A stretch of DNA of 64,000 bases from Ferruginibacter sp. (lineage in GTDB: Bacteria > Bacteroidota > Bacteroidia > Chitinophagales > Chitinophagaceae). The position numbers and the translations under genes are program-made. Positions 1 through 64,000 of this stretch are shown piece after piece. Below the pieces are notes generated by a model. It was not told where the DNA came from. It made no database searches and saw only the letters and a list, made by a program, of their open reading frames with translations. Location of the stretch: the NCBI RefSeq assembly GCF_014377975.1, contig NZ_JACMOO010000362.1, positions 1 through 64,000 on the forward strand. The letters are read 5' to 3'. Each line of letters starts with the position of its first letter. Position 1 is the first letter of the stretch.

Positions 1-924
1 AGATTTACAAAAGACAGTAGTGGAACAAGTGGAAATTTTTGGATGAAAGATGCAGGCGAAAGACGTAAAAAACTTTTTCCTTTTTTATGGAATACCATCG
101 CCACAAAAGGGCAGTTATATGGTAACAGGATATTTGATAATAAAGTAAATAATGCCAACCCGTACTATTTTTCTTACCCGGGCTACAACGAAATTTTTAC
201 CGGTTATCCGGACACATTGGTAAATAGCAATGATAAGATATGGAATAAAAATACCAACGTTCTGGAGTTTATCAATCAACAAAAAAATTATAAAGGAAAG
301 GTTGCAGCCTTTACTACCTGGGATGTATTTCCTTACATTTTAAATACAAAAAAAAATAAGCTTTTTGTAAATGCAGATGTGGATACTTTAAAATTTACAA
401 ATGCTTCACTGCAATTGATTAATGATATGCAATTGCTTACTACAAGGCCAATAGGCGTAAGGCCAGATGTGTTTACTTATTTTGCTGCAAGAGAATATAT
501 GAAGGCGTATCAGCCAAAAGTTTTGTACATCGCTTTTGATGAAACAGATGATTTTGCACATGGCGGGGAATATGATCAATATTTAAAAAGTGCGCATGCA
601 GAAGATGCCATGATTGCTGATTTGTGGAAGTATATCCAATTAACACCAGGGTATAAAAATAAAACTACTTTAATTGTAACCTGTGATCATGGCAGAGGTG
701 ATAAAATAAAAGAAAACTGGCAGCACCACGGCAGTAAGATTGAAGATGCCGGGCAAATATGGATAGCGGCCATTGGCCCGGATACAGCACCAAAGGGAGA
801 AATAAAAACTTCGGGACTGTTGTATCAAAAGCAACTGGCAGCAACATTTGCAAGGCTTTTAAATTTAAATTTTACTGCCAGTCATCCGGTGGCACCACCA
901 ATTGAAACTATTTATAAAAGATAA
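1..924 (+). CDS. Alkaline-phosphatase-superfamily protein (phosphodiesterase/sulfatase-like), 5' end outside window
   Basis: The reading frame is open from base 1, so the N-terminus lies upstream of the window; an internal ATG at 43 is not the true start. The visible 307 residues carry the metal-binding landmarks of the alkaline phosphatase superfamily: an Asp-rich stretch with a His (FDETDDFAH), a CDHGRGD motif and a later HHG, as in type I phosphodiesterases, sulfatases and phosphoglyceromutases. The gene ends 4 bases before the HD-domain gene of the phosphonate island, so the two are probably co-transcribed. By inference it could release phosphate or phosphonate from an ester, but the substrate cannot be read from sequence. 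Confidence 0.8.
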   Translation, partial: RFTKDSSGTSGNFWMKDAGERRKKLFPFLWNTIATKGQLYGNRIFDNKVNNANPYYFSYPGYNEIFTGYPDTLVNSNDKIWNKNTNVLEFINQQKNYKGKVAAFTTWDVFPYILNTKKNKLFVNADVDTLKFTNASLQLINDMQLLTTRPIGVRPDVFTYFAAREYMKAYQPKVLYIAFDETDDFAHGGEYDQYLKSAHAEDAMIADLWKYIQLTPGYKNKTTLIVTCDHGRGDKIKENWQHHGSKIEDAGQIWIAAIGPDTAPKGEIKTSGLLYQKQLAATFARLLNLNFTASHPVAPPIETIYKR

Positions 925-928
925 GGAT

Positions 929-1498
929 ATGGAAAAAGAACAAACAGCAAATACAGCAAAAGAGATTGTGCATTTATTTGAAAAATATGGTCACGAAGAT
1001 TATGATGGCGAGCCCGTTTCGCAAACATCGCACATGGTACAATGCGCCATGCAAGCCATACAGGAAGGTGCAGATACAGAACTTATTTTAGGTGGCTTTT
1101 TGCATGATATCGGCCACTTATTGCGTCATGAACAAAATACAGAAGCAATGGGAACTTTTGGTGTGGTAAACCATGAAGGTTTGGGAGCAGATTATTTAAG
1201 GGCAAAAGGATTTTCCGAAAGAATATGTGCTACGGTAGAAAAGCATGTAGATGCCAAAAGATTCCTGGTAGCCACCCAGCCTGCTTACCGGTTAAAGCTT
1301 TCAGAAGCCAGTTTGCAAACACTTATATGGCAGGGAGGCCCAATGAATGAAGAAGAAGTAGCCGCATTTAAATTACATCCTTTTATGCAGGATATTATTA
1401 AAGTAAGGTTATGGGATGAAATGGCAAAAGATGCAACTGTTACACTACTTCCTTTGCAGTATTTTAATACATTAATTGCAAACTATTTTAATAATTAA
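929..1498 (+). CDS. PhnZ-type HD-domain protein of phosphonate operons
   Basis: A 189-residue HD-domain protein of the family that accompanies phosphonate degradation operons (TIGR03276 type) and includes the mixed-valent di-iron oxygenase PhnZ. Visible ligands are H35, H59-D60, H82 and H106. Y25 and E28 sit ahead of H35, matching the Tyr/Glu pair that PhnZ uses to gate its iron site and recognise substrate, and a Lys follows H106 (K110). PhnZ cleaves (R)-1-hydroxy-2-aminoethylphosphonate to glycine and phosphate. The ATG at 929 is preceded by AAGG; a longer TTG start at 902 would overlap the previous gene. No PhnY*-type 2-oxoglutarate hydroxylase is visible to supply its usual substrate. Confidence 0.88.
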   Translation: MEKEQTANTAKEIVHLFEKYGHEDYDGEPVSQTSHMVQCAMQAIQEGADTELILGGFLHDIGHLLRHEQNTEAMGTFGVVNHEGLGADYLRAKGFSERICATVEKHVDAKRFLVATQPAYRLKLSEASLQTLIWQGGPMNEEEVAAFKLHPFMQDIIKVRLWDEMAKDATVTLLPLQYFNTLIANYFNN

Positions 1499-1561
1499 CT
1501 GAGAGCGTTTTAATGGAAAAGTAAATTTCAAAAAACATTTTATTTAACAAACAATTTAACG

Positions 1562-2800
1562 ATGAATATTTCAACCAATGAATTCTCTGTAAATGGTAAA
1601 ACCTATCAGCCATCCGCCAAACCAATTGTAGTGATTTGTATTGATGGATCTGCCGATGAATACCTTGATATTACAATGGCGCACGACCGTATGCCCAACC
1701 TGAAAAGCATGACTGTTAATGGTTACAGGGGAATGGTACGGGGTGCATTACCTTCTTTTACCAATGTCAATAATTCTTCCATTGTTACAGGTGCTTCACC
1801 CGCTGTGCATGGCATAAGCGGTAACTTTTTTTACAATGCCGCCATCGACCAGGAAGTAATGATGAACTCATCTGAATACCTGCGTGCTGAAACCTTACTG
1901 GCAGCTGCCGCTGATGCAGGCCGTAAAGTTGCCGTGGTTACTGCTAAAGAAAAATTAAGGGATATTTTATCTTATAAATTAACCGGCATTGCCTTCTCTG
2001 CCGAAAAAGCCAACCTTGCAAAAAAGGAAACACATGGTATTGAAAATGCAGAAGAAGTTATTGGTTTTCCTACTCCGGCTATTTACAGTGCCGATGCAAG
2101 TTTATTTGTATTGCGTGCGGGTGTAGCATTGATAGAAAAAGGAATTGCAGATTTTCTTTACCTGTCTTTAACAGATTATATGCAGCATACTTATGCGCCT
2201 GAAACCGAAGCGTCGCTTGCCTTTTATGAAGCAATGGATGCAGAGATAGGTAAAATGATAGCGCTTGGTGCTGTTGTAGGAGCTACAGCAGATCATGGAA
2301 TGAATGCCAAAGTAAAAGCAGATGGAACACCAAATGTTTTATTTGTAGAAGATATGCTGGAAGCACAATTTGGTGAAGGCTTCAGGGTAATTTGTCCTAT
2401 CACAGATCCCTATGTAAAACACCATGGTGCGCTGGGTTCTTACGTGGTGGTGCATGTGCCGGATACTTCAAAAGTGACTGAAATAAAAAATTGGTTAATG
2501 CTGCAGCCCGGTATTACAGAAGTATATGACAAAGCAACGGCTGCAATCGTTTTAGAACAGCCGGAAGATAGAATTGGTGATATTGTAGTAATGTCTGGCC
2601 GGGATGTGGTGGTGGGTAGAAGACCACAATACCACGACCTGTCTGCACTCGATGGCAGTCTGCGTTCTCATGGCGGACGATATGAAGAGATGGTGCCGAT
2701 GATTATTTCACATCCTTTAAATACCGCCTACAAAATAAAAGCCGCAGGCGATCCCCGCAATTTCGACATCTTCGATTTTACTGTAAATGGAACAAACTAA
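1562..2800 (+). CDS. phnA: Phosphonoacetate hydrolase
   Basis: Zinc-dependent alkaline-phosphatase-superfamily enzyme that splits the C-P bond of phosphonoacetate to acetate and phosphate. The 412 residues show the expected metal and nucleophile sites: ICIDG with D28, the nucleophilic Thr in PSFTNVN (T67), TDYMQH with D205 and H209, TADHG with D244 and H245, and a later KHHGALGS. Length and motif order match characterised PhnA proteins. It is followed after 12 bases by the aldehyde dehydrogenase that makes its substrate. The name should not be confused with the unrelated E. coli YjdM, formerly PhnA. Confidence 0.93.
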   Translation: MNISTNEFSVNGKTYQPSAKPIVVICIDGSADEYLDITMAHDRMPNLKSMTVNGYRGMVRGALPSFTNVNNSSIVTGASPAVHGISGNFFYNAAIDQEVMMNSSEYLRAETLLAAAADAGRKVAVVTAKEKLRDILSYKLTGIAFSAEKANLAKKETHGIENAEEVIGFPTPAIYSADASLFVLRAGVALIEKGIADFLYLSLTDYMQHTYAPETEASLAFYEAMDAEIGKMIALGAVVGATADHGMNAKVKADGTPNVLFVEDMLEAQFGEGFRVICPITDPYVKHHGALGSYVVVHVPDTSKVTEIKNWLMLQPGITEVYDKATAAIVLEQPEDRIGDIVVMSGRDVVVGRRPQYHDLSALDGSLRSHGGRYEEMVPMIISHPLNTAYKIKAAGDPRNFDIFDFTVNGTN

Positions 2801-2812
2801 AAAATTAAAGTC

Positions 2813-4282
2813 ATGAGTGAAATCACTGAAAAACAAAATCCGCCTGCTAACAATAATATAATGGATATTATAAATACCGGTTGCTATGTTGCGGGTAATA
2901 AAATTGAATCAGAAAAAATATTGGAAGTAAGAAGTCCTTACGATAACCGGTTGGTAGGAACAGTTGCCCTGGCCAATGCTACCCACGCAGAGCAGGCAAT
3001 AGAAACTGCTTTAAAAGGCGGTCAAAAATTAACCCGTTACGATCGTTTCAGCATTCTTGATAAAGCAAGGCAATTGCTGATTGAACGCAGGGATGAGTTT
3101 GCAAAAATAATTAGCGCAGAGTCAGGCTTAGCCATCCGGGAAGCCATTTATGAAACCGGCCGGGTACACGATGTATTGATGTTTGCTGCAATGGAAAGTT
3201 TGAAAGATGATGGACAGATTTTTTCCTGCGATATTTCGCCACAAGGAAAGGCACGCAAAATATTTACAACAAGGGAACCGCTGTCACTGGCGCTATGCAT
3301 CACACCTTTCAATCACCCGCTTAACCAGGTGGCGCATAAAATTGCACCCGCCATTGCAGTAGGTACACCGGTAATTTTAAAACCCTCAGAGAAAACACCC
3401 TTAACTGCAATTAAGTTTACTGAGTTACTGTACGATGCAGGATTGCCGCATTATATGCTTAGCACTTTATTGGGTCCTACCAATGAAATTGCTGAACCAT
3501 TGGTGAAAGATCCACGAGTTGAGATAGTCTCTTTTACAGGAAGTGTGACAGTGGGTAAAAGAATTGCAACTGTGGCTGGATATAAAAAAGTGATTCTTGA
3601 ATTGGGTGGAAATGATCCTATAATTATATTGGAAGATGCAGACATGGATATGGCTGTACATCTTGCTGCTGAAGGATCTTACCGCAACAGCGGGCAGCGT
3701 TGCACGGCAGTAAAGCGAATACTGGTTCATGAAAAAATTAAAGAAGCGTTCACAGAAAAATTTGTACAAAAATCAAAAAGCTATATCTGTGGTGATCCGT
3801 CGGATGCGGCAACGGTAGTGGGAACTGTTATTGATGAAGCCTCGGCTATCTATCTTGAAACCGTAGTAAACAAGGCAGTTGAACAAGGTGCTAAAATATT
3901 ATTGGGCGGCAGGCGCTCGGGTGCTTTGATGGAGCCAACCGTAATTACAAACGTGCCCCGCAATGCAGATATGGTGATGCAGGAATCATTTGGTCCACTT
4001 GCTCCCATTCTTGCATTTAAAGATATTGATGACGCCATTGCATTAAGTAATTCTACCGCTTACGGTTTATCAAGTGGTATCATTACTAATAATATGCAGC
4101 ATGCTATTCGTTTTATAAAAGAATTAAAAGTGGGTACTGTAAACATCAATGAAGTGCCTGGCTACCGCATTGAGAGTTCGCCTTTTGGCGGTATAAAAGA
4201 TTCCGGACTTGGTGTAAAAGAAGGGGTAATAGAAGCTATGAAATGTTTCACATTTGTAAAAACATTTTCTATGCCCTGGTAA
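2813..4282 (+). CDS. phnY: Phosphonoacetaldehyde dehydrogenase
   Basis: NAD(P)-dependent aldehyde dehydrogenase of 489 residues, with the oxyanion Asn in TPFNHPL (N167), the NAD-site KPSEKTP, general base LELGG (E263) and catalytic Cys in GQRCTAVKR (C297). The ALDH fold alone does not set the substrate. The phosphonate assignment rests on its position between PhnA and PhnW, which leaves it the step that oxidises phosphonoacetaldehyde to phosphonoacetate. The Arg-rich segment around the Cys fits a phosphonate-bearing substrate. The first 20 residues are poorly conserved, and MDIINTGC at residue 17 would be an alternative start. Confidence 0.9.
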   Translation: MSEITEKQNPPANNNIMDIINTGCYVAGNKIESEKILEVRSPYDNRLVGTVALANATHAEQAIETALKGGQKLTRYDRFSILDKARQLLIERRDEFAKIISAESGLAIREAIYETGRVHDVLMFAAMESLKDDGQIFSCDISPQGKARKIFTTREPLSLALCITPFNHPLNQVAHKIAPAIAVGTPVILKPSEKTPLTAIKFTELLYDAGLPHYMLSTLLGPTNEIAEPLVKDPRVEIVSFTGSVTVGKRIATVAGYKKVILELGGNDPIIILEDADMDMAVHLAAEGSYRNSGQRCTAVKRILVHEKIKEAFTEKFVQKSKSYICGDPSDAATVVGTVIDEASAIYLETVVNKAVEQGAKILLGGRRSGALMEPTVITNVPRNADMVMQESFGPLAPILAFKDIDDAIALSNSTAYGLSSGIITNNMQHAIRFIKELKVGTVNINEVPGYRIESSPFGGIKDSGLGVKEGVIEAMKCFTFVKTFSMPW

Positions 4283-4356
4283 GTTTTATACAATAGTAAC
4301 GGCTCTAAAAATCGATTTTATTTTATTCTTACAGATCATTTATCAAAAAATTATAC

Positions 4357-5442
4357 ATGCAAAAACTATTGTTTACACCGGGTCCGCTGTCTACTTCTAA
4401 AACGGTAAAGGAAGCTATGCTGGAAGATATGGGATCAAGAGATCATGCATTTTTACTGGCAGTAAAAGACATCAGAAATGGACTGTTAAAACTGGCGGGT
4501 GTTTCAAAAGAAGAAGGCTATGAATGCGTGATAATGCAGGGTTCAGGAACCTTTGGTGTAGAGAGTGTGGTGGGTAGTGTGGTGGGAACAAATGATACAT
4601 TGGCCATTCTGGTGAATGGCGCTTACGGTGAACGCATCGTAAAAATGGCAAAAATTAATCGCATCAATCACGTTGTGTTGCGTTTTGAAGAAGACGAAAT
4701 TGTTACACCGGAAGCAACAGAAAAATTGTTAAATGAGCATCCGGAAGTTACTCATGTTGCCTGTATCCATAGCGAAACCACTACGGGTCTTTTTAATCCG
4801 GTAGAAGCGATCGGGGCTGTTTGTAAAGCACACAATAAATCTTTTATTGTAGATGCCATGAGCAGTTTTGGAGGTGTTGAAATGGATATAAAACAAATGC
4901 ACATTGACTTTCTGGTTTCGTCTTCCAATAAATGTATTGAGGGTATCCCGGGGTTCTCGTTTGCATTGTGTAAGCGAACTGAATTGGAAAAGGCAAAAGG
5001 CCAGGGCAGAAGCTTAAGCCTTGATTTATATGACCAGTGGAACGGGTTGGAAAGCAACGGGCAGTTTCGTTTTACGCCTCCAACATTAAGCATTATGGCT
5101 TTTCGCCAGGCAATGAAAGAACTAGAAGAAGAAGGGGGAGTAAAGGCAAGAGAAGAACGGTATAAAACAAATAAAAAAATACTGGATGAAGGGATGGCCG
5201 CACTTGGATTTAAACAATATTTACGGCCCCAAATTCAGGGCCATATCATTACCTCCTTTTTATATCCCACGGATATTCCATTCAACTTCGAAGATTTTTA
5301 CAATCAGCTCAACGACAGGGGATATGTAATTTACCCCGGTAAACTCAGTAAGGCGGATGCATTTCGCATCGGCAATATTGGCCAGATTTTTCCAGAGGAT
5401 ATTAAAGGTCTTGTTGCTGCGGTAAAGGAAGTGTTACAATAA
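4357..5442 (+). CDS. phnW: 2-aminoethylphosphonate--pyruvate transaminase
   Basis: PLP enzyme of fold type I, class V, 361 residues. It moves the amino group of 2-aminoethylphosphonate to pyruvate, giving phosphonoacetaldehyde and alanine. The sequence starts with the characteristic LLFTPGPLSTS and GSRDH, has the cofactor Asp in FIVDAMSSFGG (D166) and the Schiff-base Lys in SSSNKCIEG (K192), and ends with the YPGKL segment typical of PhnW. Together with PhnY and PhnA it completes the route from 2-aminoethylphosphonate to acetate and phosphate without a phosphonatase (PhnX), which is not seen here. A 74-base AT-rich gap separates it from phnY. Confidence 0.95.
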   Translation: MQKLLFTPGPLSTSKTVKEAMLEDMGSRDHAFLLAVKDIRNGLLKLAGVSKEEGYECVIMQGSGTFGVESVVGSVVGTNDTLAILVNGAYGERIVKMAKINRINHVVLRFEEDEIVTPEATEKLLNEHPEVTHVACIHSETTTGLFNPVEAIGAVCKAHNKSFIVDAMSSFGGVEMDIKQMHIDFLVSSSNKCIEGIPGFSFALCKRTELEKAKGQGRSLSLDLYDQWNGLESNGQFRFTPPTLSIMAFRQAMKELEEEGGVKAREERYKTNKKILDEGMAALGFKQYLRPQIQGHIITSFLYPTDIPFNFEDFYNQLNDRGYVIYPGKLSKADAFRIGNIGQIFPEDIKGLVAAVKEVLQ

Positions 5443-5475
5443 TATTTTTTCAGATAATTTATTCTTCAAAATATC

Positions 5476-6711
5476 ATGGTCATAAATACTTCTGAAAAAG
5501 CCGATGTAGTGGTGATTGGTGGTGGTATTTTTGGTTGCGCCATTGCTTATTATTATACCCGCAACAATCCTGGTAAAAAAATCATCTTGCTGGAGCGTAA
5601 TGAAATTTGTAATGCTGCCACAAGTCATGCCGCAGCCTTGCTTACAAGAATAAGGGCAAAGAAAGATTTCATCCCGCTTTCCCTGGAAACCTACCGGGTA
5701 ATTGCTGAAATGGAAAAGCAATTAAATGAAACGCTTGATGTAAAAAGAGTAGGCGTATTGCATGTTGCCGCCAGTGAATCAACTATTGCAGATCTTGATA
5801 GTTTGATGAAAATTGCAGCTACCTTCAGCGAACCTGCCACCTACCTGCAAGCCGAAAAAGTACAAGCTAAAATTCCCTGGTTAAAAACACAGGATGAATG
5901 GAAGTTTGGCTTTATGCCACAGGAGTCTTATTGTGATCCTTACCTGTTGGGAACATTCTTTGCCCGTTGCGCAAAACTGCAGGGTGCCGAAATAAGGCAG
6001 GGAGTGGAAGTAACCAACATTTTGATGGAAGATAATATAGCTGTTGGTGTTGCCACTTCAGATGGAAATATATATGCGGGGGCAGTTGTTATTGCGGCAG
6101 GCGCATGGTCGCCGGTACTTGCTATGGAGGTTGGTATTGGTTTACCAATGGCACCGGTAAGAAGCCAATACTGGATCACGGAGCGAAGTAAACTATTTCC
6201 TGTTGACAGCCCTATTGTTATTTTGCCAGATGCACAAGCCTACGCACGGCCAGAAAGCGGCAGCCTGCTTTTCGGTATCCGGGAATTAAAATCTTTTTCA
6301 ACCTCGCCAGCAAATATCCCCCAAAATATTAACGAATTTTCTTTTAGTGATGATAAGGGCACGGGTGATCTTGCGGCAGTGATTGATAAGCTCGCCCGTT
6401 TTTTTCCAATGGTATACGATACGGGCCTGAAGTATTATATCGCCGGATTTTCGGGGTATACGCCAGACAATTATTTAAGCATGGGCATTGTTCCAGGTGT
6501 TAAAAATTTATTTGCCGCAACGGGCTGCGTTGGCGCAGGTATTTCTGTTGCCGGTGGTGTAGGGCTTGCGTTTGCTGAAATGATTGCCGGTAAACCGAAC
6601 CCGTATGATTTTACCAATTTCAATCTGGAACGTTTCGGAAAAATAGATCCATTCAGCAATGCATGGCTGGATAAATGTGCCATGGCGAGGTCGCAAAAAA
6701 GGAGCGGCTAA
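5476..6711 (+). CDS. DAO-family FAD-dependent oxidoreductase of the phosphonate island
   Basis: A 411-residue flavoprotein of the D-amino-acid oxidase/glycine oxidase superfamily, with the ADP-binding GGGIFG at residues 15-20, ERNEICNAATSHAA for ribose and FAD contact, and a C-terminal YIAGFSGYTPD...ATGCVGAGI FAD motif. DAO-type enzymes recur in phosphonate clusters, and some have been shown to oxidise 2-aminoethylphosphonate or its N-methyl derivative to the aldehyde. By context it probably feeds an alternative amine into the PhnY/PhnA route. Simple glycine or sarcosine oxidation remains possible. It starts 34 bases after phnW, so it should share its transcript. Confidence 0.85.
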   Translation: MVINTSEKADVVVIGGGIFGCAIAYYYTRNNPGKKIILLERNEICNAATSHAAALLTRIRAKKDFIPLSLETYRVIAEMEKQLNETLDVKRVGVLHVAASESTIADLDSLMKIAATFSEPATYLQAEKVQAKIPWLKTQDEWKFGFMPQESYCDPYLLGTFFARCAKLQGAEIRQGVEVTNILMEDNIAVGVATSDGNIYAGAVVIAAGAWSPVLAMEVGIGLPMAPVRSQYWITERSKLFPVDSPIVILPDAQAYARPESGSLLFGIRELKSFSTSPANIPQNINEFSFSDDKGTGDLAAVIDKLARFFPMVYDTGLKYYIAGFSGYTPDNYLSMGIVPGVKNLFAATGCVGAGISVAGGVGLAFAEMIAGKPNPYDFTNFNLERFGKIDPFSNAWLDKCAMARSQKRSG

Positions 6712-6871
6712 ATTTTTTTATAATTTTACTGGTGATGAGATGTTATGCAACGTTCAATTGTAAACCGGCATTTTAGAAACTACATTGTTATCCGGAATAT
6801 AATATTGAAATATTACTGAATAAACTTAATTTGATTCTCTGTTTCAATTGTAAATAAAAATAAATTACCGA

Positions 6872-8197
6872 ATGTACACTTCTGTTTTACTGAAAAATAA
6901 AATAAAAAATCTGCCGCCATGGGCACTTTCAGTTTACGGAGCTTTAAGTGCCTTTTGTGTTTACTTCTGCATGTATGCTTTTAGGAAACCCTTTGCTGCT
7001 GCTGGTTTTGCAGGACTGAGTTTTCTTGGGTTCGATTATAAAGTATGGCTGGTAACTGCACAGGTAGTTGGTTATATGCTAAGTAAATTTTATGGTATAA
7101 AATTTATTTCTTCCATGAAGGGAGAAAAGCGGGCCATTACTATCGTAAAATTAATACTGCTTGCGTGGCTTGCATTATTTTTGTTTGCTGTTACTCCGGC
7201 ACCCTATAATATTATTTTTCTTTTTCTAAACGGGTTTCCTTTGGGTATGGTTTGGGGGTTGGTATTTAGTTTCCTCGAAGGAAGAAAGTCTACAGAGTTT
7301 ATGGGGGCCGTTCTTTCAATTAGCTTTATATTTTCTTCAGGTGTGGTAAAAAGTGTTGGTAAGTCAATTGTGTTAAACTGGCATGTGAGTGAAATGTGGA
7401 TGCCTTTTATTGCAGGTTCTTTTTTTGTGATACCGATGATTTTATTTACCTGGTTGCTCAATCATATTTCACCACCAACCGAGGAAGATGTGCTTTTAAG
7501 AAGTGTAAGAAAGCCGATGACCGGTGCAGAAAGAAAAGCTTTTATCCGTACTTTTTTACCCGGAATTATTATCATTGTGTTTACGTATGTTTTGCTCACT
7601 ATTCTAAGAGATTTCCGCGACAATTTTTCCAACGAATTATGGAAAGAAATGGGATACGGAAACAATGCCGCTATTTTTACGGAGACTGAAACCTATGTAT
7701 CGCTGATAGTACTGCTGTGCATGAGTTTGCTGATACTGGTAAAAAATAACATCAGGGCTTTTATGATCAATCACTTCATCATTATTGTTGGGTATGTATT
7801 GGCGTTGATTTCAACACTTTTATTTCAGGCAAAATATATCAATCCTGTGGTATGGATGACGATGATTGGTACCGGATTGTACCTTAGCTATGTACCATTC
7901 AACGCCTTGTATTTTGAAAGAATGATAGCAACCTACAAAGTAAAAAGTAACATTGGTTTTATCATGTATATAGCCGATGCATTTGGTTACCTGGGAAGCG
8001 TACTGGTATTGTTTTTAAAAGAATTTATCGGCGTTAAATTATCATGGACAAATTTTTTTACCGATGCAGTACTCATCATTACCGTAATTGGTATTGCCGG
8101 AACTTTTATTGCGGCTTTTTATTTTAAAAGAAAATACGGAGTGGTAGAAAAGCGAAATGTGGAATCCGCATTGTTGTCTAACAAAGTTCCTGTTTAA
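6872..8197 (+). CDS. DUF5690-type MFS transporter, candidate phosphonate carrier
   Basis: A polytopic protein of 441 residues with about 12 hydrophobic segments and MFS-like features: an early AFCVYFCMYAFRKPF segment, reminiscent of the YxxRK signature of organophosphate:phosphate antiporters (UhpC/GlpT group), and KFYGIKFISS after TM2. It resembles the DUF5690 family common in Bacteroidota. It lies 160 bases downstream of the flavoprotein and closes the phosphonate island, so uptake of an aminophosphonate or an organophosphate is a reasonable inference. Its stop overlaps the stop of the convergent gene by three bases. No separate promoter is obvious in the AT-rich gap. Confidence 0.8.
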   Translation: MYTSVLLKNKIKNLPPWALSVYGALSAFCVYFCMYAFRKPFAAAGFAGLSFLGFDYKVWLVTAQVVGYMLSKFYGIKFISSMKGEKRAITIVKLILLAWLALFLFAVTPAPYNIIFLFLNGFPLGMVWGLVFSFLEGRKSTEFMGAVLSISFIFSSGVVKSVGKSIVLNWHVSEMWMPFIAGSFFVIPMILFTWLLNHISPPTEEDVLLRSVRKPMTGAERKAFIRTFLPGIIIIVFTYVLLTILRDFRDNFSNELWKEMGYGNNAAIFTETETYVSLIVLLCMSLLILVKNNIRAFMINHFIIIVGYVLALISTLLFQAKYINPVVWMTMIGTGLYLSYVPFNALYFERMIATYKVKSNIGFIMYIADAFGYLGSVLVLFLKEFIGVKLSWTNFFTDAVLIITVIGIAGTFIAAFYFKRKYGVVEKRNVESALLSNKVPV

Positions 8198-8934
8198 GCC
8201 ACCTGCACTATAATTTTTGAAGTACCCAAATAAGTGATGATCACCTTTATTACATCACCAATTTGTACGGTTGGTAACGAAGTATTAGTCTCCTTTTTTT
8301 TGTCTTCGGCAATCTTTGCCTGTATTTTTTTATCCACCACATTTACAAAAATGCCATGTGGCGTTACTTTATTTACAACTGCATCCATCACCGTTTTCTT
8401 TTTAAAACATTGCATAGCATACATATACTCCGGGATGTATTCACTCCTAAAAAGAGCCGCCGTAACTTTATCGGGTTTGTCCGTATTTTCTAGTTTAAAA
8501 AATACCGGTTCGTTTAAGTTATTTTCTCCTGGTCTTTTTTCCCAGGGCGATAAAATGAGTGGAAAGAAAATATAGCTACCAGTTTCTTTAACAAAATAAT
8601 CTTCATCAACTTTTTTAAGATAACCTACAAAACGATTTTCAACGTATGATTTATTGATGAGGTTATCCAATGCATTGTTGAAATGAAACTGCAGGCAATC
8701 TGCAATCATTTTATCACCTCTTGCAGATAAGGTAATGATAAAACTAACTTCATCCCCCACATGAAACTGGTGTATTTTTCTAATAATTTTCTCTTGCTTT
8801 AATTTTAACTGTTCTTTTTCACTGATATTACCACTGATGGTTTTTTTCTTTCCGTTGTGTTCGTATTCTATGGTAGCATAATCTTTATCATGGTTGATAA
8901 ATGTGATCTTGCCCATTGTAGTTTTTTCATCCAT
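8194..8934 (-). CDS. Hypothetical protein with beta-barrel nucleic-acid-binding-like repeats
   Basis: A soluble 246-residue protein that I do not recognise with certainty. It begins MDEKTTMGKITFINHDKDYA, which resembles a cold-shock or OB-type strand pattern (MGKITFINxxxxYATIEY). It ends with a segment (MDAVVNKVTPHGIFVNVVDKKIQ...GDVIKVIITYLG) that looks like an S1 RNA-binding domain. RNA binding is therefore plausible but unproven. The frame is open to 9051, but that would run 50 bases into the next gene, so ATG 8934 is preferred. It shares three bases with the end of the MFS gene on the other strand. Confidence 0.65.
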   Translation of the reverse strand: MDEKTTMGKITFINHDKDYATIEYEHNGKKKTISGNISEKEQLKLKQEKIIRKIHQFHVGDEVSFIITLSARGDKMIADCLQFHFNNALDNLINKSYVENRFVGYLKKVDEDYFVKETGSYIFFPLILSPWEKRPGENNLNEPVFFKLENTDKPDKVTAALFRSEYIPEYMYAMQCFKKKTVMDAVVNKVTPHGIFVNVVDKKIQAKIAEDKKKETNTSLPTVQIGDVIKVIITYLGTSKIIVQVA

Positions 8935-9001
8935 AGCGTAAATATTAAATTCAAATTTTGTAACAGCCGAAAGTAAGTTTAATAAATGAGTAAGCGGGAG
9001 C

Positions 9002-9394
9002 TTATAAACCAAGTTCTGCTGAAGGTTCCCAAAAAACTTTTTTAAAATCAATGATTTTATCTTCTTTCACACCAATCTTTTCTTTCTTTAGTAATTCTTC
9101 CATCAATGTGGGTGTTCCAAAATGATGTTTGCCGGTAAGCTGCCCATTTCTGTTCACAACTCTATGTGCAGGTATTTTTGGTTGGGCAACATGGGCTGCA
9201 TTCATTGCCCAGCCTACCATACGGGCCGATAGTTTTGTACCTAAATAAACAGCTATTGCTCCATAAGAAGTAACTCTTCCCTTCGGAATTTGCCTCACCA
9301 CATCATACACATCTGCAAAAAAACTGAATTCTTTTACAGCGCTTTTGGCTGTTTCTTTTAGGGGATCATTTTTAGGGGCTGATTTTTTTATCAT
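9002..9394 (-). CDS. Alkyltransferase-like protein (ATL), MGMT fold without the acceptor cysteine
   Basis: A 130-residue protein of the O6-alkylguanine-DNA alkyltransferase C-terminal domain family. It has the helix-turn-helix and Arg-finger region (IPKGRVTSYGAIA, GWAMNAA) and the active-site loop. The loop reads IPAHRVVNRNG where MGMT has IPCHRV, so Ala (A76) replaces the alkyl-accepting Cys. Proteins with Trp or Ala here are ATLs: they bind O6-alkylguanine, flip it and hand it to nucleotide excision repair instead of repairing it directly. The gene ends 67 bases upstream of the next minus-strand gene, and the pair may be co-transcribed. Confidence 0.88.
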   Translation of the reverse strand: MIKKSAPKNDPLKETAKSAVKEFSFFADVYDVVRQIPKGRVTSYGAIAVYLGTKLSARMVGWAMNAAHVAQPKIPAHRVVNRNGQLTGKHHFGTPTLMEELLKKEKIGVKEDKIIDFKKVFWEPSAELGL

Positions 9395-9418
9395 ATTGTA
9401 AAAGATACAAAAGAAGTT

Positions 9419-9616
9419 TTATGCTTTCTCATTTCGATCAATATCTGGAGGAATAATTTTTTCTGCGGCGGTATTGGGTACATTGATATAATTAAAGGGA
9501 CAATGTTTGCAGCCGTTGCCACAGCAACTGCCTCTTTGCAAATGCCAGGCGGCAGTAAACACAACATAGCCCTGTTCATTGTAATAAAAATCCGTACCTT
9601 CTACCATGTTACCCAT
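9419..9616 (-). CDS. DUF5522-like small cysteine-rich protein
   Basis: A 65-residue protein with a compact Cys-rich core, GSCCGNGCKHCPFNY, the signature of a small family often annotated DUF5522. Four Cys and nearby His suggest a metal or Fe-S site, but no function is known to me. The alternative start is the Met at residue 4 (MVEGTD). It lies between trmB (6-base gap) and the ATL gene, and probably belongs to the same operon. An overlapping minus-strand frame at 9391-9579 is a shadow. Confidence 0.75.
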   Translation of the reverse strand: MGNMVEGTDFYYNEQGYVVFTAAWHLQRGSCCGNGCKHCPFNYINVPNTAAEKIIPPDIDRNEKA

Positions 9617-9622
9617 AAATAA

Positions 9623-10321
9623 TTAATTATTTTCTGTGTTTTTTAATTCTTCCTGTAGTTCATCATCCAGGTTAGCAATGGTAACAGGCAGCTTAAATTT
9701 AAGGTAATGTATTTTTCTACTTTGCGCTATGTCAAGCGCTTCGTAATGTGTTTTTATTCTTAACTCTTCTGTTGGGTTGCTTACACCCACATCTGCACAA
9801 TCATCAACCAATTGTAAACCGCATAAGTCAATAACTCTTTTGGTGAAGCGGTATAAATCGGGCGAATCCGTTTTTAGATGGATGCTGCCTCCCTTTGTCA
9901 AAACCTGCTGATACAAACGCAAAAACTGTGGATGTGTCAGTCTTTTTTTTGCTTTGGAAGTGCGCAATTGAGGGTCGGGAAAAGTAATCCATATTTCACT
10001 TACTTCACCCGGCGCAAAGTATTGCGGAAGCATGGCTATTTGGGTTCGTAAAAATGCGGCATTGGTTAATTTTTCATCCAGGCATTTTTTTGCACCAATA
10101 TAAATACGGTTGCCTTTTATATCTACCCCAATAAAATTTTTGTCAGGAAATAACCTGGATAAACCAACGGTATATTCTCCTCTGCCGCAGGCAAGTTCCA
10201 ATATAACGGGATGATTGTTTTTAAAAAAAATATTCCATTGGCCCGGCATACTTTCAGGGTATTCCAACACATTGACAAAGCTTTTAATATCTGTAAAACG
10301 TTGTAATTTTTTTTGTGCCAT
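9623..10321 (-). CDS. trmB: tRNA (guanine-N7-)-methyltransferase
   Basis: SAM-dependent methyltransferase that makes m7G46 in tRNA. The 232 residues contain the SAM motif LELACGRGEYTVGL, the acidic ribose-binding IGVDIKGNRI, the TrmB signature WITFPDPQ, and a C-terminal tRNA-binding segment with KTDSPDLYRF and the acidic-aromatic EELRIKTHYE. ATG at 10321 (MAQKKLQRF) is chosen over an upstream TTG at 10330. It is the first gene of a minus-strand run with the DUF5522 and ATL genes, so the three form a small nucleic-acid maintenance cluster. Confidence 0.95.
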   Translation of the reverse strand: MAQKKLQRFTDIKSFVNVLEYPESMPGQWNIFFKNNHPVILELACGRGEYTVGLSRLFPDKNFIGVDIKGNRIYIGAKKCLDEKLTNAAFLRTQIAMLPQYFAPGEVSEIWITFPDPQLRTSKAKKRLTHPQFLRLYQQVLTKGGSIHLKTDSPDLYRFTKRVIDLCGLQLVDDCADVGVSNPTEELRIKTHYEALDIAQSRKIHYLKFKLPVTIANLDDELQEELKNTENN

Positions 10322-10529
10322 TGGCCGCAAATATAATAAATGACAGCCATCGGCAGTACTATCATATGCTTGTATTTACATTGAAAATGATTGAACGAAT
10401 ATACTGGTACAGTAAAAAATTCGTCTTATACTATGGAGTAATTTACACTATGCATGTTTTTAAACAAAAGATTTGCCTAAACATTAGTAAATTTGTCCTT
10501 ATAAATTCAATAACCTACCTGTTTGCATA

Positions 10530-10985
10530 ATGAAGGGAATGTTTAAAATTCTAAGACTTTTCTATATTTTATTTCCCCTGGCCGTAATTCCTTTGATGGT
10601 GTCAATGTCGGGTAATGGATTCTATTTATTTGGAATTGTATGTTACTACCTGGGTGTTATCCTGGTTGCAATTAAGCAAAAAATAATTTTTATGATTCCT
10701 TTATTTTTTTGCGGTTGGTTTTGGTATACTTACGGATTCGGTGTACACGACTATGTTTTCTTTTTATTTATGAGCATGTTTGCAGGGGCTGCATTGTATC
10801 AGCTTGCTCAAAATGCAAAGCATTTTACTACAAGCGTTTTGCCGGAAAATAAAGAAGCCAGGGAATATGAGTTGAAAATTGAAGAGATGAATGCAAAATT
10901 AAAGCAATACAAACAAATACATCCTACAACGGTTATTACGCCTGAAATAATAGACAGTATTAGAAACGATGTCTTTTTCAGATAG
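10530..10985 (+). CDS. Hypothetical integral membrane protein
   Basis: A 151-residue protein with about four hydrophobic segments in the first 95 residues (for example LFYILFPLAVIPLMV and IIFMIPLFFCGWFW). A charged, probably coiled-coil tail follows (EYELKIEEMNAKLKQYKQ). I do not recognise the family. The arrangement suggests a small inner-membrane protein with a cytoplasmic C-terminal helix. It is divergent from trmB, with about 200 AT-rich bases between them that contain no convincing gene. Confidence 0.6.
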   Translation: MKGMFKILRLFYILFPLAVIPLMVSMSGNGFYLFGIVCYYLGVILVAIKQKIIFMIPLFFCGWFWYTYGFGVHDYVFFLFMSMFAGAALYQLAQNAKHFTTSVLPENKEAREYELKIEEMNAKLKQYKQIHPTTVITPEIIDSIRNDVFFR

Positions 10986-11072
10986 CCTCCAAACGATTAT
11001 TGTGAGTTGATAATCTGATTAAAATCAACATGCCATTGTTTGAATATATTTATACTTTATCTTTACAATGCA

Positions 11073-11324
11073 ATGAAAAAAATGTGTACCTTAATTTTTA
11101 TGTTTTTGTTGATTACTGCTTTTACACACACAGTAAATGCACAATGTTCTATTTGTACTAAAACTGCCCAGCAATTGGGCGAGGGTCCTGCCCAGGGCTT
11201 AAATAGCGGTATTATGTATTTAATGTTTACTCCCTTTATCTTAGTAGGTCTTATCGGTTACCGCTGGTATAAAACCAACAAGGATGCAGAGGAAATGCCG
11301 GATGTAAACAACAATACCTTATAG
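11073..11324 (+). CDS. Small exported membrane protein, unknown function
   Basis: An 83-residue protein with an N-terminal signal-like helix (LIFMFLLITAFTHTVNA) followed by QCSICTKTAQQLGEGPAQGLN, then one membrane segment (YLMFTPFILVGLIGYRWY) and a short charged tail. The CSIC pair just after the predicted cleavage site could bind metal or form a disulfide. Similar short proteins occur in Bacteroidota, without a function I can name. ATG 11073 is preferred to an upstream TTG at 11040, which would only add residues before the signal helix. Confidence 0.65.
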   Translation: MKKMCTLIFMFLLITAFTHTVNAQCSICTKTAQQLGEGPAQGLNSGIMYLMFTPFILVGLIGYRWYKTNKDAEEMPDVNNNTL

Positions 11325-11440
11325 ACTACTTTTTAATTTCTGACAGAAAAGGCAATTGATAATTTTAAATGTATGATGCCTGGTGAAGCTAATTGTGGTA
11401 AATACATTCCCCCTCATCAGCCATCCGAAATCCGGTACTT

Positions 11441-12331
11441 TCAGAATTGTTGTATAAACCGGTATAAATTAAAACCCACGCTAGCCAGTTCTATCTTGTT
11501 TTTTAAAACTGCTTTGCTGATACCAGCCATTTTTTTTTGCTGAATCAGGTAGTATGCTTTTTCGGTCAGCAGCCAGTATTTTTTATCGTTCGTTTTCTGA
11601 TGGCTGATATTTTGCAAAATGGCTTTAAACAATTCATCAATTCCCTTTTTTTGTAACGCAACAATTTTAATAACAGGCACCGGTACTTGTTTGCTGTTAA
11701 ATGCAGGAGCCAGCATGTGCCGCAGATTTTTAGCAAATATATCCGCATCCGGCCGGTCTGCTTTATTTACAACAAAAATATCTGCAATCTCCATTAGCCC
11801 GGCCTTCATGGTTTGTACCTCATCTCCCGATTCTGGTACCAACACAACAACGGTTGTATCTGCCAAACCGGCAATTTCAATTTCACTTTGCCCTACTCCA
11901 ACTGTTTCAACTAAAAGGTAGTCAAAGCATGCAGCTTTTAATAAATCGGTTATTTCAATAATTTTAGGATGCAAACCACCCAGTGAGCCCCTTGTGGCCA
12001 GTGAACGGATGAAAACGTTTGGGTTATTATACCATTCGCTCATCCGGATTCTATCGCCTAATAAAGCGCCTGAATTAAAGGGAGAAGAGGGGTCTATACA
12101 AAGAACGCCTGCTTTTTTCCCCTGGCTGGTAATATGGGCAATTAAAGCATCAACCAGGGTGCTTTTGCCTGCACCGGGCGGGCCTGTAATACCAATTACA
12201 GGCGTGGCAGCAGCAGGTAAAAGCTGTAGTAATTGTTCATATCCGGCCACTTCGTTTTCTACCAAAGAAATACACCTTGCCAGTGTTTTTATATCGCCTT
12301 GCTGAATTTGCTGCAGTTGTTGTTGCCACAT
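11441..12331 (-). CDS. meaB: Methylmalonyl-CoA mutase-associated GTPase MeaB (ArgK family)
   Basis: G3E-family P-loop GTPase that guards and reloads the adenosylcobalamin enzyme methylmalonyl-CoA mutase. The 296 residues have the Walker A motif GPPGAGKST (residues 50-58), an acidic CIDPSSPFNSGALLGDR metal/switch region, the switch motif ETVGVGQSE, and NKAD for guanine recognition. The usual C-terminal dimerisation extension is short but present. The mutase subunits are not in this window, so the partner must be encoded elsewhere. It is divergent from the Lon-domain gene across a 167-base gap. Confidence 0.93.
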   Translation of the reverse strand: MWQQQLQQIQQGDIKTLARCISLVENEVAGYEQLLQLLPAAATPVIGITGPPGAGKSTLVDALIAHITSQGKKAGVLCIDPSSPFNSGALLGDRIRMSEWYNNPNVFIRSLATRGSLGGLHPKIIEITDLLKAACFDYLLVETVGVGQSEIEIAGLADTTVVVLVPESGDEVQTMKAGLMEIADIFVVNKADRPDADIFAKNLRHMLAPAFNSKQVPVPVIKIVALQKKGIDELFKAILQNISHQKTNDKKYWLLTEKAYYLIQQKKMAGISKAVLKNKIELASVGFNLYRFIQQF

Positions 12332-12498
12332 GTAACAAAATTCATTGTAAAAAAATCAAATTCCAAATATTTGAAGCACTGCCCTATTGTTACATTACAG
12401 GGTGAACATTTAATTTTTTGTAGCACTTGTTGTTTAAAGGCGGCATGGTTTTGTGATTATAATTTGTTATTAACTTCGGATAAAATTTAACGAGCATT

Positions 12499-13134
12499 AT
12501 GACCAATTTTATAAGCATATTTCCCCTGTCGATTGTTGTGTATCCCGGCGAAGAACTCAATTTGCACATATTTGAGCCACGCTATAAACAACTGATGAAC
12601 GATTGCAGGGAAGCCAAAAAAACATTTGGTATACCATCTGTTATTGGTGAAAAAATAACTGAGTTAGGAACCCTGATGGAACTGGTTGAGATAACGGAAG
12701 TATACGATAATGGAGAAATGGATATTAAAACCAGGGGAGTGGAAGTGTTTCGTATTTTAGAACTGGTGAAAGAAGTACCGGGTAAATTGTACAGCGGGGC
12801 TATTGTAAATTATCCCGAAAATTCTGATAAAAACAAACCTGTTTTAATGCAAAAAGTAATTGAAATAATTGGTCAGTTGCATACAATTTTAAAAGTTAAA
12901 AAAACATTTTCTAAACCGGAAGACCAGTTGCGTAGTTTTGATGTGGCGCATCACGCCGGGCTTTCGCTGGAAGAAGAGTACGAATTACTGGGTTTGTTTA
13001 ATGAACTGCAGCGACAGGAATATTTAAAACAACACCTCTTAAAGGTTTTGCCGATTGTTGCAGAAATGGAAACATTAAAAAAAAGAATACAACTGAACGG
13101 GCATTTTAAAAATCTGGAAGGGTTTAAACTTTAA
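12499..13134 (+). CDS. Lon N-terminal (substrate-binding) domain protein
   Basis: A stand-alone LON substrate-binding domain of 211 residues. It opens with the characteristic IFPLSIVVYPGEELNLHIFEPRYKQ and continues with IGEKITELG and the helical C-terminal half seen in this family. It has no AAA or protease domain. Such proteins are common in Bacteroidota, and their role is unproven; peptide or protein binding is assumed from Lon. It is followed by coaX after 88 bases. Confidence 0.88.
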   Translation: MTNFISIFPLSIVVYPGEELNLHIFEPRYKQLMNDCREAKKTFGIPSVIGEKITELGTLMELVEITEVYDNGEMDIKTRGVEVFRILELVKEVPGKLYSGAIVNYPENSDKNKPVLMQKVIEIIGQLHTILKVKKTFSKPEDQLRSFDVAHHAGLSLEEEYELLGLFNELQRQEYLKQHLLKVLPIVAEMETLKKRIQLNGHFKNLEGFKL

Positions 13135-13222
13135 AATCATCCAGGGTTTTGCAACAGCAAATATTTGTAAAGACATTCATTTTAACGGATTAACCGGTAG
13201 TTTTACGGCGAAAAATTATTAA

Positions 13223-13954
13223 ATGAAAAAAACACTTTGTTTCGATTTTGGCAATACCAGACTAAAATGTGGCTTTTTTGAAAACGATGTGTTTAGAGAA
13301 GAGTTTTTGTTACCGGCTGATAACTTACCGGCTATTGAAAAATTATTGAAGAAGTACCAACCTCAAAACACCATTCTGTCTTCAGTAATTGAACACAATA
13401 TTGCTGTGGAAATATTACTTGCCACAAATACAAATTTTCACAAACTATCCCATCGTAGTAAAATAAATTTTACAACTGCAGTGGGCAAACCGGAAACGAT
13501 CGGTGCTGACCGTCTTGCATTAATTGCTGCTGCTGTACATTATTATCCCGGTAAAAATAACCTGGTAATCGGGCTGGGAAGCTGCATCACCTACAACTTT
13601 ATAAACCAATGCAATATATTTATTGGCGGATCCATTTCTCCAGGCATGGAAATGCGTTTTAAAGCCATGCACCTCCATACTGCCTTTTTACCCATTGTGC
13701 AAAAAGACTGGAATTTCCCGGTGATTGCCTATGATACAAAAACAAATCTTCAAAGTGGTGTAATTGCCGGAATAACCTTTGAAATTGATGGTTTCATCGA
13801 TTATTATAAGGATAAATATGATAACTTTAACGTGGTTTTAACCGGGGGCGATTCGGCCTATTTTGCTGGGCAACTTAAAAACAGCATATTTGCAGACTTA
13901 AATTTTTTATTCAAAGGACTTTTCGCTATCAGCGAAGTTAATAACTGCAAATAA
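13223..13954 (+). CDS. coaX: Type III pantothenate kinase
   Basis: First enzyme of coenzyme A synthesis: it phosphorylates pantothenate and is insensitive to CoA feedback. The 243-residue protein starts with the ASKHA phosphate-binding loop FDFGNTRLKCG (from D8) and contains GADRLALIAAA (residues 94-104), which carries the catalytic Asp, and GGSISPGMEMR. The GTAxT motif of other CoaX proteins is GLGSCITYNF here, a tolerated variation in this lineage. Its stop shares one base with the start of the barrel gene (TAATG), so translation is probably coupled. Confidence 0.93.
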   Translation: MKKTLCFDFGNTRLKCGFFENDVFREEFLLPADNLPAIEKLLKKYQPQNTILSSVIEHNIAVEILLATNTNFHKLSHRSKINFTTAVGKPETIGADRLALIAAAVHYYPGKNNLVIGLGSCITYNFINQCNIFIGGSISPGMEMRFKAMHLHTAFLPIVQKDWNFPVIAYDTKTNLQSGVIAGITFEIDGFIDYYKDKYDNFNVVLTGGDSAYFAGQLKNSIFADLNFLFKGLFAISEVNNCK

Positions 13955-15306
13955 TGATGAGATTGACAGGCTTGGTTTTAACCGTACTTTTTTATACATC
14001 TGTTGCGGCGCAGGAAAACTCTCCTTATTCCCGTTATGGTTTCGGCGATCTTTCCCCCAATCACAATATTATTACCAGGGGTATGGGCGGTATAGCCGCA
14101 GGGTATTCAGATTTTCAAAGCATCAATTTTATCAATCCTGCCAGTTATGGAAATCTTGGCTATGTAGAGCCTTCAGTTGTAAAAACCAATCCTAATTATC
14201 AGCGCAGCACCATTTTTGAGTTTGGTGCAGAAATCGACAGCAGAACTTTAAATAGCACCGTTCCCTTAACCAAGTTTACTTCCAATAATCTCAGCATGTC
14301 TTATGTGCAACTTGGCTTTCCAATAAAAATGAAAAAAGCCAACCGGAAGGGTATTTTTTTAGGTGCTGATTTTGGTTTGAAACCAGTTTCAAAAATTAAT
14401 TATAAAATTGCAAGGTTCGAACGTTTATCGGGCATAGATAGTTTAGCCACTTTTTATGAAGGCAATGGTGGGTTAAATGAAGTTGCCGGAGGCCTGGGCA
14501 TACGCATAAAAAAACTTAGCCTTGGATTTAATGCAGGCTATGCTTTTGGTAACAAAGATTACAGTACAAAGCTTACTTTTTTAAACGATACGGTACATTA
14601 TTATTCTTCCAACACGTCTAACAGAACTAATTATGGTGGTGGCTTTATTAATGCAGGGCTGCAATACGAAATAATATTGAAGAGCAAAGCATTGATCAGG
14701 TTGGGTGCTTATGGCAATTTAAAACAAACTTTAAAAGGTAGTCAGGATATTATGGTGCAAACAGTAAGAACTGATGCAAATGGCACCGATAGTAAAATTG
14801 ACAGCGTTTTCCAAAGTAATGTAAAGGGCGATATTGTACGTCCTGCATCTTATACAATAGGGTTTACTTACCGAGACAGTGCAGCCCACTGGAGTTTTGG
14901 CGCAGATTATGAAACTACCAAATGGCAGGATTATAGTTTTTACGGCCAGCCCGGCCAGGTTACCAATAACTGGAAAATAAGGGCAGGAGTAGAATATTTT
15001 CCTGCATCTTATAATACACCGGTTAGTAAATATTTTAATTTTGTACACTATCGTATTGGATTTAATTACGGTCCGGATTATATAAAAGTAAATAACAATT
15101 TACCGGAATATGGTTTTACATTCGGTGCAGGGTTTCCCTTAAAATTGAGAAGGGGTTATTTTGAAACACAATCATCGATGTTAAATACGGCCATTGAAAT
15201 TGGCAGCAGGGGCGACAATAAATCAAACCTCAGAGAAAGTACAGTACGAATCTGTGTTGGGTTATCTTTAGGCGATCTTTGGTTCAGGAGATATAAGTAT
15301 GATTAA
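13954..15306 (+). CDS. Outer-membrane beta-barrel protein
   Basis: A 450-residue exported protein with a signal peptide (LTGLVLTVLFYTSVAAQ). The mature N-terminus, NSPYSRYGFGDLSPN, is typical of a Bacteroidota outer-membrane family related to FadL/PorV-like barrels. Many alternating hydrophobic strands rich in aromatic and Gly residues follow (for example LSLGFNAGYAFGNKDYS). Function is unknown. Its place directly between coaX and lptC, with overlaps on both sides, suggests a link to envelope assembly. The last bases overlap the start of lptC. Confidence 0.82.
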   Translation: MMRLTGLVLTVLFYTSVAAQENSPYSRYGFGDLSPNHNIITRGMGGIAAGYSDFQSINFINPASYGNLGYVEPSVVKTNPNYQRSTIFEFGAEIDSRTLNSTVPLTKFTSNNLSMSYVQLGFPIKMKKANRKGIFLGADFGLKPVSKINYKIARFERLSGIDSLATFYEGNGGLNEVAGGLGIRIKKLSLGFNAGYAFGNKDYSTKLTFLNDTVHYYSSNTSNRTNYGGGFINAGLQYEIILKSKALIRLGAYGNLKQTLKGSQDIMVQTVRTDANGTDSKIDSVFQSNVKGDIVRPASYTIGFTYRDSAAHWSFGADYETTKWQDYSFYGQPGQVTNNWKIRAGVEYFPASYNTPVSKYFNFVHYRIGFNYGPDYIKVNNNLPEYGFTFGAGFPLKLRRGYFETQSSMLNTAIEIGSRGDNKSNLRESTVRICVGLSLGDLWFRRYKYD

Positions 15307-15892
15307 CCCTTTACATGTTATGCAAAGTAAAAAGCTATATAAAATTATTTTGGCAGCCGTTTTAACTAGCTGCTTTTTTTTATGCAGTTGCGAAAATACC
15401 CAGAGCGAAATTGACAGTTTTAATAAGAAAGATATTGCAGTAGAAGTAGGTAAAAATGTGGTGATTAAATATTCCGTAGCCGGGATAAAAAAAGCCATCT
15501 TAACCGGACCATTGATGTACCGGGTACAGGATACAGTACCTTATATTGAGTTTCCTAAAAACATTCATGTAGATTTTTTTGGTATACGGGATAGTATCGA
15601 AAGCAAGCTGGATGCAAAATATGCCCGGTATAAAGAAAGCCAGAGTAAAGTATTTTTAAAAGACAGTGTAAGAGTGATAAATGTAAAAGGAGATACGCTT
15701 TATTGCGATGAATTATACTGGGACAGAATCCGCACCGGAGCAGAGTTTTACACAGACAAACCCGTACGTATCCGCACCAAAACACAAATAATCGATGGCA
15801 TTGGAATGGAAGCCCGGCAGGATTTTAAGGAATACGTTATTAAACATCCAACAGGCGTAGTATCGGTGCCGGCGACACAATTTCCTAATTAG
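15299..15892 (+). CDS. lptC: LPS export ABC transporter periplasmic protein LptC
   Basis: A 197-residue membrane-anchored or lipid-anchored protein that carries lipopolysaccharide from the LptB2FG ABC transporter to LptA. It has an N-terminal hydrophobic segment ending in a lipobox-like LCSC. A beta-jellyroll region follows, in which LptC-specific patterns are visible (VDFFGIRDSIESKLDAKYARY, KGDTLYCDELYWD, IDGIGMEA). A second possible start is the Met at 15320. The rest of the Lpt machinery is not in the window. An inverted repeat spans its stop codon. Confidence 0.87.
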   Translation: MINPLHVMQSKKLYKIILAAVLTSCFFLCSCENTQSEIDSFNKKDIAVEVGKNVVIKYSVAGIKKAILTGPLMYRVQDTVPYIEFPKNIHVDFFGIRDSIESKLDAKYARYKESQSKVFLKDSVRVINVKGDTLYCDELYWDRIRTGAEFYTDKPVRIRTKTQIIDGIGMEARQDFKEYVIKHPTGVVSVPATQFPN

Positions 15893-15900
15893 GGAAATTG
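15878..15900 (+). terminator. Inverted repeat across the lptC stop codon
   Basis: Perfect 8-bp arms CAATTTCC and GGAAATTG flank a 7-base loop that contains the TAG/TAA region of the lptC stop. No T-run follows, so it would be a weak intrinsic terminator or an mRNA 3'-end stabiliser at most. Confidence 0.35.
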
Positions 15901-16045
15901 ACAGATAACAACAGGAAGATTTTAATTGTAATACAAATTTAATTATTAATTCAGCAGAGTACGTTTACCGGTGTTTACACCCCGAAAATAATATTGGAAA
16001 TAACAAACCATCCTGAAACAAAATCGTGAATGGTACAATTTAGAT

Positions 16046-16393
16046 ATGAATAAAATAATTGTTTACGGCATACCCAATTGTGATACCATTAAAAAAACAC
16101 TCGATTGGTATAAAAATAAAAATATTGGCGTTGAATTTGTAGACTTTAAAAAATCAGGTATTACAAAGGAAAAGCTAGGTTACTGGAGTAAAAAAGTTGG
16201 GTATGAAATATTACTAAATAAAAAAAGTACTACCTGGCGAAGTCTGGAAACAGCAACACAACAAAAAATTATAAATGAAGAAGCGGCCATACAATTGATG
16301 CTGGAATATACCAGTATTATTAAAAGGCCGGTAATAGAAATTAACGACAATGTTATAGTTGGTTTTAACGAAACATATTTCACCAAACAATAA
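16046..16393 (+). CDS. ArsC/Spx-family thioredoxin-fold protein
   Basis: A 115-residue protein of the arsenate reductase-like ArsC/Spx/YffB family. It begins KIIVYGIPNCDTIKKTLDWY, with a single Cys (C12) at the active-site position, and ends with the RPVIEINDNVIVGFNE segment of the family. Genuine arsenate reductases need further Cys or an Arg triad with a glutaredoxin partner. The single Cys and the lack of ars genes nearby favour a YffB/MgsR-like redox or regulatory protein. It is followed by osmC after 12 bases, which supports a role in thiol or peroxide stress. Confidence 0.82.
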   Translation: MNKIIVYGIPNCDTIKKTLDWYKNKNIGVEFVDFKKSGITKEKLGYWSKKVGYEILLNKKSTTWRSLETATQQKIINEEAAIQLMLEYTSIIKRPVIEINDNVIVGFNETYFTKQ

Positions 16394-16405
16394 AAAAACA
16401 AAAGA

Positions 16406-16822
16406 ATGAAACGTAACGCAACCGCCGTATGGAACGGCACTGGCAAAGAAGGTACTGGTAATCTTACTACTCAAAGTACTACTTTAGATAAAACCCAATT
16501 CTCGTTTAATTCACGTTTTGCTGAAGGCGTGGGTACTAACCCGGAAGAATTAGTAGCCGCAGCGCATGCAGGCTGCTTTAGCATGAAGCTTAGTTTTGTA
16601 TTGGGCGCTGCTGGTTTTACAGCAGATGAAATCAATTCAAAATGCGATATCACTTTAGACCCTGCAGCCGGTGCAATCACTGAATCCCATTTAACTATTT
16701 CAGCAAAAATTCCTGGTATCAGTAAAGAGCAGTTTGATGCAGCGGTGGCAGATGCAAAAGCCAATTGCCCAATCTCGAAGTTATTGAATACAAATATCAC
16801 CCACGAGGCGGTGTTATTGTAA
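16406..16822 (+). CDS. osmC: OsmC-family peroxiredoxin
   Basis: Organic hydroperoxide reductase of the OsmC subgroup, 138 residues. It begins with the diagnostic KRNATAVWNGTGKEGTG and has the two redox cysteines in AAAHAGCFSM (C57) and KANCPISKLL (C121), plus the catalytic Glu in NPEELVAAAH. Dihydrolipoamide or a similar thiol is the usual reductant. It is preceded by the ArsC/Spx-like gene and followed by a hairpin that may terminate transcription from both sides. Confidence 0.94.
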   Translation: MKRNATAVWNGTGKEGTGNLTTQSTTLDKTQFSFNSRFAEGVGTNPEELVAAAHAGCFSMKLSFVLGAAGFTADEINSKCDITLDPAAGAITESHLTISAKIPGISKEQFDAAVADAKANCPISKLLNTNITHEAVLL

Positions 16823-16853
16823 GCGGATAGAAAATTAAAAATAAAAAAAATTA

Positions 16854-16898
16854 AAAGGCCGGAGATTGTGGAGTAAATGCTTCCCGTTTTCGGCCTTT
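16854..16898. terminator. Probable bidirectional terminator between osmC and the emrB-like gene
   Basis: The arms AAAGGCCG (16854-16861) and CGGCCTTT (16891-16898) pair perfectly across a 29-base loop. A-rich sequence lies on the left and T-rich sequence on the right, so it could work for both convergent genes. Confidence 0.55.
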
Positions 16899-16932
16899 AA
16901 TTTATAAATTATTACTCATCACTGATCACTTG

Positions 16933-18513
16933 TTAGTGCATTGCTTCTCCCAAATCCATCTTCTTTATCTTATTGCCTTTTACCATTATTACGAAAGGAA
17001 CACAAATTAAAAACATAACACCTAGATAAAAGAATACATCCATGTAAGAAAGTACAGCGGCCTGTTTGGTTACCGTATGATCCAATGCAGCATAACTGCT
17101 TTTTAGTGCTACATCTGCATTCAATCCTTTGCTGACAAAGTTATGCTGCAGGGCCTGTACCCGTTGTTGCACAGCCGGATTGTTTACATCCAGTTTGCTT
17201 ACCAGGTCGCTGCGGTGAACCATATTTTGACGGGCCATAAAAGTGGTAATTAATGCCACACCGAATGAGCCGCCCAGTTGGCGCATCATACCTGTAAATG
17301 CAGCACCCTGGCCTATTTGCTGTCCTTTTAATGTTGAAAGTGATAATGCGGTAATTGGAATAAATAACATACCCATACCCAGCCCGCGAACAATCAGCAT
17401 CCAAAAAAATGCATCTGAATCTGTATCGGGCGTTACAATAAAATAACCCCAAAAAGTAAAGACGGAAAACAGTACCATACCACCAGCCACCAGGTATTGT
17501 TGCGGCACTCCTTTTTGTAATAATTTTCCAATGATGGGCATCATTACGGCGGTGGTTAATGCAGCGGGTACCATCAGCATACCGGCCTGCTGGGCTGTCC
17601 ATCCCAGTATGGATTGTGTATATAGTGGAATGATAAAAGTAGATCCATACAATCCAAAACCCATGATAAATGAAAGAATAGTACCCACCCGGAGGTTACC
17701 ATTTTTTAATACCCTTAATTCTACAATCGGGTTTTTAAAACTCGTTTCACGCCAGATAAAAAAGAACAATCCTAAAACAGCCGCCACTGACAGGTATAAA
17801 ATAGCACTGCTGTTAAACCAATCATCATCCTGCCCTTTTTCCAACACATATTGTAAAGAACCTACCGTAAGCGCCAGTAAACCAATACCCAGCCAATCGA
17901 TATTGCTGCCGGTACTTTTTTCGCCGTATTTGGGGCTGCGAACAAATTGCAACGTGAGTAAAGTAGCAATTACGCCAATAGGAATATTGATGTAAAAAAT
18001 ATAGGGCCATGAAGCATGGTCTACAATATAACCACCTAAAGGCGGTCCTAAAGTAGGGCCAATAATTACACCTAAACCATAAATGGCCTGTGCCATACTT
18101 CTTTTTTCAAGCGGGTAACTTTCAGTTATAATTGTTTGTGAGGTTACCAGCAAAGCTCCTCCGCCAAGGCCCTGTAAAAAACGAAAAAGTACCAGCTCCC
18201 AGATTCCGGAAGCATTACCACATAAAAAAGAACAGACAGTAAAAAGTATGATAGAAGCAGCAAAATAATTGCGGCGGCCAAACTGTACAGAAAGCCAGCT
18301 TGTCATTGGCACGATGATAACATTACCAATAGCATAAGCTGTAATAACCCAGGCCACTTCTGTTAAGGTTGCTCCCAGTGAACCACGCATATCGTTGAGC
18401 GCCACATTTACAATGGTGGTATCCACAATTTCAAGCAAGGCGCAAAATATAGCAGTGATGGTAATGATCACCCGCCTTGATCCATATTCTATTAAAGAGT
18501 CCGTTTGTTGCAT
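16933..18513 (-). CDS. DHA2-family MFS multidrug exporter (EmrB type)
   Basis: A 526-residue inner-membrane transporter with 14 predicted helices, typical of the drug:H+ antiporter-2 family. Visible signatures are ALLEIVDTTIVNVAL in TM1 (motif D1), LSVQFGRRNYF (motif A loop) and RFLQGLGGGALLV; GLGVIIGPTLGPPLGGYI is the family motif C. It is the last gene of the TetR-TolC-HlyD-EmrB operon and should form the inner-membrane part of a tripartite pump that exports hydrophobic drugs or fatty acids. The substrate cannot be deduced. Confidence 0.92.
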   Translation of the reverse strand: MQQTDSLIEYGSRRVIITITAIFCALLEIVDTTIVNVALNDMRGSLGATLTEVAWVITAYAIGNVIIVPMTSWLSVQFGRRNYFAASIILFTVCSFLCGNASGIWELVLFRFLQGLGGGALLVTSQTIITESYPLEKRSMAQAIYGLGVIIGPTLGPPLGGYIVDHASWPYIFYINIPIGVIATLLTLQFVRSPKYGEKSTGSNIDWLGIGLLALTVGSLQYVLEKGQDDDWFNSSAILYLSVAAVLGLFFFIWRETSFKNPIVELRVLKNGNLRVGTILSFIMGFGLYGSTFIIPLYTQSILGWTAQQAGMLMVPAALTTAVMMPIIGKLLQKGVPQQYLVAGGMVLFSVFTFWGYFIVTPDTDSDAFFWMLIVRGLGMGMLFIPITALSLSTLKGQQIGQGAAFTGMMRQLGGSFGVALITTFMARQNMVHRSDLVSKLDVNNPAVQQRVQALQHNFVSKGLNADVALKSSYAALDHTVTKQAAVLSYMDVFFYLGVMFLICVPFVIMVKGNKIKKMDLGEAMH

Positions 18514-18598
18514 AAAATTTATTTTACACCTATTCTAAAGGGCTATAATACGTTTGCCAATAATGGCACCACTCCGGGATGGGGCAGCCTTTCCCTGT

Positions 18599-19699
18599 TT
18601 ATAAATGTACATCCACATCCACATTCATACCTGGCCTTAATTGCTTAACTAGCGAATCTGCAGGATTTACAAATTCAATTTTAACCGGTAGCCGTTGCAC
18701 AACTTTTACAAAATTACCGCTGGCATTATCAGGTGGTAACAAGGCAAAACGGGAACCGGTAGCAGGTGAAAAAGAAGTCAGTGTTGCTTCAAAGTCATGA
18801 CCAGGAAATGCATCTGCATGTAATATTACCCGCTGTCCAATCCTCATTTTTTCAAACTGCGTTTCTTTAAAATTAGCCACTACCCAAATGTCGTTGTTTA
18901 ATACAATGCTGAACAATGACTGGCCGGGTTGTAGAAACTGACCTTCCTGTACGTTTACTTTTGATACCATACCAGATTCCGGTGCTGTAACAACTGCATA
19001 AGAAAGATTTAGTTTTGCTTCCGCAACATCCACTTGTTTTTGTTTAATCACTGCATCTGCCACGCCAATTTGTGAAGAGGTTGCACTGCTTTGTGAACTA
19101 ACGGCACTGGTTTGCCGTGCTACCTGGTTTTTTTGTTGAACCAATATCTGTAACTGGCGCTCGGCGGTTTGTTTGGCGGCATCAGCCTGCTCAAATTGTT
19201 GTTGGGTGATGGAGTGATCTTTAATCAGGTTTGCATACCGGTCATAATCCTGGGCTGTTCTGCGCACATTTATTTTAGCTACTTCTATTTGTGCATCTGC
19301 CGTAGAAATACCAGCTTGTGTAGTTGCAATATTGGCTCTGGAAGCGTTGGTGTTTGCCTTTGCCGCATCAAGGTTGGATTGAGCAGTAGCTTCCGCAGCT
19401 TTTGCAGCCTGTAGTTTTACAGCAAGGTCACGATCGTCTAATATTAAAAGCGTATCCCCTTTTTTAACAATCTGGTTATCCTTTACCCGCACTTCTTTCA
19501 CATAGCCTGCTACCCTTGGTATTACCGGGCTTATATTGGCTTCAATTTGTGCATTGTCAGTTTCTTCATGGTGTAGCCCATGAAGGTATTTAGTAAGACC
19601 GAACCAACCGCCGGCAATTACCAGTACAATTAATATAATTAAAAAAATTTTACTTTTTTTAGGTGCTGCTTTAGCCGGGTTATCTGTTTCGTTTTGCAT
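18599..19699 (-). CDS. HlyD/EmrA-family periplasmic adaptor
   Basis: Membrane fusion protein of 366 residues: a short cytoplasmic tail, one TM helix (FLIILIVLVIAGGWFGL), a split lipoyl domain (ISPVIPRVAGYVKEV...VQEGQFLQPGQ) and a long Ala/Gln-rich alpha-helical hairpin at about residues 85-215. The C-terminal beta-barrel ends with LRPGMNVDVDVHL. The HEETDNAQIEA segment after the TM is characteristic of EmrA. It links the EmrB-like pump to the TolC-like channel. It lies 30 bases downstream of the tolC-like gene and 85 bases upstream of the emrB-like gene. Confidence 0.93.
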   Translation of the reverse strand: MQNETDNPAKAAPKKSKIFLIILIVLVIAGGWFGLTKYLHGLHHEETDNAQIEANISPVIPRVAGYVKEVRVKDNQIVKKGDTLLILDDRDLAVKLQAAKAAEATAQSNLDAAKANTNASRANIATTQAGISTADAQIEVAKINVRRTAQDYDRYANLIKDHSITQQQFEQADAAKQTAERQLQILVQQKNQVARQTSAVSSQSSATSSQIGVADAVIKQKQVDVAEAKLNLSYAVVTAPESGMVSKVNVQEGQFLQPGQSLFSIVLNNDIWVVANFKETQFEKMRIGQRVILHADAFPGHDFEATLTSFSPATGSRFALLPPDNASGNFVKVVQRLPVKIEFVNPADSLVKQLRPGMNVDVDVHL

Positions 19700-19729
19700 A
19701 AAAATGTATTGTATGTTTTGGTATTATTA

Positions 19730-21052
19730 TTAGTTATTTAAAATACCTGCAGTTTGTAATAGTGTATTATAGGCTACCACTGCGTCTGCAATTGCATTGC
19801 TTACGTTTAATTTGGTTTGTAACTGGGCTACGTCTGCGTCCAGCAAATCGGTGGTGGTGGCCAGTGAATTGTCGTATTTATTTTTGGTGATGCGGTAATT
19901 TTCCGTGGCTTGTTCAATCGCTTTCTGGTACACTTCTATTTTTTTGCGACTCAGTAAATACCCCTGGTATGCCTGGTTAATCTGTAAACGGATATTATCG
20001 TTCAGCATCTCCTGGCTGGCAGTTATCTGTTGCACCCTTGCATCTGCCTGCTCTATTTTCGATTTTGTTTTCCACAAAGAGGAGAGAGAATATTTTACTC
20101 CAACACCCACGGTAATTGCATTGGTAATGGTTAAAAATGCAGGAAGATTGGCTGCGATATACCCGGCAGTTAGTGCAAGGCTGGGATAATAATCTGTTTT
20201 TGCCGATTTGATGCCAAGCTCCGCAGATTTTTTGCGTAAAGCCAAAGCGTTGATATCATTGCGGGCCATCAGTGCCAGTTGTTCGTATTCTTCAATCGTT
20301 TTGATACTATAGGTTTGTTGCAGGCTGAATGAATCAGCAATTAAAACAGTTTGTTCTTTCAGGCCCAGCATCAGCGCCATATTTACGCTGGCTATTTTAT
20401 TATTGCTTTCTGCATCCAATAAAGTAAGGGCAATGTTGGAAGATTGAAGGGCTACTTTTAACAAGTCGTTTCTTGGTACCAATCCATTTTTTTCAAGATT
20501 AGTAAAATCCTTCACCCGTTGATTCGACTGCTCCAGATTTTCTTTTACCAATGTTACCGCCTTCATTGATTTAAACAGGTTGCTGTAGGCATTGATTGTG
20601 TTCAATATCACGGCTTCTTTGTTATCAGCAGCATCCAGCTTTGCAGCTTCTTCCAAATATTTAGCCGATTCAATACCGTATTTTATTTTCCCGCCAGTGT
20701 ACAATGGCAGCGCAGCATTGAATATCCCATACATTGCCTGGGAAACTTTTAGACCACCAATGCCTTTACGCGAAGTATCTGATTTTAAATGTATGTTTGG
20801 ACTTACAGGCAGATAGAGATAAGAGCCACTAACGGTTACATCGGGTAAGCGACGTTCACTTGCTTCTTTTATGACTGCAGTGGCTTCATTAATTTTTGCC
20901 TTGTTATTTTTTAGCAGATGACTATTGGTAACGCTAAGGTTAATAGCTTCTTTTAAAGTGATTGTTCTTGTGCTATCCTGTGCAAGTAATGATTGAATAT
21001 TTACAAGGCACAGCAATAAAAAAATTCCGGCTGTTGTTAGTTTATGCTTCAT
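19730..21052 (-). CDS. TolC-family outer-membrane channel
   Basis: Outer-membrane efflux protein of 440 residues with a signal peptide (GIFLLLCLVNIQSLLAQ) and the two internally repeated OEP domains. Each has long coiled helices (ITLKEAINLSVTNSHLLKNNKAK near the start; RLQINQAYQGYLLSRKKIEVYQKA near residue 350). It is the exit duct of the tripartite pump. The start codon lies inside the tetR coding region (11-base overlap), so channel and regulator are translated from one message. Confidence 0.92.
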   Translation of the reverse strand: MKHKLTTAGIFLLLCLVNIQSLLAQDSTRTITLKEAINLSVTNSHLLKNNKAKINEATAVIKEASERRLPDVTVSGSYLYLPVSPNIHLKSDTSRKGIGGLKVSQAMYGIFNAALPLYTGGKIKYGIESAKYLEEAAKLDAADNKEAVILNTINAYSNLFKSMKAVTLVKENLEQSNQRVKDFTNLEKNGLVPRNDLLKVALQSSNIALTLLDAESNNKIASVNMALMLGLKEQTVLIADSFSLQQTYSIKTIEEYEQLALMARNDINALALRKKSAELGIKSAKTDYYPSLALTAGYIAANLPAFLTITNAITVGVGVKYSLSSLWKTKSKIEQADARVQQITASQEMLNDNIRLQINQAYQGYLLSRKKIEVYQKAIEQATENYRITKNKYDNSLATTTDLLDADVAQLQTKLNVSNAIADAVVAYNTLLQTAGILNN

Positions 21053-21671
21053 TGGTTAATATTACTTTGAATAAAGTTTTTATGTGAATGCTTAATCTTC
21101 TTTTGAAAATAAGCTGAAATTCTTCTTCGTTTAAATCCTGCTGGTTATTAAATTCCCGGTAATAATCCATACTTATCAGGCTTTGCGATACCGTGCCTAT
21201 CATGGTGTTCAGCATCAGTACTATATCTACTTTCTTTTTAAACACGCCTTTTTTCTGCCCTTCTTTAATCAGTTCGGTTACCACGGCTGCATTGCGCAGT
21301 TTTACCTTATTAGCTGCTTTTAAAATGGCCGGATTTTTATTGGTTACCTGAACACCCACCATTATTTTGTGAAAGCATTGTTTTTGCATGATACGTTCAA
21401 TGTGTTCATCAATCAGGATGTTCACTTTTTCCAATGGCGTAAGGCTTTCATCCTTAATCAGCGATTCTATCCGCATCTTTACGGTACCTACCCGCAATTC
21501 AAAAAGGGCTTCCATCAGTTTTTCCTTACTGCCAAAATAGTAGGAAATCATCGCCACATTTATCCCGGCCTCATCGGCAATATCCCTTACAGAAGTGCCA
21601 TCAAAGCCTCTCTCTGCAAAAAGGCGTTCCGCAGTTTCTATAATCTGTATTTGCTTGTCAGTAAATTCCAT
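21042..21671 (-). CDS. TetR-family transcriptional regulator of the efflux operon
   Basis: A 209-residue regulator with an N-terminal helix-turn-helix (IIETAERLFAERGFDGTSVRDIADEAGINVAMISYYFGSKEKL) and a variable ligand-binding C-terminal domain resembling the TetR_C/CecR type. ATG 21671 (MEFTDKQ) is preferred over a TTG at 21695. It is the first gene of the efflux operon, and two palindromes sit directly upstream. Autoregulation of the whole operon, relieved by a pump substrate, is the simple model. Confidence 0.9.
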   Translation of the reverse strand: MEFTDKQIQIIETAERLFAERGFDGTSVRDIADEAGINVAMISYYFGSKEKLMEALFELRVGTVKMRIESLIKDESLTPLEKVNILIDEHIERIMQKQCFHKIMVGVQVTNKNPAILKAANKVKLRNAAVVTELIKEGQKKGVFKKKVDIVLMLNTMIGTVSQSLISMDYYREFNNQQDLNEEEFQLIFKRRLSIHIKTLFKVILTNEA

Positions 21672-21697
21672 ACCCTTGAATGATTGAAAGCACAAAG

Positions 21698-21735
21698 TTA
21701 AACAAACGTTTAATTAAAATCAAACAAATGTTTAA
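21698..21735. promoter_or_regulatory. Two tandem operator-like palindromes upstream of tetR
   Basis: Palindrome 1 (21698-21713) reads TTAAAC AAAC GTTTAA with perfect arms. Palindrome 2 (21720-21735) reads TCAAAC AAAT GTTTAA with one arm mismatch. Their starts are 22 bp apart, two helical turns, so two dimers would bind one DNA face. They lie 27 to 64 bases upstream of the tetR start and about 105 bases from the divergent dehydrogenase start, so they could control both. Confidence 0.65.
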
Positions 21736-21840
21736 TTAATTTTTTAGCAAACATTTTTCAGGTAAAAAAAGAAAAATTGAAATCACCGGTCAATTTAATT
21801 ACGCAACGGCTTTTTGATTAGATTTGGAAAAACATTCGCT

Positions 21841-22659
21841 ATGCCATTTAAAAATAAAACGGTTGTAATTACCGGTGCCAGTCGTGGAATAGGTAAAGCC
21901 ATCGGTCTGCGTTTGGCAAAAGATGGAGCCAATATTGTCATCGCTTCAAAAAGTGTGGAAGAAAATCCCAAACTGGGAGGCACTATTTTTTCTGCTGCCG
22001 CAGAAATGGAAGCGGCAGGCGGCATAGCGTTGCCGGTACAATGCGATATTCGTTTTGAAGACCAGGTACAACAAATGGTGAATAAGGCAGTGGAACATTT
22101 TGGAGGGATAGATATTTTGATAAACAACGCCAGTGCTATCAATCTTACTACAACCGAGTTAACCGAACCCAAGCGCTTCGATTTAATGTACGATATTAAT
22201 GTAAGAGGAACTTTTATGGTGAGCCGTGCCTGTATTCCTTTTTTGAAAAAGAGTACCAATGCGCATATTTTAAACCTTTCTCCACCCATCAACATGGATA
22301 TGAAATGGTTTGCCAATCACCTTGCTTACACCATCAGCAAGTATGATATGAGCATGATTGCTTTGGGGCTTGCAGCAGAATTAAAAAAGTTTAACATTGC
22401 CGCCAATACCTTGTGGCCTCGTACAACTATTGCAACCGCAGCCGTTAATAATTTGCTGGGCGGCCAAATGCTGATGAACATGAGCCGCACAACAGACATC
22501 ATCGCAGATGCAGCCTGGTTTATTTTATCAAAGTCATCCGCTCAATGTACAGGCAATACATTTATTGATGAAGAAGTGCTGGCAGCAGAAGGCATTACTG
22601 ATTTAGAAAAATATTCGGTGGTACCCGGGGCGAAATTATATACGGATCTTTTTTTGTAA
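21841..22659 (+). CDS. Short-chain dehydrogenase/reductase, HSDL2-like
   Basis: A 272-residue classical SDR with the NAD(P) motif TGASRGIG, NNASAIN after beta-4, and the catalytic Tyr and Lys in AYTISKYDMS. The Ser position is in NLSPP. The sequence follows the HSDL2 (hydroxysteroid dehydrogenase-like 2) pattern, with NTLWPRTTIATAA after the active site. The natural substrate is unknown. The start at 21841 (MPFKNKTVVITG) replaces a TTG-initiated extension at 21814. It is transcribed away from the tetR efflux operon and may share its operators. Confidence 0.88.
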   Translation: MPFKNKTVVITGASRGIGKAIGLRLAKDGANIVIASKSVEENPKLGGTIFSAAAEMEAAGGIALPVQCDIRFEDQVQQMVNKAVEHFGGIDILINNASAINLTTTELTEPKRFDLMYDINVRGTFMVSRACIPFLKKSTNAHILNLSPPINMDMKWFANHLAYTISKYDMSMIALGLAAELKKFNIAANTLWPRTTIATAAVNNLLGGQMLMNMSRTTDIIADAAWFILSKSSAQCTGNTFIDEEVLAAEGITDLEKYSVVPGAKLYTDLFL

Positions 22660-23005
22660 AGGAATATCAGCAGATTTATTTTTCAGCTGTATTTTTCCAG
22701 AAAGCTCCCGTTGCAGCGGAGTTTTTCTAGTAAAATTTTAATTTTAAAAAAAACCACCAGTTAAATTCCGACACTGTATACGCTTCTCAATCCATACTTA
22801 CACCCCTGCAAGTTTGTTGGCCTGCAGGGATAATATGCATTTACCTGCTTTAGGTTAACGCCTTAAAAAGACGTTATAAAAAACTGCTTTCGTTTATCCT
22901 GGCAGGAAGCATTTTTAAACGTCGTGGTTTTGCAGTTCATTATCATTGAAATATGGGGCGGCTTAAACCTCACCATTAGGAGGTGGTTATGGTTTTACCT
23001 TTTCC
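22660..23005. other. Gene-free stretch with one hairpin
   Basis: 346 bases between the SDR gene and a convergent membrane-protein gene. No credible coding frame is seen. A perfect 7-bp hairpin (CCCTGCA / TGCAGGG, 22804-22829, 12-base loop) is the only clear structure. It has no T-run. Confidence 0.5.
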
Positions 23006-23368
23006 CTATACTGCTTTTCTGGCTTTTTTTGCTGCGATAAAACTATTAATAAACGCCGCCATTGCTATAATATTACTAACGATGCAGGCAAGGAATAAAT
23101 ATTTTTTTGGTCCCCAGTCCGATACTTTTATAAATCGGCTTATACAAATAATGAGCAACAAAAATGTTAGCGCCACTACTACATGCGATACTATTTTATT
23201 TGAATTTGCCACACCTTTTTGTAATATTAAAAACAATAAACCAAATGCAGCAGGAATAAGTGCTGTCGGTGCGTGCGTGCCTTCAGGGGTAAGTATGGCA
23301 AAGTATCCATATAGCCCTGCTGCAAGAAGTACAATTGCATTTAAAACATTTGCTGATGCTGCTTTCAT
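23006..23368 (-). CDS. Small integral membrane protein, unknown function
   Basis: A 120-residue protein with four hydrophobic segments (NAIVLLAAGLYGYFAIL, TALIPAAFGLLFLIL, VSHVVVALTFLLLIICI, FLACIVSNIIAMAAFI) and a basic tail (AAKKARKAV). Such four-helix proteins are frequent in Bacteroidota, but I cannot name a function. An opposite-strand frame of similar length (22983-23399) has the composition of a translated antisense strand and was rejected. Confidence 0.7.
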   Translation of the reverse strand: MKAASANVLNAIVLLAAGLYGYFAILTPEGTHAPTALIPAAFGLLFLILQKGVANSNKIVSHVVVALTFLLLIICISRFIKVSDWGPKKYLFLACIVSNIIAMAAFINSFIAAKKARKAV

Positions 23369-23733
23369 TTATTTATTTTTTATGACCGTAAAGATATGAA
23401 GTTAGTTGCTAGATTTTTAATTGGAAATGAAACGGGAAAACAATGCCTGAAGATCAGCAACCAACGGTTTTATACTGATTAAACACTTTTATAGTTCAAT
23501 CTCTTAAATCAGCATACTAACATTTAAGCCTTATAAATAGTTGTTTGAACTATTTATAAAAGCAAGAGCCATTTAGAAGCAGTCTAAAAATAGAATTTTT
23601 ATCTGCCATCATGAGTTTGCAGAGAATACCCACCCCGGCTAACTGCCATGGCTGTGTCCCCATCAGGCATTTCCTGCAGGTAAAAGTAAAAGCAACCCCT
23701 ATAACAAATTCATTTATTTTTTGTTCTTTCAAA
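23369..23733. other. Gene-free stretch with a perfect AT-rich hairpin
   Basis: 365 bases between two divergent membrane-protein genes. The frame of the downstream gene is open back to 23611, but that extension looks non-coding in composition. The region contains the inverted repeat at 23531-23559, listed separately. Confidence 0.5.
23531..23559. repeat. Perfect 12-bp inverted repeat
   Basis: The arms TTATAAATAGTT and AACTATTTATAA pair perfectly around the loop GTTTG. A partial copy of the same element (CTTTTATAGTTCAA) lies about 45 bases to the left. It sits between divergent promoters, so it may be a regulator site or simply an mRNA hairpin. Confidence 0.6.
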
Positions 23734-24663
23734 ATGAACTCCACTGCAGCAATAAACAAAATTTATAATTACATGCTTGGCGAAAAAGCCAGGGTCAATA
23801 TTGATAGGGCTACATTGGGCTTTTCAATAGCGGGCTTTTTTATACATTTGATATTGATAGTGTTGGTAAACCTCAAATATATAAAAATAGGGAATGCCCA
23901 TAGTTTTTTTATAAATCCTATTGCTGCAATCTATACTCCTTTTTCGTTTATTTTATTTTATGAAGTGTACCTGCTTATATTTTATCTTCCAAAATCAATC
24001 AGTAAGTACATTGGCAAACAGTACGAAATCATTACACTTATCATCATCAGGAGGGCTTTTAAAGACCTTTCGGAACTGGAACTTACCGCGGATTTTTTTA
24101 CAAAAAAAAATGATATTTATTTCATGTACGACTTGCTGACCGTACTAATTTTATTTGCATTGATTATTATATTTTATGCATTATCCAGGCGAAAAGACGA
24201 TGCACAGGCGGTTAAAGAAGAAAACAAAGAGATAAGCCGTTTTATTAAAATAAAAATAATAATAGCCAGTTTGCTAATGCCTGTTTTTGTTGCTTTATCT
24301 ATCTACAGCTTTAGTATGTGGCTTATTGAAGTTACTGCTGTAACCAATATTTCAGCCAATACAACAGCAGACATTAATAAAATATTTTTCGATCAATTTT
24401 TTACCATCCTCATTTTATCAGATGTTTTGTTATTGCTGTTATCATTTGTGCATACTGATAAATTTAATGTTGTTATGCGTAACTCCGGTTTTGTTCTTTC
24501 TACTATTTTAATCAAGTTATCTTTTGGAACTACTGGCCTGGTTAGTAATCTGCTGATTGTTACGGCTTTGGTATTTGGGATATCAATTTTATTTTTACAT
24601 AATAAATTTAACCTGTTGGAAAATACAATAGTGCTTTTACCCAGCGAACCTACAAAAGCGTAG
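23734..24663 (+). CDS. Hypothetical polytopic membrane protein
   Basis: A 309-residue protein with about seven to eight hydrophobic segments (for example SIAGFFIHLILIVLVNL, AIYTPFSFILFYEVYLLIFYLP, LLTVLILFALIIIFYAL, LLIVTALVFGISILFL). It also has charged loops (KDDAQAVKEENKEISRFIK). I do not recognise a family. ATG 23734 (MNSTAAINKIYNYMLGEKAR) is chosen because the 41 residues upstream of it look random. No neighbour gives a functional hint. Confidence 0.65.
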   Translation: MNSTAAINKIYNYMLGEKARVNIDRATLGFSIAGFFIHLILIVLVNLKYIKIGNAHSFFINPIAAIYTPFSFILFYEVYLLIFYLPKSISKYIGKQYEIITLIIIRRAFKDLSELELTADFFTKKNDIYFMYDLLTVLILFALIIIFYALSRRKDDAQAVKEENKEISRFIKIKIIIASLLMPVFVALSIYSFSMWLIEVTAVTNISANTTADINKIFFDQFFTILILSDVLLLLLSFVHTDKFNVVMRNSGFVLSTILIKLSFGTTGLVSNLLIVTALVFGISILFLHNKFNLLENTIVLLPSEPTKA

Positions 24664-24995
24664 GCCTATTTTGCGGCGCACAAAATAGACGATCGATTTC
24701 CGTACTTACAGGATTTTGGTCAGTAAACTTTTAATGTTAAAAGCAGCTCCATCAATAAAGCCCTAACACTGCAAATGACTGGCATTCAATATTCGCTTAC
24801 CTGCTGCTTTATTGGGCTATCAATATAAAATGCAGCATCATGTTTTAGCTTTTCGTCATAATATTAAGTTATAAAAACCTGTTATTGCGTATTCTGGTGC
24901 AGGCGCTTTAAGTAGGGAGTTTCGCAGTTATCAGGTACAATACTGCCGACGCAAACAACCTTTTAACAAGCCTGATTTTATCATCCCTGAAACCT
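24664..24995. other. Gene-free stretch upstream of the Uma2 gene
   Basis: About 330 bases with stops in all frames and no clear terminator. Apart from the promoter-like motif at its right end (24996-25025), nothing is recognisable. Confidence 0.5.
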
Positions 24996-25025
24996 TTTGC
25001 GTTTATCCGGAAAGAATTAAATTTG
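24996..25025 (+). promoter_or_regulatory. Bacteroidota-type promoter for the Uma2 gene
   Basis: TTTG (24996-24999) is followed after 18 bases by TAAATTTG (25018-25025), matching the TTTG / TAnnTTTG consensus used by the major sigma factor of Bacteroidota. The ATG follows only 3 bases later, so a leaderless transcript is possible. Confidence 0.5.
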
Positions 25026-25028
25026 TGT

Positions 25029-25619
25029 ATGGAAAATATTGTGAACGAGCCAGCCTTGACGTACAATACTATTTCTTCGGAAGAATACCTGAAGCAGGAA
25101 CGTATTGCAACCGAAAAGCATGAATATTACCAGGGTGAAATATTTGCTATGGACGGCGCATCAAAGGAACACAATGAAATATTCTCTAATTTTTTTGGAG
25201 ACATTGCTCATCAGCTAAAAGGAAAAGTTTGCAAACCGTATGGCAGCGATTTCAGGGCGCATATTCCCAAAAATACTTTGTACACTTATCCTGATATTAT
25301 CATCGTTTGTGGCAGCCCTGAATTTACGGATGATAAAACTGATACTCTTACCAATCCTTCCGTCATTGTTGAAATACTTTCGAAGTCAACCCGTACTTAT
25401 GACAAGGGCGAAAAATTTACCTTATATAGAGATATTGATTCTTTGAAAGAATATATTTTAGTTGACACAGAAAAAATTCATGTAGAGAAGTATATCCGCC
25501 ACGCAGACAATAGCTGGCAACTTACTGACTACAGATTTCTTGATGCATATTTTACCATAGACTGCGTACAAATCAGGCTGCTGTTAAAAAATATTTATGA
25601 TGGATTTTTTTCTGAATAA
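25029..25619 (+). CDS. Uma2-family (DUF820) putative endonuclease
   Basis: A 196-residue protein of the Uma2/DUF820 group of the PD-(D/E)XK nuclease superfamily. The family pattern is complete: SSEEYLKQERIATEKHEYYQGEIFAMDGAS, then HNEIFSNF, YPDIIIVCG, the active-site ILSKSTRTYDKGEKF and ILVDTEKIHVEKY. Uma2 proteins are very common in cyanobacteria and some Bacteroidota, often in many copies. Their biological role is not established. ATG 25029 is chosen over a TTG two codons upstream. A broken relative lies at 34474-35018. Confidence 0.88.
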   Translation: MENIVNEPALTYNTISSEEYLKQERIATEKHEYYQGEIFAMDGASKEHNEIFSNFFGDIAHQLKGKVCKPYGSDFRAHIPKNTLYTYPDIIIVCGSPEFTDDKTDTLTNPSVIVEILSKSTRTYDKGEKFTLYRDIDSLKEYILVDTEKIHVEKYIRHADNSWQLTDYRFLDAYFTIDCVQIRLLLKNIYDGFFSE

Positions 25620-25758
25620 CATCCTATTTTTTGTCTGCGGAAATGTAAATTATTACTTGGTTTTGATTATACTATTTTTCTGATTTTCACAAACTCCTGT
25701 TAAAGAAATCCTACCCATTTTTTTATTTTGATAAGTGGTAACATTTGGATGCTGGTGT

Positions 25759-25784
25759 GCGTTTAATTTAACAAACGCTTTATT
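25759..25784 (+). terminator. Possible intrinsic terminator
   Basis: The arms GCGTTT (25759-25764) and AAACGC (25773-25778) are followed by TTTATTTTTT. The hairpin is short, and it lies 140 bases after the Uma2 stop and 42 bases before the next start. It could equally be a leader element of the DUF5916 gene. Confidence 0.4.
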
Positions 25785-25825
25785 TTTTGTCAGAATAAAG
25801 TTTCTCAATCAAAAAAAATTTTATC

Positions 25826-28324
25826 ATGATTACTAAATATGCAGGAATGCTGACAGCATTACTTGGAGTGCATCTTTTTGTCGCTGCCCAAACAGAAATA
25901 AAAAAGATAACAGCATTGAGATCGGGTACTGTTTTTAGAATAGATGGTAACCTAAATGAACTTGAATGGAAAACTGCACCGGTAGCGGGTAAATTTATTG
26001 AGTTAAGACCTAACACTTTTAGGAAAGAAGATGAAGCTAACCGCACAGAAATTTACATTCTCTACAATAACCAGGGAATCTATTTTGGCGGCTATTGCCA
26101 CGAAAAAAATAAAGATAGCATTGCAACAGAACTGGTTGGAAGGGACAATTTTGGCAGTAATGATTTTATTGGCGTTGTGCTGGATACTTACCTGGATAAA
26201 TTAAATGGCTTTGAGTATTTTGTTACACCGCTGGGTGAGCAGATGGATGCCAAAGTAATACCACAGGACAACAATGGCAACTCAGAAGATTTTTCCTGGA
26301 ACAGTGTTTGGCAAAGTGCCTCCAAACTACAGGCAGATGGATGGAGTTTTGAAATGTTTTTACCCTATTCGGCTTTGCGTTTTAGCAAAAAAGATGTGCA
26401 GACATGGGGACTTAATATTGTGAGAAGAAGAAACAAAAGCGGTCAGCAATTATTCTGGAATCCGATTGATCCAAAAGTAAATGGTTTTCTTACACAGGAA
26501 GGTATCTTAACGATTCCCGATAAAATATCTCCACCGGTGCGTTTATCTTTTTCTCCCTATTTCTCTACTTATGTAAACAACTATCCTTACAATTCGACAG
26601 GTGTAAAAAATACTACCAATGCATTTAACGGGGGTATGGATATTAAGTACGGCATTAATGAAAGCTTTACGCTGGATGCCACACTGGTGCCTGATTTTGG
26701 ACAAACGCAAAGCGACAACAGGGTTTTAAATCTAACCCCTTTTGAAGTAAAATATAATGAGAACAGAACTTTTTTTACTGAAGGTACCGAGCTTTTTAAT
26801 AAAGGTAATTTATTTTACAGCAGGCGCATTGGTGCAACCCCCATACATTATGGCGACGTTAGCGGCATGTTAGACAGTACGCAGCATATTGATAAAAACC
26901 CTACTGAAACCAAGCTGTTAAATGCCATAAAAATTTCGGGGCGAAACAAGAATAAACTGGGCATCGGCTTTTTCAATGCCATCACTCAGCCTATGTATGC
27001 TACCATACAAAATGATAAGGGTCAAAAGCAACAAATTTTAACCAATCCACTCACCAATTATAATATTTTGGTGTTGGACCAAAGCCTTAAAAATAATTCA
27101 TCGGTAACATTGGTAAACTCCAATGTGATGCGCAATGGTAAAGATTACGATGCCAATGTCACTGCCGCGTTATTAAATTTATACGACAAAAAAAATAAAT
27201 GGAATCTCAATGCCAATGCATATTCAAGTACCATATTCGGTAATACAAATACTACCGGGTATAAATATGGCGCCGGCCTGGGAAAGGTAAGCGGAAGCTT
27301 TAATTTTTCAACCATGGTACAGGTAGTTGATGATAAATTTAATCCCAACGATATGGGTATTCAATTTTACAACAACAATATCAATGAGTCTTTTTTTGCC
27401 GGATACGCCATCACTAAACCCACCCAATGGTTTAACCGGTTGTTTAACAATTTTAATTTCAATTACGATCAGCTTTTTGTGCCAAGGGCTTATCAGTCAC
27501 TTAAGTTTAATTACAACAGTCATCTGCAATTGAAAAACCTGTGGTGGATAGGATTGTTTACAAACGCATCATTAAAGGGAAATGATTTTTATGAACCCAG
27601 GGTAAACGGGCGGGTTTTTAAAAGCCCGGCTTACTTTACACAAGGTGCGTTTGTAGAAAGCAATTCAGCAAAAAAATACAGCATAAGCCTCGTCGCAATG
27701 GTTGGCAATACCTTCCTTTTTAATTCAAAAGAACTGTATGTTGAATTTACCCAAAGCATGCGTTTTAATAATAAGTTTTCCATCACTCATTACATTAATT
27801 TAAATCCCATCAGCAATAATATTGGATTTCCAACAAGCAATGGCAGCAACGGTTTAGATGGAATATATACAAACGAAATTTTGTTGTTTGGCCGGCGCAG
27901 CCGCACCACGGTTGAAAATCGGTTGAATTTTAAATACAGCTTTAATAATAAAATGTACATCACCATGCGGGTGCGGCATTATCTTGGAACGGTAACGTAT
28001 AAAGAATTTTTTATTTTAAATCAGGCAGGTACTCTTGATGCAATTCCTGACGGCAGTACTGCTATAAAACAATACATCAGTACCAATCATAATTTTAATA
28101 ATAACTATAACACGTTTAATGTGGATATGGTGTATAGCTGGCGTTTTGCACCCGGTAGTGAATTTAACATTGTTTGGAAAAACGATATTAACACGTACGA
28201 AAGAGATGTGATAAACGGCTATTTTAAAAATTTTAACAGTGCCATTGCAGCACCGCAAAGCAATAGTATTTCAGTAAAAATTCTTTATTATATCGATTAC
28301 CTGCAATTGCATAAAGCCAAATAA
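25826..28324 (+). CDS. DUF5916 outer-membrane protein with CBM9-like N-terminal domain
   Basis: An 832-residue exported protein: signal peptide (MLTALLGVHLFVAAQ), then a carbohydrate-binding family 9-like beta-sandwich at roughly residues 30-200 (FRIDGNLNELEWKTAPVAGKFIELRPN, IYFGGYCHEK, LDTYLDKLNGFEYFVTP). A long DUF5916 region follows with alternating strands and Asn/Tyr-rich turns, consistent with a large outer-membrane barrel (VPDFGQTQSDNRVLNLTPFEVKYNENRTFFTEG is the conserved core). The family is widespread in Bacteroidota and its substrate is unknown. Glycan or hydrophobic ligand handling at the surface is inferred from the CBM9-like part. A hairpin overlaps its stop. Confidence 0.88.
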   Translation: MITKYAGMLTALLGVHLFVAAQTEIKKITALRSGTVFRIDGNLNELEWKTAPVAGKFIELRPNTFRKEDEANRTEIYILYNNQGIYFGGYCHEKNKDSIATELVGRDNFGSNDFIGVVLDTYLDKLNGFEYFVTPLGEQMDAKVIPQDNNGNSEDFSWNSVWQSASKLQADGWSFEMFLPYSALRFSKKDVQTWGLNIVRRRNKSGQQLFWNPIDPKVNGFLTQEGILTIPDKISPPVRLSFSPYFSTYVNNYPYNSTGVKNTTNAFNGGMDIKYGINESFTLDATLVPDFGQTQSDNRVLNLTPFEVKYNENRTFFTEGTELFNKGNLFYSRRIGATPIHYGDVSGMLDSTQHIDKNPTETKLLNAIKISGRNKNKLGIGFFNAITQPMYATIQNDKGQKQQILTNPLTNYNILVLDQSLKNNSSVTLVNSNVMRNGKDYDANVTAALLNLYDKKNKWNLNANAYSSTIFGNTNTTGYKYGAGLGKVSGSFNFSTMVQVVDDKFNPNDMGIQFYNNNINESFFAGYAITKPTQWFNRLFNNFNFNYDQLFVPRAYQSLKFNYNSHLQLKNLWWIGLFTNASLKGNDFYEPRVNGRVFKSPAYFTQGAFVESNSAKKYSISLVAMVGNTFLFNSKELYVEFTQSMRFNNKFSITHYINLNPISNNIGFPTSNGSNGLDGIYTNEILLFGRRSRTTVENRLNFKYSFNNKMYITMRVRHYLGTVTYKEFFILNQAGTLDAIPDGSTAIKQYISTNHNFNNNYNTFNVDMVYSWRFAPGSEFNIVWKNDINTYERDVINGYFKNFNSAIAAPQSNSISVKILYYIDYLQLHKAK

Positions 28325-28354
28325 AAAAGCTGAACTTATGGAAGGAAGCTTTTT
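28324..28354. terminator. Bidirectional terminator between DUF5916 and the S9 peptidase gene
   Basis: The arms AAAAAGCT (28324-28331) and AGCTTTTT (28347-28354) form a perfect 8-bp stem with a 15-base loop. Each arm supplies a T-run for transcription in one direction. It lies between convergent genes. Confidence 0.55.
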
Positions 28355-28369
28355 AAGAAATAAGATATT

Positions 28370-30520
28370 TTATTTTAGCATTAAATTATTCACCGGTTTT
28401 TTCAGCAGGTATTTGTAAATGAATTCTGTTTTTAAATTCATATAGTGCAGCCATTTATTACCGCCCCATCCATGTCTGCCGCCACTGTATTCCATAAACT
28501 CAAATTCTTTTTTATCATCCTGTAATTTACTGATGAGGTTGATGCTGTTCTGGATGTGTACATTGTCGTCAATAACACCATGAACAATCTGTAACATGCC
28601 TTTGTATTTATCAACATACGTTAATACCGAACTTGATTTATATCCTTCCGGATTTTCTGCAGGTGTATCCATGTAGCGTTCTGTGTAATGGGTATCGTAA
28701 AAACTCCAGTCGGTTACGCTGCCACCTGCCATGCCATGAGTAAATACATCGCTGCCATAAGTAAGCGCATAACAAGTTAGATAACCTCCGTAGCTAAAGC
28801 CGGTAATGCAAATTTTTGTTGGGTCGGCATTGCCATTTGCAATCAGCCATTTTACCATGCTTGTATAATCCTTCATTTCCCAATAGCCTAAATTGCGGTA
28901 CATATAATTTACACCTTCCTTACCAAAATGTCCGCTGGCACGATGATCCATCACTACCTGTATTAAACCTTCTTTTGCATAAAACTGCTGGTTGCCATTT
29001 AATCCCCAGCTATCCCAGCAGGTGCCTGCATTGGGGCCACCATAAATTGAAATGAGCACCGGATATTTTTTATTTTTATCCATGTTTACCGGCCAGGTAA
29101 CTTTCATGGGCAGTTCGTATAAACCGTCCTCACTTTTTACCCGAAGCAAAGCTGTGGCAGCCAGGTCGTATCCTGCAAATGCTTCACCTTTTGTATCTCC
29201 TATCTCTTTTATAATTTTTCCTTTATTATCAACCAGGGTTATTTTGGTGGGTGTAGTAACATTTGAATAAGTAGTAATAAAATAACTGCCATCCGGTGAT
29301 AGGTTTATATTGGTGTTATTATATTCGCCAAAGGTTAACCGTTGTAAATCCTTTCCGTTCAGTCCGATGCTGTAGAAATCCATTCGGGCAGTATTTTCCC
29401 TGCTTCTTGCAGTAAAATAAACAATCCCTTTTTTCTCATCCACTTTGGTAAGATTGAGCACTGTGAATTTTCCGCTTGTGATCTGGTTAATCAATTTTCC
29501 AGTCATGTCATACAGGTACAAATGGTTCCAGCCTGTCTGATCACTTTCTAAAATAAAATTTTTGCCGCTGGGTAAAAAATGCAATCTTTCATAGCCATCT
29601 TCCAGTTGTATCCATGTTTTTTGTTTTTCGTCGTAGATTTCTTTTTTAATGCCGGTGGCAGGGTTTACGGTCCATATCTTTAAGTTATTTTGTGCACGGT
29701 TTATCCATTGTACCCATAAGGCGCTGCCATCCGGCGTCCAGTAAGGAGCACCAAAATATTGATCATCTTTTTCATTAAAATCTGCAAATGTAATATTGCC
29801 GCCATCTGGCGAAACCATGCCAATTTTCACCTGCGGATTTGCATCTCCTACTTCGGGATAACGTTGTTTTTCTACATAACCATGCTGACCGTTTCCATCT
29901 GTAATAGTAAACACGGGCACAGGGGAATTATCTGTTCTGAAAAAAGCCAGGTGTTTACTATCGGGGCTCCACCAAAACGTACGGTACAGGCTTGCCCTGC
30001 CTAAAATTTCTTCTGTATAAACCCAGCTTGCATAGCCATTTAAAATAACATCACTACCGTCGGTGGTGATACGGGATTCTTTTTTTGTTGAAGTATGGAT
30101 GGTATACAGATCATTGTATTTTGTAAAAGCCACATAATTGTTATCCGGACTAATTACAGGGTTTATCTTCTTTGCAGTGTCGCTGGTAAGCTGGGTTTCA
30201 ACGCCATTTACTTTTATAAAAATATTGCCGCTCTTAAGGTAAGCGTTTGCGTTTGCCACATCTGCAGTTTTAGAATCAATTGCGGATACCTCTTTTTCTG
30301 TACCGCTTTTACAATCCAGTACAAAATCTTTTCCGGCACGTGTGATGCTCACATGGCTGTCGTCTATCCATTTATTAATAAGGGGTAAGGATTGAATAAT
30401 GCCTTTAAAATCATTTTTAAAATACTGATCATCGGAGAGTTCTTTTTTTTGCGCCGTTGCATAAAAAGATATCAGCGCCAATACAATTAGGGCAGTTGTT
30501 TTTTTTACAAAGAATAGCAT
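28370..30520 (-). CDS. S9B-family dipeptidyl/prolyl tripeptidyl peptidase (DPP4-like)
   Basis: Exported serine peptidase of 716 residues: signal peptide (ALIVLALISFYATAQ), an N-terminal eight-bladed propeller with the DPPIV signature region (FTKYNDLYTIH, WVYTEEILGRASLYRTFWWSPDSKHLAFFRTD), then the alpha/beta-hydrolase domain. The catalytic residues are S576 in ITGFSYGGY, an Asp in HGVIDDNVHIQ (about 651) and H683 in GRHGWGG. The conserved Glu of the EE motif (TEEIL), which holds the substrate N-terminus, is present. It releases N-terminal dipeptides or tripeptides after Pro in the periplasm. Confidence 0.94.
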   Translation of the reverse strand: MLFFVKKTTALIVLALISFYATAQKKELSDDQYFKNDFKGIIQSLPLINKWIDDSHVSITRAGKDFVLDCKSGTEKEVSAIDSKTADVANANAYLKSGNIFIKVNGVETQLTSDTAKKINPVISPDNNYVAFTKYNDLYTIHTSTKKESRITTDGSDVILNGYASWVYTEEILGRASLYRTFWWSPDSKHLAFFRTDNSPVPVFTITDGNGQHGYVEKQRYPEVGDANPQVKIGMVSPDGGNITFADFNEKDDQYFGAPYWTPDGSALWVQWINRAQNNLKIWTVNPATGIKKEIYDEKQKTWIQLEDGYERLHFLPSGKNFILESDQTGWNHLYLYDMTGKLINQITSGKFTVLNLTKVDEKKGIVYFTARSRENTARMDFYSIGLNGKDLQRLTFGEYNNTNINLSPDGSYFITTYSNVTTPTKITLVDNKGKIIKEIGDTKGEAFAGYDLAATALLRVKSEDGLYELPMKVTWPVNMDKNKKYPVLISIYGGPNAGTCWDSWGLNGNQQFYAKEGLIQVVMDHRASGHFGKEGVNYMYRNLGYWEMKDYTSMVKWLIANGNADPTKICITGFSYGGYLTCYALTYGSDVFTHGMAGGSVTDWSFYDTHYTERYMDTPAENPEGYKSSSVLTYVDKYKGMLQIVHGVIDDNVHIQNSINLISKLQDDKKEFEFMEYSGGRHGWGGNKWLHYMNLKTEFIYKYLLKKPVNNLMLK

Positions 30521-30637
30521 AGTTTACCTGTTTATATTTTAGGTAACAAGATAGTTTTTTTGAAGGAGATGAAAAAGTTGTTGACTGGAAGTAATCATCC
30601 GCAGGTAATCTAAACAATGTTGGTTTTGATTTCCGGC

Positions 30638-30678
30638 AAAAAAATACCAATCGCATTTTAATTTTGTGATTGGTATTT
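30638..30678 (-). terminator. Intrinsic terminator of lysS
   Basis: A perfect 11-bp stem (AAATACCAATC at 30642-30652 with GATTGGTATTT at 30668-30678) can extend inward by three more pairs. Read on the minus strand it is followed by a T-run of seven. It lies 23 bases after the lysS stop. Confidence 0.8.
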
Positions 30679-30700
30679 GAAAAATATTTTGAATAGCTCC

Positions 30701-32224
30701 TTAATCAAAAGTTTCGGGGCGCATCATCGGAAAAAACAATACATCCTGTATAGAATGCTGGTTGGTTAACAGCATGGCAATTCTGTCAATACCGAAACCA
30801 ATACCACTGCTGGGGGGCATACCATATTCCAGTGCACGTAAAAAATCATAGTCAATAAACATCGCCTCATCATCTCCCCGCTCCATCAGTTTGGTTTGTT
30901 CTTCAAAACGGGCTCTTTGTTCTATCGGATCGTTCAGTTCAGTGTAGGCATTGGCAATTTCTTTGCCATTGCACATCAGCTCAAAACGCTCAACCAGTCC
31001 GGGTTTACTACGGTGCTTTTTAGTAAGGGGACTCATCTCTACAGGGTAATCGGTAATAAAAGTAGGTTGTATATAATTGCCCTCGCATTTGCTGCTAAAA
31101 ATTTCATCTATCAGTTTTCCTTTACCCCACTTTTCATCTGCATGAATTTTCAATGCTATGCAAACGTTTCTTACGCCGGCTTCATCCATTTCACTAATGT
31201 CAAAACCTGTAAATTCTTTTATGGAATCGTACATAGTGATTCTTTTATAGGGTGCCTTAAAATCAATTTCTTTATCCCCCACCATTACTGTCGACTGGCC
31301 ATTGGTAGCCAGGGCTGCATTCTCCAGCAACTGCTCAGTGGTTTCCATCATCCATTCATAATCTTTATAGGCAACATAAAATTCAAGCACAGTAAACTCA
31401 GGGTTATGCGTTCTGTCCATGCCTTCGTTGCGGAAGTTGCGGCTAAATTCATACACCCATTCAAAGCCACCTACTATTAATCTTTTTAAATATAATTCGT
31501 TGGCAATGCGCATGTACATGGGTACATCCAATGCGTTGTGGTGGGTGCTAAAAGGCCTTGCCGCAGCACCGCCCGGTATCGATTGCAATACAGGCGTTTC
31601 AACTTCCAAAGCACCACGCCCGTTTAAAAATTGACGAATGGCATTCATCATTTTGGTACGCTTGATGAATGTTTCTTTTACACCGGGATTTACAATCAAA
31701 TCTGCATAGCGCTGGCGGTAGCGAAATTCAGGATCGGTTACTTCATCAAAAGCTTCCCCATCTTTTTCTTTTACAATGGGTAGTGGACGCAATGATTTGG
31801 TAAGTATTGTGAACTCTTTTACGTGAACAGAAGTTTCGCCGGTTTTGGTTGTAAATACATAACCTTTTATACCAATGATATCACCGATATCAACCAATTT
31901 TTTCCAAACAGTTTGATACAAAGTTTTGTCATCTCCGGAACAAATATCGTCCTGCTTAATGTAAAACTGAATTTTTCCCACCGCATCCTGCAGCACAGCA
32001 AAGTTTGCTTTGCCCATATCCCTGACACTCATGATTCTGCCGGCAATGCATACATCTGCAAACTGGTCCTTATTTTCTTCGCCCTTAAAATTTTCTTTTA
32101 TAAAAACAGAACTGGTGTTAACCGGGTACAATGCGGCAGGATAGGCATCAATGCCCAAATTATTTAGTGCTGTTAACTTTTCTCTTCTGATGATTTCCTG
32201 CTCTGATAAATGTGTAGTGCTCAT
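30701..32224 (-). CDS. lysS: Lysyl-tRNA synthetase, class II
   Basis: Class IIb aminoacyl-tRNA synthetase of 507 residues that charges tRNA-Lys. An N-terminal OB-fold anticodon-binding domain ([31 protein letters not shown]) is followed by the catalytic core: [20 protein letters not shown] (motif 1 region), motif 2 [20 protein letters not shown] and motif 3 [17 protein letters not shown]. [24 protein letters not shown] residues are seen as [17 protein letters not shown] strong terminator follows the gene, and a hairpin lies in its leader region. Confidence 0.97.
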
Positions 32225-32265
32225 GAAATAATTATAATTGTAGATGCTTAAATATTGCAGATAAT

Positions 32266-32287
32266 GGTATCTTTTTGCGAAGATACC
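32266..32287 (-). promoter_or_regulatory. Hairpin upstream of lysS
   Basis: The arms GGTATCTT (32266-32273) and AAGATACC (32280-32287) form a perfect 8-bp stem with a 6-base loop, about 42 bases upstream of the lysS ATG. It may lie in the lysS leader or be an operator-like palindrome between divergent genes. No T-box elements are visible. Confidence 0.4.
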
Positions 32288-32348
32288 GCTTGAAACTCAT
32301 TTGTCCGTTTACATTGCAGCAGCTACATAATATGGCAGGATACTTGAC

Positions 32349-32356
32349 TATATTTG
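32349..32356 (+). promoter_or_regulatory. Bacteroidota -7 motif for the DUF4197 gene
   Basis: TATATTTG matches TAnnTTTG exactly and lies 19 bases before the ATG at 32376. No good TTTG is found at the matching -33 position, so the call rests on the -7 element alone. Confidence 0.4.
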
Positions 32357-32375
32357 TTTTGTAAATAACCAGTCT

Positions 32376-33083
32376 ATGAAAAAACTTTTATTAGCACTAA
32401 CCATTGCAGTATTATTTATTGGATGCGATGTACTGCAACAATTACCACAGGCCGCCGGAGCTGGAAGTGTCCTTACAGAGGATGATGCAGCAAAAGGAAT
32501 TAAAGAAGCCTTAAGCCAGGGGTTGGCAAAAGCAGTGTTACAATTAAATAAAGAAGACGGATTTTTTAAAGATGCAAAGTACAAAGTATTGTTGCCGCCT
32601 GATGCAAAAAAAATAGAAAACGCATTACGTACAATTGGTTTAGGAAGCATGGCAGATAAAGCTATTTTACAAATTAACCGGGGTGCCGAAAATGCTGCAG
32701 GATATGCCAAACCAATTTTTGTGGATGCCATTAAAAATATGACGTTGAATGATGCCCTTGGTTTGGTGAGAAATGGCGATACCAGCGCCACTCATTTTTT
32801 TAGAGAAAAAACCACTGCTCAGTTAATAGCTGCTTTTACGCCGGTTATAAAAGCTTCGCTTGATAAAGTGGAAGCTACCAAATACTATGGCGACATTGTA
32901 AATAAATACAATAATTTTCCGACCACATTTACAAAATTAAATCCTGACCTGGTTAGCTATGTTACAATAAAAGCAACCAATGCTTTATTTGATCAGGTAG
33001 TCCTGGAAGAAAAAAATATCCGGAATAATTTTGCAGCAAGAACTTCTGATATTTTGAAAAAAGTATTTGGGCAGAAGTGGTAA
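32376..33083 (+). CDS. DUF4197-family lipoprotein
   Basis: A 235-residue protein of the DUF4197 family, found across Proteobacteria and Bacteroidota without a known function. It has a lipoprotein signal (MKKLLLALTIAVLFIGCDV) with Cys at residue 17. The family body is clear: DDAAKGIKEALSQGLAKAVLQLNKEDGFFKD, VKILLP-like YKVLLPPDAKKIENALR, then FVDAIKNMTLNDALGLVRNGDTSATHFFREKT. A periplasmic, membrane-tethered helical protein is expected. It is divergent from lysS. Confidence 0.92.
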   Translation: MKKLLLALTIAVLFIGCDVLQQLPQAAGAGSVLTEDDAAKGIKEALSQGLAKAVLQLNKEDGFFKDAKYKVLLPPDAKKIENALRTIGLGSMADKAILQINRGAENAAGYAKPIFVDAIKNMTLNDALGLVRNGDTSATHFFREKTTAQLIAAFTPVIKASLDKVEATKYYGDIVNKYNNFPTTFTKLNPDLVSYVTIKATNALFDQVVLEEKNIRNNFAARTSDILKKVFGQKW

Positions 33084-33357
33084 GGCATCTAATAACAGGC
33101 GGTGCAAGGCAGCTAATTTATTTTAGCTTCAATTGATTGCCGCAATGGTATACAGGATAAAGTATTTGCGATTATACCTTTAAAAATTTGGAGGATATTA
33201 TCAGAAAATCAGTTGATATCAGCCTTATTGTAGAAAAAGAACGAAGTATGTTTTTTAATACCTTTTGGGGCAAAGTTTATGAGTTTAAAATAAATCTTCA
33301 ATATTCGTAATCATCAAAAATAATTGTTTATCCGCGGGAACGTACTGGGCAAAATAT

Positions 33358-34398
33358 TTAATTGTGCAATTGTAAAAAATCTGTAGCAGCTTGTACGCCA
33401 TTATTAAAAAGCATTTCTTTTTCAGCAGGTTTCATTTTGCGAATCCTTGCACGCAGGGTTCCATAACTGATGTAAATGGTTCTGTTTTTTTCATTTTCCC
33501 TTTCCGGATATTTTCCGTTGAGCGTTTCTAAAATAAGGTTATTAAAAGCATGCATATAATCTTTAAAAGACCGGATGATAAAGGGTGGAATATTGCTGTT
33601 GTTATTTTTAAGCGAATCAATTTGTGCCGGACGCTCCAGTTTTATACCAAGGGTTTGTGGATTAAAAAAGACCTTGTCAGACTGTAAAGGATTGATGTTA
33701 TTTTCACTGCTGTCAAAAATACTAATGGGATAATTTGCAAGCATTCCTCCATCAACATAATAGTTTTTAAAAGAAGCCGTATCAGTTTTGTCAATTTTTT
33801 GATATTGATTGTCCACTATAACCGGCTCAAAGTAGATAGGTATTGCCCCACTGATTCTTACTGCCAAAGCAATGGGCATATCTGGTGTACGCTCGTAAGA
33901 AAAAACGTCGAGTTGCTGTTTGCTGAGGTTTGTGCCGGTACAATAAAAATCTTTAAATAAATTATTTTGCAGGTGCAACTGGTGCAACTCTGCAAAAGTT
34001 AAATTCATATCACCTGTTTTAGATTGTATCAATTGTTGAAGCCACAACTCAAATTTTTGCCCTTTGTACAAACCAAATTTGTGTCTTATCCGCCTGTATT
34101 TGCCCACTATACCACCCTTGCCATCATTAAATTTTTCAACAGGTAAAGACCGCATGATACTATCAATTTCTGTTGCACTGTATCCTACGCTGATCATAAC
34201 ACCGGCAATAGCGCCTGCAGAGGTTCCCGCAACTTTATCGATTTGCTGTAAAATATTTTTTTGTTCCAGAACTTTAAAAGCACCGGCATAGGCAAGGCCG
34301 CGTACACCACCACCTTCCAGCACCAGATTTTTATAGGGATATTTTTGCTGGGCCATGCAAATGCAGGGAAACAATAATGCAACAAGGGTTATTTTCAT
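33358..34398 (-). CDS. Patatin-like phospholipase
   Basis: A 346-residue protein with a signal peptide (ITLVALLFPCICMAQ) and a patatin domain. The oxyanion-hole motif LVLEGGGVRGLAYAGAF, the nucleophile elbow AGTSAGAIAG and the catalytic Asp in YYVDGGML form the expected Ser-Asp dyad. It should hydrolyse acyl ester bonds of lipids in the periplasm or at the outer membrane. The C-terminal 100 residues hold no extra barrel domain, so it is not a type V (PlpD-like) secreted form. Confidence 0.92.
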   Translation of the reverse strand: MKITLVALLFPCICMAQQKYPYKNLVLEGGGVRGLAYAGAFKVLEQKNILQQIDKVAGTSAGAIAGVMISVGYSATEIDSIMRSLPVEKFNDGKGGIVGKYRRIRHKFGLYKGQKFELWLQQLIQSKTGDMNLTFAELHQLHLQNNLFKDFYCTGTNLSKQQLDVFSYERTPDMPIALAVRISGAIPIYFEPVIVDNQYQKIDKTDTASFKNYYVDGGMLANYPISIFDSSENNINPLQSDKVFFNPQTLGIKLERPAQIDSLKNNNSNIPPFIIRSFKDYMHAFNNLILETLNGKYPERENEKNRTIYISYGTLRARIRKMKPAEKEMLFNNGVQAATDFLQLHN

Positions 34399-34473
34399 AA
34401 AGTGAAAATAAAACTTAGGATTGGTTGTAAAAGTTAAAACCGGTTTAAATTTACCGGATGAACGGGATATTTA

Positions 34474-35018
34474 TTATTCCCAGATATCTGAAAGCAGTAC
34501 TTTGGCTGTGCAGTCTGTATGCAGGGTAAAAATATAATGGCCGGAGGGTTCAATTTTATCCAACTGGTATTTATCTTCTTTATCCAGATGATAAATTTCT
34601 ATTTCATTTTTATCAACATCCACAATGATGTAGTAAGGAATTTTTTGGGACTGGTAAATATAAAATTTATTGTTACGGTCTTTTATTACAGTTGAAGGTG
34701 AAAGAATTTCAACAACAATGGTGGCAGCAAAATCAAGAAAAGGTTTGTTTATTTCTTTACACACCACTACCGCATCTGGTTGAAGTATGGTGTCGTCTGC
34801 AACTTTAATATCTATGCAATCATATACTTTGCAATTTTTACAACTAGCTTTTTTTATGGCATTTCGTAATTCAGCTTTTATATTTGAACTTACCCATTGA
34901 TGCCTACAGGTGCAGGGCTCATGGCAAAAGGAATGCCTTCAATTATTTACCAGCGGCCTTGCCACTGGCAGTAATCTTCGTAGGTATAATGGGGTAATAT
35001 TTTTACTGCAGATGACAT
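34474..35018 (-). pseudogene. Broken Uma2-family gene (nonsense mutation plus frameshift)
   Basis: The full-length family can be traced from ATG 35018 (MSSAVKILPHYTYEDYCQW) to the stop at 34474. Two lesions interrupt it. The codon expected to be Glu (as in WEIIEGIPFAMSPAP) is TAA at 34947-34949. About 45 bases further on, near 34891-34904, the frame shifts: VGI is followed in another frame by QWVSSNIKAELRNAI, and the rest (ILQPDAVVVCK, VVEILSPSTVIKDRNNKF, YYIIVDVDKNEIEIY) then runs open to the end. The last 97 codons alone form an open frame from a GTG. Two independent lesions make decay more likely than a single sequencing error. Confidence 0.85.
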
Positions 35019-35037
35019 TAAATCAAATTTACAATAA

Positions 35038-35922
35038 TTAATTTAAAGCAAGTAACACCTGCCAGGCCTCTTTCACCTTACCCGCATTCAATAACTGGGC
35101 AGCATATATATGCAGTTCTTTTTCCATCTCTTCGGGATTGATGGAATAATACTGAATGATGTTTTTAAGGGTATCATCATCAAATGTTGGGTCAACCATT
35201 GGGATAATGTTTACATTGGCCAGCTGACCAAGATTGTTCCCGCTGAGGATGGTGCTGTTTTTTATGGAGGCAGGTAATGCATCAATTCCAATACCCAGCT
35301 GTGTATTGGGTTTTTCTACTTTAAATAAATTACTTTCATCCACTTTGCAATACCAGTCGCCGCCAAGCCTTGCTACAAGCTGCAGTTTGGTCTGGTCTAT
35401 TTTTCCATCCCCGGATAAAATACTTTCGTCTATGTGCATTACCAGCACTTCTGCAATAATTAAGTTTCCTGCGCCACCTTGCGTACCCAATGGTTTAACG
35501 TCATTTACCCTGCACTCCAGTTTTATTTTGCTTTGTTTTACCATGGGCGGTTTTACCAGTGTTGCAGCTTCCATGGTAAATCCTGCTTTGTTAAATTCAT
35601 TCACTCCTTTGGCAAACTCACAACTGGCCAGCGACATTTGTTGTACCATATCATAGGTTACAATATTGATAACTACTTCCGGTACTTCCAATACGTTTTC
35701 AAGCGTATGCTTCGTGGTATTATTTCTGCCTCTTCTAACAGGCGAAAAAATAACCACCGGCGGATTGTAAGAAAACAAATTGAAAAAGCTGAATGGACTT
35801 AAATTAATGTTCCCCTCTTTATCAATAGTGGAAGCAAAACAGATAGGTCTGGGTGCAACAGCACACTGCAAATAATGTTGTACCTCAGCAATGCTGCTAT
35901 CTTTCAGTTGTATACTTTTCAT
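35038..35922 (-). CDS. Flavin reductase-like domain protein
   Basis: FMN-binding split-barrel protein of the flavin reductase/flavoredoxin family, 294 residues. The family features are visible: VAPRPICFASTIDKEGNINLSPFSFFNLFSYNPPVVIFSP, TLENVLEVPEVVINIV and LVARLGGDWYCKVDES. The last 70 residues form a helical extension (DPTFDDDTLKNIIQYYS...). It follows the FAH-fold gene with a one-base TAATG overlap, so the two are translated as a unit. A role in degrading an aromatic or keto-acid compound is inferred from the pairing only. Confidence 0.85.
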   Translation of the reverse strand: MKSIQLKDSSIAEVQHYLQCAVAPRPICFASTIDKEGNINLSPFSFFNLFSYNPPVVIFSPVRRGRNNTTKHTLENVLEVPEVVINIVTYDMVQQMSLASCEFAKGVNEFNKAGFTMEAATLVKPPMVKQSKIKLECRVNDVKPLGTQGGAGNLIIAEVLVMHIDESILSGDGKIDQTKLQLVARLGGDWYCKVDESNLFKVEKPNTQLGIGIDALPASIKNSTILSGNNLGQLANVNIIPMVDPTFDDDTLKNIIQYYSINPEEMEKELHIYAAQLLNAGKVKEAWQVLLALN

Positions 35923-36926
35923 TATTTCTTTAAAGCGAGTATGGAAAAATCACTTTCATCTTTTACAATGGTATTGGTTAATTTACCCAGGCCTTCAATT
36001 TCCATGTCTATCACGTCGCCTTCTTTTAACCATTGTTCCTGGTAATGGTCATCGGTTAATTTACCAGTGCCGTTTAATTCAAAAAAACAACCGGTACCCA
36101 CTGTTCCGCTGCCAATAATATCGCCTGCAAATAATTGCGTTCCATAACTGCAACGTTCAATTATTTCAGCAAAGGTCCAGGTCATCTCCTGCATATTTCC
36201 TTTGCTTACCTGTATGCCATTTATGGCGCAGGTCATAGTAAGGTTCCAGGCTTTACCGGTATGATTTTCGGGGCAGGGTATTTCGTATGCTTCAAGCTCG
36301 TCTAATGTAACCAGCATAGGTCCAATAATAGTTGCAAAATCTTTTCCTTTTGCCGGGCCGAGGTTTAAACGCATTTCCTCCATCTGCAACGTTCTTGCAC
36401 TTATATCGTTCATAATCATTAAACCGCCAATATATGCATCGGCATCAGCAGCAGGAATATTTTTACCGGGTTTACAAATTACGATAGCGGCTTCCAGCTC
36501 AAAGTCAAGTTGTTTAAAATGGTCAGGCATGCATACGATTTCTCCAGGACCCTGTATGCTGTTATGATTTGTAAAATAAAAAACGGGGAACTGATCAAAT
36601 TCAGGAATCATATCCATCTTCCGGTTTCGCCTTGCTGCTTCCACATGCTGCCGGAAAGCATACGCATCCCTGCAACTGGCAGGAAAAGGTATTGGGGGCA
36701 GCAATACAGCATCTGCCAATGTAGTGGTATATACATTGCTTTTTAAACCGCTCTTTATTCTTTGTTCGGCATTTTGTGCCACCGGGAAATAATCATCCCA
36801 GTAATTTAAAAACATAGCCATACTGGTAGGCAATTCGGGATGGATAGAATCCATATCATACAAGATACCATCTACACACATTGCCAAACGATCATGTTCC
36901 TCCTTTAAATAGGTTACTAATTTCAT
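35922..36926 (-). CDS. Fumarylacetoacetate hydrolase-family protein
   Basis: A 334-residue FAH-fold enzyme that would cleave a C-C bond in a beta-diketo acid, or act as a hydratase or decarboxylase. Signatures are FELEAAIVICKPGKNIPAADADAYIGGLMIMNDISARTLQ (metal-binding Glu and Asp) and GKDFATIIGPMLVTLDEL, with the C-terminal GDIIGSGTVGTGCFFE. In Bacteroidota this subgroup often accompanies tyrosine or homogentisate breakdown, but no dioxygenase is nearby. ATG 36926 (MKLVTYLKEE) is preferred to a GTG at 36944. Confidence 0.9.
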   Translation of the reverse strand: MKLVTYLKEEHDRLAMCVDGILYDMDSIHPELPTSMAMFLNYWDDYFPVAQNAEQRIKSGLKSNVYTTTLADAVLLPPIPFPASCRDAYAFRQHVEAARRNRKMDMIPEFDQFPVFYFTNHNSIQGPGEIVCMPDHFKQLDFELEAAIVICKPGKNIPAADADAYIGGLMIMNDISARTLQMEEMRLNLGPAKGKDFATIIGPMLVTLDELEAYEIPCPENHTGKAWNLTMTCAINGIQVSKGNMQEMTWTFAEIIERCSYGTQLFAGDIIGSGTVGTGCFFELNGTGKLTDDHYQEQWLKEGDVIDMEIEGLGKLTNTIVKDESDFSILALKK

Positions 36927-37032
36927 ATAATAAAAATAAGGCACGAAAATAGGGTATAAATATTGATAATCACTTTAAGTAAATAGAGCGTTTTAGTGGA
37001 GATTAATTAATTTTACAACAGATTTATATAAT

Positions 37033-37707
37033 ATGAAATTCGATAAAATTCATAATAAAGGACAGGCACGTTTATTTAAAAATCAATATATTGAATACCT
37101 TACCAAAACGCACCCGCTGGTAATTTGGGCAATATATTTACCGGTGATTGCTTTGTTGTTATACTACAGTAACCAGGTGCTCAACATAGAGTTAACGCAT
37201 GTGTTGTTCATTTTTTTTTCAGGTATGTTTTTCTGGACTTTTTTTGAATACATGCTGCATCGTTTTGCTTTTCATTTTATTGCAGAAAACGAAAGGGCCA
37301 TGAAGATTTTGTATATCATTCATGGAAATCATCATGAATATCCCAGAGACCGGGAACGGTTATTTATGCCACCGGTTCCAAGCCTTATTTTATCTTCTGT
37401 AATTTTTAGTATCATGTTTTTTATGGCAAAATGGTTTGTAGTTACAGAAAATATTTTTGCATTTTTTGCGGGCTTTATGCTTGGCTATCTTATATATGGA
37501 ACAATGCATTTTGCCATACATGCGTGGAACCCACCTTATAAATGGATGAAGCCGCTTTGGCGCAATCATCACCTGCACCATTATAAGAATGAACAACGTG
37601 GCTTTGGGGTAAGTACTACTTTATGGGACAGGGTATTTGGTACCATGTTTGACCTGGCGAAAGAAAAAGAAGACAAGGAAAAAGTTAAGGACCTTATGTT
37701 TAAATAA
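37033..37707 (+). CDS. Sterol desaturase/fatty acid hydroxylase-superfamily membrane protein
   Basis: A 224-residue integral membrane di-iron enzyme with four TM helices. His clusters are EYMLHRFAFH, HGNHHEYPRDRERLFMPP, HFAIHAWNPPYKWMKPLWRNHHLHHYKNEQRGFGVST; together they supply the eight or more His ligands of the family. The arrangement resembles Scs7/FA2H fatty-acid 2-hydroxylases, which add a hydroxyl to the acyl chain of sphingolipids. Sphingolipids occur in many Bacteroidota, so that role is plausible though not proven here. Confidence 0.88.
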   Translation: MKFDKIHNKGQARLFKNQYIEYLTKTHPLVIWAIYLPVIALLLYYSNQVLNIELTHVLFIFFSGMFFWTFFEYMLHRFAFHFIAENERAMKILYIIHGNHHEYPRDRERLFMPPVPSLILSSVIFSIMFFMAKWFVVTENIFAFFAGFMLGYLIYGTMHFAIHAWNPPYKWMKPLWRNHHLHHYKNEQRGFGVSTTLWDRVFGTMFDLAKEKEDKEKVKDLMFK

Positions 37708-37755
37708 GAACAACTATTGAAGAATTTTTAAATTAAATAACTTTACCTATACCCG

Positions 37756-38073
37756 TTACCATTTTTCTTCTTCATTTATATCCTCCTCTTTTTTCGTGAA
37801 TTGTTTTCGCAGTAAGTTTTTTTGCTGCTGCCGTTCGATGAGCAGGCGGGCAATTATTTGTCCTGCGTCTTCCTTCGGATTGTCTTTTAACACCTGCTTT
37901 AGTTTTGCCTCGTTTACATCAACCCTATACAGTATGAAAATAAGGTGATCAAAATTATCTTTTATGAGACCGTTTATTTTTTCTGCCAAAAAATTTTCAG
38001 CTTCCTGCATTTCATTTACCGTACCTGGCAATTGAAATGTTTGTTGCAGGTAATATTGCAGTTCCTTATCCAT
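37756..38073 (-). CDS. Hypothetical small soluble protein
   Basis: A 105-residue acidic-basic helical protein beginning MDKELQYYLQQTFQLPGTVNEMQEAENFLAEKINGLI, with a charged tail (KKEEDINEEEKW). I do not recognise a named domain. ATG 38073 is chosen because the longer frame overlaps the TIGR02757 gene. It lies 31 bases downstream of that gene and is probably co-transcribed with it. Confidence 0.6.
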   Translation of the reverse strand: MDKELQYYLQQTFQLPGTVNEMQEAENFLAEKINGLIKDNFDHLIFILYRVDVNEAKLKQVLKDNPKEDAGQIIARLLIERQQQKNLLRKQFTKKEEDINEEEKW

Positions 38074-38104
38074 TTTATTTTTTATAAATATGCATAATAG
38101 TATA

Positions 38105-38884
38105 TCAGTATTTTTCCGCAACACCCAGGCCAAACAAAGCGAAATCATATTTTACCGGATCATATTTATCAAATGTTCTTAAATAATCCGTCAGTTCCAA
38201 AGCTGCATTCCAGTCGGTTTGATTTCGGTGCAATAAATTAAATCTTTTTGAAACCCTGGCTACATGTACATCAACGGGGCAAATAAGCTGGGCAGGTGAA
38301 ATATTTTGCCAGATACCAAAATCCACACCCATGTTATCTTTTCTAACCATCCAGCGTAAATACATATTCAGTCTTTTACACGAAGAATTTTTTTCAGGTG
38401 ATGCAATGTGTTTTTTTGTTCTTTGCGGAATATCGGGTAAAGAAAAGAAATATTTATGAAATTCTTTTAACCCGTTTTCAACCGTTTTATCTTTTTTATT
38501 CATACCCTTTGTAAAAGCAATTTCCAACGAATCATGCAGTGAATAATGGAATCGTAAAAATTCAATAAAGTACAGCAGATCGGTTGCATTAAAAGTGCGG
38601 TGTTTAAAATGCTCCAGTGTTTTTAAATCATTTGCGGTATGATGCATCAAAAAATCATGTGGTGCATTGTTCATCAGTTGCAACAGTTCTTTACTTTTAT
38701 TAATGATGGTAGTGCGGTTACCCCATGAAAATATCGCTGCAAAAAATCCTGCTATCTCAATGTCTTGTTTTTTTGAAAAGAGATGTGGGATTGAAACCGG
38801 ATCATCTTTTATAAAATTGGATTGGTTATAAAAGATAACTTTTGCATCTAATTCTTTTTTTAATTGATTTTGTATATGGTGCAT
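38105..38884 (-). CDS. TIGR02757-family protein
   Basis: A 259-residue conserved protein of the TIGR02757 family, found widely in Bacteroidota and spirochaetes. Family landmarks are DPVSIPHLFSKKQDIEIAGFFAAIFSWGNRTTII, LDRLCKRLN-type SCKRLNMYLRWMVRKDNMGVDFGIW and ICPVDVHVARVSKRFNLL. The pattern (PVD with helical repeats) has been compared to HhH-type DNA glycosylases, but no function is known. Its start shares one base with the stop of the CBU_0592-like gene (TAATG). Confidence 0.9.
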   Translation of the reverse strand: MHHIQNQLKKELDAKVIFYNQSNFIKDDPVSIPHLFSKKQDIEIAGFFAAIFSWGNRTTIINKSKELLQLMNNAPHDFLMHHTANDLKTLEHFKHRTFNATDLLYFIEFLRFHYSLHDSLEIAFTKGMNKKDKTVENGLKEFHKYFFSLPDIPQRTKKHIASPEKNSSCKRLNMYLRWMVRKDNMGVDFGIWQNISPAQLICPVDVHVARVSKRFNLLHRNQTDWNAALELTDYLRTFDKYDPVKYDFALFGLGVAEKY

Positions 38885-39135
38885 TAGTTTGCCCTTGTCG
38901 GTTTATTTTTTTTAAGTATCGCTGCTATGGCGATCACTACCCAAATAATATTTACAATCATAGATGGGTAAGCCTGGTGAACAAATGTATTGATGGTAAA
39001 GAAAATTCCGCCGAACAAATTACTGATGATATATACAACAGAAGAACTTTTGAGTTGCCCGTTGATATTAAAAAAGTAAGCCCCTACAATCAATACCGCA
39101 CCGATCCATCCAATAATTTCGATAAAATAATTCAT
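38884..39135 (-). CDS. CBU_0592-like small membrane protein
   Basis: An 83-residue protein with three hydrophobic segments. It matches the CBU_0592-like pattern: IIGWIGAVLIVGAYFFNINGQLKSSSVVYIISNLFGGIFFTINTFVHQAYPSMIVNIIWVVIAI. The function is unknown; this domain also occurs next to transporters. It is sandwiched between the PLP enzyme gene (4-base gap) and the TIGR02757 gene (one-base overlap), so all four genes of this run are likely one operon. Confidence 0.78.
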   Translation of the reverse strand: MNYFIEIIGWIGAVLIVGAYFFNINGQLKSSSVVYIISNLFGGIFFTINTFVHQAYPSMIVNIIWVVIAIAAILKKNKPTRAN

Positions 39136-39139
39136 AGCA

Positions 39140-40279
39140 CTACCCGATTGCTTTATTTAAATCTGCTATCAGGTCATCTGCATCTTCAATGCCCACACTT
39201 AAGCGGATAAGGCCTTCGCTAAGGCCGTTTTTAATTCTTTCTTCCTTTGGAATGCTCGCATGCGTCATACTTGCAGGATGGTTAATCAATGATTCTACTC
39301 CACCTAAACTTTCTGCCAAAGAAAAAAGATGGGTAGCCGATAAAACCCTTTTTACTTCTTTTTCACTTTCGTCCTTCAACTCAAAACTAATCATACCGCC
39401 AAAGCCCCGCATTTGCTTTTTAGCAATGGCATAGCCTGCACTGTCTTCAAACCCTGGCCAGTAAACTTTTGCAACTTTTGGATGTTTGCGTAACCAGTGT
39501 GCAATTTTTTCGCCATTTTCGCAGTGCTGCCGCATTCTTACATGCAAGGTTTTAATACCCCTTAAAACCAAAAAGCAATCCATTGGGCCGGGTACTGCGC
39601 CACAACTTTTTTGTATAAAATATAATTTTTCTCTCAGGGCCGCATCATTCATCATCAGGCATCCCTGTATTACATCACTGTGACCGCCGAGGTATTTTGT
39701 TGCGCTGTGCATCACAATATCTGCACCCAAATCAATGGGGTTTTGCAGGTACGGGGATGCAAAAGTATTGTCTACACAAAGCAATGCATTTGCTGATTTT
39801 GCAATAACTGCAATGGTTTCAATATCAGTAATGTTCATCAAAGGATTGGTTGGTGTTTCTAACCAGATTAATTTTGTATTTGTTGTTACGGCTGCCTGTA
39901 CATTGGCAGGATTGGTAGTATCAACAAAAATAAATTTTATGTTGTAGCGCTCCCATACTTTGGTAAACAAGCGGTAACTGCCGCCATACATATCGCTGGC
40001 TGCAATTACTTCATCGCCGGGGTTAAGTAATTTTATTACACTGTCTGTTGCGGCAACACCGCTGCTAAATGCAAGGCCGTACCTGGCATTTTCAATGATG
40101 GCATATGCATCTTCCAATGCTTTGCGGGTGGGGTTTTGGCTGCGTGCATATTCGTATCCTTTATTTACGCCGGGTGCTTCCTGTACATAAGTAGAGGTTT
40201 GATAAATGGGCGTCATAATTGCTCCTGTACTGGGGTCTGGCTCCGCACCGGCATGTATTATTTTTGTAGCAAGTTTCAT
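39140..40279 (-). CDS. Cystathionine gamma-synthase/gamma-lyase family PLP enzyme
   Basis: Cys/Met metabolism PLP enzyme, 379 residues, fold type I. Visible elements are YEYARSQNPTRKALEDA, the SGVAATDSV loop that binds cofactor phosphate, TPTNPLMNITDI, LLCVDNTFASPY (cofactor Asp) and the Schiff-base Lys in MHSATKYLGGHSD. The last segment, GGVESLINHPASMTHASIP, is common to gamma-synthases and gamma-lyases. Sequence alone does not separate MetB from a cystathionine or methionine gamma-lyase, so no symbol is given. It leads a minus-strand run with the CBU_0592-like and TIGR02757 genes. Confidence 0.92.
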   Translation of the reverse strand: MKLATKIIHAGAEPDPSTGAIMTPIYQTSTYVQEAPGVNKGYEYARSQNPTRKALEDAYAIIENARYGLAFSSGVAATDSVIKLLNPGDEVIAASDMYGGSYRLFTKVWERYNIKFIFVDTTNPANVQAAVTTNTKLIWLETPTNPLMNITDIETIAVIAKSANALLCVDNTFASPYLQNPIDLGADIVMHSATKYLGGHSDVIQGCLMMNDAALREKLYFIQKSCGAVPGPMDCFLVLRGIKTLHVRMRQHCENGEKIAHWLRKHPKVAKVYWPGFEDSAGYAIAKKQMRGFGGMISFELKDESEKEVKRVLSATHLFSLAESLGGVESLINHPASMTHASIPKEERIKNGLSEGLIRLSVGIEDADDLIADLNKAIG

Positions 40280-40430
40280 GGTATAATTTTTTATTTTTTA
40301 TTTGCAATGCAAAGTAACATCTTTTGTTTTATCCTTTTTGCTTTACAACAGGTAATTGATAATAGTACAGCAGGGTATTTTTATTTTTATGGATAGAGAA
40401 GAATAAAAGCATTTTTACCTGCTGATGTTG

Positions 40431-42311
40431 CTATAGCTCACCTGGTAAAATTTGCGCTGCACAAAGATAACGCCAGTCAAAATTATTACTTTCATGTGCT
40501 GCTTTGGGAGTTATTTTTTTATTGAGTACGGCAGGTTTTAAAATACCTTTTTTAACAAGTTTTCTTTTTGCTTCCTGTATATAATCCTGCAGAATTTCAT
40601 TGTGCATCCATTGAAACTGCGGAGGCTCGTAGCCAACTTTTTCTTTGCGCCATACTATTTCATCCGGCAATTTTTTATCCATCATTTTGCGAAGCAGCCA
40701 TTTTGTCCATCCGTCATGTATTTTAAAACCGGCAGGTAATGTAAAAAGCAACTGCACCAATTCATGACTCAAAAATGGCAGCCTTACTTCCACTCCATGC
40801 GCCATACTGTTGCGGTCAGCAAAACGAAGCAGTTCTTCCAAACCCATTGTTTGGGTATTAAAATATAGAATATCGTTTAGCTTGGTGATGATTGGTTTGT
40901 GTATGCCTTCCCATTCCCTGCCCCTTAATGCTAAAACAAAATCTTTATTAATATCCGGTTGCCGTACACTTTTAAGGTATTCATTTTGCTCTAACTGAAT
41001 GGCTGCATGCGAGGGTAGATAAGCCGCTAAATAATTACTGATACCCCACTTAAAAGAAAGCTTATTTTTTAATAACAGTTGCTTTTCCCTGTAAGTGGCC
41101 AGGAATTTGCTTTTGCCTGCCATTTGCTGTAAATGCCAATGAATATATTTATCGTATCCGGCAAGTATTTCATCTGCGCCCTGGCCATCTAATAAAACTT
41201 TTGTTTGTTGCTGATGCGCCAGTTCAAATACCTTGAATTGCGCATAAATACTGCTGGAAGGAAATGGTTCTTCCTGATGATAACACAGCGTTTTAAAATC
41301 CCTTATCAGTCCCAGCGCAGACGGCTCAGTAAAATGTTGTTCAATCGGTCCGTTTACAATTGATTTTTTAGAAAGGTATTGCGTAACAGTTTTTATATAA
41401 CCGGATTCATCTTTAGCAAACCCTGGAAAAATAGCGGAAAATGTTTTAAAAAAACTACCAGGGTGATGGATAGTTGCCAGGATAGATGAACTATCCAACC
41501 CTCCGCTAAGGCTGGTACCGACTGAAACATCACTACGCAACCTGCGGTTAACTGATAAGGTAAAAAGCTCCCGGCATCTTTCTATAGCATCTTCTGCCGA
41601 AATTTTTTGCACAGAATCTTTATCAAGTTCCCAATAAATATAGGTTTTGTATTGAAGCGTAATGGTATCCAACTTTAAAAAACTGCCCGGTGCAAGGGAA
41701 TAAATATCCTGGAAAAAAGTTTGTTCTTTATCATTGCCATTTTGCACATATCCCAATGCCAGGTAATTCAGCAACATTTTATCATCCGTTTTTTTTGCGA
41801 TGCCCATGGCCCATAAAGCTTTCATTTCACTGGCAAAAGCAAACAGGTTGTTATTGGCCACATAATAAAATGGTTTTTCTCCAAAGCGATCCCTCGCTGC
41901 AAAAACAATCTGTTCTTTTTTGTCCAGTATGGCCAGCGCAAACATGCCGTCAAATTGTTCCAGACAATCTTCTTTCCAGTAATCATACGCCGCTAAAATA
42001 ACTTCCGTATCGCTGCTGTTGTGAAAGTGATATCCTTTTTTAATAAGCGCCTCTTTTATCTCAATATAATTATAAATTTCGCCGTTATAAACAATCGAAT
42101 ACCTGTTAAGATAATGCATGGGTTGGGCAGCAGCAGCAGATAAATCAAGTATGGATAATCTTCTGTGGCCCAGGCCAACAGTACCCCGCTGGTTAATCCA
42201 TTGGGCCTGTCCGTCAGGTCCGCGATGGGCAAGGGCATCTGTCATTTTTTTTAGTTGTTCCCTGGTAACTATAGTAGTATTGGAACTTATAATTCCCGCT
42301 ATTCCACACAT
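40431..42311 (-). CDS. asnB: Asparagine synthetase (glutamine-hydrolysing)
   Basis: A 626-residue class II glutamine amidotransferase. The N-terminal nucleophile is Cys2 (MCGIAGII), the glutaminase half shows ALAHRGPDGQ, LGHRRLSILD and YNGEIYNY, and the C-terminal synthetase half has the pyrophosphate loop SGGLDSSSIL. The length, about 70 residues more than E. coli AsnB, fits the subgroup often found in exopolysaccharide or secondary-metabolite loci, which amidate other acids. No such locus surrounds it here, so free asparagine synthesis remains the default call. Confidence 0.92.
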   Translation of the reverse strand: MCGIAGIISSNTTIVTREQLKKMTDALAHRGPDGQAQWINQRGTVGLGHRRLSILDLSAAAAQPMHYLNRYSIVYNGEIYNYIEIKEALIKKGYHFHNSSDTEVILAAYDYWKEDCLEQFDGMFALAILDKKEQIVFAARDRFGEKPFYYVANNNLFAFASEMKALWAMGIAKKTDDKMLLNYLALGYVQNGNDKEQTFFQDIYSLAPGSFLKLDTITLQYKTYIYWELDKDSVQKISAEDAIERCRELFTLSVNRRLRSDVSVGTSLSGGLDSSSILATIHHPGSFFKTFSAIFPGFAKDESGYIKTVTQYLSKKSIVNGPIEQHFTEPSALGLIRDFKTLCYHQEEPFPSSSIYAQFKVFELAHQQQTKVLLDGQGADEILAGYDKYIHWHLQQMAGKSKFLATYREKQLLLKNKLSFKWGISNYLAAYLPSHAAIQLEQNEYLKSVRQPDINKDFVLALRGREWEGIHKPIITKLNDILYFNTQTMGLEELLRFADRNSMAHGVEVRLPFLSHELVQLLFTLPAGFKIHDGWTKWLLRKMMDKKLPDEIVWRKEKVGYEPPQFQWMHNEILQDYIQEAKRKLVKKGILKPAVLNKKITPKAAHESNNFDWRYLCAAQILPGEL

Positions 42312-42325
42312 AGTTGTAAATATCC

Positions 42326-42352
42326 AAAAAAAATCCCGGCTGGCAGCCAGGA
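42326..42352 (-). terminator. Intrinsic terminator downstream of the DUF2911 gene
   Basis: On the minus strand, TCCTGGCT - GCC - AGCCGGGA forms an 8-position stem with one mismatch, followed directly by eight T. It lies 25 bases after the DUF2911 stop and 15 bases before the asnB start, so it separates the two genes. Confidence 0.65.
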
Positions 42353-42376
42353 CATAAAATATTAATTCAATAATCT

Positions 42377-42940
42377 TTAAAAATAGATGGGAAAATTAAC
42401 CTGGTTATCATCCCAGCCAACCATTAAGTTAGCGCCACCGGTTGATTTTTCAAATGCCATGGCAAAGGATTCCAACACTTCCGTTTGCTTTTGTACCGTT
42501 GCATCTATTCTTACCACATCTTTGGTTTCGTCGTATTTAAAAGATCCCCAGGTATCTGTTTCTTTGTTCAAAATAAGTGTCCATTTATCCTGGTTGGGAA
42601 TACAGTATAAAGTATACCTTCCTTTGTTTATTTTTGTTGTACCAATGCGTACGGTACTATAAAACTCAATTTCTGTTGCTTCGTTGGCGCCTAACCTCCA
42701 TACCTGTCCATAGGCTACGAGATCGCCAAAAATAATACGGCCATTTTTTTGCGGCCTGCTGTAAATTACTCTTGCTACCAATGGCCCGGTGGCTTTGTCC
42801 TGAATTTTTAATACCGGGTAACTGCTGGGATAATAAGCCATATCCATCGGCGACTTATCTACCGGCGGAAATTTCGACTGCGCCTGCAGTGTATTGCTTA
42901 AACAACAAACAATAATAATTAATGCTACAATTTTTTTCAT
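42377..42940 (-). CDS. DUF2911-family exported protein
   Basis: A 187-residue exported protein with signal peptide (IVALIIIVCCLSNTLQAQ). It matches the DUF2911 family: SPMDMAYYP, ARVIYSRPQKNGRIIFGDLVAYGQVWRLGANEATEIEFYSTVRIG and KGRYTLYCIPNQDKWTLILNKETDTWG. A periplasmic beta-sandwich is expected. The family is common in Bacteroidota and Acidobacteria, and its role is unknown. It ends before a good terminator. Confidence 0.9.
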   Translation of the reverse strand: MKKIVALIIIVCCLSNTLQAQSKFPPVDKSPMDMAYYPSSYPVLKIQDKATGPLVARVIYSRPQKNGRIIFGDLVAYGQVWRLGANEATEIEFYSTVRIGTTKINKGRYTLYCIPNQDKWTLILNKETDTWGSFKYDETKDVVRIDATVQKQTEVLESFAMAFEKSTGGANLMVGWDDNQVNFPIYF

Positions 42941-42977
42941 ATTACTATATCAGGGTTTGGTTACAAATATAAAAGAT

Positions 42978-43574
42978 TCAATGGTTATTTAATTCGTTAA
43001 ATGTATAAAAGGCAAATTGCTTAAGCTGAGGAAAAAATTCATTATAACAAATTTGCAGGGCATCATACTGCTCATTAAAAATAGAAAATGCAATGGCAGA
43101 TTCTGATAAATATGCTGCCCGTCTGGCAAGCCCGCCAAAGCTTTTTTCAATGCCTTCTTTATACCTGTAATGGTATAACCAGTTGTGCTGTTGCATGTGG
43201 GGAAATATCTGTTGAAATTTTTGCGGCATTAAATCAAAATCAGTCTGCAGGCTTGCATAGGTAAGCTGGCAAAAAGAATTCAGTTCACCTTCTGTTGAAA
43301 ATTCTTTGGTATCATTGGCGAGAAAGTGATCGTACAACACATCAACAAAAGCGCCGGCGTACAATCGGTAATCTGCTTTAAAAAATTGTTTTGCCTGTCT
43401 TGTAACTGCGTGCTGATCTGTAAACTCATCAATAGCCCGGTGCAGTACCATTCCTTTTTGTATAGCAGCCGGGTAATCAAATTTTTTTTTACCTTTTACA
43501 TAATCATTGATCATGTTACCGGTTAAAATACCAGGTTCATTAAAGGAAAGAAAGGCATGGGCTAAAAAGTTCAT
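42978..43574 (-). CDS. acpH: Acyl carrier protein phosphodiesterase family protein
   Basis: A 198-residue HD-like helical protein of the AcpH family, which removes 4'-phosphopantetheine from acyl carrier protein. It shows MNFLAHAFLS at the start, GNMINDYVKGK, the metal-binding GMVLHRAIDEFTDQH and YAGAFVDVLYDHFLA. ATG 43574 is chosen; an upstream start at 43628 adds an implausible segment. In Bacteroidota such homologues are widespread, and the enzymatic role is inferred from E. coli. Confidence 0.88.
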   Translation of the reverse strand: MNFLAHAFLSFNEPGILTGNMINDYVKGKKKFDYPAAIQKGMVLHRAIDEFTDQHAVTRQAKQFFKADYRLYAGAFVDVLYDHFLANDTKEFSTEGELNSFCQLTYASLQTDFDLMPQKFQQIFPHMQQHNWLYHYRYKEGIEKSFGGLARRAAYLSESAIAFSIFNEQYDALQICYNEFFPQLKQFAFYTFNELNNH

Positions 43575-44461
43575 TGTAATAAAGGTATAAAAATACGCTT
43601 GTAACAAAATGTTATAACCCTTCTTCACTATTTAACCCCTTCATTTATAATTTTAATATTTAGTATAAAAAAATTGCCAAGTATTATCAGTGTTGGATTA
43701 CAGCCGTTTTAAACAGGGAGGAAATCAATTTGTACCGTTTATACCATTTGTATTTTATGGAATGTTTTTGGTAAAGTATTGCCTGCACTGCGGATATTGT
43801 ATTTATAGATTTGTTTCATCAATCAAAAAAAAACTGCCGGCAAAACATCATCATCTAACTAAAAAAAATTACGGCACAAATAAGACTGTATAAAAGCAAA
43901 AAATGTAGCCTGGCAAAAAAAGGAAATATTTTGATTTTGCATCTTTTGTTATGAATGAATTAGTAGTGAACGCTGTCTTAAATGATGAAGGATATTTTGC
44001 AGGAACTTCAGGAACGATTGCTACAGCGCTATTACCGTCTAGTATTCCGATGGTACTTTAACAAAAGTATAGCCAGTACACAGTATTTGGAAAAATAACT
44101 GAACTTACTAACGGTGGGGATCTAATATACCAGCTTCTTTTCGATGATTAAAATAAAATACTGAAATTAAAAATCAGGACAAACGGTGAAATTTTTGTTG
44201 AGAAGAAAATTTAAAAAAATAAAGTACGTATAATTTTTAGCTAAACCCTTCAATTTATTTTGAGGCTTTCTTTATTAAAAACAGATAATCAAAAGTAGTT
44301 TCGGACGGCGTAACCCAGTATGTTATCAGTCCTTGAAAAGCATGTTAATAGAAATTTTAGTTGAAAACCGAATTTAACACAGAACTTGAAAACGACAATA
44401 GAAATACCCTGCCGGTTAATAAAAAAAACTATTTTTGCTATCATTCTTTTTTAAATAAAAA
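43575..44461. other. Long gene-poor stretch, probably decayed sequence
   Basis: About 890 bases without a convincing gene, the longest such stretch in the window. It holds short frames with no family resemblance (for example a 67-codon GTG-started frame at 43690-43893) and the degenerate segment at 44062-44151. Its AT content looks higher than that of the flanking genes. It may be the remains of one or more lost genes. Confidence 0.5.
44062..44151 (+). pseudogene. Possible gene remnant, faintly cyclophilin-like
   Basis: An open stretch of 29 codons with no start reads QKYSQYTVFGKITELTNGGD..., which resembles the YTVFGxV segment of peptidyl-prolyl isomerases. The frame closes with TAA at 44149 and then continues as KILKLKIRTNGEIFVEKK. 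No catalytic region survives. The resemblance is short and could be chance. Confidence 0.2.
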
Positions 44462-44491
44462 TTGACTACCATCTTTATAAAAATAAATTTG
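44462..44491 (+). promoter_or_regulatory. Bacteroidota-type promoter of the deoxyhypusine synthase-like gene
   Basis: TTG (44462-44464) is followed after 19 bases by TAAATTTG (44484-44491), a full match to TAnnTTTG. The ATG begins 2 bases later, so transcription may start at or next to the start codon. Confidence 0.45.
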
Positions 44492-44493
44492 TT

Positions 44494-45468
44494 ATGACCA
44501 AAGGACCAGTTTCTGATTTTATAGAACACCATTACCGCCACTTTAATGCAGCGGCATTAATTGATGCCGCAAAAGGATATGTAACGCACCTGGATGAAGG
44601 AGGCAAGATGATGATAACACTGGCAGGCGCCATGAGTACGGCTGAGCTGGGGCTAAGCCTGGCAGAAATGATCCGGCAGGATAAAGTGAGCATTATTAGT
44701 TGTACCGGTGCCAACCTGGAAGAAGATATTATGAACCTGGTAGCACACAGTCATTATAAAAGAATTCCTAATTATCGTGAACTTAGTCCGCAGGAAGAAT
44801 GGGATTTACTGGAGAACCATTACAACAGGGTAACCGATACCTGCATACCCGAAGAAGAGGCTTTTAGAAGATTGCAGGAGCATATTTATAAAATATGGAA
44901 AGAGGCGGACGACAAGGGAGAACGTTATTTTCCGCATGAATACATGTACAAAATGTTGCTGAGCGGAGTGCTGGAACAGTATTATGAGATTGATCCTAAA
45001 AACAGCTGGATGCTGGCTGCGGCGCAAAAAAATATTCCGATTGTAGTACCTGGATGGGAAGACAGTACGATGGGAAATATTTTTGCCAGTTACATTATTA
45101 AAAATCAGTTGAAGGCAGGCACTATGAAAAGTGGAATTGAATACATGGTTTGGCTGGCCGATTGGTACCGTAATAATTCTGGTGGTAAGGGTGTTGGCTT
45201 TTTTCAGATTGGTGGCGGTATTGCCGGTGATTTTCCTATCTGTGTAGTGCCCATGATGTACCAGGATTTGGAGTGGCATGATGTTCCTTTCTGGAGTTAT
45301 TTTTGCCAGGTAAGTGACTCAACCACATCTTACGGATCTTACTCAGGAGCCGTACCCAATGAAAAAATTACCTGGGGAAAATTAGATATTAAAACACCCA
45401 AGTTTATTGTGGAAAGCGATGCTACGATTGTTTGTCCACTGATATTTGCGTGGATATTGGGATGGTAG
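44494..45468 (+). CDS. Deoxyhypusine synthase-family protein
   Basis: A 324-residue homologue of deoxyhypusine synthase. Family landmarks are LAGAMSTAELG, the NAD-binding SCTGANLEEDIMNLVAHSHY, GWEDSTMGNIFAS, FFQIGGGIAGDFPICVVPMMYQD and the reactive-Lys context ITWGKLD (K296, matching the SWGK of the eukaryotic enzyme). Eukaryotes and archaea use it to modify eIF5A, which bacteria lack. Bacterial relatives are thought to transfer the aminobutyl group of spermidine to other amines, for example to make homospermidine. Polyamine metabolism is therefore the best guess. A strong terminator follows. Confidence 0.92.
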   Translation: MTKGPVSDFIEHHYRHFNAAALIDAAKGYVTHLDEGGKMMITLAGAMSTAELGLSLAEMIRQDKVSIISCTGANLEEDIMNLVAHSHYKRIPNYRELSPQEEWDLLENHYNRVTDTCIPEEEAFRRLQEHIYKIWKEADDKGERYFPHEYMYKMLLSGVLEQYYEIDPKNSWMLAAAQKNIPIVVPGWEDSTMGNIFASYIIKNQLKAGTMKSGIEYMVWLADWYRNNSGGKGVGFFQIGGGIAGDFPICVVPMMYQDLEWHDVPFWSYFCQVSDSTTSYGSYSGAVPNEKITWGKLDIKTPKFIVESDATIVCPLIFAWILGW

Positions 45469-45485
45469 ATAGGAATATATTTTAT

Positions 45486-45514
45486 AAAAACCTCAGTGAA
45501 TGCTGAGGTTTTTT
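45486..45514 (+). terminator. Intrinsic terminator after the deoxyhypusine synthase-like gene
   Basis: A perfect stem AAAAACCTCAG / CTGAGGTTTTT with loop TGAATG, ending in a T-run. The A-rich left arm means it could also serve the convergent gene whose stop is at 45523. Confidence 0.85.
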
Positions 45515-45522
45515 CAACACGT

Positions 45523-45996
45523 TTAAAGTTTTTCTTTTCTGGCTGCCTGCAAAGTTTTGGCATCGTTTATTGATTTTATAAGGTTGGCCAAAATAATTAC
45601 CTTAACCAACAGGCCACTGAATACGGAGGTTAAAAATCCCTCTCCTCCGTTCTGATACGTATTGGCCACTGCAGATAAAACCAAGATCCCTATAAAAGCA
45701 CCAAGACCGCTTACTATGGCGGTTTAAGGCTTTTTCTTTGTGAAAAGAGCCAATGCAATAAAAACACCGGATTCAAATAAAGCAATGATCAATATAATGA
45801 TATTGAAACCTGCACCAGCGGCATACATTGCTATCATTTCACCTGCAAAAACAAGTGCACCAGTCCAATACAGCGAGTTACGCGCTTTTCTCACACCAAT
45901 CTCATATCCTTCAAGTTCTATCTGGCTTATGGCATTGTAGTGATCAGAAATACTGTCTGTTTCATTTTCGATTGGACTTTGCCGGTTAGCTTCCAT
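45523..45996 (-). pseudogene. Membrane protein gene interrupted by an in-frame TAA
   Basis: From ATG 45996 the frame encodes 90 residues: a polar N-terminus (MEANRQSPIENETDSISDHY), YEIGVRKARNSLYW, then two membrane segments ending ALALFTKKKP, and stops at TAA 45724-45726. The same frame continues without further stops for 66 codons (TAIVSGLGAFIGILVLSAVANTY, then VFSGLLVKVIILANLIKSINDAKTLQAARKEKL) to 45523. That tail has the hydrophobic pattern and charged end expected of a membrane protein. The intact product would be about 157 residues. The original codon may have been Tyr (TAT or TAC). The function is unknown. Confidence 0.75.
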
Positions 45997-46176
45997 TTTT
46001 AATATTTATTACTAAAGAAGGATCATTATGTATAGAGTTACATTTTTATCTTTAACAATCTCAGCTGACAATTTTATAAGCCCTGGCACTTTCTTTTTTT
46101 GACCTGTTAATTTATGTAAAAGATAACAGGCACTCAAAGTTGAGCTTCTGTTATCTCATTTTACAAACATTTTAGT

Positions 46177-47757
46177 TTACCTGCTTCCCTCCGTCAATGG
46201 AATATCTCTTTTCAACATGTCGTCTCTGTTGGCAATTTCCCAGGCCGTGTAAAATATCATGCGTACCCTTTTTTCGTACAGTGCAAAATTAATTTTATCA
46301 ATCGTATCGGTTGGTTTATGATAATCTGCCTTTAGCATTCCATCGTAAAAAAACAACACGGGTACACCTTTACGGGCAAAATTATAATGATCGCTGCGGT
46401 AATAAATTCTTTCATTATCGTTGGGGTCATCAAATTTATAGTCCAGGGTAAGTGCACCATTTTTGGTATTTGCAGCTTCGTTTATTACAGGCAGGTCGCT
46501 GCTTAATTTATTATGACCAATAACATATACATAGTTTAACGTGTCGCCGGTTTTACGTTCTGTATCTACTCTTCCTACCATATCTGTGTTTAAATCAGCA
46601 GAGGTTTTATCTAACGAAAAAACAGGATGATCGCTGTAATATTCGCTTCCCCATAAGCCTTTTTCTTCACCACTCACCGTCATAAATACCACTGTTCTTC
46701 TTGGGCCATCGCCTGCAGCTTTGGCCTTGGCAAAGGCTTTTGCCATTTCAAGTACGCCACAGGTTCCGCTGCCATCATCATCGGCACCATAATATATTTT
46801 GCCATCATGTTTGCCCAGATGATCATAGTGTGCAGTACAAAAAACGTATTCATCTTTTTTATCGGTACCCTCAACAACGCCCAGCACATTGCTGGCATTA
46901 ATGGTAGTGCGAAATTTATTGTACTTAAACTGAACAGGAATTTTATTTTCGGTAAGCCAGCCTGCATCAATGGTTTTTGCAGCTTTTACCTGTTTTAAAA
47001 GCGTGTCGAAATTATTACCTAAAATGCTTTTTGCATAGGCATGAGACAATAATGCATAATTTACAGGGGTGCCTGCATTTTCATGCGGAAAATAAAGCGT
47101 ACTGTTTTTACTTTTATCAATAGACCATTGGGTAAAAGTTTCCTGTAAAGGATTAATTACAAATGCACCGGCAGCACCTTTGGCTTTTGCTGTGGCTAAT
47201 TTTAAACTTAATCCAGGGTAACTCCATTTGCTGGAATTACCATTATCGTTGATGAAATATTTACCATCTTTTTTTGGTTCGCCTAAAAAGAAAATAACGA
47301 TTTTATTTTTAACATCAATGCCGGAGTAATCACTATAAGTTGAATCATCAATTCCATATCCGGCAAAAATGATGGAGGCCGCAGTAATGCTGCCGGTTTC
47401 ATTATTGGACGCAGGACTGATATAGTCTTTACCATACACTGCCGGTTGGTTGTTTACCTCAATTTCGCTGCTAAGGCTATCCTGGTAAAGGGGATACAAT
47501 TGCTGGTAGCCATTTAATGATTTTGCAGTTGCAAGTCCCATTTTTTTAAACTGACTTTCAATATAAGCAGCAGCCTTGCGTTGCCCTTCTGTTCCGGTTT
47601 CCCTTCCTTCCATTTCATCGCTGGCTATAATGATTAATTGTTTTTTTAAATCTGCCGCGGTGATGGTAGCTGCATATTTACCGGCTTTATCTTTTTGGGC
47701 AAACGTTAATAGTTGAAGCGTAAGTAAAAAACTTAAAAGAAAAAGTATTTTTGTCAT
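46177..47757 (-). CDS. M28-family zinc aminopeptidase with PA domain
   Basis: Exported metallopeptidase of 526 residues. After the signal peptide (ILFLLSFLLTLQLLTFAQ) comes a propeptide-like ELIxxASDEMEGRETGT segment, a protease-associated (PA) insert (SSEIEVNNQPAVYGKDYISP...GAAGAFVINP), then the M28 core with zinc ligands in CTAHYDHLGK, YGADDDGSGTCGVLEMA, SGEEKGLWGSEYY, LNTDMVGRV and YRSDHYNFA. It should release N-terminal amino acids or short peptides in the periplasm or outside. ATG 47757 is preferred over 47775. Confidence 0.93.
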   Translation of the reverse strand: MTKILFLLSFLLTLQLLTFAQKDKAGKYAATITAADLKKQLIIIASDEMEGRETGTEGQRKAAAYIESQFKKMGLATAKSLNGYQQLYPLYQDSLSSEIEVNNQPAVYGKDYISPASNNETGSITAASIIFAGYGIDDSTYSDYSGIDVKNKIVIFFLGEPKKDGKYFINDNGNSSKWSYPGLSLKLATAKAKGAAGAFVINPLQETFTQWSIDKSKNSTLYFPHENAGTPVNYALLSHAYAKSILGNNFDTLLKQVKAAKTIDAGWLTENKIPVQFKYNKFRTTINASNVLGVVEGTDKKDEYVFCTAHYDHLGKHDGKIYYGADDDGSGTCGVLEMAKAFAKAKAAGDGPRRTVVFMTVSGEEKGLWGSEYYSDHPVFSLDKTSADLNTDMVGRVDTERKTGDTLNYVYVIGHNKLSSDLPVINEAANTKNGALTLDYKFDDPNDNERIYYRSDHYNFARKGVPVLFFYDGMLKADYHKPTDTIDKINFALYEKRVRMIFYTAWEIANRDDMLKRDIPLTEGSR

Positions 47758-47921
47758 ATATGAATTTTTAACCAAAATAAAAGCAATGGCTTTAGTTCTA
47801 AATTTTTATTGATGAACGGTTTTATAGGTTTGTTTGTTGATTTTTTTGATGTTGGATGTGAAGGGAAGCAATGTGCAGTTATATCATTTTTTAAAAGGGT
47901 TGATAACCATCAAACTTTTGA

Positions 47922-48023
47922 ACTGCTGCGTGAGGGATAGGAGCGGAAATACTTTTTTTGAGGCACGAAAAAAAAGATTGCAGCGCATAACCCGACCCCT
48001 TGCGCAGCTTGGGGGCACGCCCA
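47922..48023. other. GC-rich, hairpin-bearing intergenic element
   Basis: About 100 bases whose base composition is clearly richer in G and C than the flanks. It contains TGCGTGAGGGATAGGAGCGG, then AGATTGCAGCGCATAACCCG, and a hairpin of CCCC (47996-47999) with GGGG (48011-48014) around a loop carrying the palindrome TGCGCA, followed by CACGCCC. No protein family is recognisable in the six frames. It looks like a dispersed extragenic repeat or a structured RNA; its strand is undetermined. Confidence 0.4.
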
Positions 48024-48053
48024 AAACTGCCACAACTTTGTTCAATCAATTTA

Positions 48054-48503
48054 TCAGCAGGACATTTTATTAATTCTTACCTGATGCCTTTCGCCTTCAA
48101 ACGCAGTATTCATAAATATATCCAGCATTTTTTCTGCATCACCATCCCGTACAAAGCGGGCAGGGATGCATAGAATGTTTGCATTATTGTGTTTGCGGGC
48201 AAGTTCGGCCAGCTCTTCTCCCCAGCAAATTGCAGCCCTGATGCCCTGGTGTTTATTGGCGGTAATGGCAACACCGTTTGCACTGCCACATAATAAAATA
48301 CCAAATGCGGCTTCTCCTTTTTCAACCGCACCCGCAACAGGATGCGCAAAGTCCGGATAATCTACCGACTCTTTATTGTATGTGCCAAAGTCTTTAAATG
48401 CTACACCTTCGGCTTCTAAAAAAGAAATAAGGTCTTCCTTGCAGTCAAATCCGGCATGGTCGCAGCCAATGGCTACGGGTAATTGTAAGTTGAATGTAGA
48501 CAT
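48054..48503 (-). CDS. rpiB: Ribose-5-phosphate isomerase B
   Basis: A 149-residue RpiB/LacAB-family isomerase that interconverts ribose 5-phosphate and ribulose 5-phosphate in the pentose phosphate pathway. Signatures are VAIGCDHAGFDCKEDLI, the phosphate-binding NKESVDYPDFAHPVA, the catalytic-Cys motif LLCGSANGVAITANKHQGIRAA and HNNANILCIPARF. It sits 118 bases from the tatC stop in the same orientation. Confidence 0.96.
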   Translation of the reverse strand: MSTFNLQLPVAIGCDHAGFDCKEDLISFLEAEGVAFKDFGTYNKESVDYPDFAHPVAGAVEKGEAAFGILLCGSANGVAITANKHQGIRAAICWGEELAELARKHNNANILCIPARFVRDGDAEKMLDIFMNTAFEGERHQVRINKMSC

Positions 48504-48621
48504 AACTTTAAATTAATAATTGGTGAACTGAATTGATCCAAAGCAATTACTTCATTGGTAAAATTGAACAATGCAAATTTAGCATATTATCAATTATTCA
48601 TTGTTTAATTATCCATTACAA

Positions 48622-49506
48622 TTAATCCCATTCTTTTTCTTCTTTGGCTTTTTTCCTATCAACACTACTTGCCAGAAGAATACTTACCCAATATAATAAT
48701 ACCAGCGGGATGGCTACAATAAACTGGCTTGTCCAATCGGGCGAAGGTGTAATTACCGCAGCGACCACTAATATAATAACAAAGGCAAATTTGAAATATT
48801 TTTTCAGCATTGCACCGGTAATGATGCCGATTTTTGCAAGTACAAAAGCCAGTACCGGCAGTTCGAAAGCAATACCACAGCCAAGGATAAGATTGGTAAG
48901 GCTATCAACATAGTCATTGATGGAAGGCCGGTATTGTATCATGGTAGATTTACCCAGTGTAAAACCGGCTAAAAAATTAAAGGTAAACGGCGCAAGCAAA
49001 TAATAGCCAAAAGCAGCGCCTGTAAAGAAACACAGCGATACGAAAAAAATACTGTTTTGGCCATATTTTTTTTCTTTTGATGAAAGCGCAGGTTTTATAA
49101 AGCGCCAAAGCTCCCAAAAAATATAGGGAAAAGCCACAATAACACCACCAATCATAGCAATGTTGATGGCTGAGGTAAAAGTGCCGTTTACTTCCGTTAC
49201 CTGAAAATTAATTACAATGGCAGGCATACAAAAACTATCACCGAGGTGTAACCAGTGCCCAAAATTACAGAGGGCACCATAGGTAAAAAATTTAGGAAAA
49301 GTGGGCGCAAGAATAATATTATCGTACACCCAATCTACGTAAACAAAAATCAGCACTACTGCTATCAGCCATACAGCTACGCTACGGATTAAATGCCAGC
49401 GCAATTCTTCAATGTGGTCGAAGAAGTTCATTTCTGTTGGTTCTTCTTTATCTTTTCCGCCTATACGTTTAAAAAAATTTTTTCTTTCGGATGATTTTGT
49501 TGCCAA
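48622..49506 (-). CDS. tatC: Twin-arginine translocase subunit TatC
   Basis: Polytopic inner-membrane receptor of the Tat pathway, 294 residues and six TM helices. It shows the conserved cytoplasmic start MNFFDHIEELRWHLIRS, the periplasmic loop with FKPAL-type RFIKPALSSKEKK, FFTGAAFGYYLLAPF and CGIAFELPVLAFVLAKIGII. The frame begins at a TTG (49506) with a basic 25-residue extension; the internal ATG 49431 is an alternative. An insertion of about 25 residues in the first periplasmic loop (TYGALCNFGHWLHLGDSFCM) is typical of Bacteroidota. TatA is not in the window. Confidence 0.95.
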   Translation of the reverse strand: MATKSSERKNFFKRIGGKDKEEPTEMNFFDHIEELRWHLIRSVAVWLIAVVLIFVYVDWVYDNIILAPTFPKFFTYGALCNFGHWLHLGDSFCMPAIVINFQVTEVNGTFTSAINIAMIGGVIVAFPYIFWELWRFIKPALSSKEKKYGQNSIFFVSLCFFTGAAFGYYLLAPFTFNFLAGFTLGKSTMIQYRPSINDYVDSLTNLILGCGIAFELPVLAFVLAKIGIITGAMLKKYFKFAFVIILVVAAVITPSPDWTSQFIVAIPLVLLYWVSILLASSVDRKKAKEEKEWD

Positions 49507-49670
49507 TTTAATTAATTGTTGTTTATTTTAATATGATTATACTTCAAATATATTTTGCTGGCAAAAGTAAAACAGTTTTGCCATTGCTGATGCTGACTTA
49601 TAAATAATTGAAAGGACGTCTTTTCTTTTGCATTTTTTGATAAGGTATAAAATATACGGCTACTCAGGTG

Positions 49671-52600
49671 CTATAGTTTTACATCAGTTGCAGAAGAAGC
49701 AGAAAGCTGGCTAACATTGCCCGTACGTTTTAGTACACCCCATCCCTGCAACTCGCCTTTGATGGCTTTGCTGAACGACTTAATTATGATATAATACATC
49801 AGCTGCCTGTATACCAGCCGTTGCGGTATCATCCAGATTAGTTTTTTATAATCTTCTTTTTCAAACGCAAAAGCAAGTGCTGCGCCTACTACATCAACTA
49901 TAGTAAAAATCAAGTAATAAATAACGATGTGTGTAATGCTGGCGGGAATAAGCCCAAATCCGGCTGCAACTAAACTTAGTACCAGTATCAGGTCGGCCAA
50001 TGGAGCCAGGAAAGGCAATATCATTTGAAAGATGAGGATATTGGGCATGGCAACCATACCAAAATTTTTATATTTTGGATTGAATACCGCATCCCGGTGT
50101 TTCCAAAAACACTGCATTACGCCAAAACTCCAGCGAAAGCGCTGCTTCATAAACTGTCGCATAGTTTCCGGAGCTTCCGTGTATGAGATGGCATCATTGC
50201 AATTTCTTACTTCGTAACCAATGCGGTGAAGGCGCATGGTAAGGTCACAATCTTCTGCCAGTGTATCCGTTGTTAAGCCACCCGCTTCTATAACCGCGGC
50301 TTTTCTAAAAGCTCCGATGGCACCAGGTACCACGGTAATACAATCCAGTAAATCAAAGGCCCGGCGGTCAAAATTTTGCGAAGTAATGTATTCAATACTT
50401 TGCCATTTTGTAATCATATTAATTTCGTTGCCCACTTTTACATTGCCTGCTACTGCGGCTACTTTTTCACTGGTAAATTTTTGCATCAGCTTTGATACGG
50501 CATCGCTTTTTAACTGCGTATCAGCATCTATACAAACTACAAATTCGCTATCGGCTTTTGCTATACCTACATTTAGGGCAGAAGCTTTGCCTCCATTTAT
50601 TTTAGTATAAAACTTAACGTTACCTGTATTTTTAAAAGCATTACTTACCGTATCATAGGTACTGTCTTTACTGCCATCATCCACAAAAACCACCTGCAGG
50701 TTGGGATAGTCCTGCATCAGCAAACTAGTTACAGTTCTTACTGCATTTATTTCTTCGTTATATGCGGGCACAATAACACTTACCACGGGCATATTACCAA
50801 CAAACGGAGTTAAGGCGGGTTTTTGTTTATCTTCTCTTCGCTTTTGTATGCCCGCCAGTAGGGCCATCACTACCATTCTGCCTACAGAAAGTAGAATACC
50901 CACTATAAACAGGGCAAATAAAATATGGCTTCCCCAGTAAGCAGCCTCTGCAAAAAAGAAATTGAGTTTTCTCATCCAGCCATCTTTGCTGGGCGGCAGC
51001 GGTGGCATCACATCATTTTTTGTTTTGCCCATTAAATCGGCAACCGTGGTAAATACACAACCTCTTTTTTTAAAGTAAGCTATTATGCGGGGCAAGGCAT
51101 CTACAGTGGCCTGTCTTGTTTCGCCACCTGCGTCATGTAATAATATAATGCTGGCACCGGATTCTTCTGCAATACGGATGGTTCTGGCTACAATACTGTC
51201 TGCACTTACATTTACCTGCCAGTCGTTGGGATCAATGCTTTCACCAATGGTGATATAATTATCTTTTTTACTGCGGGCTATAGGTTCAATTTCTTCATAG
51301 GTCTGAGGCTCACTATCCGCATTGTAAGGCGCTCTGAACAAAATAGTAGAATGGCCGGTGATACTTTCTATTAAAAGCCGTGTGGATTTCATTTCCAGTT
51401 CAGCCCTTTGGGGGCTCATTTTTGCAATATTGCCGTGGGTAAACGTATGGTTTCCTATTTCATAACCATCTCTGTAGATGCGTTTCAGTAATGGAATATT
51501 TTGCTCGGCGTTTAAACCTACCACAAAAAATGTGGCCGGTATTTTTTCTTTTTCGAGGATGTTTAATATTTGAGGTGTAAACTCAGGGCTGGGTCCATCG
51601 TCAAAAGTTAAAATTATTTTATGCCCTGGTCCCATGGGCGTTTTATCTTCTGCAAATTTCTGGTATACATAGCCTGAAGGCAATACTTTATAATTCTGCT
51701 CAGTAATCAGTAATTCTGAAGTATCTATCTGCAGGTCAATTTTTCCTTCCTGCGGGGTATAGAGGATGCGCAACAACTCACCTTCGCCTGTGGGGGTGGG
51801 CTTGCGGTTTACATTAAAAGGGATGCTGGCAAGTTGCGAAAAATCAAAAGGTTTTTTTTGTAATGCGGAATTACTTAAATCGGTATTGTAATAGGACCAC
51901 ATTCTTGGGTCTTCGCCTCCCATCCGCCACAAAGCTGTGCCAGCAGTTGCATACTCATCGCTAAAGCGAAGGATATTAAAAGTAGTAGCGGCATCTGTGC
52001 ACCATATTTCGTGTTTTATTTTAATTAGTTTCCTGGTAGTTTCGTCCGTATGTTCATCTGTATAACTAAAATGAAGGTTATAGCTGTCATCGTCATAATC
52101 GATGGTAGCGTTAGAGATTTTGGCTTTATCAATGACCTCGGCATAAGTCATTTCTATGACTACTTTTTTTCCTTCGTCATCTGTTGTCCAGTCGTATCCG
52201 TAACCCGCCACACCTAAAATTATTTTACTGCTTTCAATTTTAGAAGCTGTCCAGTCCAGCGCTTCCTCAATCCATTTCTGCCCGCTTACAGGGCCCGGAC
52301 CAGACTCAACTGTGCTGTACTGATCGTAGGCCATCAATATAATAAAGTCGTTACAGTTGGATAATTTTTTGTAGTCATAGGCATCGTTTTTTACAGCAAC
52401 GTCCATTGTAACAATCATATTTTGCGCATGTAAAGCAGCGTATAATTTTTGTTGAAAACGCGTAAGGGGCTCGTTTGTAGGCTCTGTCAGCTCTTCAAAA
52501 TCTATATTAATACCCTGCAGGTGATAATGGTTTAATGTATCCAGCACCTGCTGAATGAATTTTTGCTGCTTAACAGGGTTATTTAAAATACCATGCAGTA

Positions 52601-53195
52601 ATCTGCCATCAAAATCGGGTTTTAATTGACCGGATGCGTCTTGTAAAGTTGAATTAAAATTATTGAGAATCGGCATGATCCGCAAACCTTTTGCCCGCAT
52701 TACATTAAGGCCTGCTGTGTCTATCCTGGTTTGTAAGCGAAAGTTATCAGCGGTGTCAATAAAAAACCATTCAGGGAAAATGGTATTTAGTTTATCGCCG
52801 TATTTATCCAGGTCGGGTAAAGAAGTATTGGCCGTCCAGGGGGTATAAAAGGCAGCCCGTATAAAAGGTATTTTGTTTACAATTTTGTTTTGCGATTGCC
52901 GGATGGCTTTAATCGAATCGTCTTTTATTCTTTTTATTAAAAAATCTTTAAAGCCTTTGAATTTTTTATTTTGACTGTTGGCAATAGTTAAAGGGTTAGA
53001 AGGATCTAATTTATTTTCATAAAATTTTGACAGGTTCTCAATATTAACCGGCGAAGGATTGACGCCCCTGATTAAAGCCACCACCAACACTACAAAAAAG
53101 AATAAAACAATCATTAACAAAATTCTGAAAGACCACTGGAAACTGCGCCAGCGGGCAGCACTACTGGTTTGAAATATTTGCGAACTATCACTCAT
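49671..53195 (-). CDS. GH18 - CE4 polysaccharide deacetylase - GT2 glycosyltransferase fusion
   Basis: A 1174-residue membrane protein with three enzyme domains. A TM helix at about 24-43 precedes a GH18-like glycosidase domain (about 110-440) with QGINIDFEE; E234 matches the catalytic acid, while the first Asp of the usual DxDxE is Asn230. A CE4 deacetylase domain (about 525-725) follows, with TFDDGP (D532, D533), HTFTH (H583, H587), RAPYN and LLHDAGG. After a TM at about 755-780 comes a GT2 domain with VDDGS (D839, D840), DAD (890-892), ED (981-982) and QRFRW (1018-1022), then C-terminal TM helices. The order places hydrolase and deacetylase outside and the synthase inside, like PgaB and PgaC joined. 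Substrate (N-acetylglucosamine polymer) is inferred. Confidence 0.93.
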   Translation of the reverse strand: MSDSSQIFQTSSAARWRSFQWSFRILLMIVLFFFVVLVVALIRGVNPSPVNIENLSKFYENKLDPSNPLTIANSQNKKFKGFKDFLIKRIKDDSIKAIRQSQNKIVNKIPFIRAAFYTPWTANTSLPDLDKYGDKLNTIFPEWFFIDTADNFRLQTRIDTAGLNVMRAKGLRIMPILNNFNSTLQDASGQLKPDFDGRLLHGILNNPVKQQKFIQQVLDTLNHYHLQGINIDFEELTEPTNEPLTRFQQKLYAALHAQNMIVTMDVAVKNDAYDYKKLSNCNDFIILMAYDQYSTVESGPGPVSGQKWIEEALDWTASKIESSKIILGVAGYGYDWTTDDEGKKVVIEMTYAEVIDKAKISNATIDYDDDSYNLHFSYTDEHTDETTRKLIKIKHEIWCTDAATTFNILRFSDEYATAGTALWRMGGEDPRMWSYYNTDLSNSALQKKPFDFSQLASIPFNVNRKPTPTGEGELLRILYTPQEGKIDLQIDTSELLITEQNYKVLPSGYVYQKFAEDKTPMGPGHKIILTFDDGPSPEFTPQILNILEKEKIPATFFVVGLNAEQNIPLLKRIYRDGYEIGNHTFTHGNIAKMSPQRAELEMKSTRLLIESITGHSTILFRAPYNADSEPQTYEEIEPIARSKKDNYITIGESIDPNDWQVNVSADSIVARTIRIAEESGASIILLHDAGGETRQATVDALPRIIAYFKKRGCVFTTVADLMGKTKNDVMPPLPPSKDGWMRKLNFFFAEAAYWGSHILFALFIVGILLSVGRMVVMALLAGIQKRREDKQKPALTPFVGNMPVVSVIVPAYNEEINAVRTVTSLLMQDYPNLQVVFVDDGSKDSTYDTVSNAFKNTGNVKFYTKINGGKASALNVGIAKADSEFVVCIDADTQLKSDAVSKLMQKFTSEKVAAVAGNVKVGNEINMITKWQSIEYITSQNFDRRAFDLLDCITVVPGAIGAFRKAAVIEAGGLTTDTLAEDCDLTMRLHRIGYEVRNCNDAISYTEAPETMRQFMKQRFRWSFGVMQCFWKHRDAVFNPKYKNFGMVAMPNILIFQMILPFLAPLADLILVLSLVAAGFGLIPASITHIVIYYLIFTIVDVVGAALAFAFEKEDYKKLIWMIPQRLVYRQLMYYIIIKSFSKAIKGELQGWGVLKRTGNVSQLSASSATDVKL

Positions 53196-53573
53196 AGTGT
53201 AAAAGTAAATTGTTTATATGGGTTTATAAAAATAAGTAGTCTTTTAAAGTGTTAAGAAGCCATCTAATAGCGATTGTACGTCTATCTTATAACTTTACTA
53301 AAAAGTGGCTGTTGTTGGGCATCGGGCATGGCTGTTAGCCGGGGTTGGTATCCGTAACAACTTTAAGATGACAAAGAAAAATTCTATTTTTATACAGTTT
53401 CTACACGATTTTATTTAGTGTATTTTTTGATAAAAGTAGTTAACCGACTAAAATATTTTTAATTTCAACTTATCTATTTGTAAACAATAGCAGGCTTTTG
53501 AGAAATTAAAAAAAACTTGTCCGCCGTTTAACATGCAATTAACCAGTAGCCACACTATATATTATCAGTAAAG
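53196..53573. other. Divergent intergenic region, promoters likely
   Basis: 378 bases between the fusion gene and the histidine kinase gene, which are transcribed away from each other. No coding frame is convincing. It must hold both promoters, but I could not find a full TTTG / TAnnTTTG match. A GC-richer patch near 53310-53365 has no recognised identity. Confidence 0.5.
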
Positions 53574-54860
53574 ATGAACTTTGTAACAATGAAGTCAACT
53601 ACTTTAAGATGGATTATGCTGAGCATTACCATTATTATTACATTAATAATCGTATCTCAGTTATATTGGCTTAAAAGAGTGTATACTTTGCAGGAACAGC
53701 AATTTAGTACGGGTGTAATTAAAAGTATCCGGGGTTTATTTGAAGATGTAAAGATTGCTGATAACCCTGCCTTTCAGGTAAAACAAATTGTAGAAGCAAT
53801 CGATCCCAATACCTATCTTGTAAAGTTAGATTCTGTACCCAATAAGGATTCTTTGTACTATCATCTGAGCAACGAATTTGAAGATTTTGATGTTTGGACG
53901 GATTGTAATGTAGGAGTATACAGTAATAAAAAAAATGCTTTTATTTACGAGTTTTATTTATCTACTGCTGCATCCCGTTATCCCCAAAATGGTGTAGTAA
54001 ATCTGGTAGCGGTTAAAAAAAAATATGACTATTTATTGCTGCATTTTCCACATCGCAGCAAATATATTATTCATGAAATGCTGTTCTGGATTATTACTGC
54101 AATTGTGCTGTTGCTGGTATTGATTGGTCTTTCTGTAAGTCTTATTTATCTATACAAACAAAAGTTTTTAAACGAATTGCAGAAAGACTTTGTTAATAAT
54201 TTTACGCATGAATTTAAAACCCCGCTGGCTGTTATGAAAATTGCCAGCGATGTGCTGATACAACCCGCTATTACATCACAACCAGGCAGGCTATTAAAAT
54301 ATGGGACTGTAATTAAAGAACAAACCGAACACCTGCAAAATCAGGTAGAACGACTTTTAAAAACTGCATCCGGGGATAATAAAAATATTATTGTACATAA
54401 AGAAGCTTGCAGATTAAACGAAATTATTGCACATGCTATCTACCAGTTAGAACCCCTTATAAAAGATAAAAACGCTGCTGTATATTTTACCCCGGATGAA
54501 AATGACCCATTAGTACAGGCGGATAGGGTACATTTACAACTGGTAATAATTAATGTAATTGAAAATGCCTTAAAATATAGTACAGGAACACCCTACATAG
54601 CAATAGATATACAGCAGGAAACCAATAATTTTTATGCAGTTTCAATAAAAGACAAAGGCATAGGAATTGAAGAAAAGAATTTTAAATATCTATTTAAAAA
54701 ATTTTACCGGGTACCCACGGGCAATATTCACCAGGTAAATGGATTTGGGCTTGGACTAAATTTTGTGAAACAAATTATTGACGCTCATGACGGAAAGATT
54801 GTCTTAAAAAGTGTACCGGGCGTTGGTACCGAATTTAAAATACTGTTACCTGAAAAATAA
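53574..54860 (+). CDS. Sensor histidine kinase
   Basis: Two-pass membrane histidine kinase of 428 residues. TM1 is at about 13-32 and TM2 at about 168-193, with a periplasmic sensor region of about 130 residues that resembles no known domain. The cytoplasmic core has the HisKA motif NFTHEFKTPLAVM with phospho-acceptor H212, the N-box VIINVIENALKYS, the G1 region IKDKGIGIEEKN and G2 GFGLGLNFVK. No HAMP domain is clear. The adjacent response regulator gene starts 5 bases later, so they form one two-component system. The signal is unknown. Confidence 0.94.
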   Translation: MNFVTMKSTTLRWIMLSITIIITLIIVSQLYWLKRVYTLQEQQFSTGVIKSIRGLFEDVKIADNPAFQVKQIVEAIDPNTYLVKLDSVPNKDSLYYHLSNEFEDFDVWTDCNVGVYSNKKNAFIYEFYLSTAASRYPQNGVVNLVAVKKKYDYLLLHFPHRSKYIIHEMLFWIITAIVLLLVLIGLSVSLIYLYKQKFLNELQKDFVNNFTHEFKTPLAVMKIASDVLIQPAITSQPGRLLKYGTVIKEQTEHLQNQVERLLKTASGDNKNIIVHKEACRLNEIIAHAIYQLEPLIKDKNAAVYFTPDENDPLVQADRVHLQLVIINVIENALKYSTGTPYIAIDIQQETNNFYAVSIKDKGIGIEEKNFKYLFKKFYRVPTGNIHQVNGFGLGLNFVKQIIDAHDGKIVLKSVPGVGTEFKILLPEK

Positions 54861-54865
54861 CTACC

Positions 54866-55552
54866 ATGGCCGATAAAGTAAAAGTTTTGTTAGCAGAAGA
54901 TGATACTTCACTGGCTTTCGTTATAAAAGACAACCTGGAAGAAGCGGGTTATGAAGTTTGCTGGTGTAGCGATGGAGAAGCAGCATGGCAGCAATTTCAA
55001 AAAAATCATTTTGATATTTGTCTGCTGGATGTAATGATGCCTGTAAAGGATGGTTTTACTGTGGCAAAAAAAATCCGTCAAAAAAGTGATGTGGTGCCTG
55101 TTTTATTTATTACTGCCCGTTCGATGGAGCAAGATAAACTGGATGGATTTAGATCTGGTGGGGATGATTATATTACCAAGCCTTTTAGTATGCAGGAACT
55201 GCTGATGCGGATGGATGTTTTTTTAAGAAGAACTAAAAAAATGCACTTTGAAAAGGCGCATGAATATACCATTGGGAGAATGCGGTTTTCTTTTGCAGAT
55301 TTAAAAATATACGATGGAGAAAAAGTAATTTCTGTAACCCAACGCGAAGCCGACCTTTTAAATTTCTTTTGCCAGCATACCAATAAGGTTTTAAAAAGAG
55401 AAGAAGTACTGATAAATGTGTGGGGAAAAGACGATTATTTTTTAGGGCGCAGTATGGATGTTTTTATAACAAAGCTTCGGAAACATTTTAAAGAAGACCC
55501 CAGTATTGTTTTAGAAACCATTCATGGTATTGGATTTAGATTAAATGCCTGA
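54866..55552 (+). CDS. OmpR/PhoB-family response regulator
   Basis: A 228-residue regulator: receiver domain with acidic pocket E11-D12-D13, phospho-acceptor D55 in FDICLLDVMMP, T83 and K105 (YITKPFS). A winged-helix DNA-binding domain follows (LKIYDGEKVISVTQREADLLNFFCQHTNKVLKREEVLINVWG...GRSMDVFITKLRKHFKEDP). It is the partner of the kinase directly upstream. In Bacteroidota such pairs resemble RprX/RprY; targets cannot be read from sequence. A hairpin lies 67 bases after its stop. Confidence 0.95.
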   Translation: MADKVKVLLAEDDTSLAFVIKDNLEEAGYEVCWCSDGEAAWQQFQKNHFDICLLDVMMPVKDGFTVAKKIRQKSDVVPVLFITARSMEQDKLDGFRSGGDDYITKPFSMQELLMRMDVFLRRTKKMHFEKAHEYTIGRMRFSFADLKIYDGEKVISVTQREADLLNFFCQHTNKVLKREEVLINVWGKDDYFLGRSMDVFITKLRKHFKEDPSIVLETIHGIGFRLNA

Positions 55553-55898
55553 ATCAGTTAAAAGATTGTAGTGAAAATTTATCGTAGGATTTTGTAGAAA
55601 AAGTAACTGAAAAGAGAAGCCCCGATAGAAATCGGGGCCGTTTACCAAAACTAACTGCTTATGAGAAAAAGTTTATTTTTATTTTAATTAATCTACTAAT
55701 AAAGTTGCAAAATGAATGCCATAAAATCCAGACTTTGTTAATGTTAACCCAATGTAAGCTAATCATTTCTGCCTTTAAAATCATTCTTAAGAACTTTTGT
55801 AAAACCAGTATTAAAACTGTTCTTCTACATTGTAAAGGTAGTAAATAATTTAAAGCTGCATCTAATTTAAACACGTTAGCGGATGCTTTAACAATTTT
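55553..55898. other. Gene-free stretch after the response regulator
   Basis: 346 bases between convergent genes. It contains the hairpin at 55619-55638. A few bases later there is an ATG that starts an eight-codon frame, MRKSLFLF then TAA (55661-55687), which looks like the beginning of a signal peptide. Nothing else is recognisable. Confidence 0.5.
55619..55638 (+). terminator. GC-rich hairpin downstream of the response regulator
   Basis: A perfect 8-bp stem GCCCCGAT / ATCGGGGC with the stable tetraloop AGAA. The base run after it (CGTTTACC) is a poor T-tract, so termination may be partial, or the hairpin may be a leader or attenuator for what followed. Confidence 0.5.
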
Positions 55899-56522
55899 TT
55901 AAACTGACTTTTTCATAAAGCCGTTGATTATATCCATTAACCCTCCGCCGGCATTACTTTGCGTCTGTTGTTGTTGAGCACCTCCGGAAACTTTACTAAT
56001 AATGTCATCAAGGCCTACATGCCCGTCGTGGTTGACATTCAGGTCACCGCCGGCAAATTTGCTAATCGGGCTGCCAATATCAAAACCTCCGGCATTAGTT
56101 TATGAATTGCCACCTCCGGTTAATGAACTGATGATACTATCAATATTAAAATTTGAATTATTGGCGTCGTTGGTTCTGTTGACCAGGCTGCTCAACACTG
56201 ATGGAATAAGGCTACTTGCAATCCCAGCTGCCTGATCGGAAGCTATACCGTGATTGTCGGTTAATTTATTAGTGAAACTGCTGATAATATTACTCACTAT
56301 GGGATTACTGAGCAATCCGTTCCCCTCGGAATTATTATTGTTATTAAAAAGTGATAAAACACTTTGAAGTCCTCCGCCTGCCAAAACTCCCTGTAACCCA
56401 TCTGCTACTGAGTGGGTGGCATCTGCGACTACGGCATCATTTTCTTCGTTTGAAATGACAGGATTATTAATTACTGAATCTGTACTATTTTCTTTAATTA
56501 AGTTAAAAAGATTCTCAAGCAT
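55899..56522 (-). pseudogene. Gene with EF-hand-like C-terminus, interrupted by an in-frame TAA
   Basis: From ATG 56522 the frame gives 140 residues (MLENLFNLIKENSTDSVINN, Ala/Gly/Asn-rich helical middle, SIISSLTGGGNS) and stops at TAA 56100-56102. It then continues in the same frame for 66 codons: TNAGGFDIGSPISKFAGGD, then LNVNHDGHVGLDDII, a calcium-loop (EF-hand/dockerin-like) pattern D-x-N-x-D-G-x-V-x-x-D-D, ending GGGLMDIINGFMKKSV at 55899. From memory, Bacteroidota relatives carry this acidic loop as part of one polypeptide. The intact length would be about 207 residues. The role is unknown. Confidence 0.75.
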
Positions 56523-56605
56523 ACTTTATATTTTATGCTCAAAGTAGATAAATTCACCAATACATGCAAAGAAGTATTTAAATATTTTGTGAACTGACCA
56601 ATTAC

Positions 56606-57670
56606 TTAACTTTCGGTAGCCAGTTTCTCTGCATTTTCAGCAAATTGCAGGGCGTCAATAAATTCTTGGATATCTCCGTTTAGCACATTATCCAGGTTGT
56701 AAACAGTAACTCCAATGCGATGATCTGTAACCCTGCCCTGGGGATAATTATACGTTCTTATTTTAGCACTGCGGTCACCAGTACTTACTAAACTTTTTCT
56801 TTTATGCGAAATTGCTTCTTCAGCTTTGCGTACTTCTTCATCATATAATTTAGTACGCATCATATCCATAGCCTTCTCTTTATTGCCCAACTGACTGCGT
56901 TCTGTCTGGCACATTACTACCAGTCCGGTAGGCTTATGTGTTAAAAAAACCTTCGTTTCTACCTTATTTACATTTTGCCCGCCAGCACCGCCACTGCGGG
57001 CTGTTTCCATCTTAACATCACTTTCTTTTAATTCAAAATCCACTTCTTCTGCCTCGGGCATTACCGCCACCGTTGCAGCACTTGTATGTACCCGTCCACT
57101 GGCTTCCGTATCGGGCACCCGTTGAACCCGGTGAACACCACTTTCAAATTTTAAAGTGCCATACACATCATCACCCACCACTTCAACCTGTACTTCTTTA
57201 AAACCGCCGGCGGTGCCTTCACTTTCGCTCAGCAGCGCTGTTTTCCAGCCCTTTTTCTCACAATACTTTAAATACATCCGTAACAGGTTACCTGCAAACA
57301 GGGAAGCTTCGTCTCCTCCTGTTCCGGCTCTTATTTCCAATATTGCATTTTTTTCATCATAAGGATCTTTTGGTATTAGCATATTACGCAATGCTTTTTC
57401 CCAGGCTTCTTTACTTGCTTCCAGCGCCGGAATTTCCTGCTTGGCCAGGTCCCTCATTTCTGCGTCATCGCCATTCAGTACTTCTTTATTAAAATCAATG
57501 TCGTCTAATACTTTTATGTACTCATTCCTGGCAGTTACAATTTTTTCCAAACTGCGGTATTCCTTGCTGATAGCAGTAAATTTTTTATTGTCGCTTACAA
57601 TTTCGGGGTTGGTTAATGCAATACCCAAATTGTCAAATCGTCCCTTAATAGCATCTAATTTATCTAACAT
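56606..57670 (-). CDS. prfA: Peptide chain release factor 1
   Basis: Class I release factor of 354 residues that reads UAA and UAG. It shows the GGQ peptidyl-hydrolysis motif in [18 protein letters not shown] and the anticodon-like region [27 protein letters not shown]. The tripeptide position reads PDT where E. coli has PAT, which to my knowledge is common in Bacteroidota. N-terminal domain 1 and domain 3 are complete. Stop-codon reading should be normal. The gene lies 83 bases upstream of the interrupted EF-hand-like gene on the same strand. Confidence 0.97.
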
Positions 57671-57864
57671 AATGTAATACCTCTGTTCCCTTATGAACGG
57701 GATTGTGTTTTTGTAATAATGTTTGGTTACTTGCTTTGTAAAATTAAAATATGCGGGCTTTAACCGTTTACAGAAAACCTTAACCCATAACTTTACATTG
57801 TTTAATTACGTTTTTCCCTGCAAATATTGAAAGCGGCAAAATTACAGTATATCAACCAATCAAT

Positions 57865-59046
57865 TTGTACAGAAAATTTACAGCCCACAACATTTTTAAC
57901 GGATACCAGGTACTACTACCGAAATCTGTTTTAATAACTACTTTAGAAGGAGCCGTGGTTGATATAATTGATAAGGCAGATGCAGGCGATGAAATTGAGT
58001 TTTTTGAAGGACTTATTACACCAGGTTTTATTAATGCGCACTGTCATACAGAATTGAGTTATTTAAAAGGCGTTATTACTCCAAACACTGGGTTGGTGCA
58101 GTTTGTACAACAAGTAATGAAAAACAGGGGTTTACTAAATGAAGTGAAAATGCAGGCTATGCTGTTGGCCGAAAAGGAAATGTATAACAGCGGCACAGTG
58201 GCTGTGGGAGATATTTGCAATACGGCAGACTCTATTCAATTAAAGCAAAAAAGTAGCCTGTACTGGCATAATTTTATTGAAGTAAGCGGCTTTACAGATG
58301 CGAATGCCATAGTAAGATTGGAGGGGGCAAAAAATATCTATCAGGAGTTTACCAGCCAGTTGCCGCAGCCGGTTTCTTTATCGCCGCATGCACCTTACTC
58401 TGTTTCAAAAATCCTGTTTAGCCAATTAAATAACGAAACTGCCCACCAGCTTATCACAATTCATAACCAGGAATGCAGCGCAGAAAATGATTTATATCAA
58501 CAAAAAGAAGGTGAATTTTTAAGCCTGTATAAAAATTGGGGGATAGACATATCCGGCTTCCAGCCAACTGGGAAAACGAGTTTTCAAAGCTGGCTGCCTT
58601 TTTTTGATAATAACCAGTCCATACTATGTGTACACAATACTTTCACCAGCCAGGCTGATATTGATTTTTATAAAAAACAGGCTGAATTTAAAGCTAAACT
58701 TTTCTTTTGCCTTTGTGTAAACGCCAATAAATACATAGAGCAAAAATTACCGCCCATTGAAATGCTGCGTAAAAATAATTGTGATATTATTATTGGCACT
58801 GATAGTTATGCCAGCAACTGGCAACTGAATATTTTAGAAGAAATAAAAACTATTCAGCAAGATTCTGCGGGCACTATTCCGCTGGCGGAAATACTTCAAT
58901 GGGCCACAAGTAATGGTGCCAGGGCTTTACAGCTGGATAATAGGTTGGGAAGTTTTGAAAAAAATAAAAAACCAGGTATTGTTTTTATCAATCATCTGGA
59001 TGAGTTACAACTTACATCAAAGTCTGCTGCAAAAAGGATCTTGTAA
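57865..59046 (+). CDS. Amidohydrolase-family metal-dependent hydrolase
   Basis: A 393-residue TIM-barrel hydrolase of the cytosine deaminase/atrazine chlorohydrolase branch. Metal-site residues are in PGFINAHCHTELSYLKG (HxH), LSPHAPYSVS (His), ITIHNQECSAEN (His and Glu) and IIGTDSYASNW (Asp). By analogy it deaminates or hydrolyses a cyclic amine or guanidine compound such as a nucleobase. The substrate is unresolved. No ATG precedes the conserved start, so TTG 57865 (MYRKFTAHNIF) is the likely initiator. Confidence 0.85.
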   Translation: MYRKFTAHNIFNGYQVLLPKSVLITTLEGAVVDIIDKADAGDEIEFFEGLITPGFINAHCHTELSYLKGVITPNTGLVQFVQQVMKNRGLLNEVKMQAMLLAEKEMYNSGTVAVGDICNTADSIQLKQKSSLYWHNFIEVSGFTDANAIVRLEGAKNIYQEFTSQLPQPVSLSPHAPYSVSKILFSQLNNETAHQLITIHNQECSAENDLYQQKEGEFLSLYKNWGIDISGFQPTGKTSFQSWLPFFDNNQSILCVHNTFTSQADIDFYKKQAEFKAKLFFCLCVNANKYIEQKLPPIEMLRKNNCDIIIGTDSYASNWQLNILEEIKTIQQDSAGTIPLAEILQWATSNGARALQLDNRLGSFEKNKKPGIVFINHLDELQLTSKSAAKRIL

Positions 59047-59088
59047 TAACTTTTTATGTAACCTCTTGGTATTAATTACCCGCAATCC

Positions 59089-59823
59089 TCAACCCAGTAC
59101 TTCATGTAATATCATCAGTGTTTTCATTTTGCCAAAATCAGCAATGTGCAATGCATAATAATCCTGGTAATGCTGCAATAATAGTCGCCTTTTATCATGA
59201 TGCAGTTTTACATCTTCCAGTTCAAACGGCTGCATTACTTTTAATAATTGAGAAGTAATCATTGCCAGTTCACCATCAATAAAATTAGGATGTGCGGGCT
59301 GGTCTTTTACAAAACTTCCTTCCTGAAGATCTAAAATATTTTGTTGTTCATTAAAATCATCATTCATTTTAAATCCAAAAAAATGAGTAAGCTGCAGCGA
59401 AAAATACAAGGCAAAATTGGCGGTTACTGATTTATTCGCTTTGTCCAGTTGTATTAAAACATCTTCACAAAAATAAAAAAGAGGGGTATTTTGTTCTGGT
59501 TGTGGCAAACATTTCTGCAACAATTCTACCATATACAACGCAATGCTGTTTTTTATTACATCGCTCAACACACGGTCAAATAAATAGTCCCATTTAAACT
59601 CTTTAATGCGTTGCATACTTTGCAGATCGTTGTGGTAAACAATCATATCTAAAATAGCTGCTGGTTGAAAATGATTGGCTTTAGCAGAAGATTTTTTGGC
59701 GGTACGAACTCCATTTACCATATAAGTCTGTACCCCAAACAATTCAGTAAAAATGGTAACCACCACACTGGTTTCACCGTACTTTATGGTGCGTAAAACG
59801 ATGCCTTTTGTTTTATGTGTCAT
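59089..59823 (-). CDS. recO: DNA repair protein RecO
   Basis: A 244-residue RecO: an N-terminal OB fold (KGIVLRTIKYGETSVVVTIFTELFGVQTYMVNGVRTAKKSS) and a helical C-terminal domain with YSLELTHFFG-like ALYFSLQLTHFFGF. The zinc-binding Cys cluster of some RecO proteins is absent, which is usual in Bacteroidota. It acts with RecR and RecF to load RecA onto SSB-coated DNA. It converges with the amidohydrolase gene. Confidence 0.94.
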   Translation of the reverse strand: MTHKTKGIVLRTIKYGETSVVVTIFTELFGVQTYMVNGVRTAKKSSAKANHFQPAAILDMIVYHNDLQSMQRIKEFKWDYLFDRVLSDVIKNSIALYMVELLQKCLPQPEQNTPLFYFCEDVLIQLDKANKSVTANFALYFSLQLTHFFGFKMNDDFNEQQNILDLQEGSFVKDQPAHPNFIDGELAMITSQLLKVMQPFELEDVKLHHDKRRLLLQHYQDYYALHIADFGKMKTLMILHEVLG

Positions 59824-60057
59824 TGCGGGATAGTACCTTAACTATTTGAATTAACCGATGAATATTTCTTTTGCAAAAAAAGTGAAATAAAAAATTTTGC
59901 CGCATTATTTGAATAACCTTTTATGCGGTTTAATATGCCCTTCACTATTAAAAATTGAAGGTAGTTAAACAACATTGATTGCAGCAGGTATGGCTAAGCG
60001 GTGTAAAAAGTCTTTCTTTGCAAATTGTATTTAATTTACCAATAAAATAGTAATACT

Positions 60058-62394
60058 ATGTGGCTACGCCTGGCAAAGTTTGTATTAAAAAACCGGTTAC
60101 CGCTTTTAATTGTATTGTTTGCAGCCACTGCTGTTATGGGTTATTTCGCCAGTAAAGTAACTTTAAGTTACGAGTTTGCAAAGGCCATTCCGTCCGACAA
60201 TCCCAAATACCTCGATTATGTAGCTTTTCGTCAAAAATTTGGGGATGACGGAAATTTACTGGTGATAGCCGTGCAAACAGATAAAATCTTTGATTTAAGA
60301 ACCTTCAATTCTTACAGGCATTTAGAATCAGCATTGAAAAAGATACCCAATGTGGAGAATGTGCTCAGTATGCCTTCTTCCATCAAATTACGCAAAAATG
60401 AACTGACACAAAATTTAGTTGCTGAAAAAATATTTGCTGATAGTATTTCTACACAGGCTGAACTGGATAGTGCCAGGGCTGTTTTCTTTAATCAGCCATT
60501 TTACAGGTCGCTTTTGTATAATTCTGAAACAAATGCTTATTTGATGGGCGTACGCATTAACAAGGATTCATTGAGTTCGCCTAAACGTACTCGTATTGTA
60601 AGTGATATAAATAAAGCAGTAACGGCATTTGAAGATGAAACAAAAATTACTACTTATATAAGCGGGTTACCGTTGATAAGAACACTTGTATCTGACATGA
60701 TTAAAAAAGAGATGGGGCTTTTTTTAATTGGTTCATTGGTTTTAAGTGCCTTGATATTACTGGTATTTTTCCGCTCGTTAAGCACAACACTTCTTTCTTT
60801 GCTGGTGGTACTTTCAGGCGTTATCTGGAGCGTGGGTGTATTGTTTCTTTGTGGTTATAAAATTACGTTGCTTACTGCATTAACGCCGCCATTAATTGTT
60901 GTAATTGGTATACCTAATTGTATTTATTTTATAAATAAATACCATACTGGTTTTTTGGCGAGCCAGGATAAAAATAAATCACTGATAGACATGGTTAGTA
61001 AAATGGGCGTGGTAACGCTTTTTTGCAACATCTCTGCAGCTATTGGCTTTGCTGTATTTGCCTTAACACGCAGTGCCATTTTAAAAGAGTTTGGTGTGGT
61101 GGCAGGCATTAGTATTATGCTAATTTTTGTTATCTCTTTTATTTTATTACCGGCCGCGTTAAGTTATTTGCCTGCACCCAGGCCTGCACAAATGAAATAT
61201 TTACATAACAGGTGGATTACGTATTTATTATTAAAAATTGAGCAATGGGTTACAAATCACAAAGGCCTGGTATTTGGAATTACGGGTATTATACTGGCGG
61301 TGTCAGTTGCCGGTATTTTTAAATTAAAAACGGTTGCATATATTGTAGATGATTTGCCAAAAGAAAACAAAATTTATACCGATCTTAAATTTTTTGAGCG
61401 AAATTTTAAAGGTGTAATGCCATTAGAAATTATGGTGGATACAAAAAAGCGTCATGGCCTCAGTGGGATGAGGGCACTAACTGTTTTTAGTAAGATTGAT
61501 TCTTTGTCTCAGTATGTTTCTGCTCAAAAAGAAATGAACAAGCCATTGAGTATTGCTGACGGATTAAAGTTTGTAAAGCAGGCTTTTTATGATGGGGATT
61601 CTGTTAATTACCAGTTACCCAATTCGTCTGACATTGCTTTTTTAGGCGATTATTTAAAGCCCGGTAAAAATGACAGCAGCAGCAAAAATAATTTATCAGC
61701 AATGCTTACGGCCTTTATAGATACCGCTAAAGAAACCACTCGTGTAAGCATTAATATGGCAGATGTGGGAACAGAAAAATTACCATTACTGTTAAGCGGC
61801 ATCCGGCATCAAACTGATAAACTTTTCGACAGCACAAAATATAAAGTAACGTTTACAGGCAGCAGTATCACTTTTTTAGAGGGCAGCCGGTTTATCATTA
61901 ATGGGTTAAAAGAAAGTATTTTTTATGCCTTTATTTTAATTGCGGTCTGCATGTTATATCTTTTTAAATCGGCCAGGATTTTAGTATGCTCCCTGATACC
62001 AAATATAATTCCTTTAATTATTACAGCGGGCGTGATGGGGTGGATGGGTGTGCCGCTGAAACCGTCTACCGTATTAATTTTTAGCGTTGCATTGGGTATT
62101 GCCATTGATATTACCATCCGCTTTTTAGTAAATTATAAACAGGAGCTGCCTTTGTATAATAATGATGTGCAGGCCACTGTGAGTGCTACCATAAAAAGTA
62201 CGGGTTTAAGCATTGTATACACCTCACTGGTATTAATTGCAGGGTTTATCATTTTTTGTATGAGCAGCTTTGGCGGCACAATATCTTTAGGCTGGCTTAC
62301 ATCTGTTACCTTATTAGTAGCCACATTAACCAACCTAATTTTATTACCAGTTTTATTATTGCTGATGGCTCCTAAAAAAAAGCAGCAACTGTAA
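60058..62394 (+). CDS. RND-superfamily (MMPL-like) exporter
   Basis: A 778-residue inner-membrane protein with 12 predicted TM helices in two repeats of six. Each repeat starts with one TM (LLIVLFAATAVMGYFA; LVFGITGIILAVSVAGI), has a large periplasmic loop and then a five-helix cluster (FLIGSLVLSALILLVFFRSLSTTLLSL...; FIINGLKESIFYAFILIAVCMLYLF...). Proton-relay-type polar residues are in LTALTPPLIVVIGIPNCIYFINKYH and SVALGIAIDITIRFLVNYK. It belongs with MmpL/hopanoid-type exporters, which move lipids or hydrophobic molecules. No adaptor or channel gene is adjacent. Confidence 0.9.
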   Translation: MWLRLAKFVLKNRLPLLIVLFAATAVMGYFASKVTLSYEFAKAIPSDNPKYLDYVAFRQKFGDDGNLLVIAVQTDKIFDLRTFNSYRHLESALKKIPNVENVLSMPSSIKLRKNELTQNLVAEKIFADSISTQAELDSARAVFFNQPFYRSLLYNSETNAYLMGVRINKDSLSSPKRTRIVSDINKAVTAFEDETKITTYISGLPLIRTLVSDMIKKEMGLFLIGSLVLSALILLVFFRSLSTTLLSLLVVLSGVIWSVGVLFLCGYKITLLTALTPPLIVVIGIPNCIYFINKYHTGFLASQDKNKSLIDMVSKMGVVTLFCNISAAIGFAVFALTRSAILKEFGVVAGISIMLIFVISFILLPAALSYLPAPRPAQMKYLHNRWITYLLLKIEQWVTNHKGLVFGITGIILAVSVAGIFKLKTVAYIVDDLPKENKIYTDLKFFERNFKGVMPLEIMVDTKKRHGLSGMRALTVFSKIDSLSQYVSAQKEMNKPLSIADGLKFVKQAFYDGDSVNYQLPNSSDIAFLGDYLKPGKNDSSSKNNLSAMLTAFIDTAKETTRVSINMADVGTEKLPLLLSGIRHQTDKLFDSTKYKVTFTGSSITFLEGSRFIINGLKESIFYAFILIAVCMLYLFKSARILVCSLIPNIIPLIITAGVMGWMGVPLKPSTVLIFSVALGIAIDITIRFLVNYKQELPLYNNDVQATVSATIKSTGLSIVYTSLVLIAGFIIFCMSSFGGTISLGWLTSVTLLVATLTNLILLPVLLLLMAPKKKQQL

Positions 62395-62408
62395 AGAAGC
62401 GATGCCTG

Positions 62409-64000
62409 TTATTGAAAAATCTTTTCTTCTCTTGTTAACTGACCCAGTTCATTAATGCCTTCAATAATTACCCTTATTTTTTTACAGTTATCACTGTTAA
62501 AAAAAGGAATGGTAATACGCCTGTTGTTTTTATCCATCAGTAAAAATGAGTTCCAGTAAAGTGTAGTTCTGTAATCTGCTACATCAGGATCGTTGTTGGT
62601 TTCATAGTTGGGCGAATAAAACTGTTTGATAACGGAGTAACCCACCACATTGGTAAAATCCAATCCTTTAAAGGAGGAGTTTAATGCAGCTCCTTTTTTG
62701 GTGTAAACAGCAATAGCACCTCCTGAACCGCCACCCATTGCACCAAAAAACGGTGGCCGGAATATTTTTATCATGGCAACATCGTTCATGTTAACATTTT
62801 GTAACTGGTTAACATCCGAATTAATTTCATTTAAAAAAAAGCTGGTAGGGCTTCCGCGCCAGGTGGCACTGCCGTCGCCAGTGGTAGATATTTGTAAACC
62901 CGCTACCTTACCTTGTAAATAACTCAAAATACTTTGTGCCGATTTTGCAAACGGATCGTCTTCTGTTGTAAAAGTATATCCATCTCCACCACTGAACATA
63001 CCCGAAGTGTATTCGGCATCTAATTTTTCTTTTAAACTTTTTTGTTTGGTTGTGATCACCACGGTGCTCAGTGTTTGTATTTTATTGAGTTCCGTTTGAG
63101 CCCGCTGTAGTTTAGCCATGCTACTGCTTTTTAATAAAATTATACTGTCGGTTTTTGCAGGAGCATATAAAGCAGCAAGCAAATCAACAGACTGGGCAGG
63201 TGATTTTATAAAACTGTTTTCAAAAGCAAAACTCGCAGCGCTGGTAAGGGTTTTATCTTTATCATTATTAAACTGATAGTATAATTTGGCAGTATCAAAA
63301 AAGTATAGTTTGTTCAATTTAAATTGCCCGTCATTTTCCATAGGAATATTAAGAAATTGCGGGGAGTTGCTCTTTGTTTTTAAAATACCGGTTAAATCTT
63401 TATTGCTCAACTGTAATTTAGAAAGACCCAATACCTTGCCTTTAATAGAAATATAGTCTGTGGGCGAAATGCTTATTACCGGCCATTTTTCGGCGAGTAC
63501 GTTTTCCCATTTAAATCTTCTCCAGCCATTGGTCATCATTACTAAATCAAGATGTTGTTTAACAGAATCTTCGTCGCTGGAAAAATAATATGCAGGGTTA
63601 AAAATATACCCTTTTAAATCGCTGCTAAGCAGGAGCCGGGTATAAATATTTTCTTCATTTTTACTTACAGGATTAATGCCTTCATCGGTAACAGCTATGG
63701 ATAAATTAGTAAGGAGGTTGTTGCCAACATCTATCTGTAAAACATTGCGGGCACGTTTGGTAAGATTTTTTTCCACCGCATGCAGATCAGTGTTAAAATA
63801 ATAATTGTTGTTATTGATAAAAATAATTCGTTCAGCAACGGGCACTTGTGCTGCATTAAAAACAGTGAGTTGTAAAATACCGCTCGGCATGCTGTCTGTT
63901 ACAATTGGGGCCGTAACGGTACTCTTTTTTGTAAGATTTATTTTTGCACTGTAAACCATCCGCTGCTGCATTTGCGCAATTACGGAATACTGCGCTGATG
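62409..64000 (-). CDS. Plug-domain protein with macroglobulin-like region, N-terminus outside window
   Basis: The frame runs off the right edge; the Met at 63971 is internal. At least 530 residues are visible. The first part (INLTKKSTVTAPIVTDSMPSGILQLTVFNAAQVPVAERIIFI) resembles the macroglobulin (MG2-type) domains of alpha-2-macroglobulin-like proteins. The middle contains MMTNGWRRFKW, and the C-terminal part looks like a TonB-receptor plug (ILSYLQGKVAGLQIS, then FFGAMGGGSGGAIAVYTKKG). No barrel domain follows the plug. Such proteins occur in Bacteroidota, and a role in outer-membrane transport or signalling is inferred. Confidence 0.82.
   Translation of the reverse strand, partial: SAQYSVIAQMQQRMVYSAKINLTKKSTVTAPIVTDSMPSGILQLTVFNAAQVPVAERIIFINNNNYYFNTDLHAVEKNLTKRARNVLQIDVGNNLLTNLSIAVTDEGINPVSKNEENIYTRLLLSSDLKGYIFNPAYYFSSDEDSVKQHLDLVMMTNGWRRFKWENVLAEKWPVISISPTDYISIKGKVLGLSKLQLSNKDLTGILKTKSNSPQFLNIPMENDGQFKLNKLYFFDTAKLYYQFNNDKDKTLTSAASFAFENSFIKSPAQSVDLLAALYAPAKTDSIILLKSSSMAKLQRAQTELNKIQTLSTVVITTKQKSLKEKLDAEYTSGMFSGGDGYTFTTEDDPFAKSAQSILSYLQGKVAGLQISTTGDGSATWRGSPTSFFLNEINSDVNQLQNVNMNDVAMIKIFRPPFFGAMGGGSGGAIAVYTKKGAALNSSFKGLDFTNVVGYSVIKQFYSPNYETNNDPDVADYRTTLYWNSFLLMDKNNRRITIPFFNSDNCKKIRVIIEGINELGQLTREEKIFQ

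Follow-up and report, generated by a model that had tools for sequence, protein, structure and literature searches.

Organization of the locus

The window analyzed here, a stretch of 64,000 nucleotides from a Ferruginibacter genome (94% complete, 7% contamination), carries on its minus strand a gene encoding a protein in which GH18, CE4 and GT2 domains are fused in a single chain (Table 1); the plus-strand frame over the same interval is riddled with stops. A single ORF with these three domains had been proposed in the original prediction, and all three were found above their Pfam cut-offs: Glyco_hydro_18 at residues 203-399 (66.4 bits, cut-off 29.6), Polysacc_deac_1 (PF01522) at residues 524-626 (108.8 bits, cut-off 23.1) and Glycos_transf_2 at residues 806-968 (110.9 bits, cut-off 23.3). 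This GH18 domain is the sole PF00704 match in a genome-wide profile search, so the fusion protein does not belong to a set of genes for feeding on chitin.

Table 1. Features of the fusion gene and its neighbors
Feature	Positions	Strand	Evidence
GH18-CE4-GT2 fusion protein, 1174 aa	49671..53195	-	ORF list and translation, Pfam; full-length homologues 47-89% identity
TatC	48622..49506	-	Pfam; directly downstream, same strand as fusion gene
Histidine kinase, divergent neighbor of fusion gene	53574..54860	+	ORF list, Pfam
Response regulator, winged-helix output domain	54866..55552	+	ORF list, Pfam
Membrane helix 1, residues about 24-44	53064..53126	-	Hydropathy; model helix 13-45; three HAS1 alignments start at residue 12
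GH18 TIM barrel, residues 109-445, SleL/5jh8-like, predicted outside	51861..52871	-	Pfam, structure match to 5jh8
GH18 catalytic motif N-I-D-F-E (N230, D232, E234)	52494..52508	-	Alignment
Small beta-rich linker joining GH18 to CE4, residues about 450-520	51636..51848	-	Model strands 467-514; no Pfam match
CE4 NodB-type deacetylase, residues 522-725, five motifs, predicted outside	51021..51632	-	Pfam, alignment
Membrane helix 2, residues about 758-780	50856..50924	-	Hydropathy, model
GT2 catalytic domain, residues about 800-1040, predicted inside	50076..50798	-	Pfam, NCBIfam, alignment
GT2 motifs: DDG 839-841, DAD 890-892, ED 981-982, QRFRW 1018-1022	within 50076..50798	-	
C-terminal membrane helices, residues about 1041-1146	49758..50075	-	Hydropathy, model

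Topology and predicted structure

Hydropathy places helices 1 and 2 as in Table 1 and at least two more past the GT2 domain. The previously proposed orientation, with GH18 and CE4 outside and GT2 inside, fits these predicted helices; the distribution of positive charges agrees with it at helices 2 and 3 and is neutral (2 vs 2) at helix 1. In the predicted model (pLDDT 81) the placement of the domains is unsure, as the pTM is only 0.58. The GH18 domain of the model matches 5jh8 with a Z of 34.9 (304 residues aligned, 2.0 Å), which together with its Pfam score makes it a member of GH18, and the GT2 domain with its helices matches hyaluronan synthase from residue 758 (Z 34.1, 374 aligned, 2.6 Å). 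The assignment of CE4 rests on sequence, since the 50 structure matches listed for the model hold no CE4 structure. Three of the HAS1 matches align from residue 12 onward. Hydropathy and the model indicate that GH18-CE4 is likely a loop insert that separates helix 1 from helix 2 in an enzyme otherwise built like PgaC and hyaluronan synthase. According to hydropathy, the same plan of helix, module, helix and GT2 is shared by homologues from Prevotella, Sphingomonas, Deinococcus and Kocuria, the last without GH18. CvHAS and HAS1 resemble the model over the GT2 domain and its helices (Z 31-34), but at 16-19% identity and with no GH18-CE4. Hyaluronan synthases make an alternating polymer.

Conservation of the catalytic residues

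Conservation was assessed over 69 full-length rows, namely the query and 68 of the best 80 loci; eight truncated or interrupted loci and four with one stop in range were left out. In the CE4 domain, residues D532, D533, H583, H587, R621, P623, D655, D658, W659, H687 and D688 are identical in every row, and position 624 is Tyr in 64 and Phe in five. All five NodB motifs are present, which together with the PF01522 score places the domain in CE4. The GT2 domain contains all the motifs that mark processive enzymes (DDG, DxD, ED and QxxRW), with D840, D890, D892, E981, D982, Q1018, R1021 and W1022 identical in 69/69 rows and D839 in 68/69.

In the GH18 domain, N230, D232, E234, M288, Y290, D291 and W423 are conserved throughout (69/69). 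E234 is thus kept and Asn stands for the first Asp of DxDxE, both as noted from the start, and the second Asp is also retained. The position of the first Asp is occupied by Asn in 5jh8, His in SleL, Thr in YdhD and Val in 4wiw; given this variation, a loss of GH18 function deduced from N230 was rejected, and the residue need not signal a dead enzyme. SleL, YdhD and 5jh8 share with the fusion protein the GH18 fold and the motif with its variable first Asp but, to our knowledge, are not fused to CE4 or GT2. It is rather unlikely that GH18 is a non-catalytic domain that binds or guides the chain. The invariant Asn would fit such a role, as would the two Sulfitobacter homologues examined, both of which keep the domain but align without its catalytic Glu and MxYD motif, and the two actinobacterial homologues, both devoid of GH18; the six other residues conserved in all rows and the lack of the first Asp also in 5jh8, SleL and YdhD argue against it.

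The nearest structures of GH18 (5jh8, YdhD and SleL) include spore-cortex enzymes, and the nearest relatives of CE4 are PgdA-type peptidoglycan deacetylases and proteins named as chitin deacetylases. These resemblances could point to peptidoglycan remodelling by GH18 and CE4 with an incidental GT2, which we consider highly improbable: the GT2 residues are conserved, the three domains stay fused across large distances, and relatives without GH18 retain CE4-GT2.

Distribution of the fusion

Related fusions were found in many loci, within Bacteroidota and beyond. Among the best 80 loci, 79 carry Bacteroidota titles; the fusion also occurs in sphingomonads, in Deinococcus and, with a degenerate GH18, in Sulfitobacter. 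A scan confirmed at least 575 stretches related to the query, which are not all three-domain relatives, since two CE4 peptides served as its patterns. The fusion had been regarded as unusual, and this was not borne out: besides the at least 80 loci and the known CE4-GT2 protein MatB, a GH18-CE4-GT2 protein of Acetivibrio cellulolyticus (ZP_09465738) is in a table of PMC3413522 and a CE4-GH18-GT2 protein of Sphingobacterium multivorum w15 is listed in PMC7065263. These two listed proteins have the same three CAZy modules in one chain, the comparison with the fusion protein covering module content. Moreover, fusions of glycosyltransferase and deacetylase without pgaA/pgaD were reported in PMC7112194. 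The three-domain fusion is neither rare nor new.

The tree of the GT2 domain gives no conclusion on one versus several fusions, because outgroup branch lengths are at their limit, NodC is nested among the rows from Bacteroidota, and the row L104 is ungrouped by label. Two actinobacterial two-domain rows fall on the PgaC side (91/88), with a long-branch warning. A 'chitinase' gene beside CE4-GT2 in Kocuria, considered as a Rosetta-stone case, gave no support to that idea: its product has no significant similarity to the fusion protein (E 0.83) and scores too low for the Pfam family (22.9 bits, cut-off 29.6).

Affinities of the predicted synthase and its possible product

The best NCBIfam family of the GT2 domain is PgaC/IcaA (TIGR03937, residues 783-1147), whose score of 202.7 bits is less than half of the curated cut-off of 422.3 and does not place the protein within the family; NodC scored 92.3 bits. 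In the reverse test, an HMM of the GT2 region of our family gave 308 bits with the Kocuria and 303 with the Streptomyces homologue, 178 with E. coli PgaC and 91 with NodC, and the CE4 HMM gave 125 and 150 bits with the CE4-GT2 homologues of Kocuria and Streptomyces, respectively. Identity to E. coli PgaC is 27% over 387 columns.

The fusion protein has the plan of MatB, with CE4 outside, a helix and GT2 inside, and is homologous to the Kocuria and Streptomyces plasmid proteins; MatB itself was compared by description, and PgaC is the best characterized GT2 relative of both. As described in PMC5972031, Streptomyces PNAG requires MatB, as tested genetically, and the MatAB polymer is stained by anti-PNAG antibody and removed by dispersin B. 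MatB differs from the fusion protein in having no GH18 and in belonging to a Gram-positive, and it needs MatA. The likeness of GH18 and CE4 to enzymes acting on beta-1,4 bonds raises the less likely possibility of a chitosan-like polymer, a variant of the mechanism given below that differs in linkage. The same likeness was noted for the CE4 of MatB (PMC5972031). Against a beta-1,4 linkage speak the MatAB polymer, with the properties above and with calcofluor staining independent of matAB, and the preference of the GT2 domain for PgaC/IcaA over NodC in both directions.

In profile searches of the Ferruginibacter genome with positive E. coli controls, the PgaA barrel, the GHL13 domain of PgaB and PgaD had no matches. 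The claim that no pga-like genes lie nearby therefore holds genome-wide at profile sensitivity. Homology to PgaB was rejected, as there is only a 38-residue motif match and no GHL13. The E. coli PgaABCD system resembles the fusion protein in its GT2 and in a deacetylase and a glycosidase that act outside on the chain, but differs in these missing components. Neither a PgaA-type exporter nor PgaD was thus found that would account for secretion in this Gram-negative.

We consider it probable, although with reservations, that the fusion protein is a self-contained processive GT2 synthase of the inner membrane, with periplasmic GH18-CE4, that makes a deacetylated amino-sugar chain. The GT2 domain would polymerize UDP-GlcNAc in the cytoplasm, the chain would pass through the helices of the synthase itself, the tethered CE4 would strip acetyl groups where the chain leaves and GH18 might cut or trim it at the exit. 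The product could be a short or medium, partly deacetylated and positively charged amino-sugar chain, and, judging from the sequence, may be PNAG, a chitosan-like polymer or a short amino-sugar glycolipid. Domains, motifs, probable topology, fold and conservation are read from sequence or model, whereas the donor sugar, the linkage, the sequence of steps, the action of GH18 on this chain, the destination of the product and any part in envelope charge are inferred. The mechanism is favored by the affinity of the GT2 to PgaC/IcaA, the HAS-like model, the plan shared with homologues, the conserved catalytic residues, the single PF00704 match and the requirement for MatB in Streptomyces PNAG. Against it stand the sub-cut-off PgaC score, the failure to find a PgaA-type exporter or PgaD, the peptidoglycan- or chitin-type nearest relatives of CE4 and GH18, and the pTM. 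Of the original interpretation, the domain order, the topology, PgaC/IcaA as nearest curated family and the absence of pga partners were upheld; the rarity was not. If the mechanism is right, a single purified protein would allow the study of how a cationic chain is made, passed through the inner membrane, deacetylated and trimmed, and the gene would offer a handle on cationic sugar chains in Gram-negatives without pga operons.

Genomic neighborhood

Of 89 loci, 14 have a gene for an MprF-type lysyl-phosphatidylglycerol synthase within 8 kb of the fusion gene; they represent two phyla and more than one gene arrangement. In the culturable environmental strain Kaistella palustris DSM 21579 (L066) the fusion gene precedes MprF-VirJ, and Flavobacterium defluvii DSM 17963 (L074) is another such strain with the fusion gene. 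Five members of this cluster were tested by Pfam and all carry PF09924, the lysyl-transfer domain; one is annotated mprF and eight were assigned by blastp clustering. A VirJ neighbor was confirmed by Pfam in two loci (L054 and L133) and DUF1003 in one (L054). In the flanks of 80 loci, which are related to one another and of which only 46 have at least 7 kb on both sides, 11 MprF genes were seen vs 0.065 expected by chance from the density in 28 genomes; the chance for three independent arrangements is about 4e-5. These 28 gene-bearing genomes were sampled otherwise (our own, 11 of the same genus and 16 from a phylum draw): PF09924 occurs anywhere in eight and near the fusion gene in one (G342, about 2 kb). 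The profile search gave no PF09924 match in the Ferruginibacter genome; judged by this domain, the MprF-like neighbor of a HexSDF-like system was not found here, unlike in the 14 related loci. We regard the proximity to MprF as a lead. A narrow literature search naming mprF found no description of a link between the two genes, a result that is far from proof; the link does offer a testable idea of purpose for the fusion gene. A histidine kinase or response regulator is found at up to 8 kb from the fusion gene in the window and in 25 of 89 loci, a count without control for a common family.

These neighbors recall HexSDF of C. difficile, described in PMC10128005 as a glycosyltransferase, a deacetylase and an MprF-like flippase under two-component control that yield a surface amino sugar. 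By analogy, the synthase could add GlcNAc to a lipid and CE4 deacetylate it outside, so that the product would be a short amino-sugar glycolipid, or an oligosaccharide linked to lipid, that MprF-type proteins flip or complement in some genomes; the lack of a PgaA-type exporter would agree with it. We find this improbable: a synthase with QxxRW and a HAS-like fold is more likely to make chains, the own genome has no PF09924 match, and only one of the 28 gene-bearing genomes has one next to the gene. In the same source, moreover, the annotation of HexS is MGDG synthase, and HexF is without the lysyl-transfer domain that the MprF neighbors carry. HexSDF also differs from the fusion protein in consisting of separate proteins, with another type of glycosyltransferase and a glycolipid product.

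A more speculative extension of the self-contained synthase, which we doubt, is an envelope charge system in which a deacetylated short chain and lysyl-phosphatidylglycerol turnover by MprF and VirJ/AcvB are under shared two-component control. The chain would be kept in the periplasm or on lipid, which would account for the lack of a PgaA-type exporter, and its exit would be coupled to deacetylation and cutting by the insertion in the membrane loop. In some genomes MprF would make and VirJ/AcvB would remove lysyl-phosphatidylglycerol, and chain and lysyl lipid could jointly set the positive charge against cationic peptides.

Members of the TatC cluster also occur close to the fusion gene elsewhere, in 21 of 89 other loci, whose titles name Ferruginibacter, Chitinophagaceae or other Bacteroidota. 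In view of this recurrence TatC was set aside as a functional clue, and it is probably a lineage neighbor and not a functional partner.

Domain architecture and predicted topology

The original prediction placed GH18, CE4 and GT2 domains in one polypeptide, and Pfam found all three in the fusion protein, each above its curated cut-off. Its top NCBIfam match was PgaC/IcaA over residues 783-1147, at 202.7 bits and under the cut-off of 422.3. Several residues of the linker between GH18 and CE4 are invariant across the family.

Features of the fusion gene and related loci
Feature	Location	Strand	Remarks
Fusion gene GH18-CE4-GT2	window 49671-53195	-	1174 aa, three Pfam domains
Small beta-rich linker, GH18 to CE4	window 51636-51848	-	without Pfam match
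MprF downstream	L054, L055, L059, L061, L066 (Kaistella/Chryseobacterium)	same as gene	abutting to ~5 kb off
MprF downstream	L051, L065, L096 (Chitinophagaceae)	same as gene	abutting to ~5 kb off
MprF divergent from gene	Flavobacterium L075, L081, L090
Order gene-VirJ-MprF-RR-HK	Sphingobium
VirJ divergent, MprF downstream of gene	Sphingomonas
MprF upstream of gene	Novosphingobium
DUF1003-type protein	L066 14664-15317
DUF1003-type protein	L067 4987-5733		abutting gene
DUF1003-type protein, further loci	L051, L054, L063, L070, L098, L106, L107
DUF3131 protein gene after homologue	Sulfitobacter plasmids L129 10559-13096, L134 9081-11531		PF11329 confirmed for L129
Annotated diguanylate cyclase gene after fusion gene	L127 11327-12862		Deinococcus sp. 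KNUC1210
Copy with GT2 part running on in another frame	G023:C77:24922-28105 (L020)		possible frameshift or assembly error
Interrupted gene	L061 8001-11405		Kaistella sp. SH40-3; three consecutive open pieces (188, 263, 682 aa)

Hydropathy located helices at about residues 24-44, about 758-780 and from about 1045 onward. Lysine and arginine were counted together in the 15 residues on each side: helix 1 has 2/2, helix 2 has 1/4 and helix 3 has 4/0. Helix 1 is thus neutral; helices 2 and 3 back a cytoplasmic GT2, in agreement with the inward orientation predicted originally.

In an AlphaFold2 model built on a 48-row alignment (mean pLDDT 81, pTM 0.58), residues 109-445 matched the GH18 structure 5jh8 (Z 34.9, 304 aligned, 2.0 Å) and SleL (Z 34.4, 310 aligned, 2.4 Å), and residues 758-1147 matched hyaluronan synthase 8snc (Z 34.1, 374 aligned, 2.6 Å). 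Three structural alignments to Xenopus HAS1, listed by their end residues only, start at residue 12 of the fusion protein, which suggests that helix 1 replaces the first helix of the synthase itself. When the threshold was lowered, the simple hydropathy test used above gave E. coli PgaC two helices before GT2 and three after. From hydropathy, fold matches and the PgaC layout we infer that GH18-CE4 is inserted in the loop between helices 1 and 2 of a PgaC/HAS-like synthase.

The GH18 motif and the missing Pga partners

The GH18 domain had been described as keeping E234 with Asn for the first Asp of DxDxE, and the residues there are indeed E234 and N230. In phmmer alignments the fusion protein, 5jh8, SleL, YdhD and 4wiw all share Asp232 and Glu234. 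Where the fusion protein has N230, 5jh8 also carries Asn; the two SleL proteins carry His, YdhD has Thr and 4wiw has Val. In homologues that residue is Val, Ile or Met (sphingomonads and Deinococcus) or Asn (Prevotella). Judging from its entry titles, SleL is presumably an active lytic enzyme. Because this position varies in related GH18 proteins, the Asn appears, at the level of sequence, to mark a subgroup rather than a dead GH18.

The claimed absence of other pga-like genes nearby held for the whole genome carrying the window (5.07 Mb, 94% completeness, 7% contamination), where GHL13 (PgaB), the PgaA barrel and PgaD gave zero matches; each search detected E. coli as positive control. The fusion protein is also the sole PF00704 match of this genome. 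Fusions of glycosyltransferase and deacetylase without pgaA or pgaD have been reported in Gram-negatives (PMC7112194). Streptomyces MatB is a CE4 joined to GT2, and MatB and MatA are needed for a polymer that anti-PNAG antibody stains and dispersin B removes (PMC5972031). A deacetylated amino-sugar chain is the most likely predicted product of the fusion protein, and a moderately probable one.

Distribution of the architecture

The GH18-CE4-GT2 architecture is widespread and already listed in print. Looked for elsewhere, as originally proposed, it was found in Bacteroidota, sphingomonads and Deinococcus, and it is listed for Acetivibrio cellulolyticus (PMC3413522) and, as CE4-GH18-GT2, for Sphingobacterium multivorum w15 (PMC7065263).

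Full-length copies occur in 10 of 35 other genomes of the genus (64-88% identity to the query); one genome (G023) has a copy divided between two frames, another (G005) a piece at a contig end, and a full-length match was found neither in the remaining 23 nor in 23 genomes from other families of the order. When other genomes were drawn evenly across the phylum, matches at E <= 1e-150 turned up in 16 of 295, or 17 of 296 once the window's own genome is counted. Relatives are encoded in at least 575 of at least 596 contig stretches from the genome contig scan, and the best 80 of these were retained as loci. Bacteroidota titles stand on 79 of the 80 (Chitinophagaceae, Flavobacterium, Kaistella, Chryseobacterium and others). 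The other is labelled Beijerinckiaceae (Pseudomonadota; L060, CAJCIQ010000110.1) but has 58% identity to the query and groups within Bacteroidota; this contig may be mis-binned. Ferruginibacter MAGs were the nearest named relatives among the matches listed (up to 89% identity), and the window's genome is accordingly assigned to Ferruginibacter or its vicinity. Over a 69-row alignment (query and 68 loci, 12 of the 80 being excluded), catalytic residues of the three domains are invariant, barring D839, kept in 68 rows, and Y624, which is Y in 64 and F in 5. Intact copies of the gene broken in L061 are carried by related Kaistella.

In a translated search of plasmid records, counting those where one place spans at least 80% of the protein, 17 qualified: Sphingobium 8, Sulfitobacter 4, Novosphingobium 2, and one each from Sphingomonas, Deinococcus and Prevotella, the last being the Bacteroidota member. 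Of the proteins examined with per-domain HMMs, those from Prevotella (one), sphingomonads (three) and Deinococcus (one) have all three domains, and one Kocuria and one Streptomyces protein have CE4-GT2 without GH18. Both Sulfitobacter proteins taken retain a GH18-like stretch whose catalytic Glu is gone in the alignment. Four of the five homologues first examined are annotated plainly as glycosyltransferase; the Kocuria one is annotated as a bifunctional deacetylase/glycosyltransferase. The diguanylate cyclase neighbour in Deinococcus sp. KNUC1210 hints at c-di-GMP control there.

Neighborhood and the lysyl-phosphatidylglycerol link

In the window, tatC and then rpiB follow the fusion gene, and a histidine kinase/response regulator pair faces it. 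We compared neighborhoods by blastp clusters over the window and 89 loci (the best 80 of at least 575, and 9 from plasmids). TatC lies near the gene in 21 of the 89; 25 have a histidine kinase or a response regulator no more than 8 kb away, a count for a common family taken without a control.

An MprF-type protein (lysyl-phosphatidylglycerol synthase type) lies within 8 kb in 14 loci, 11 of the 80 and 3 of the 9, these three being every sphingomonad among the latter. PF09924 was over cut-off in all five neighbours tested; PF03706 was below it in L132 and L133. VirJ, annotated in one record as AcvB/VirJ lysyl-phosphatidylglycerol hydrolase, is near the gene in eight loci by clustering and in L126 by annotation, and it follows the downstream MprF in all eight such loci but L065, where the contig ends. 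MprF was seen in the flanks of 11 of the best 80 loci against 0.065 expected by chance, the effective number of events being small because these loci are related to one another. Counting against the link, a family search places MprF near the gene in only one of 28 gene-bearing genomes (G342, from the phylum draw), and it was not found in the window's own genome. The HexSDF system of C. difficile, under two-component control, consists of glycosyltransferase, deacetylase and MprF-like proteins that together make an aminohexosyl glycolipid (PMC10128005). The portions available of PMC5972031, PMC7112194, PMC3413522, PMC7065263 and PMC10128005 contain no functional test of a three-domain protein. 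The most useful new lead is a partial one, the link to lysyl-phosphatidylglycerol.

Clustering placed a DUF1003-type membrane protein no more than 8 kb from the gene in 9 of the 89 loci, and Pfam confirmed DUF1003 in L054, the one locus checked.
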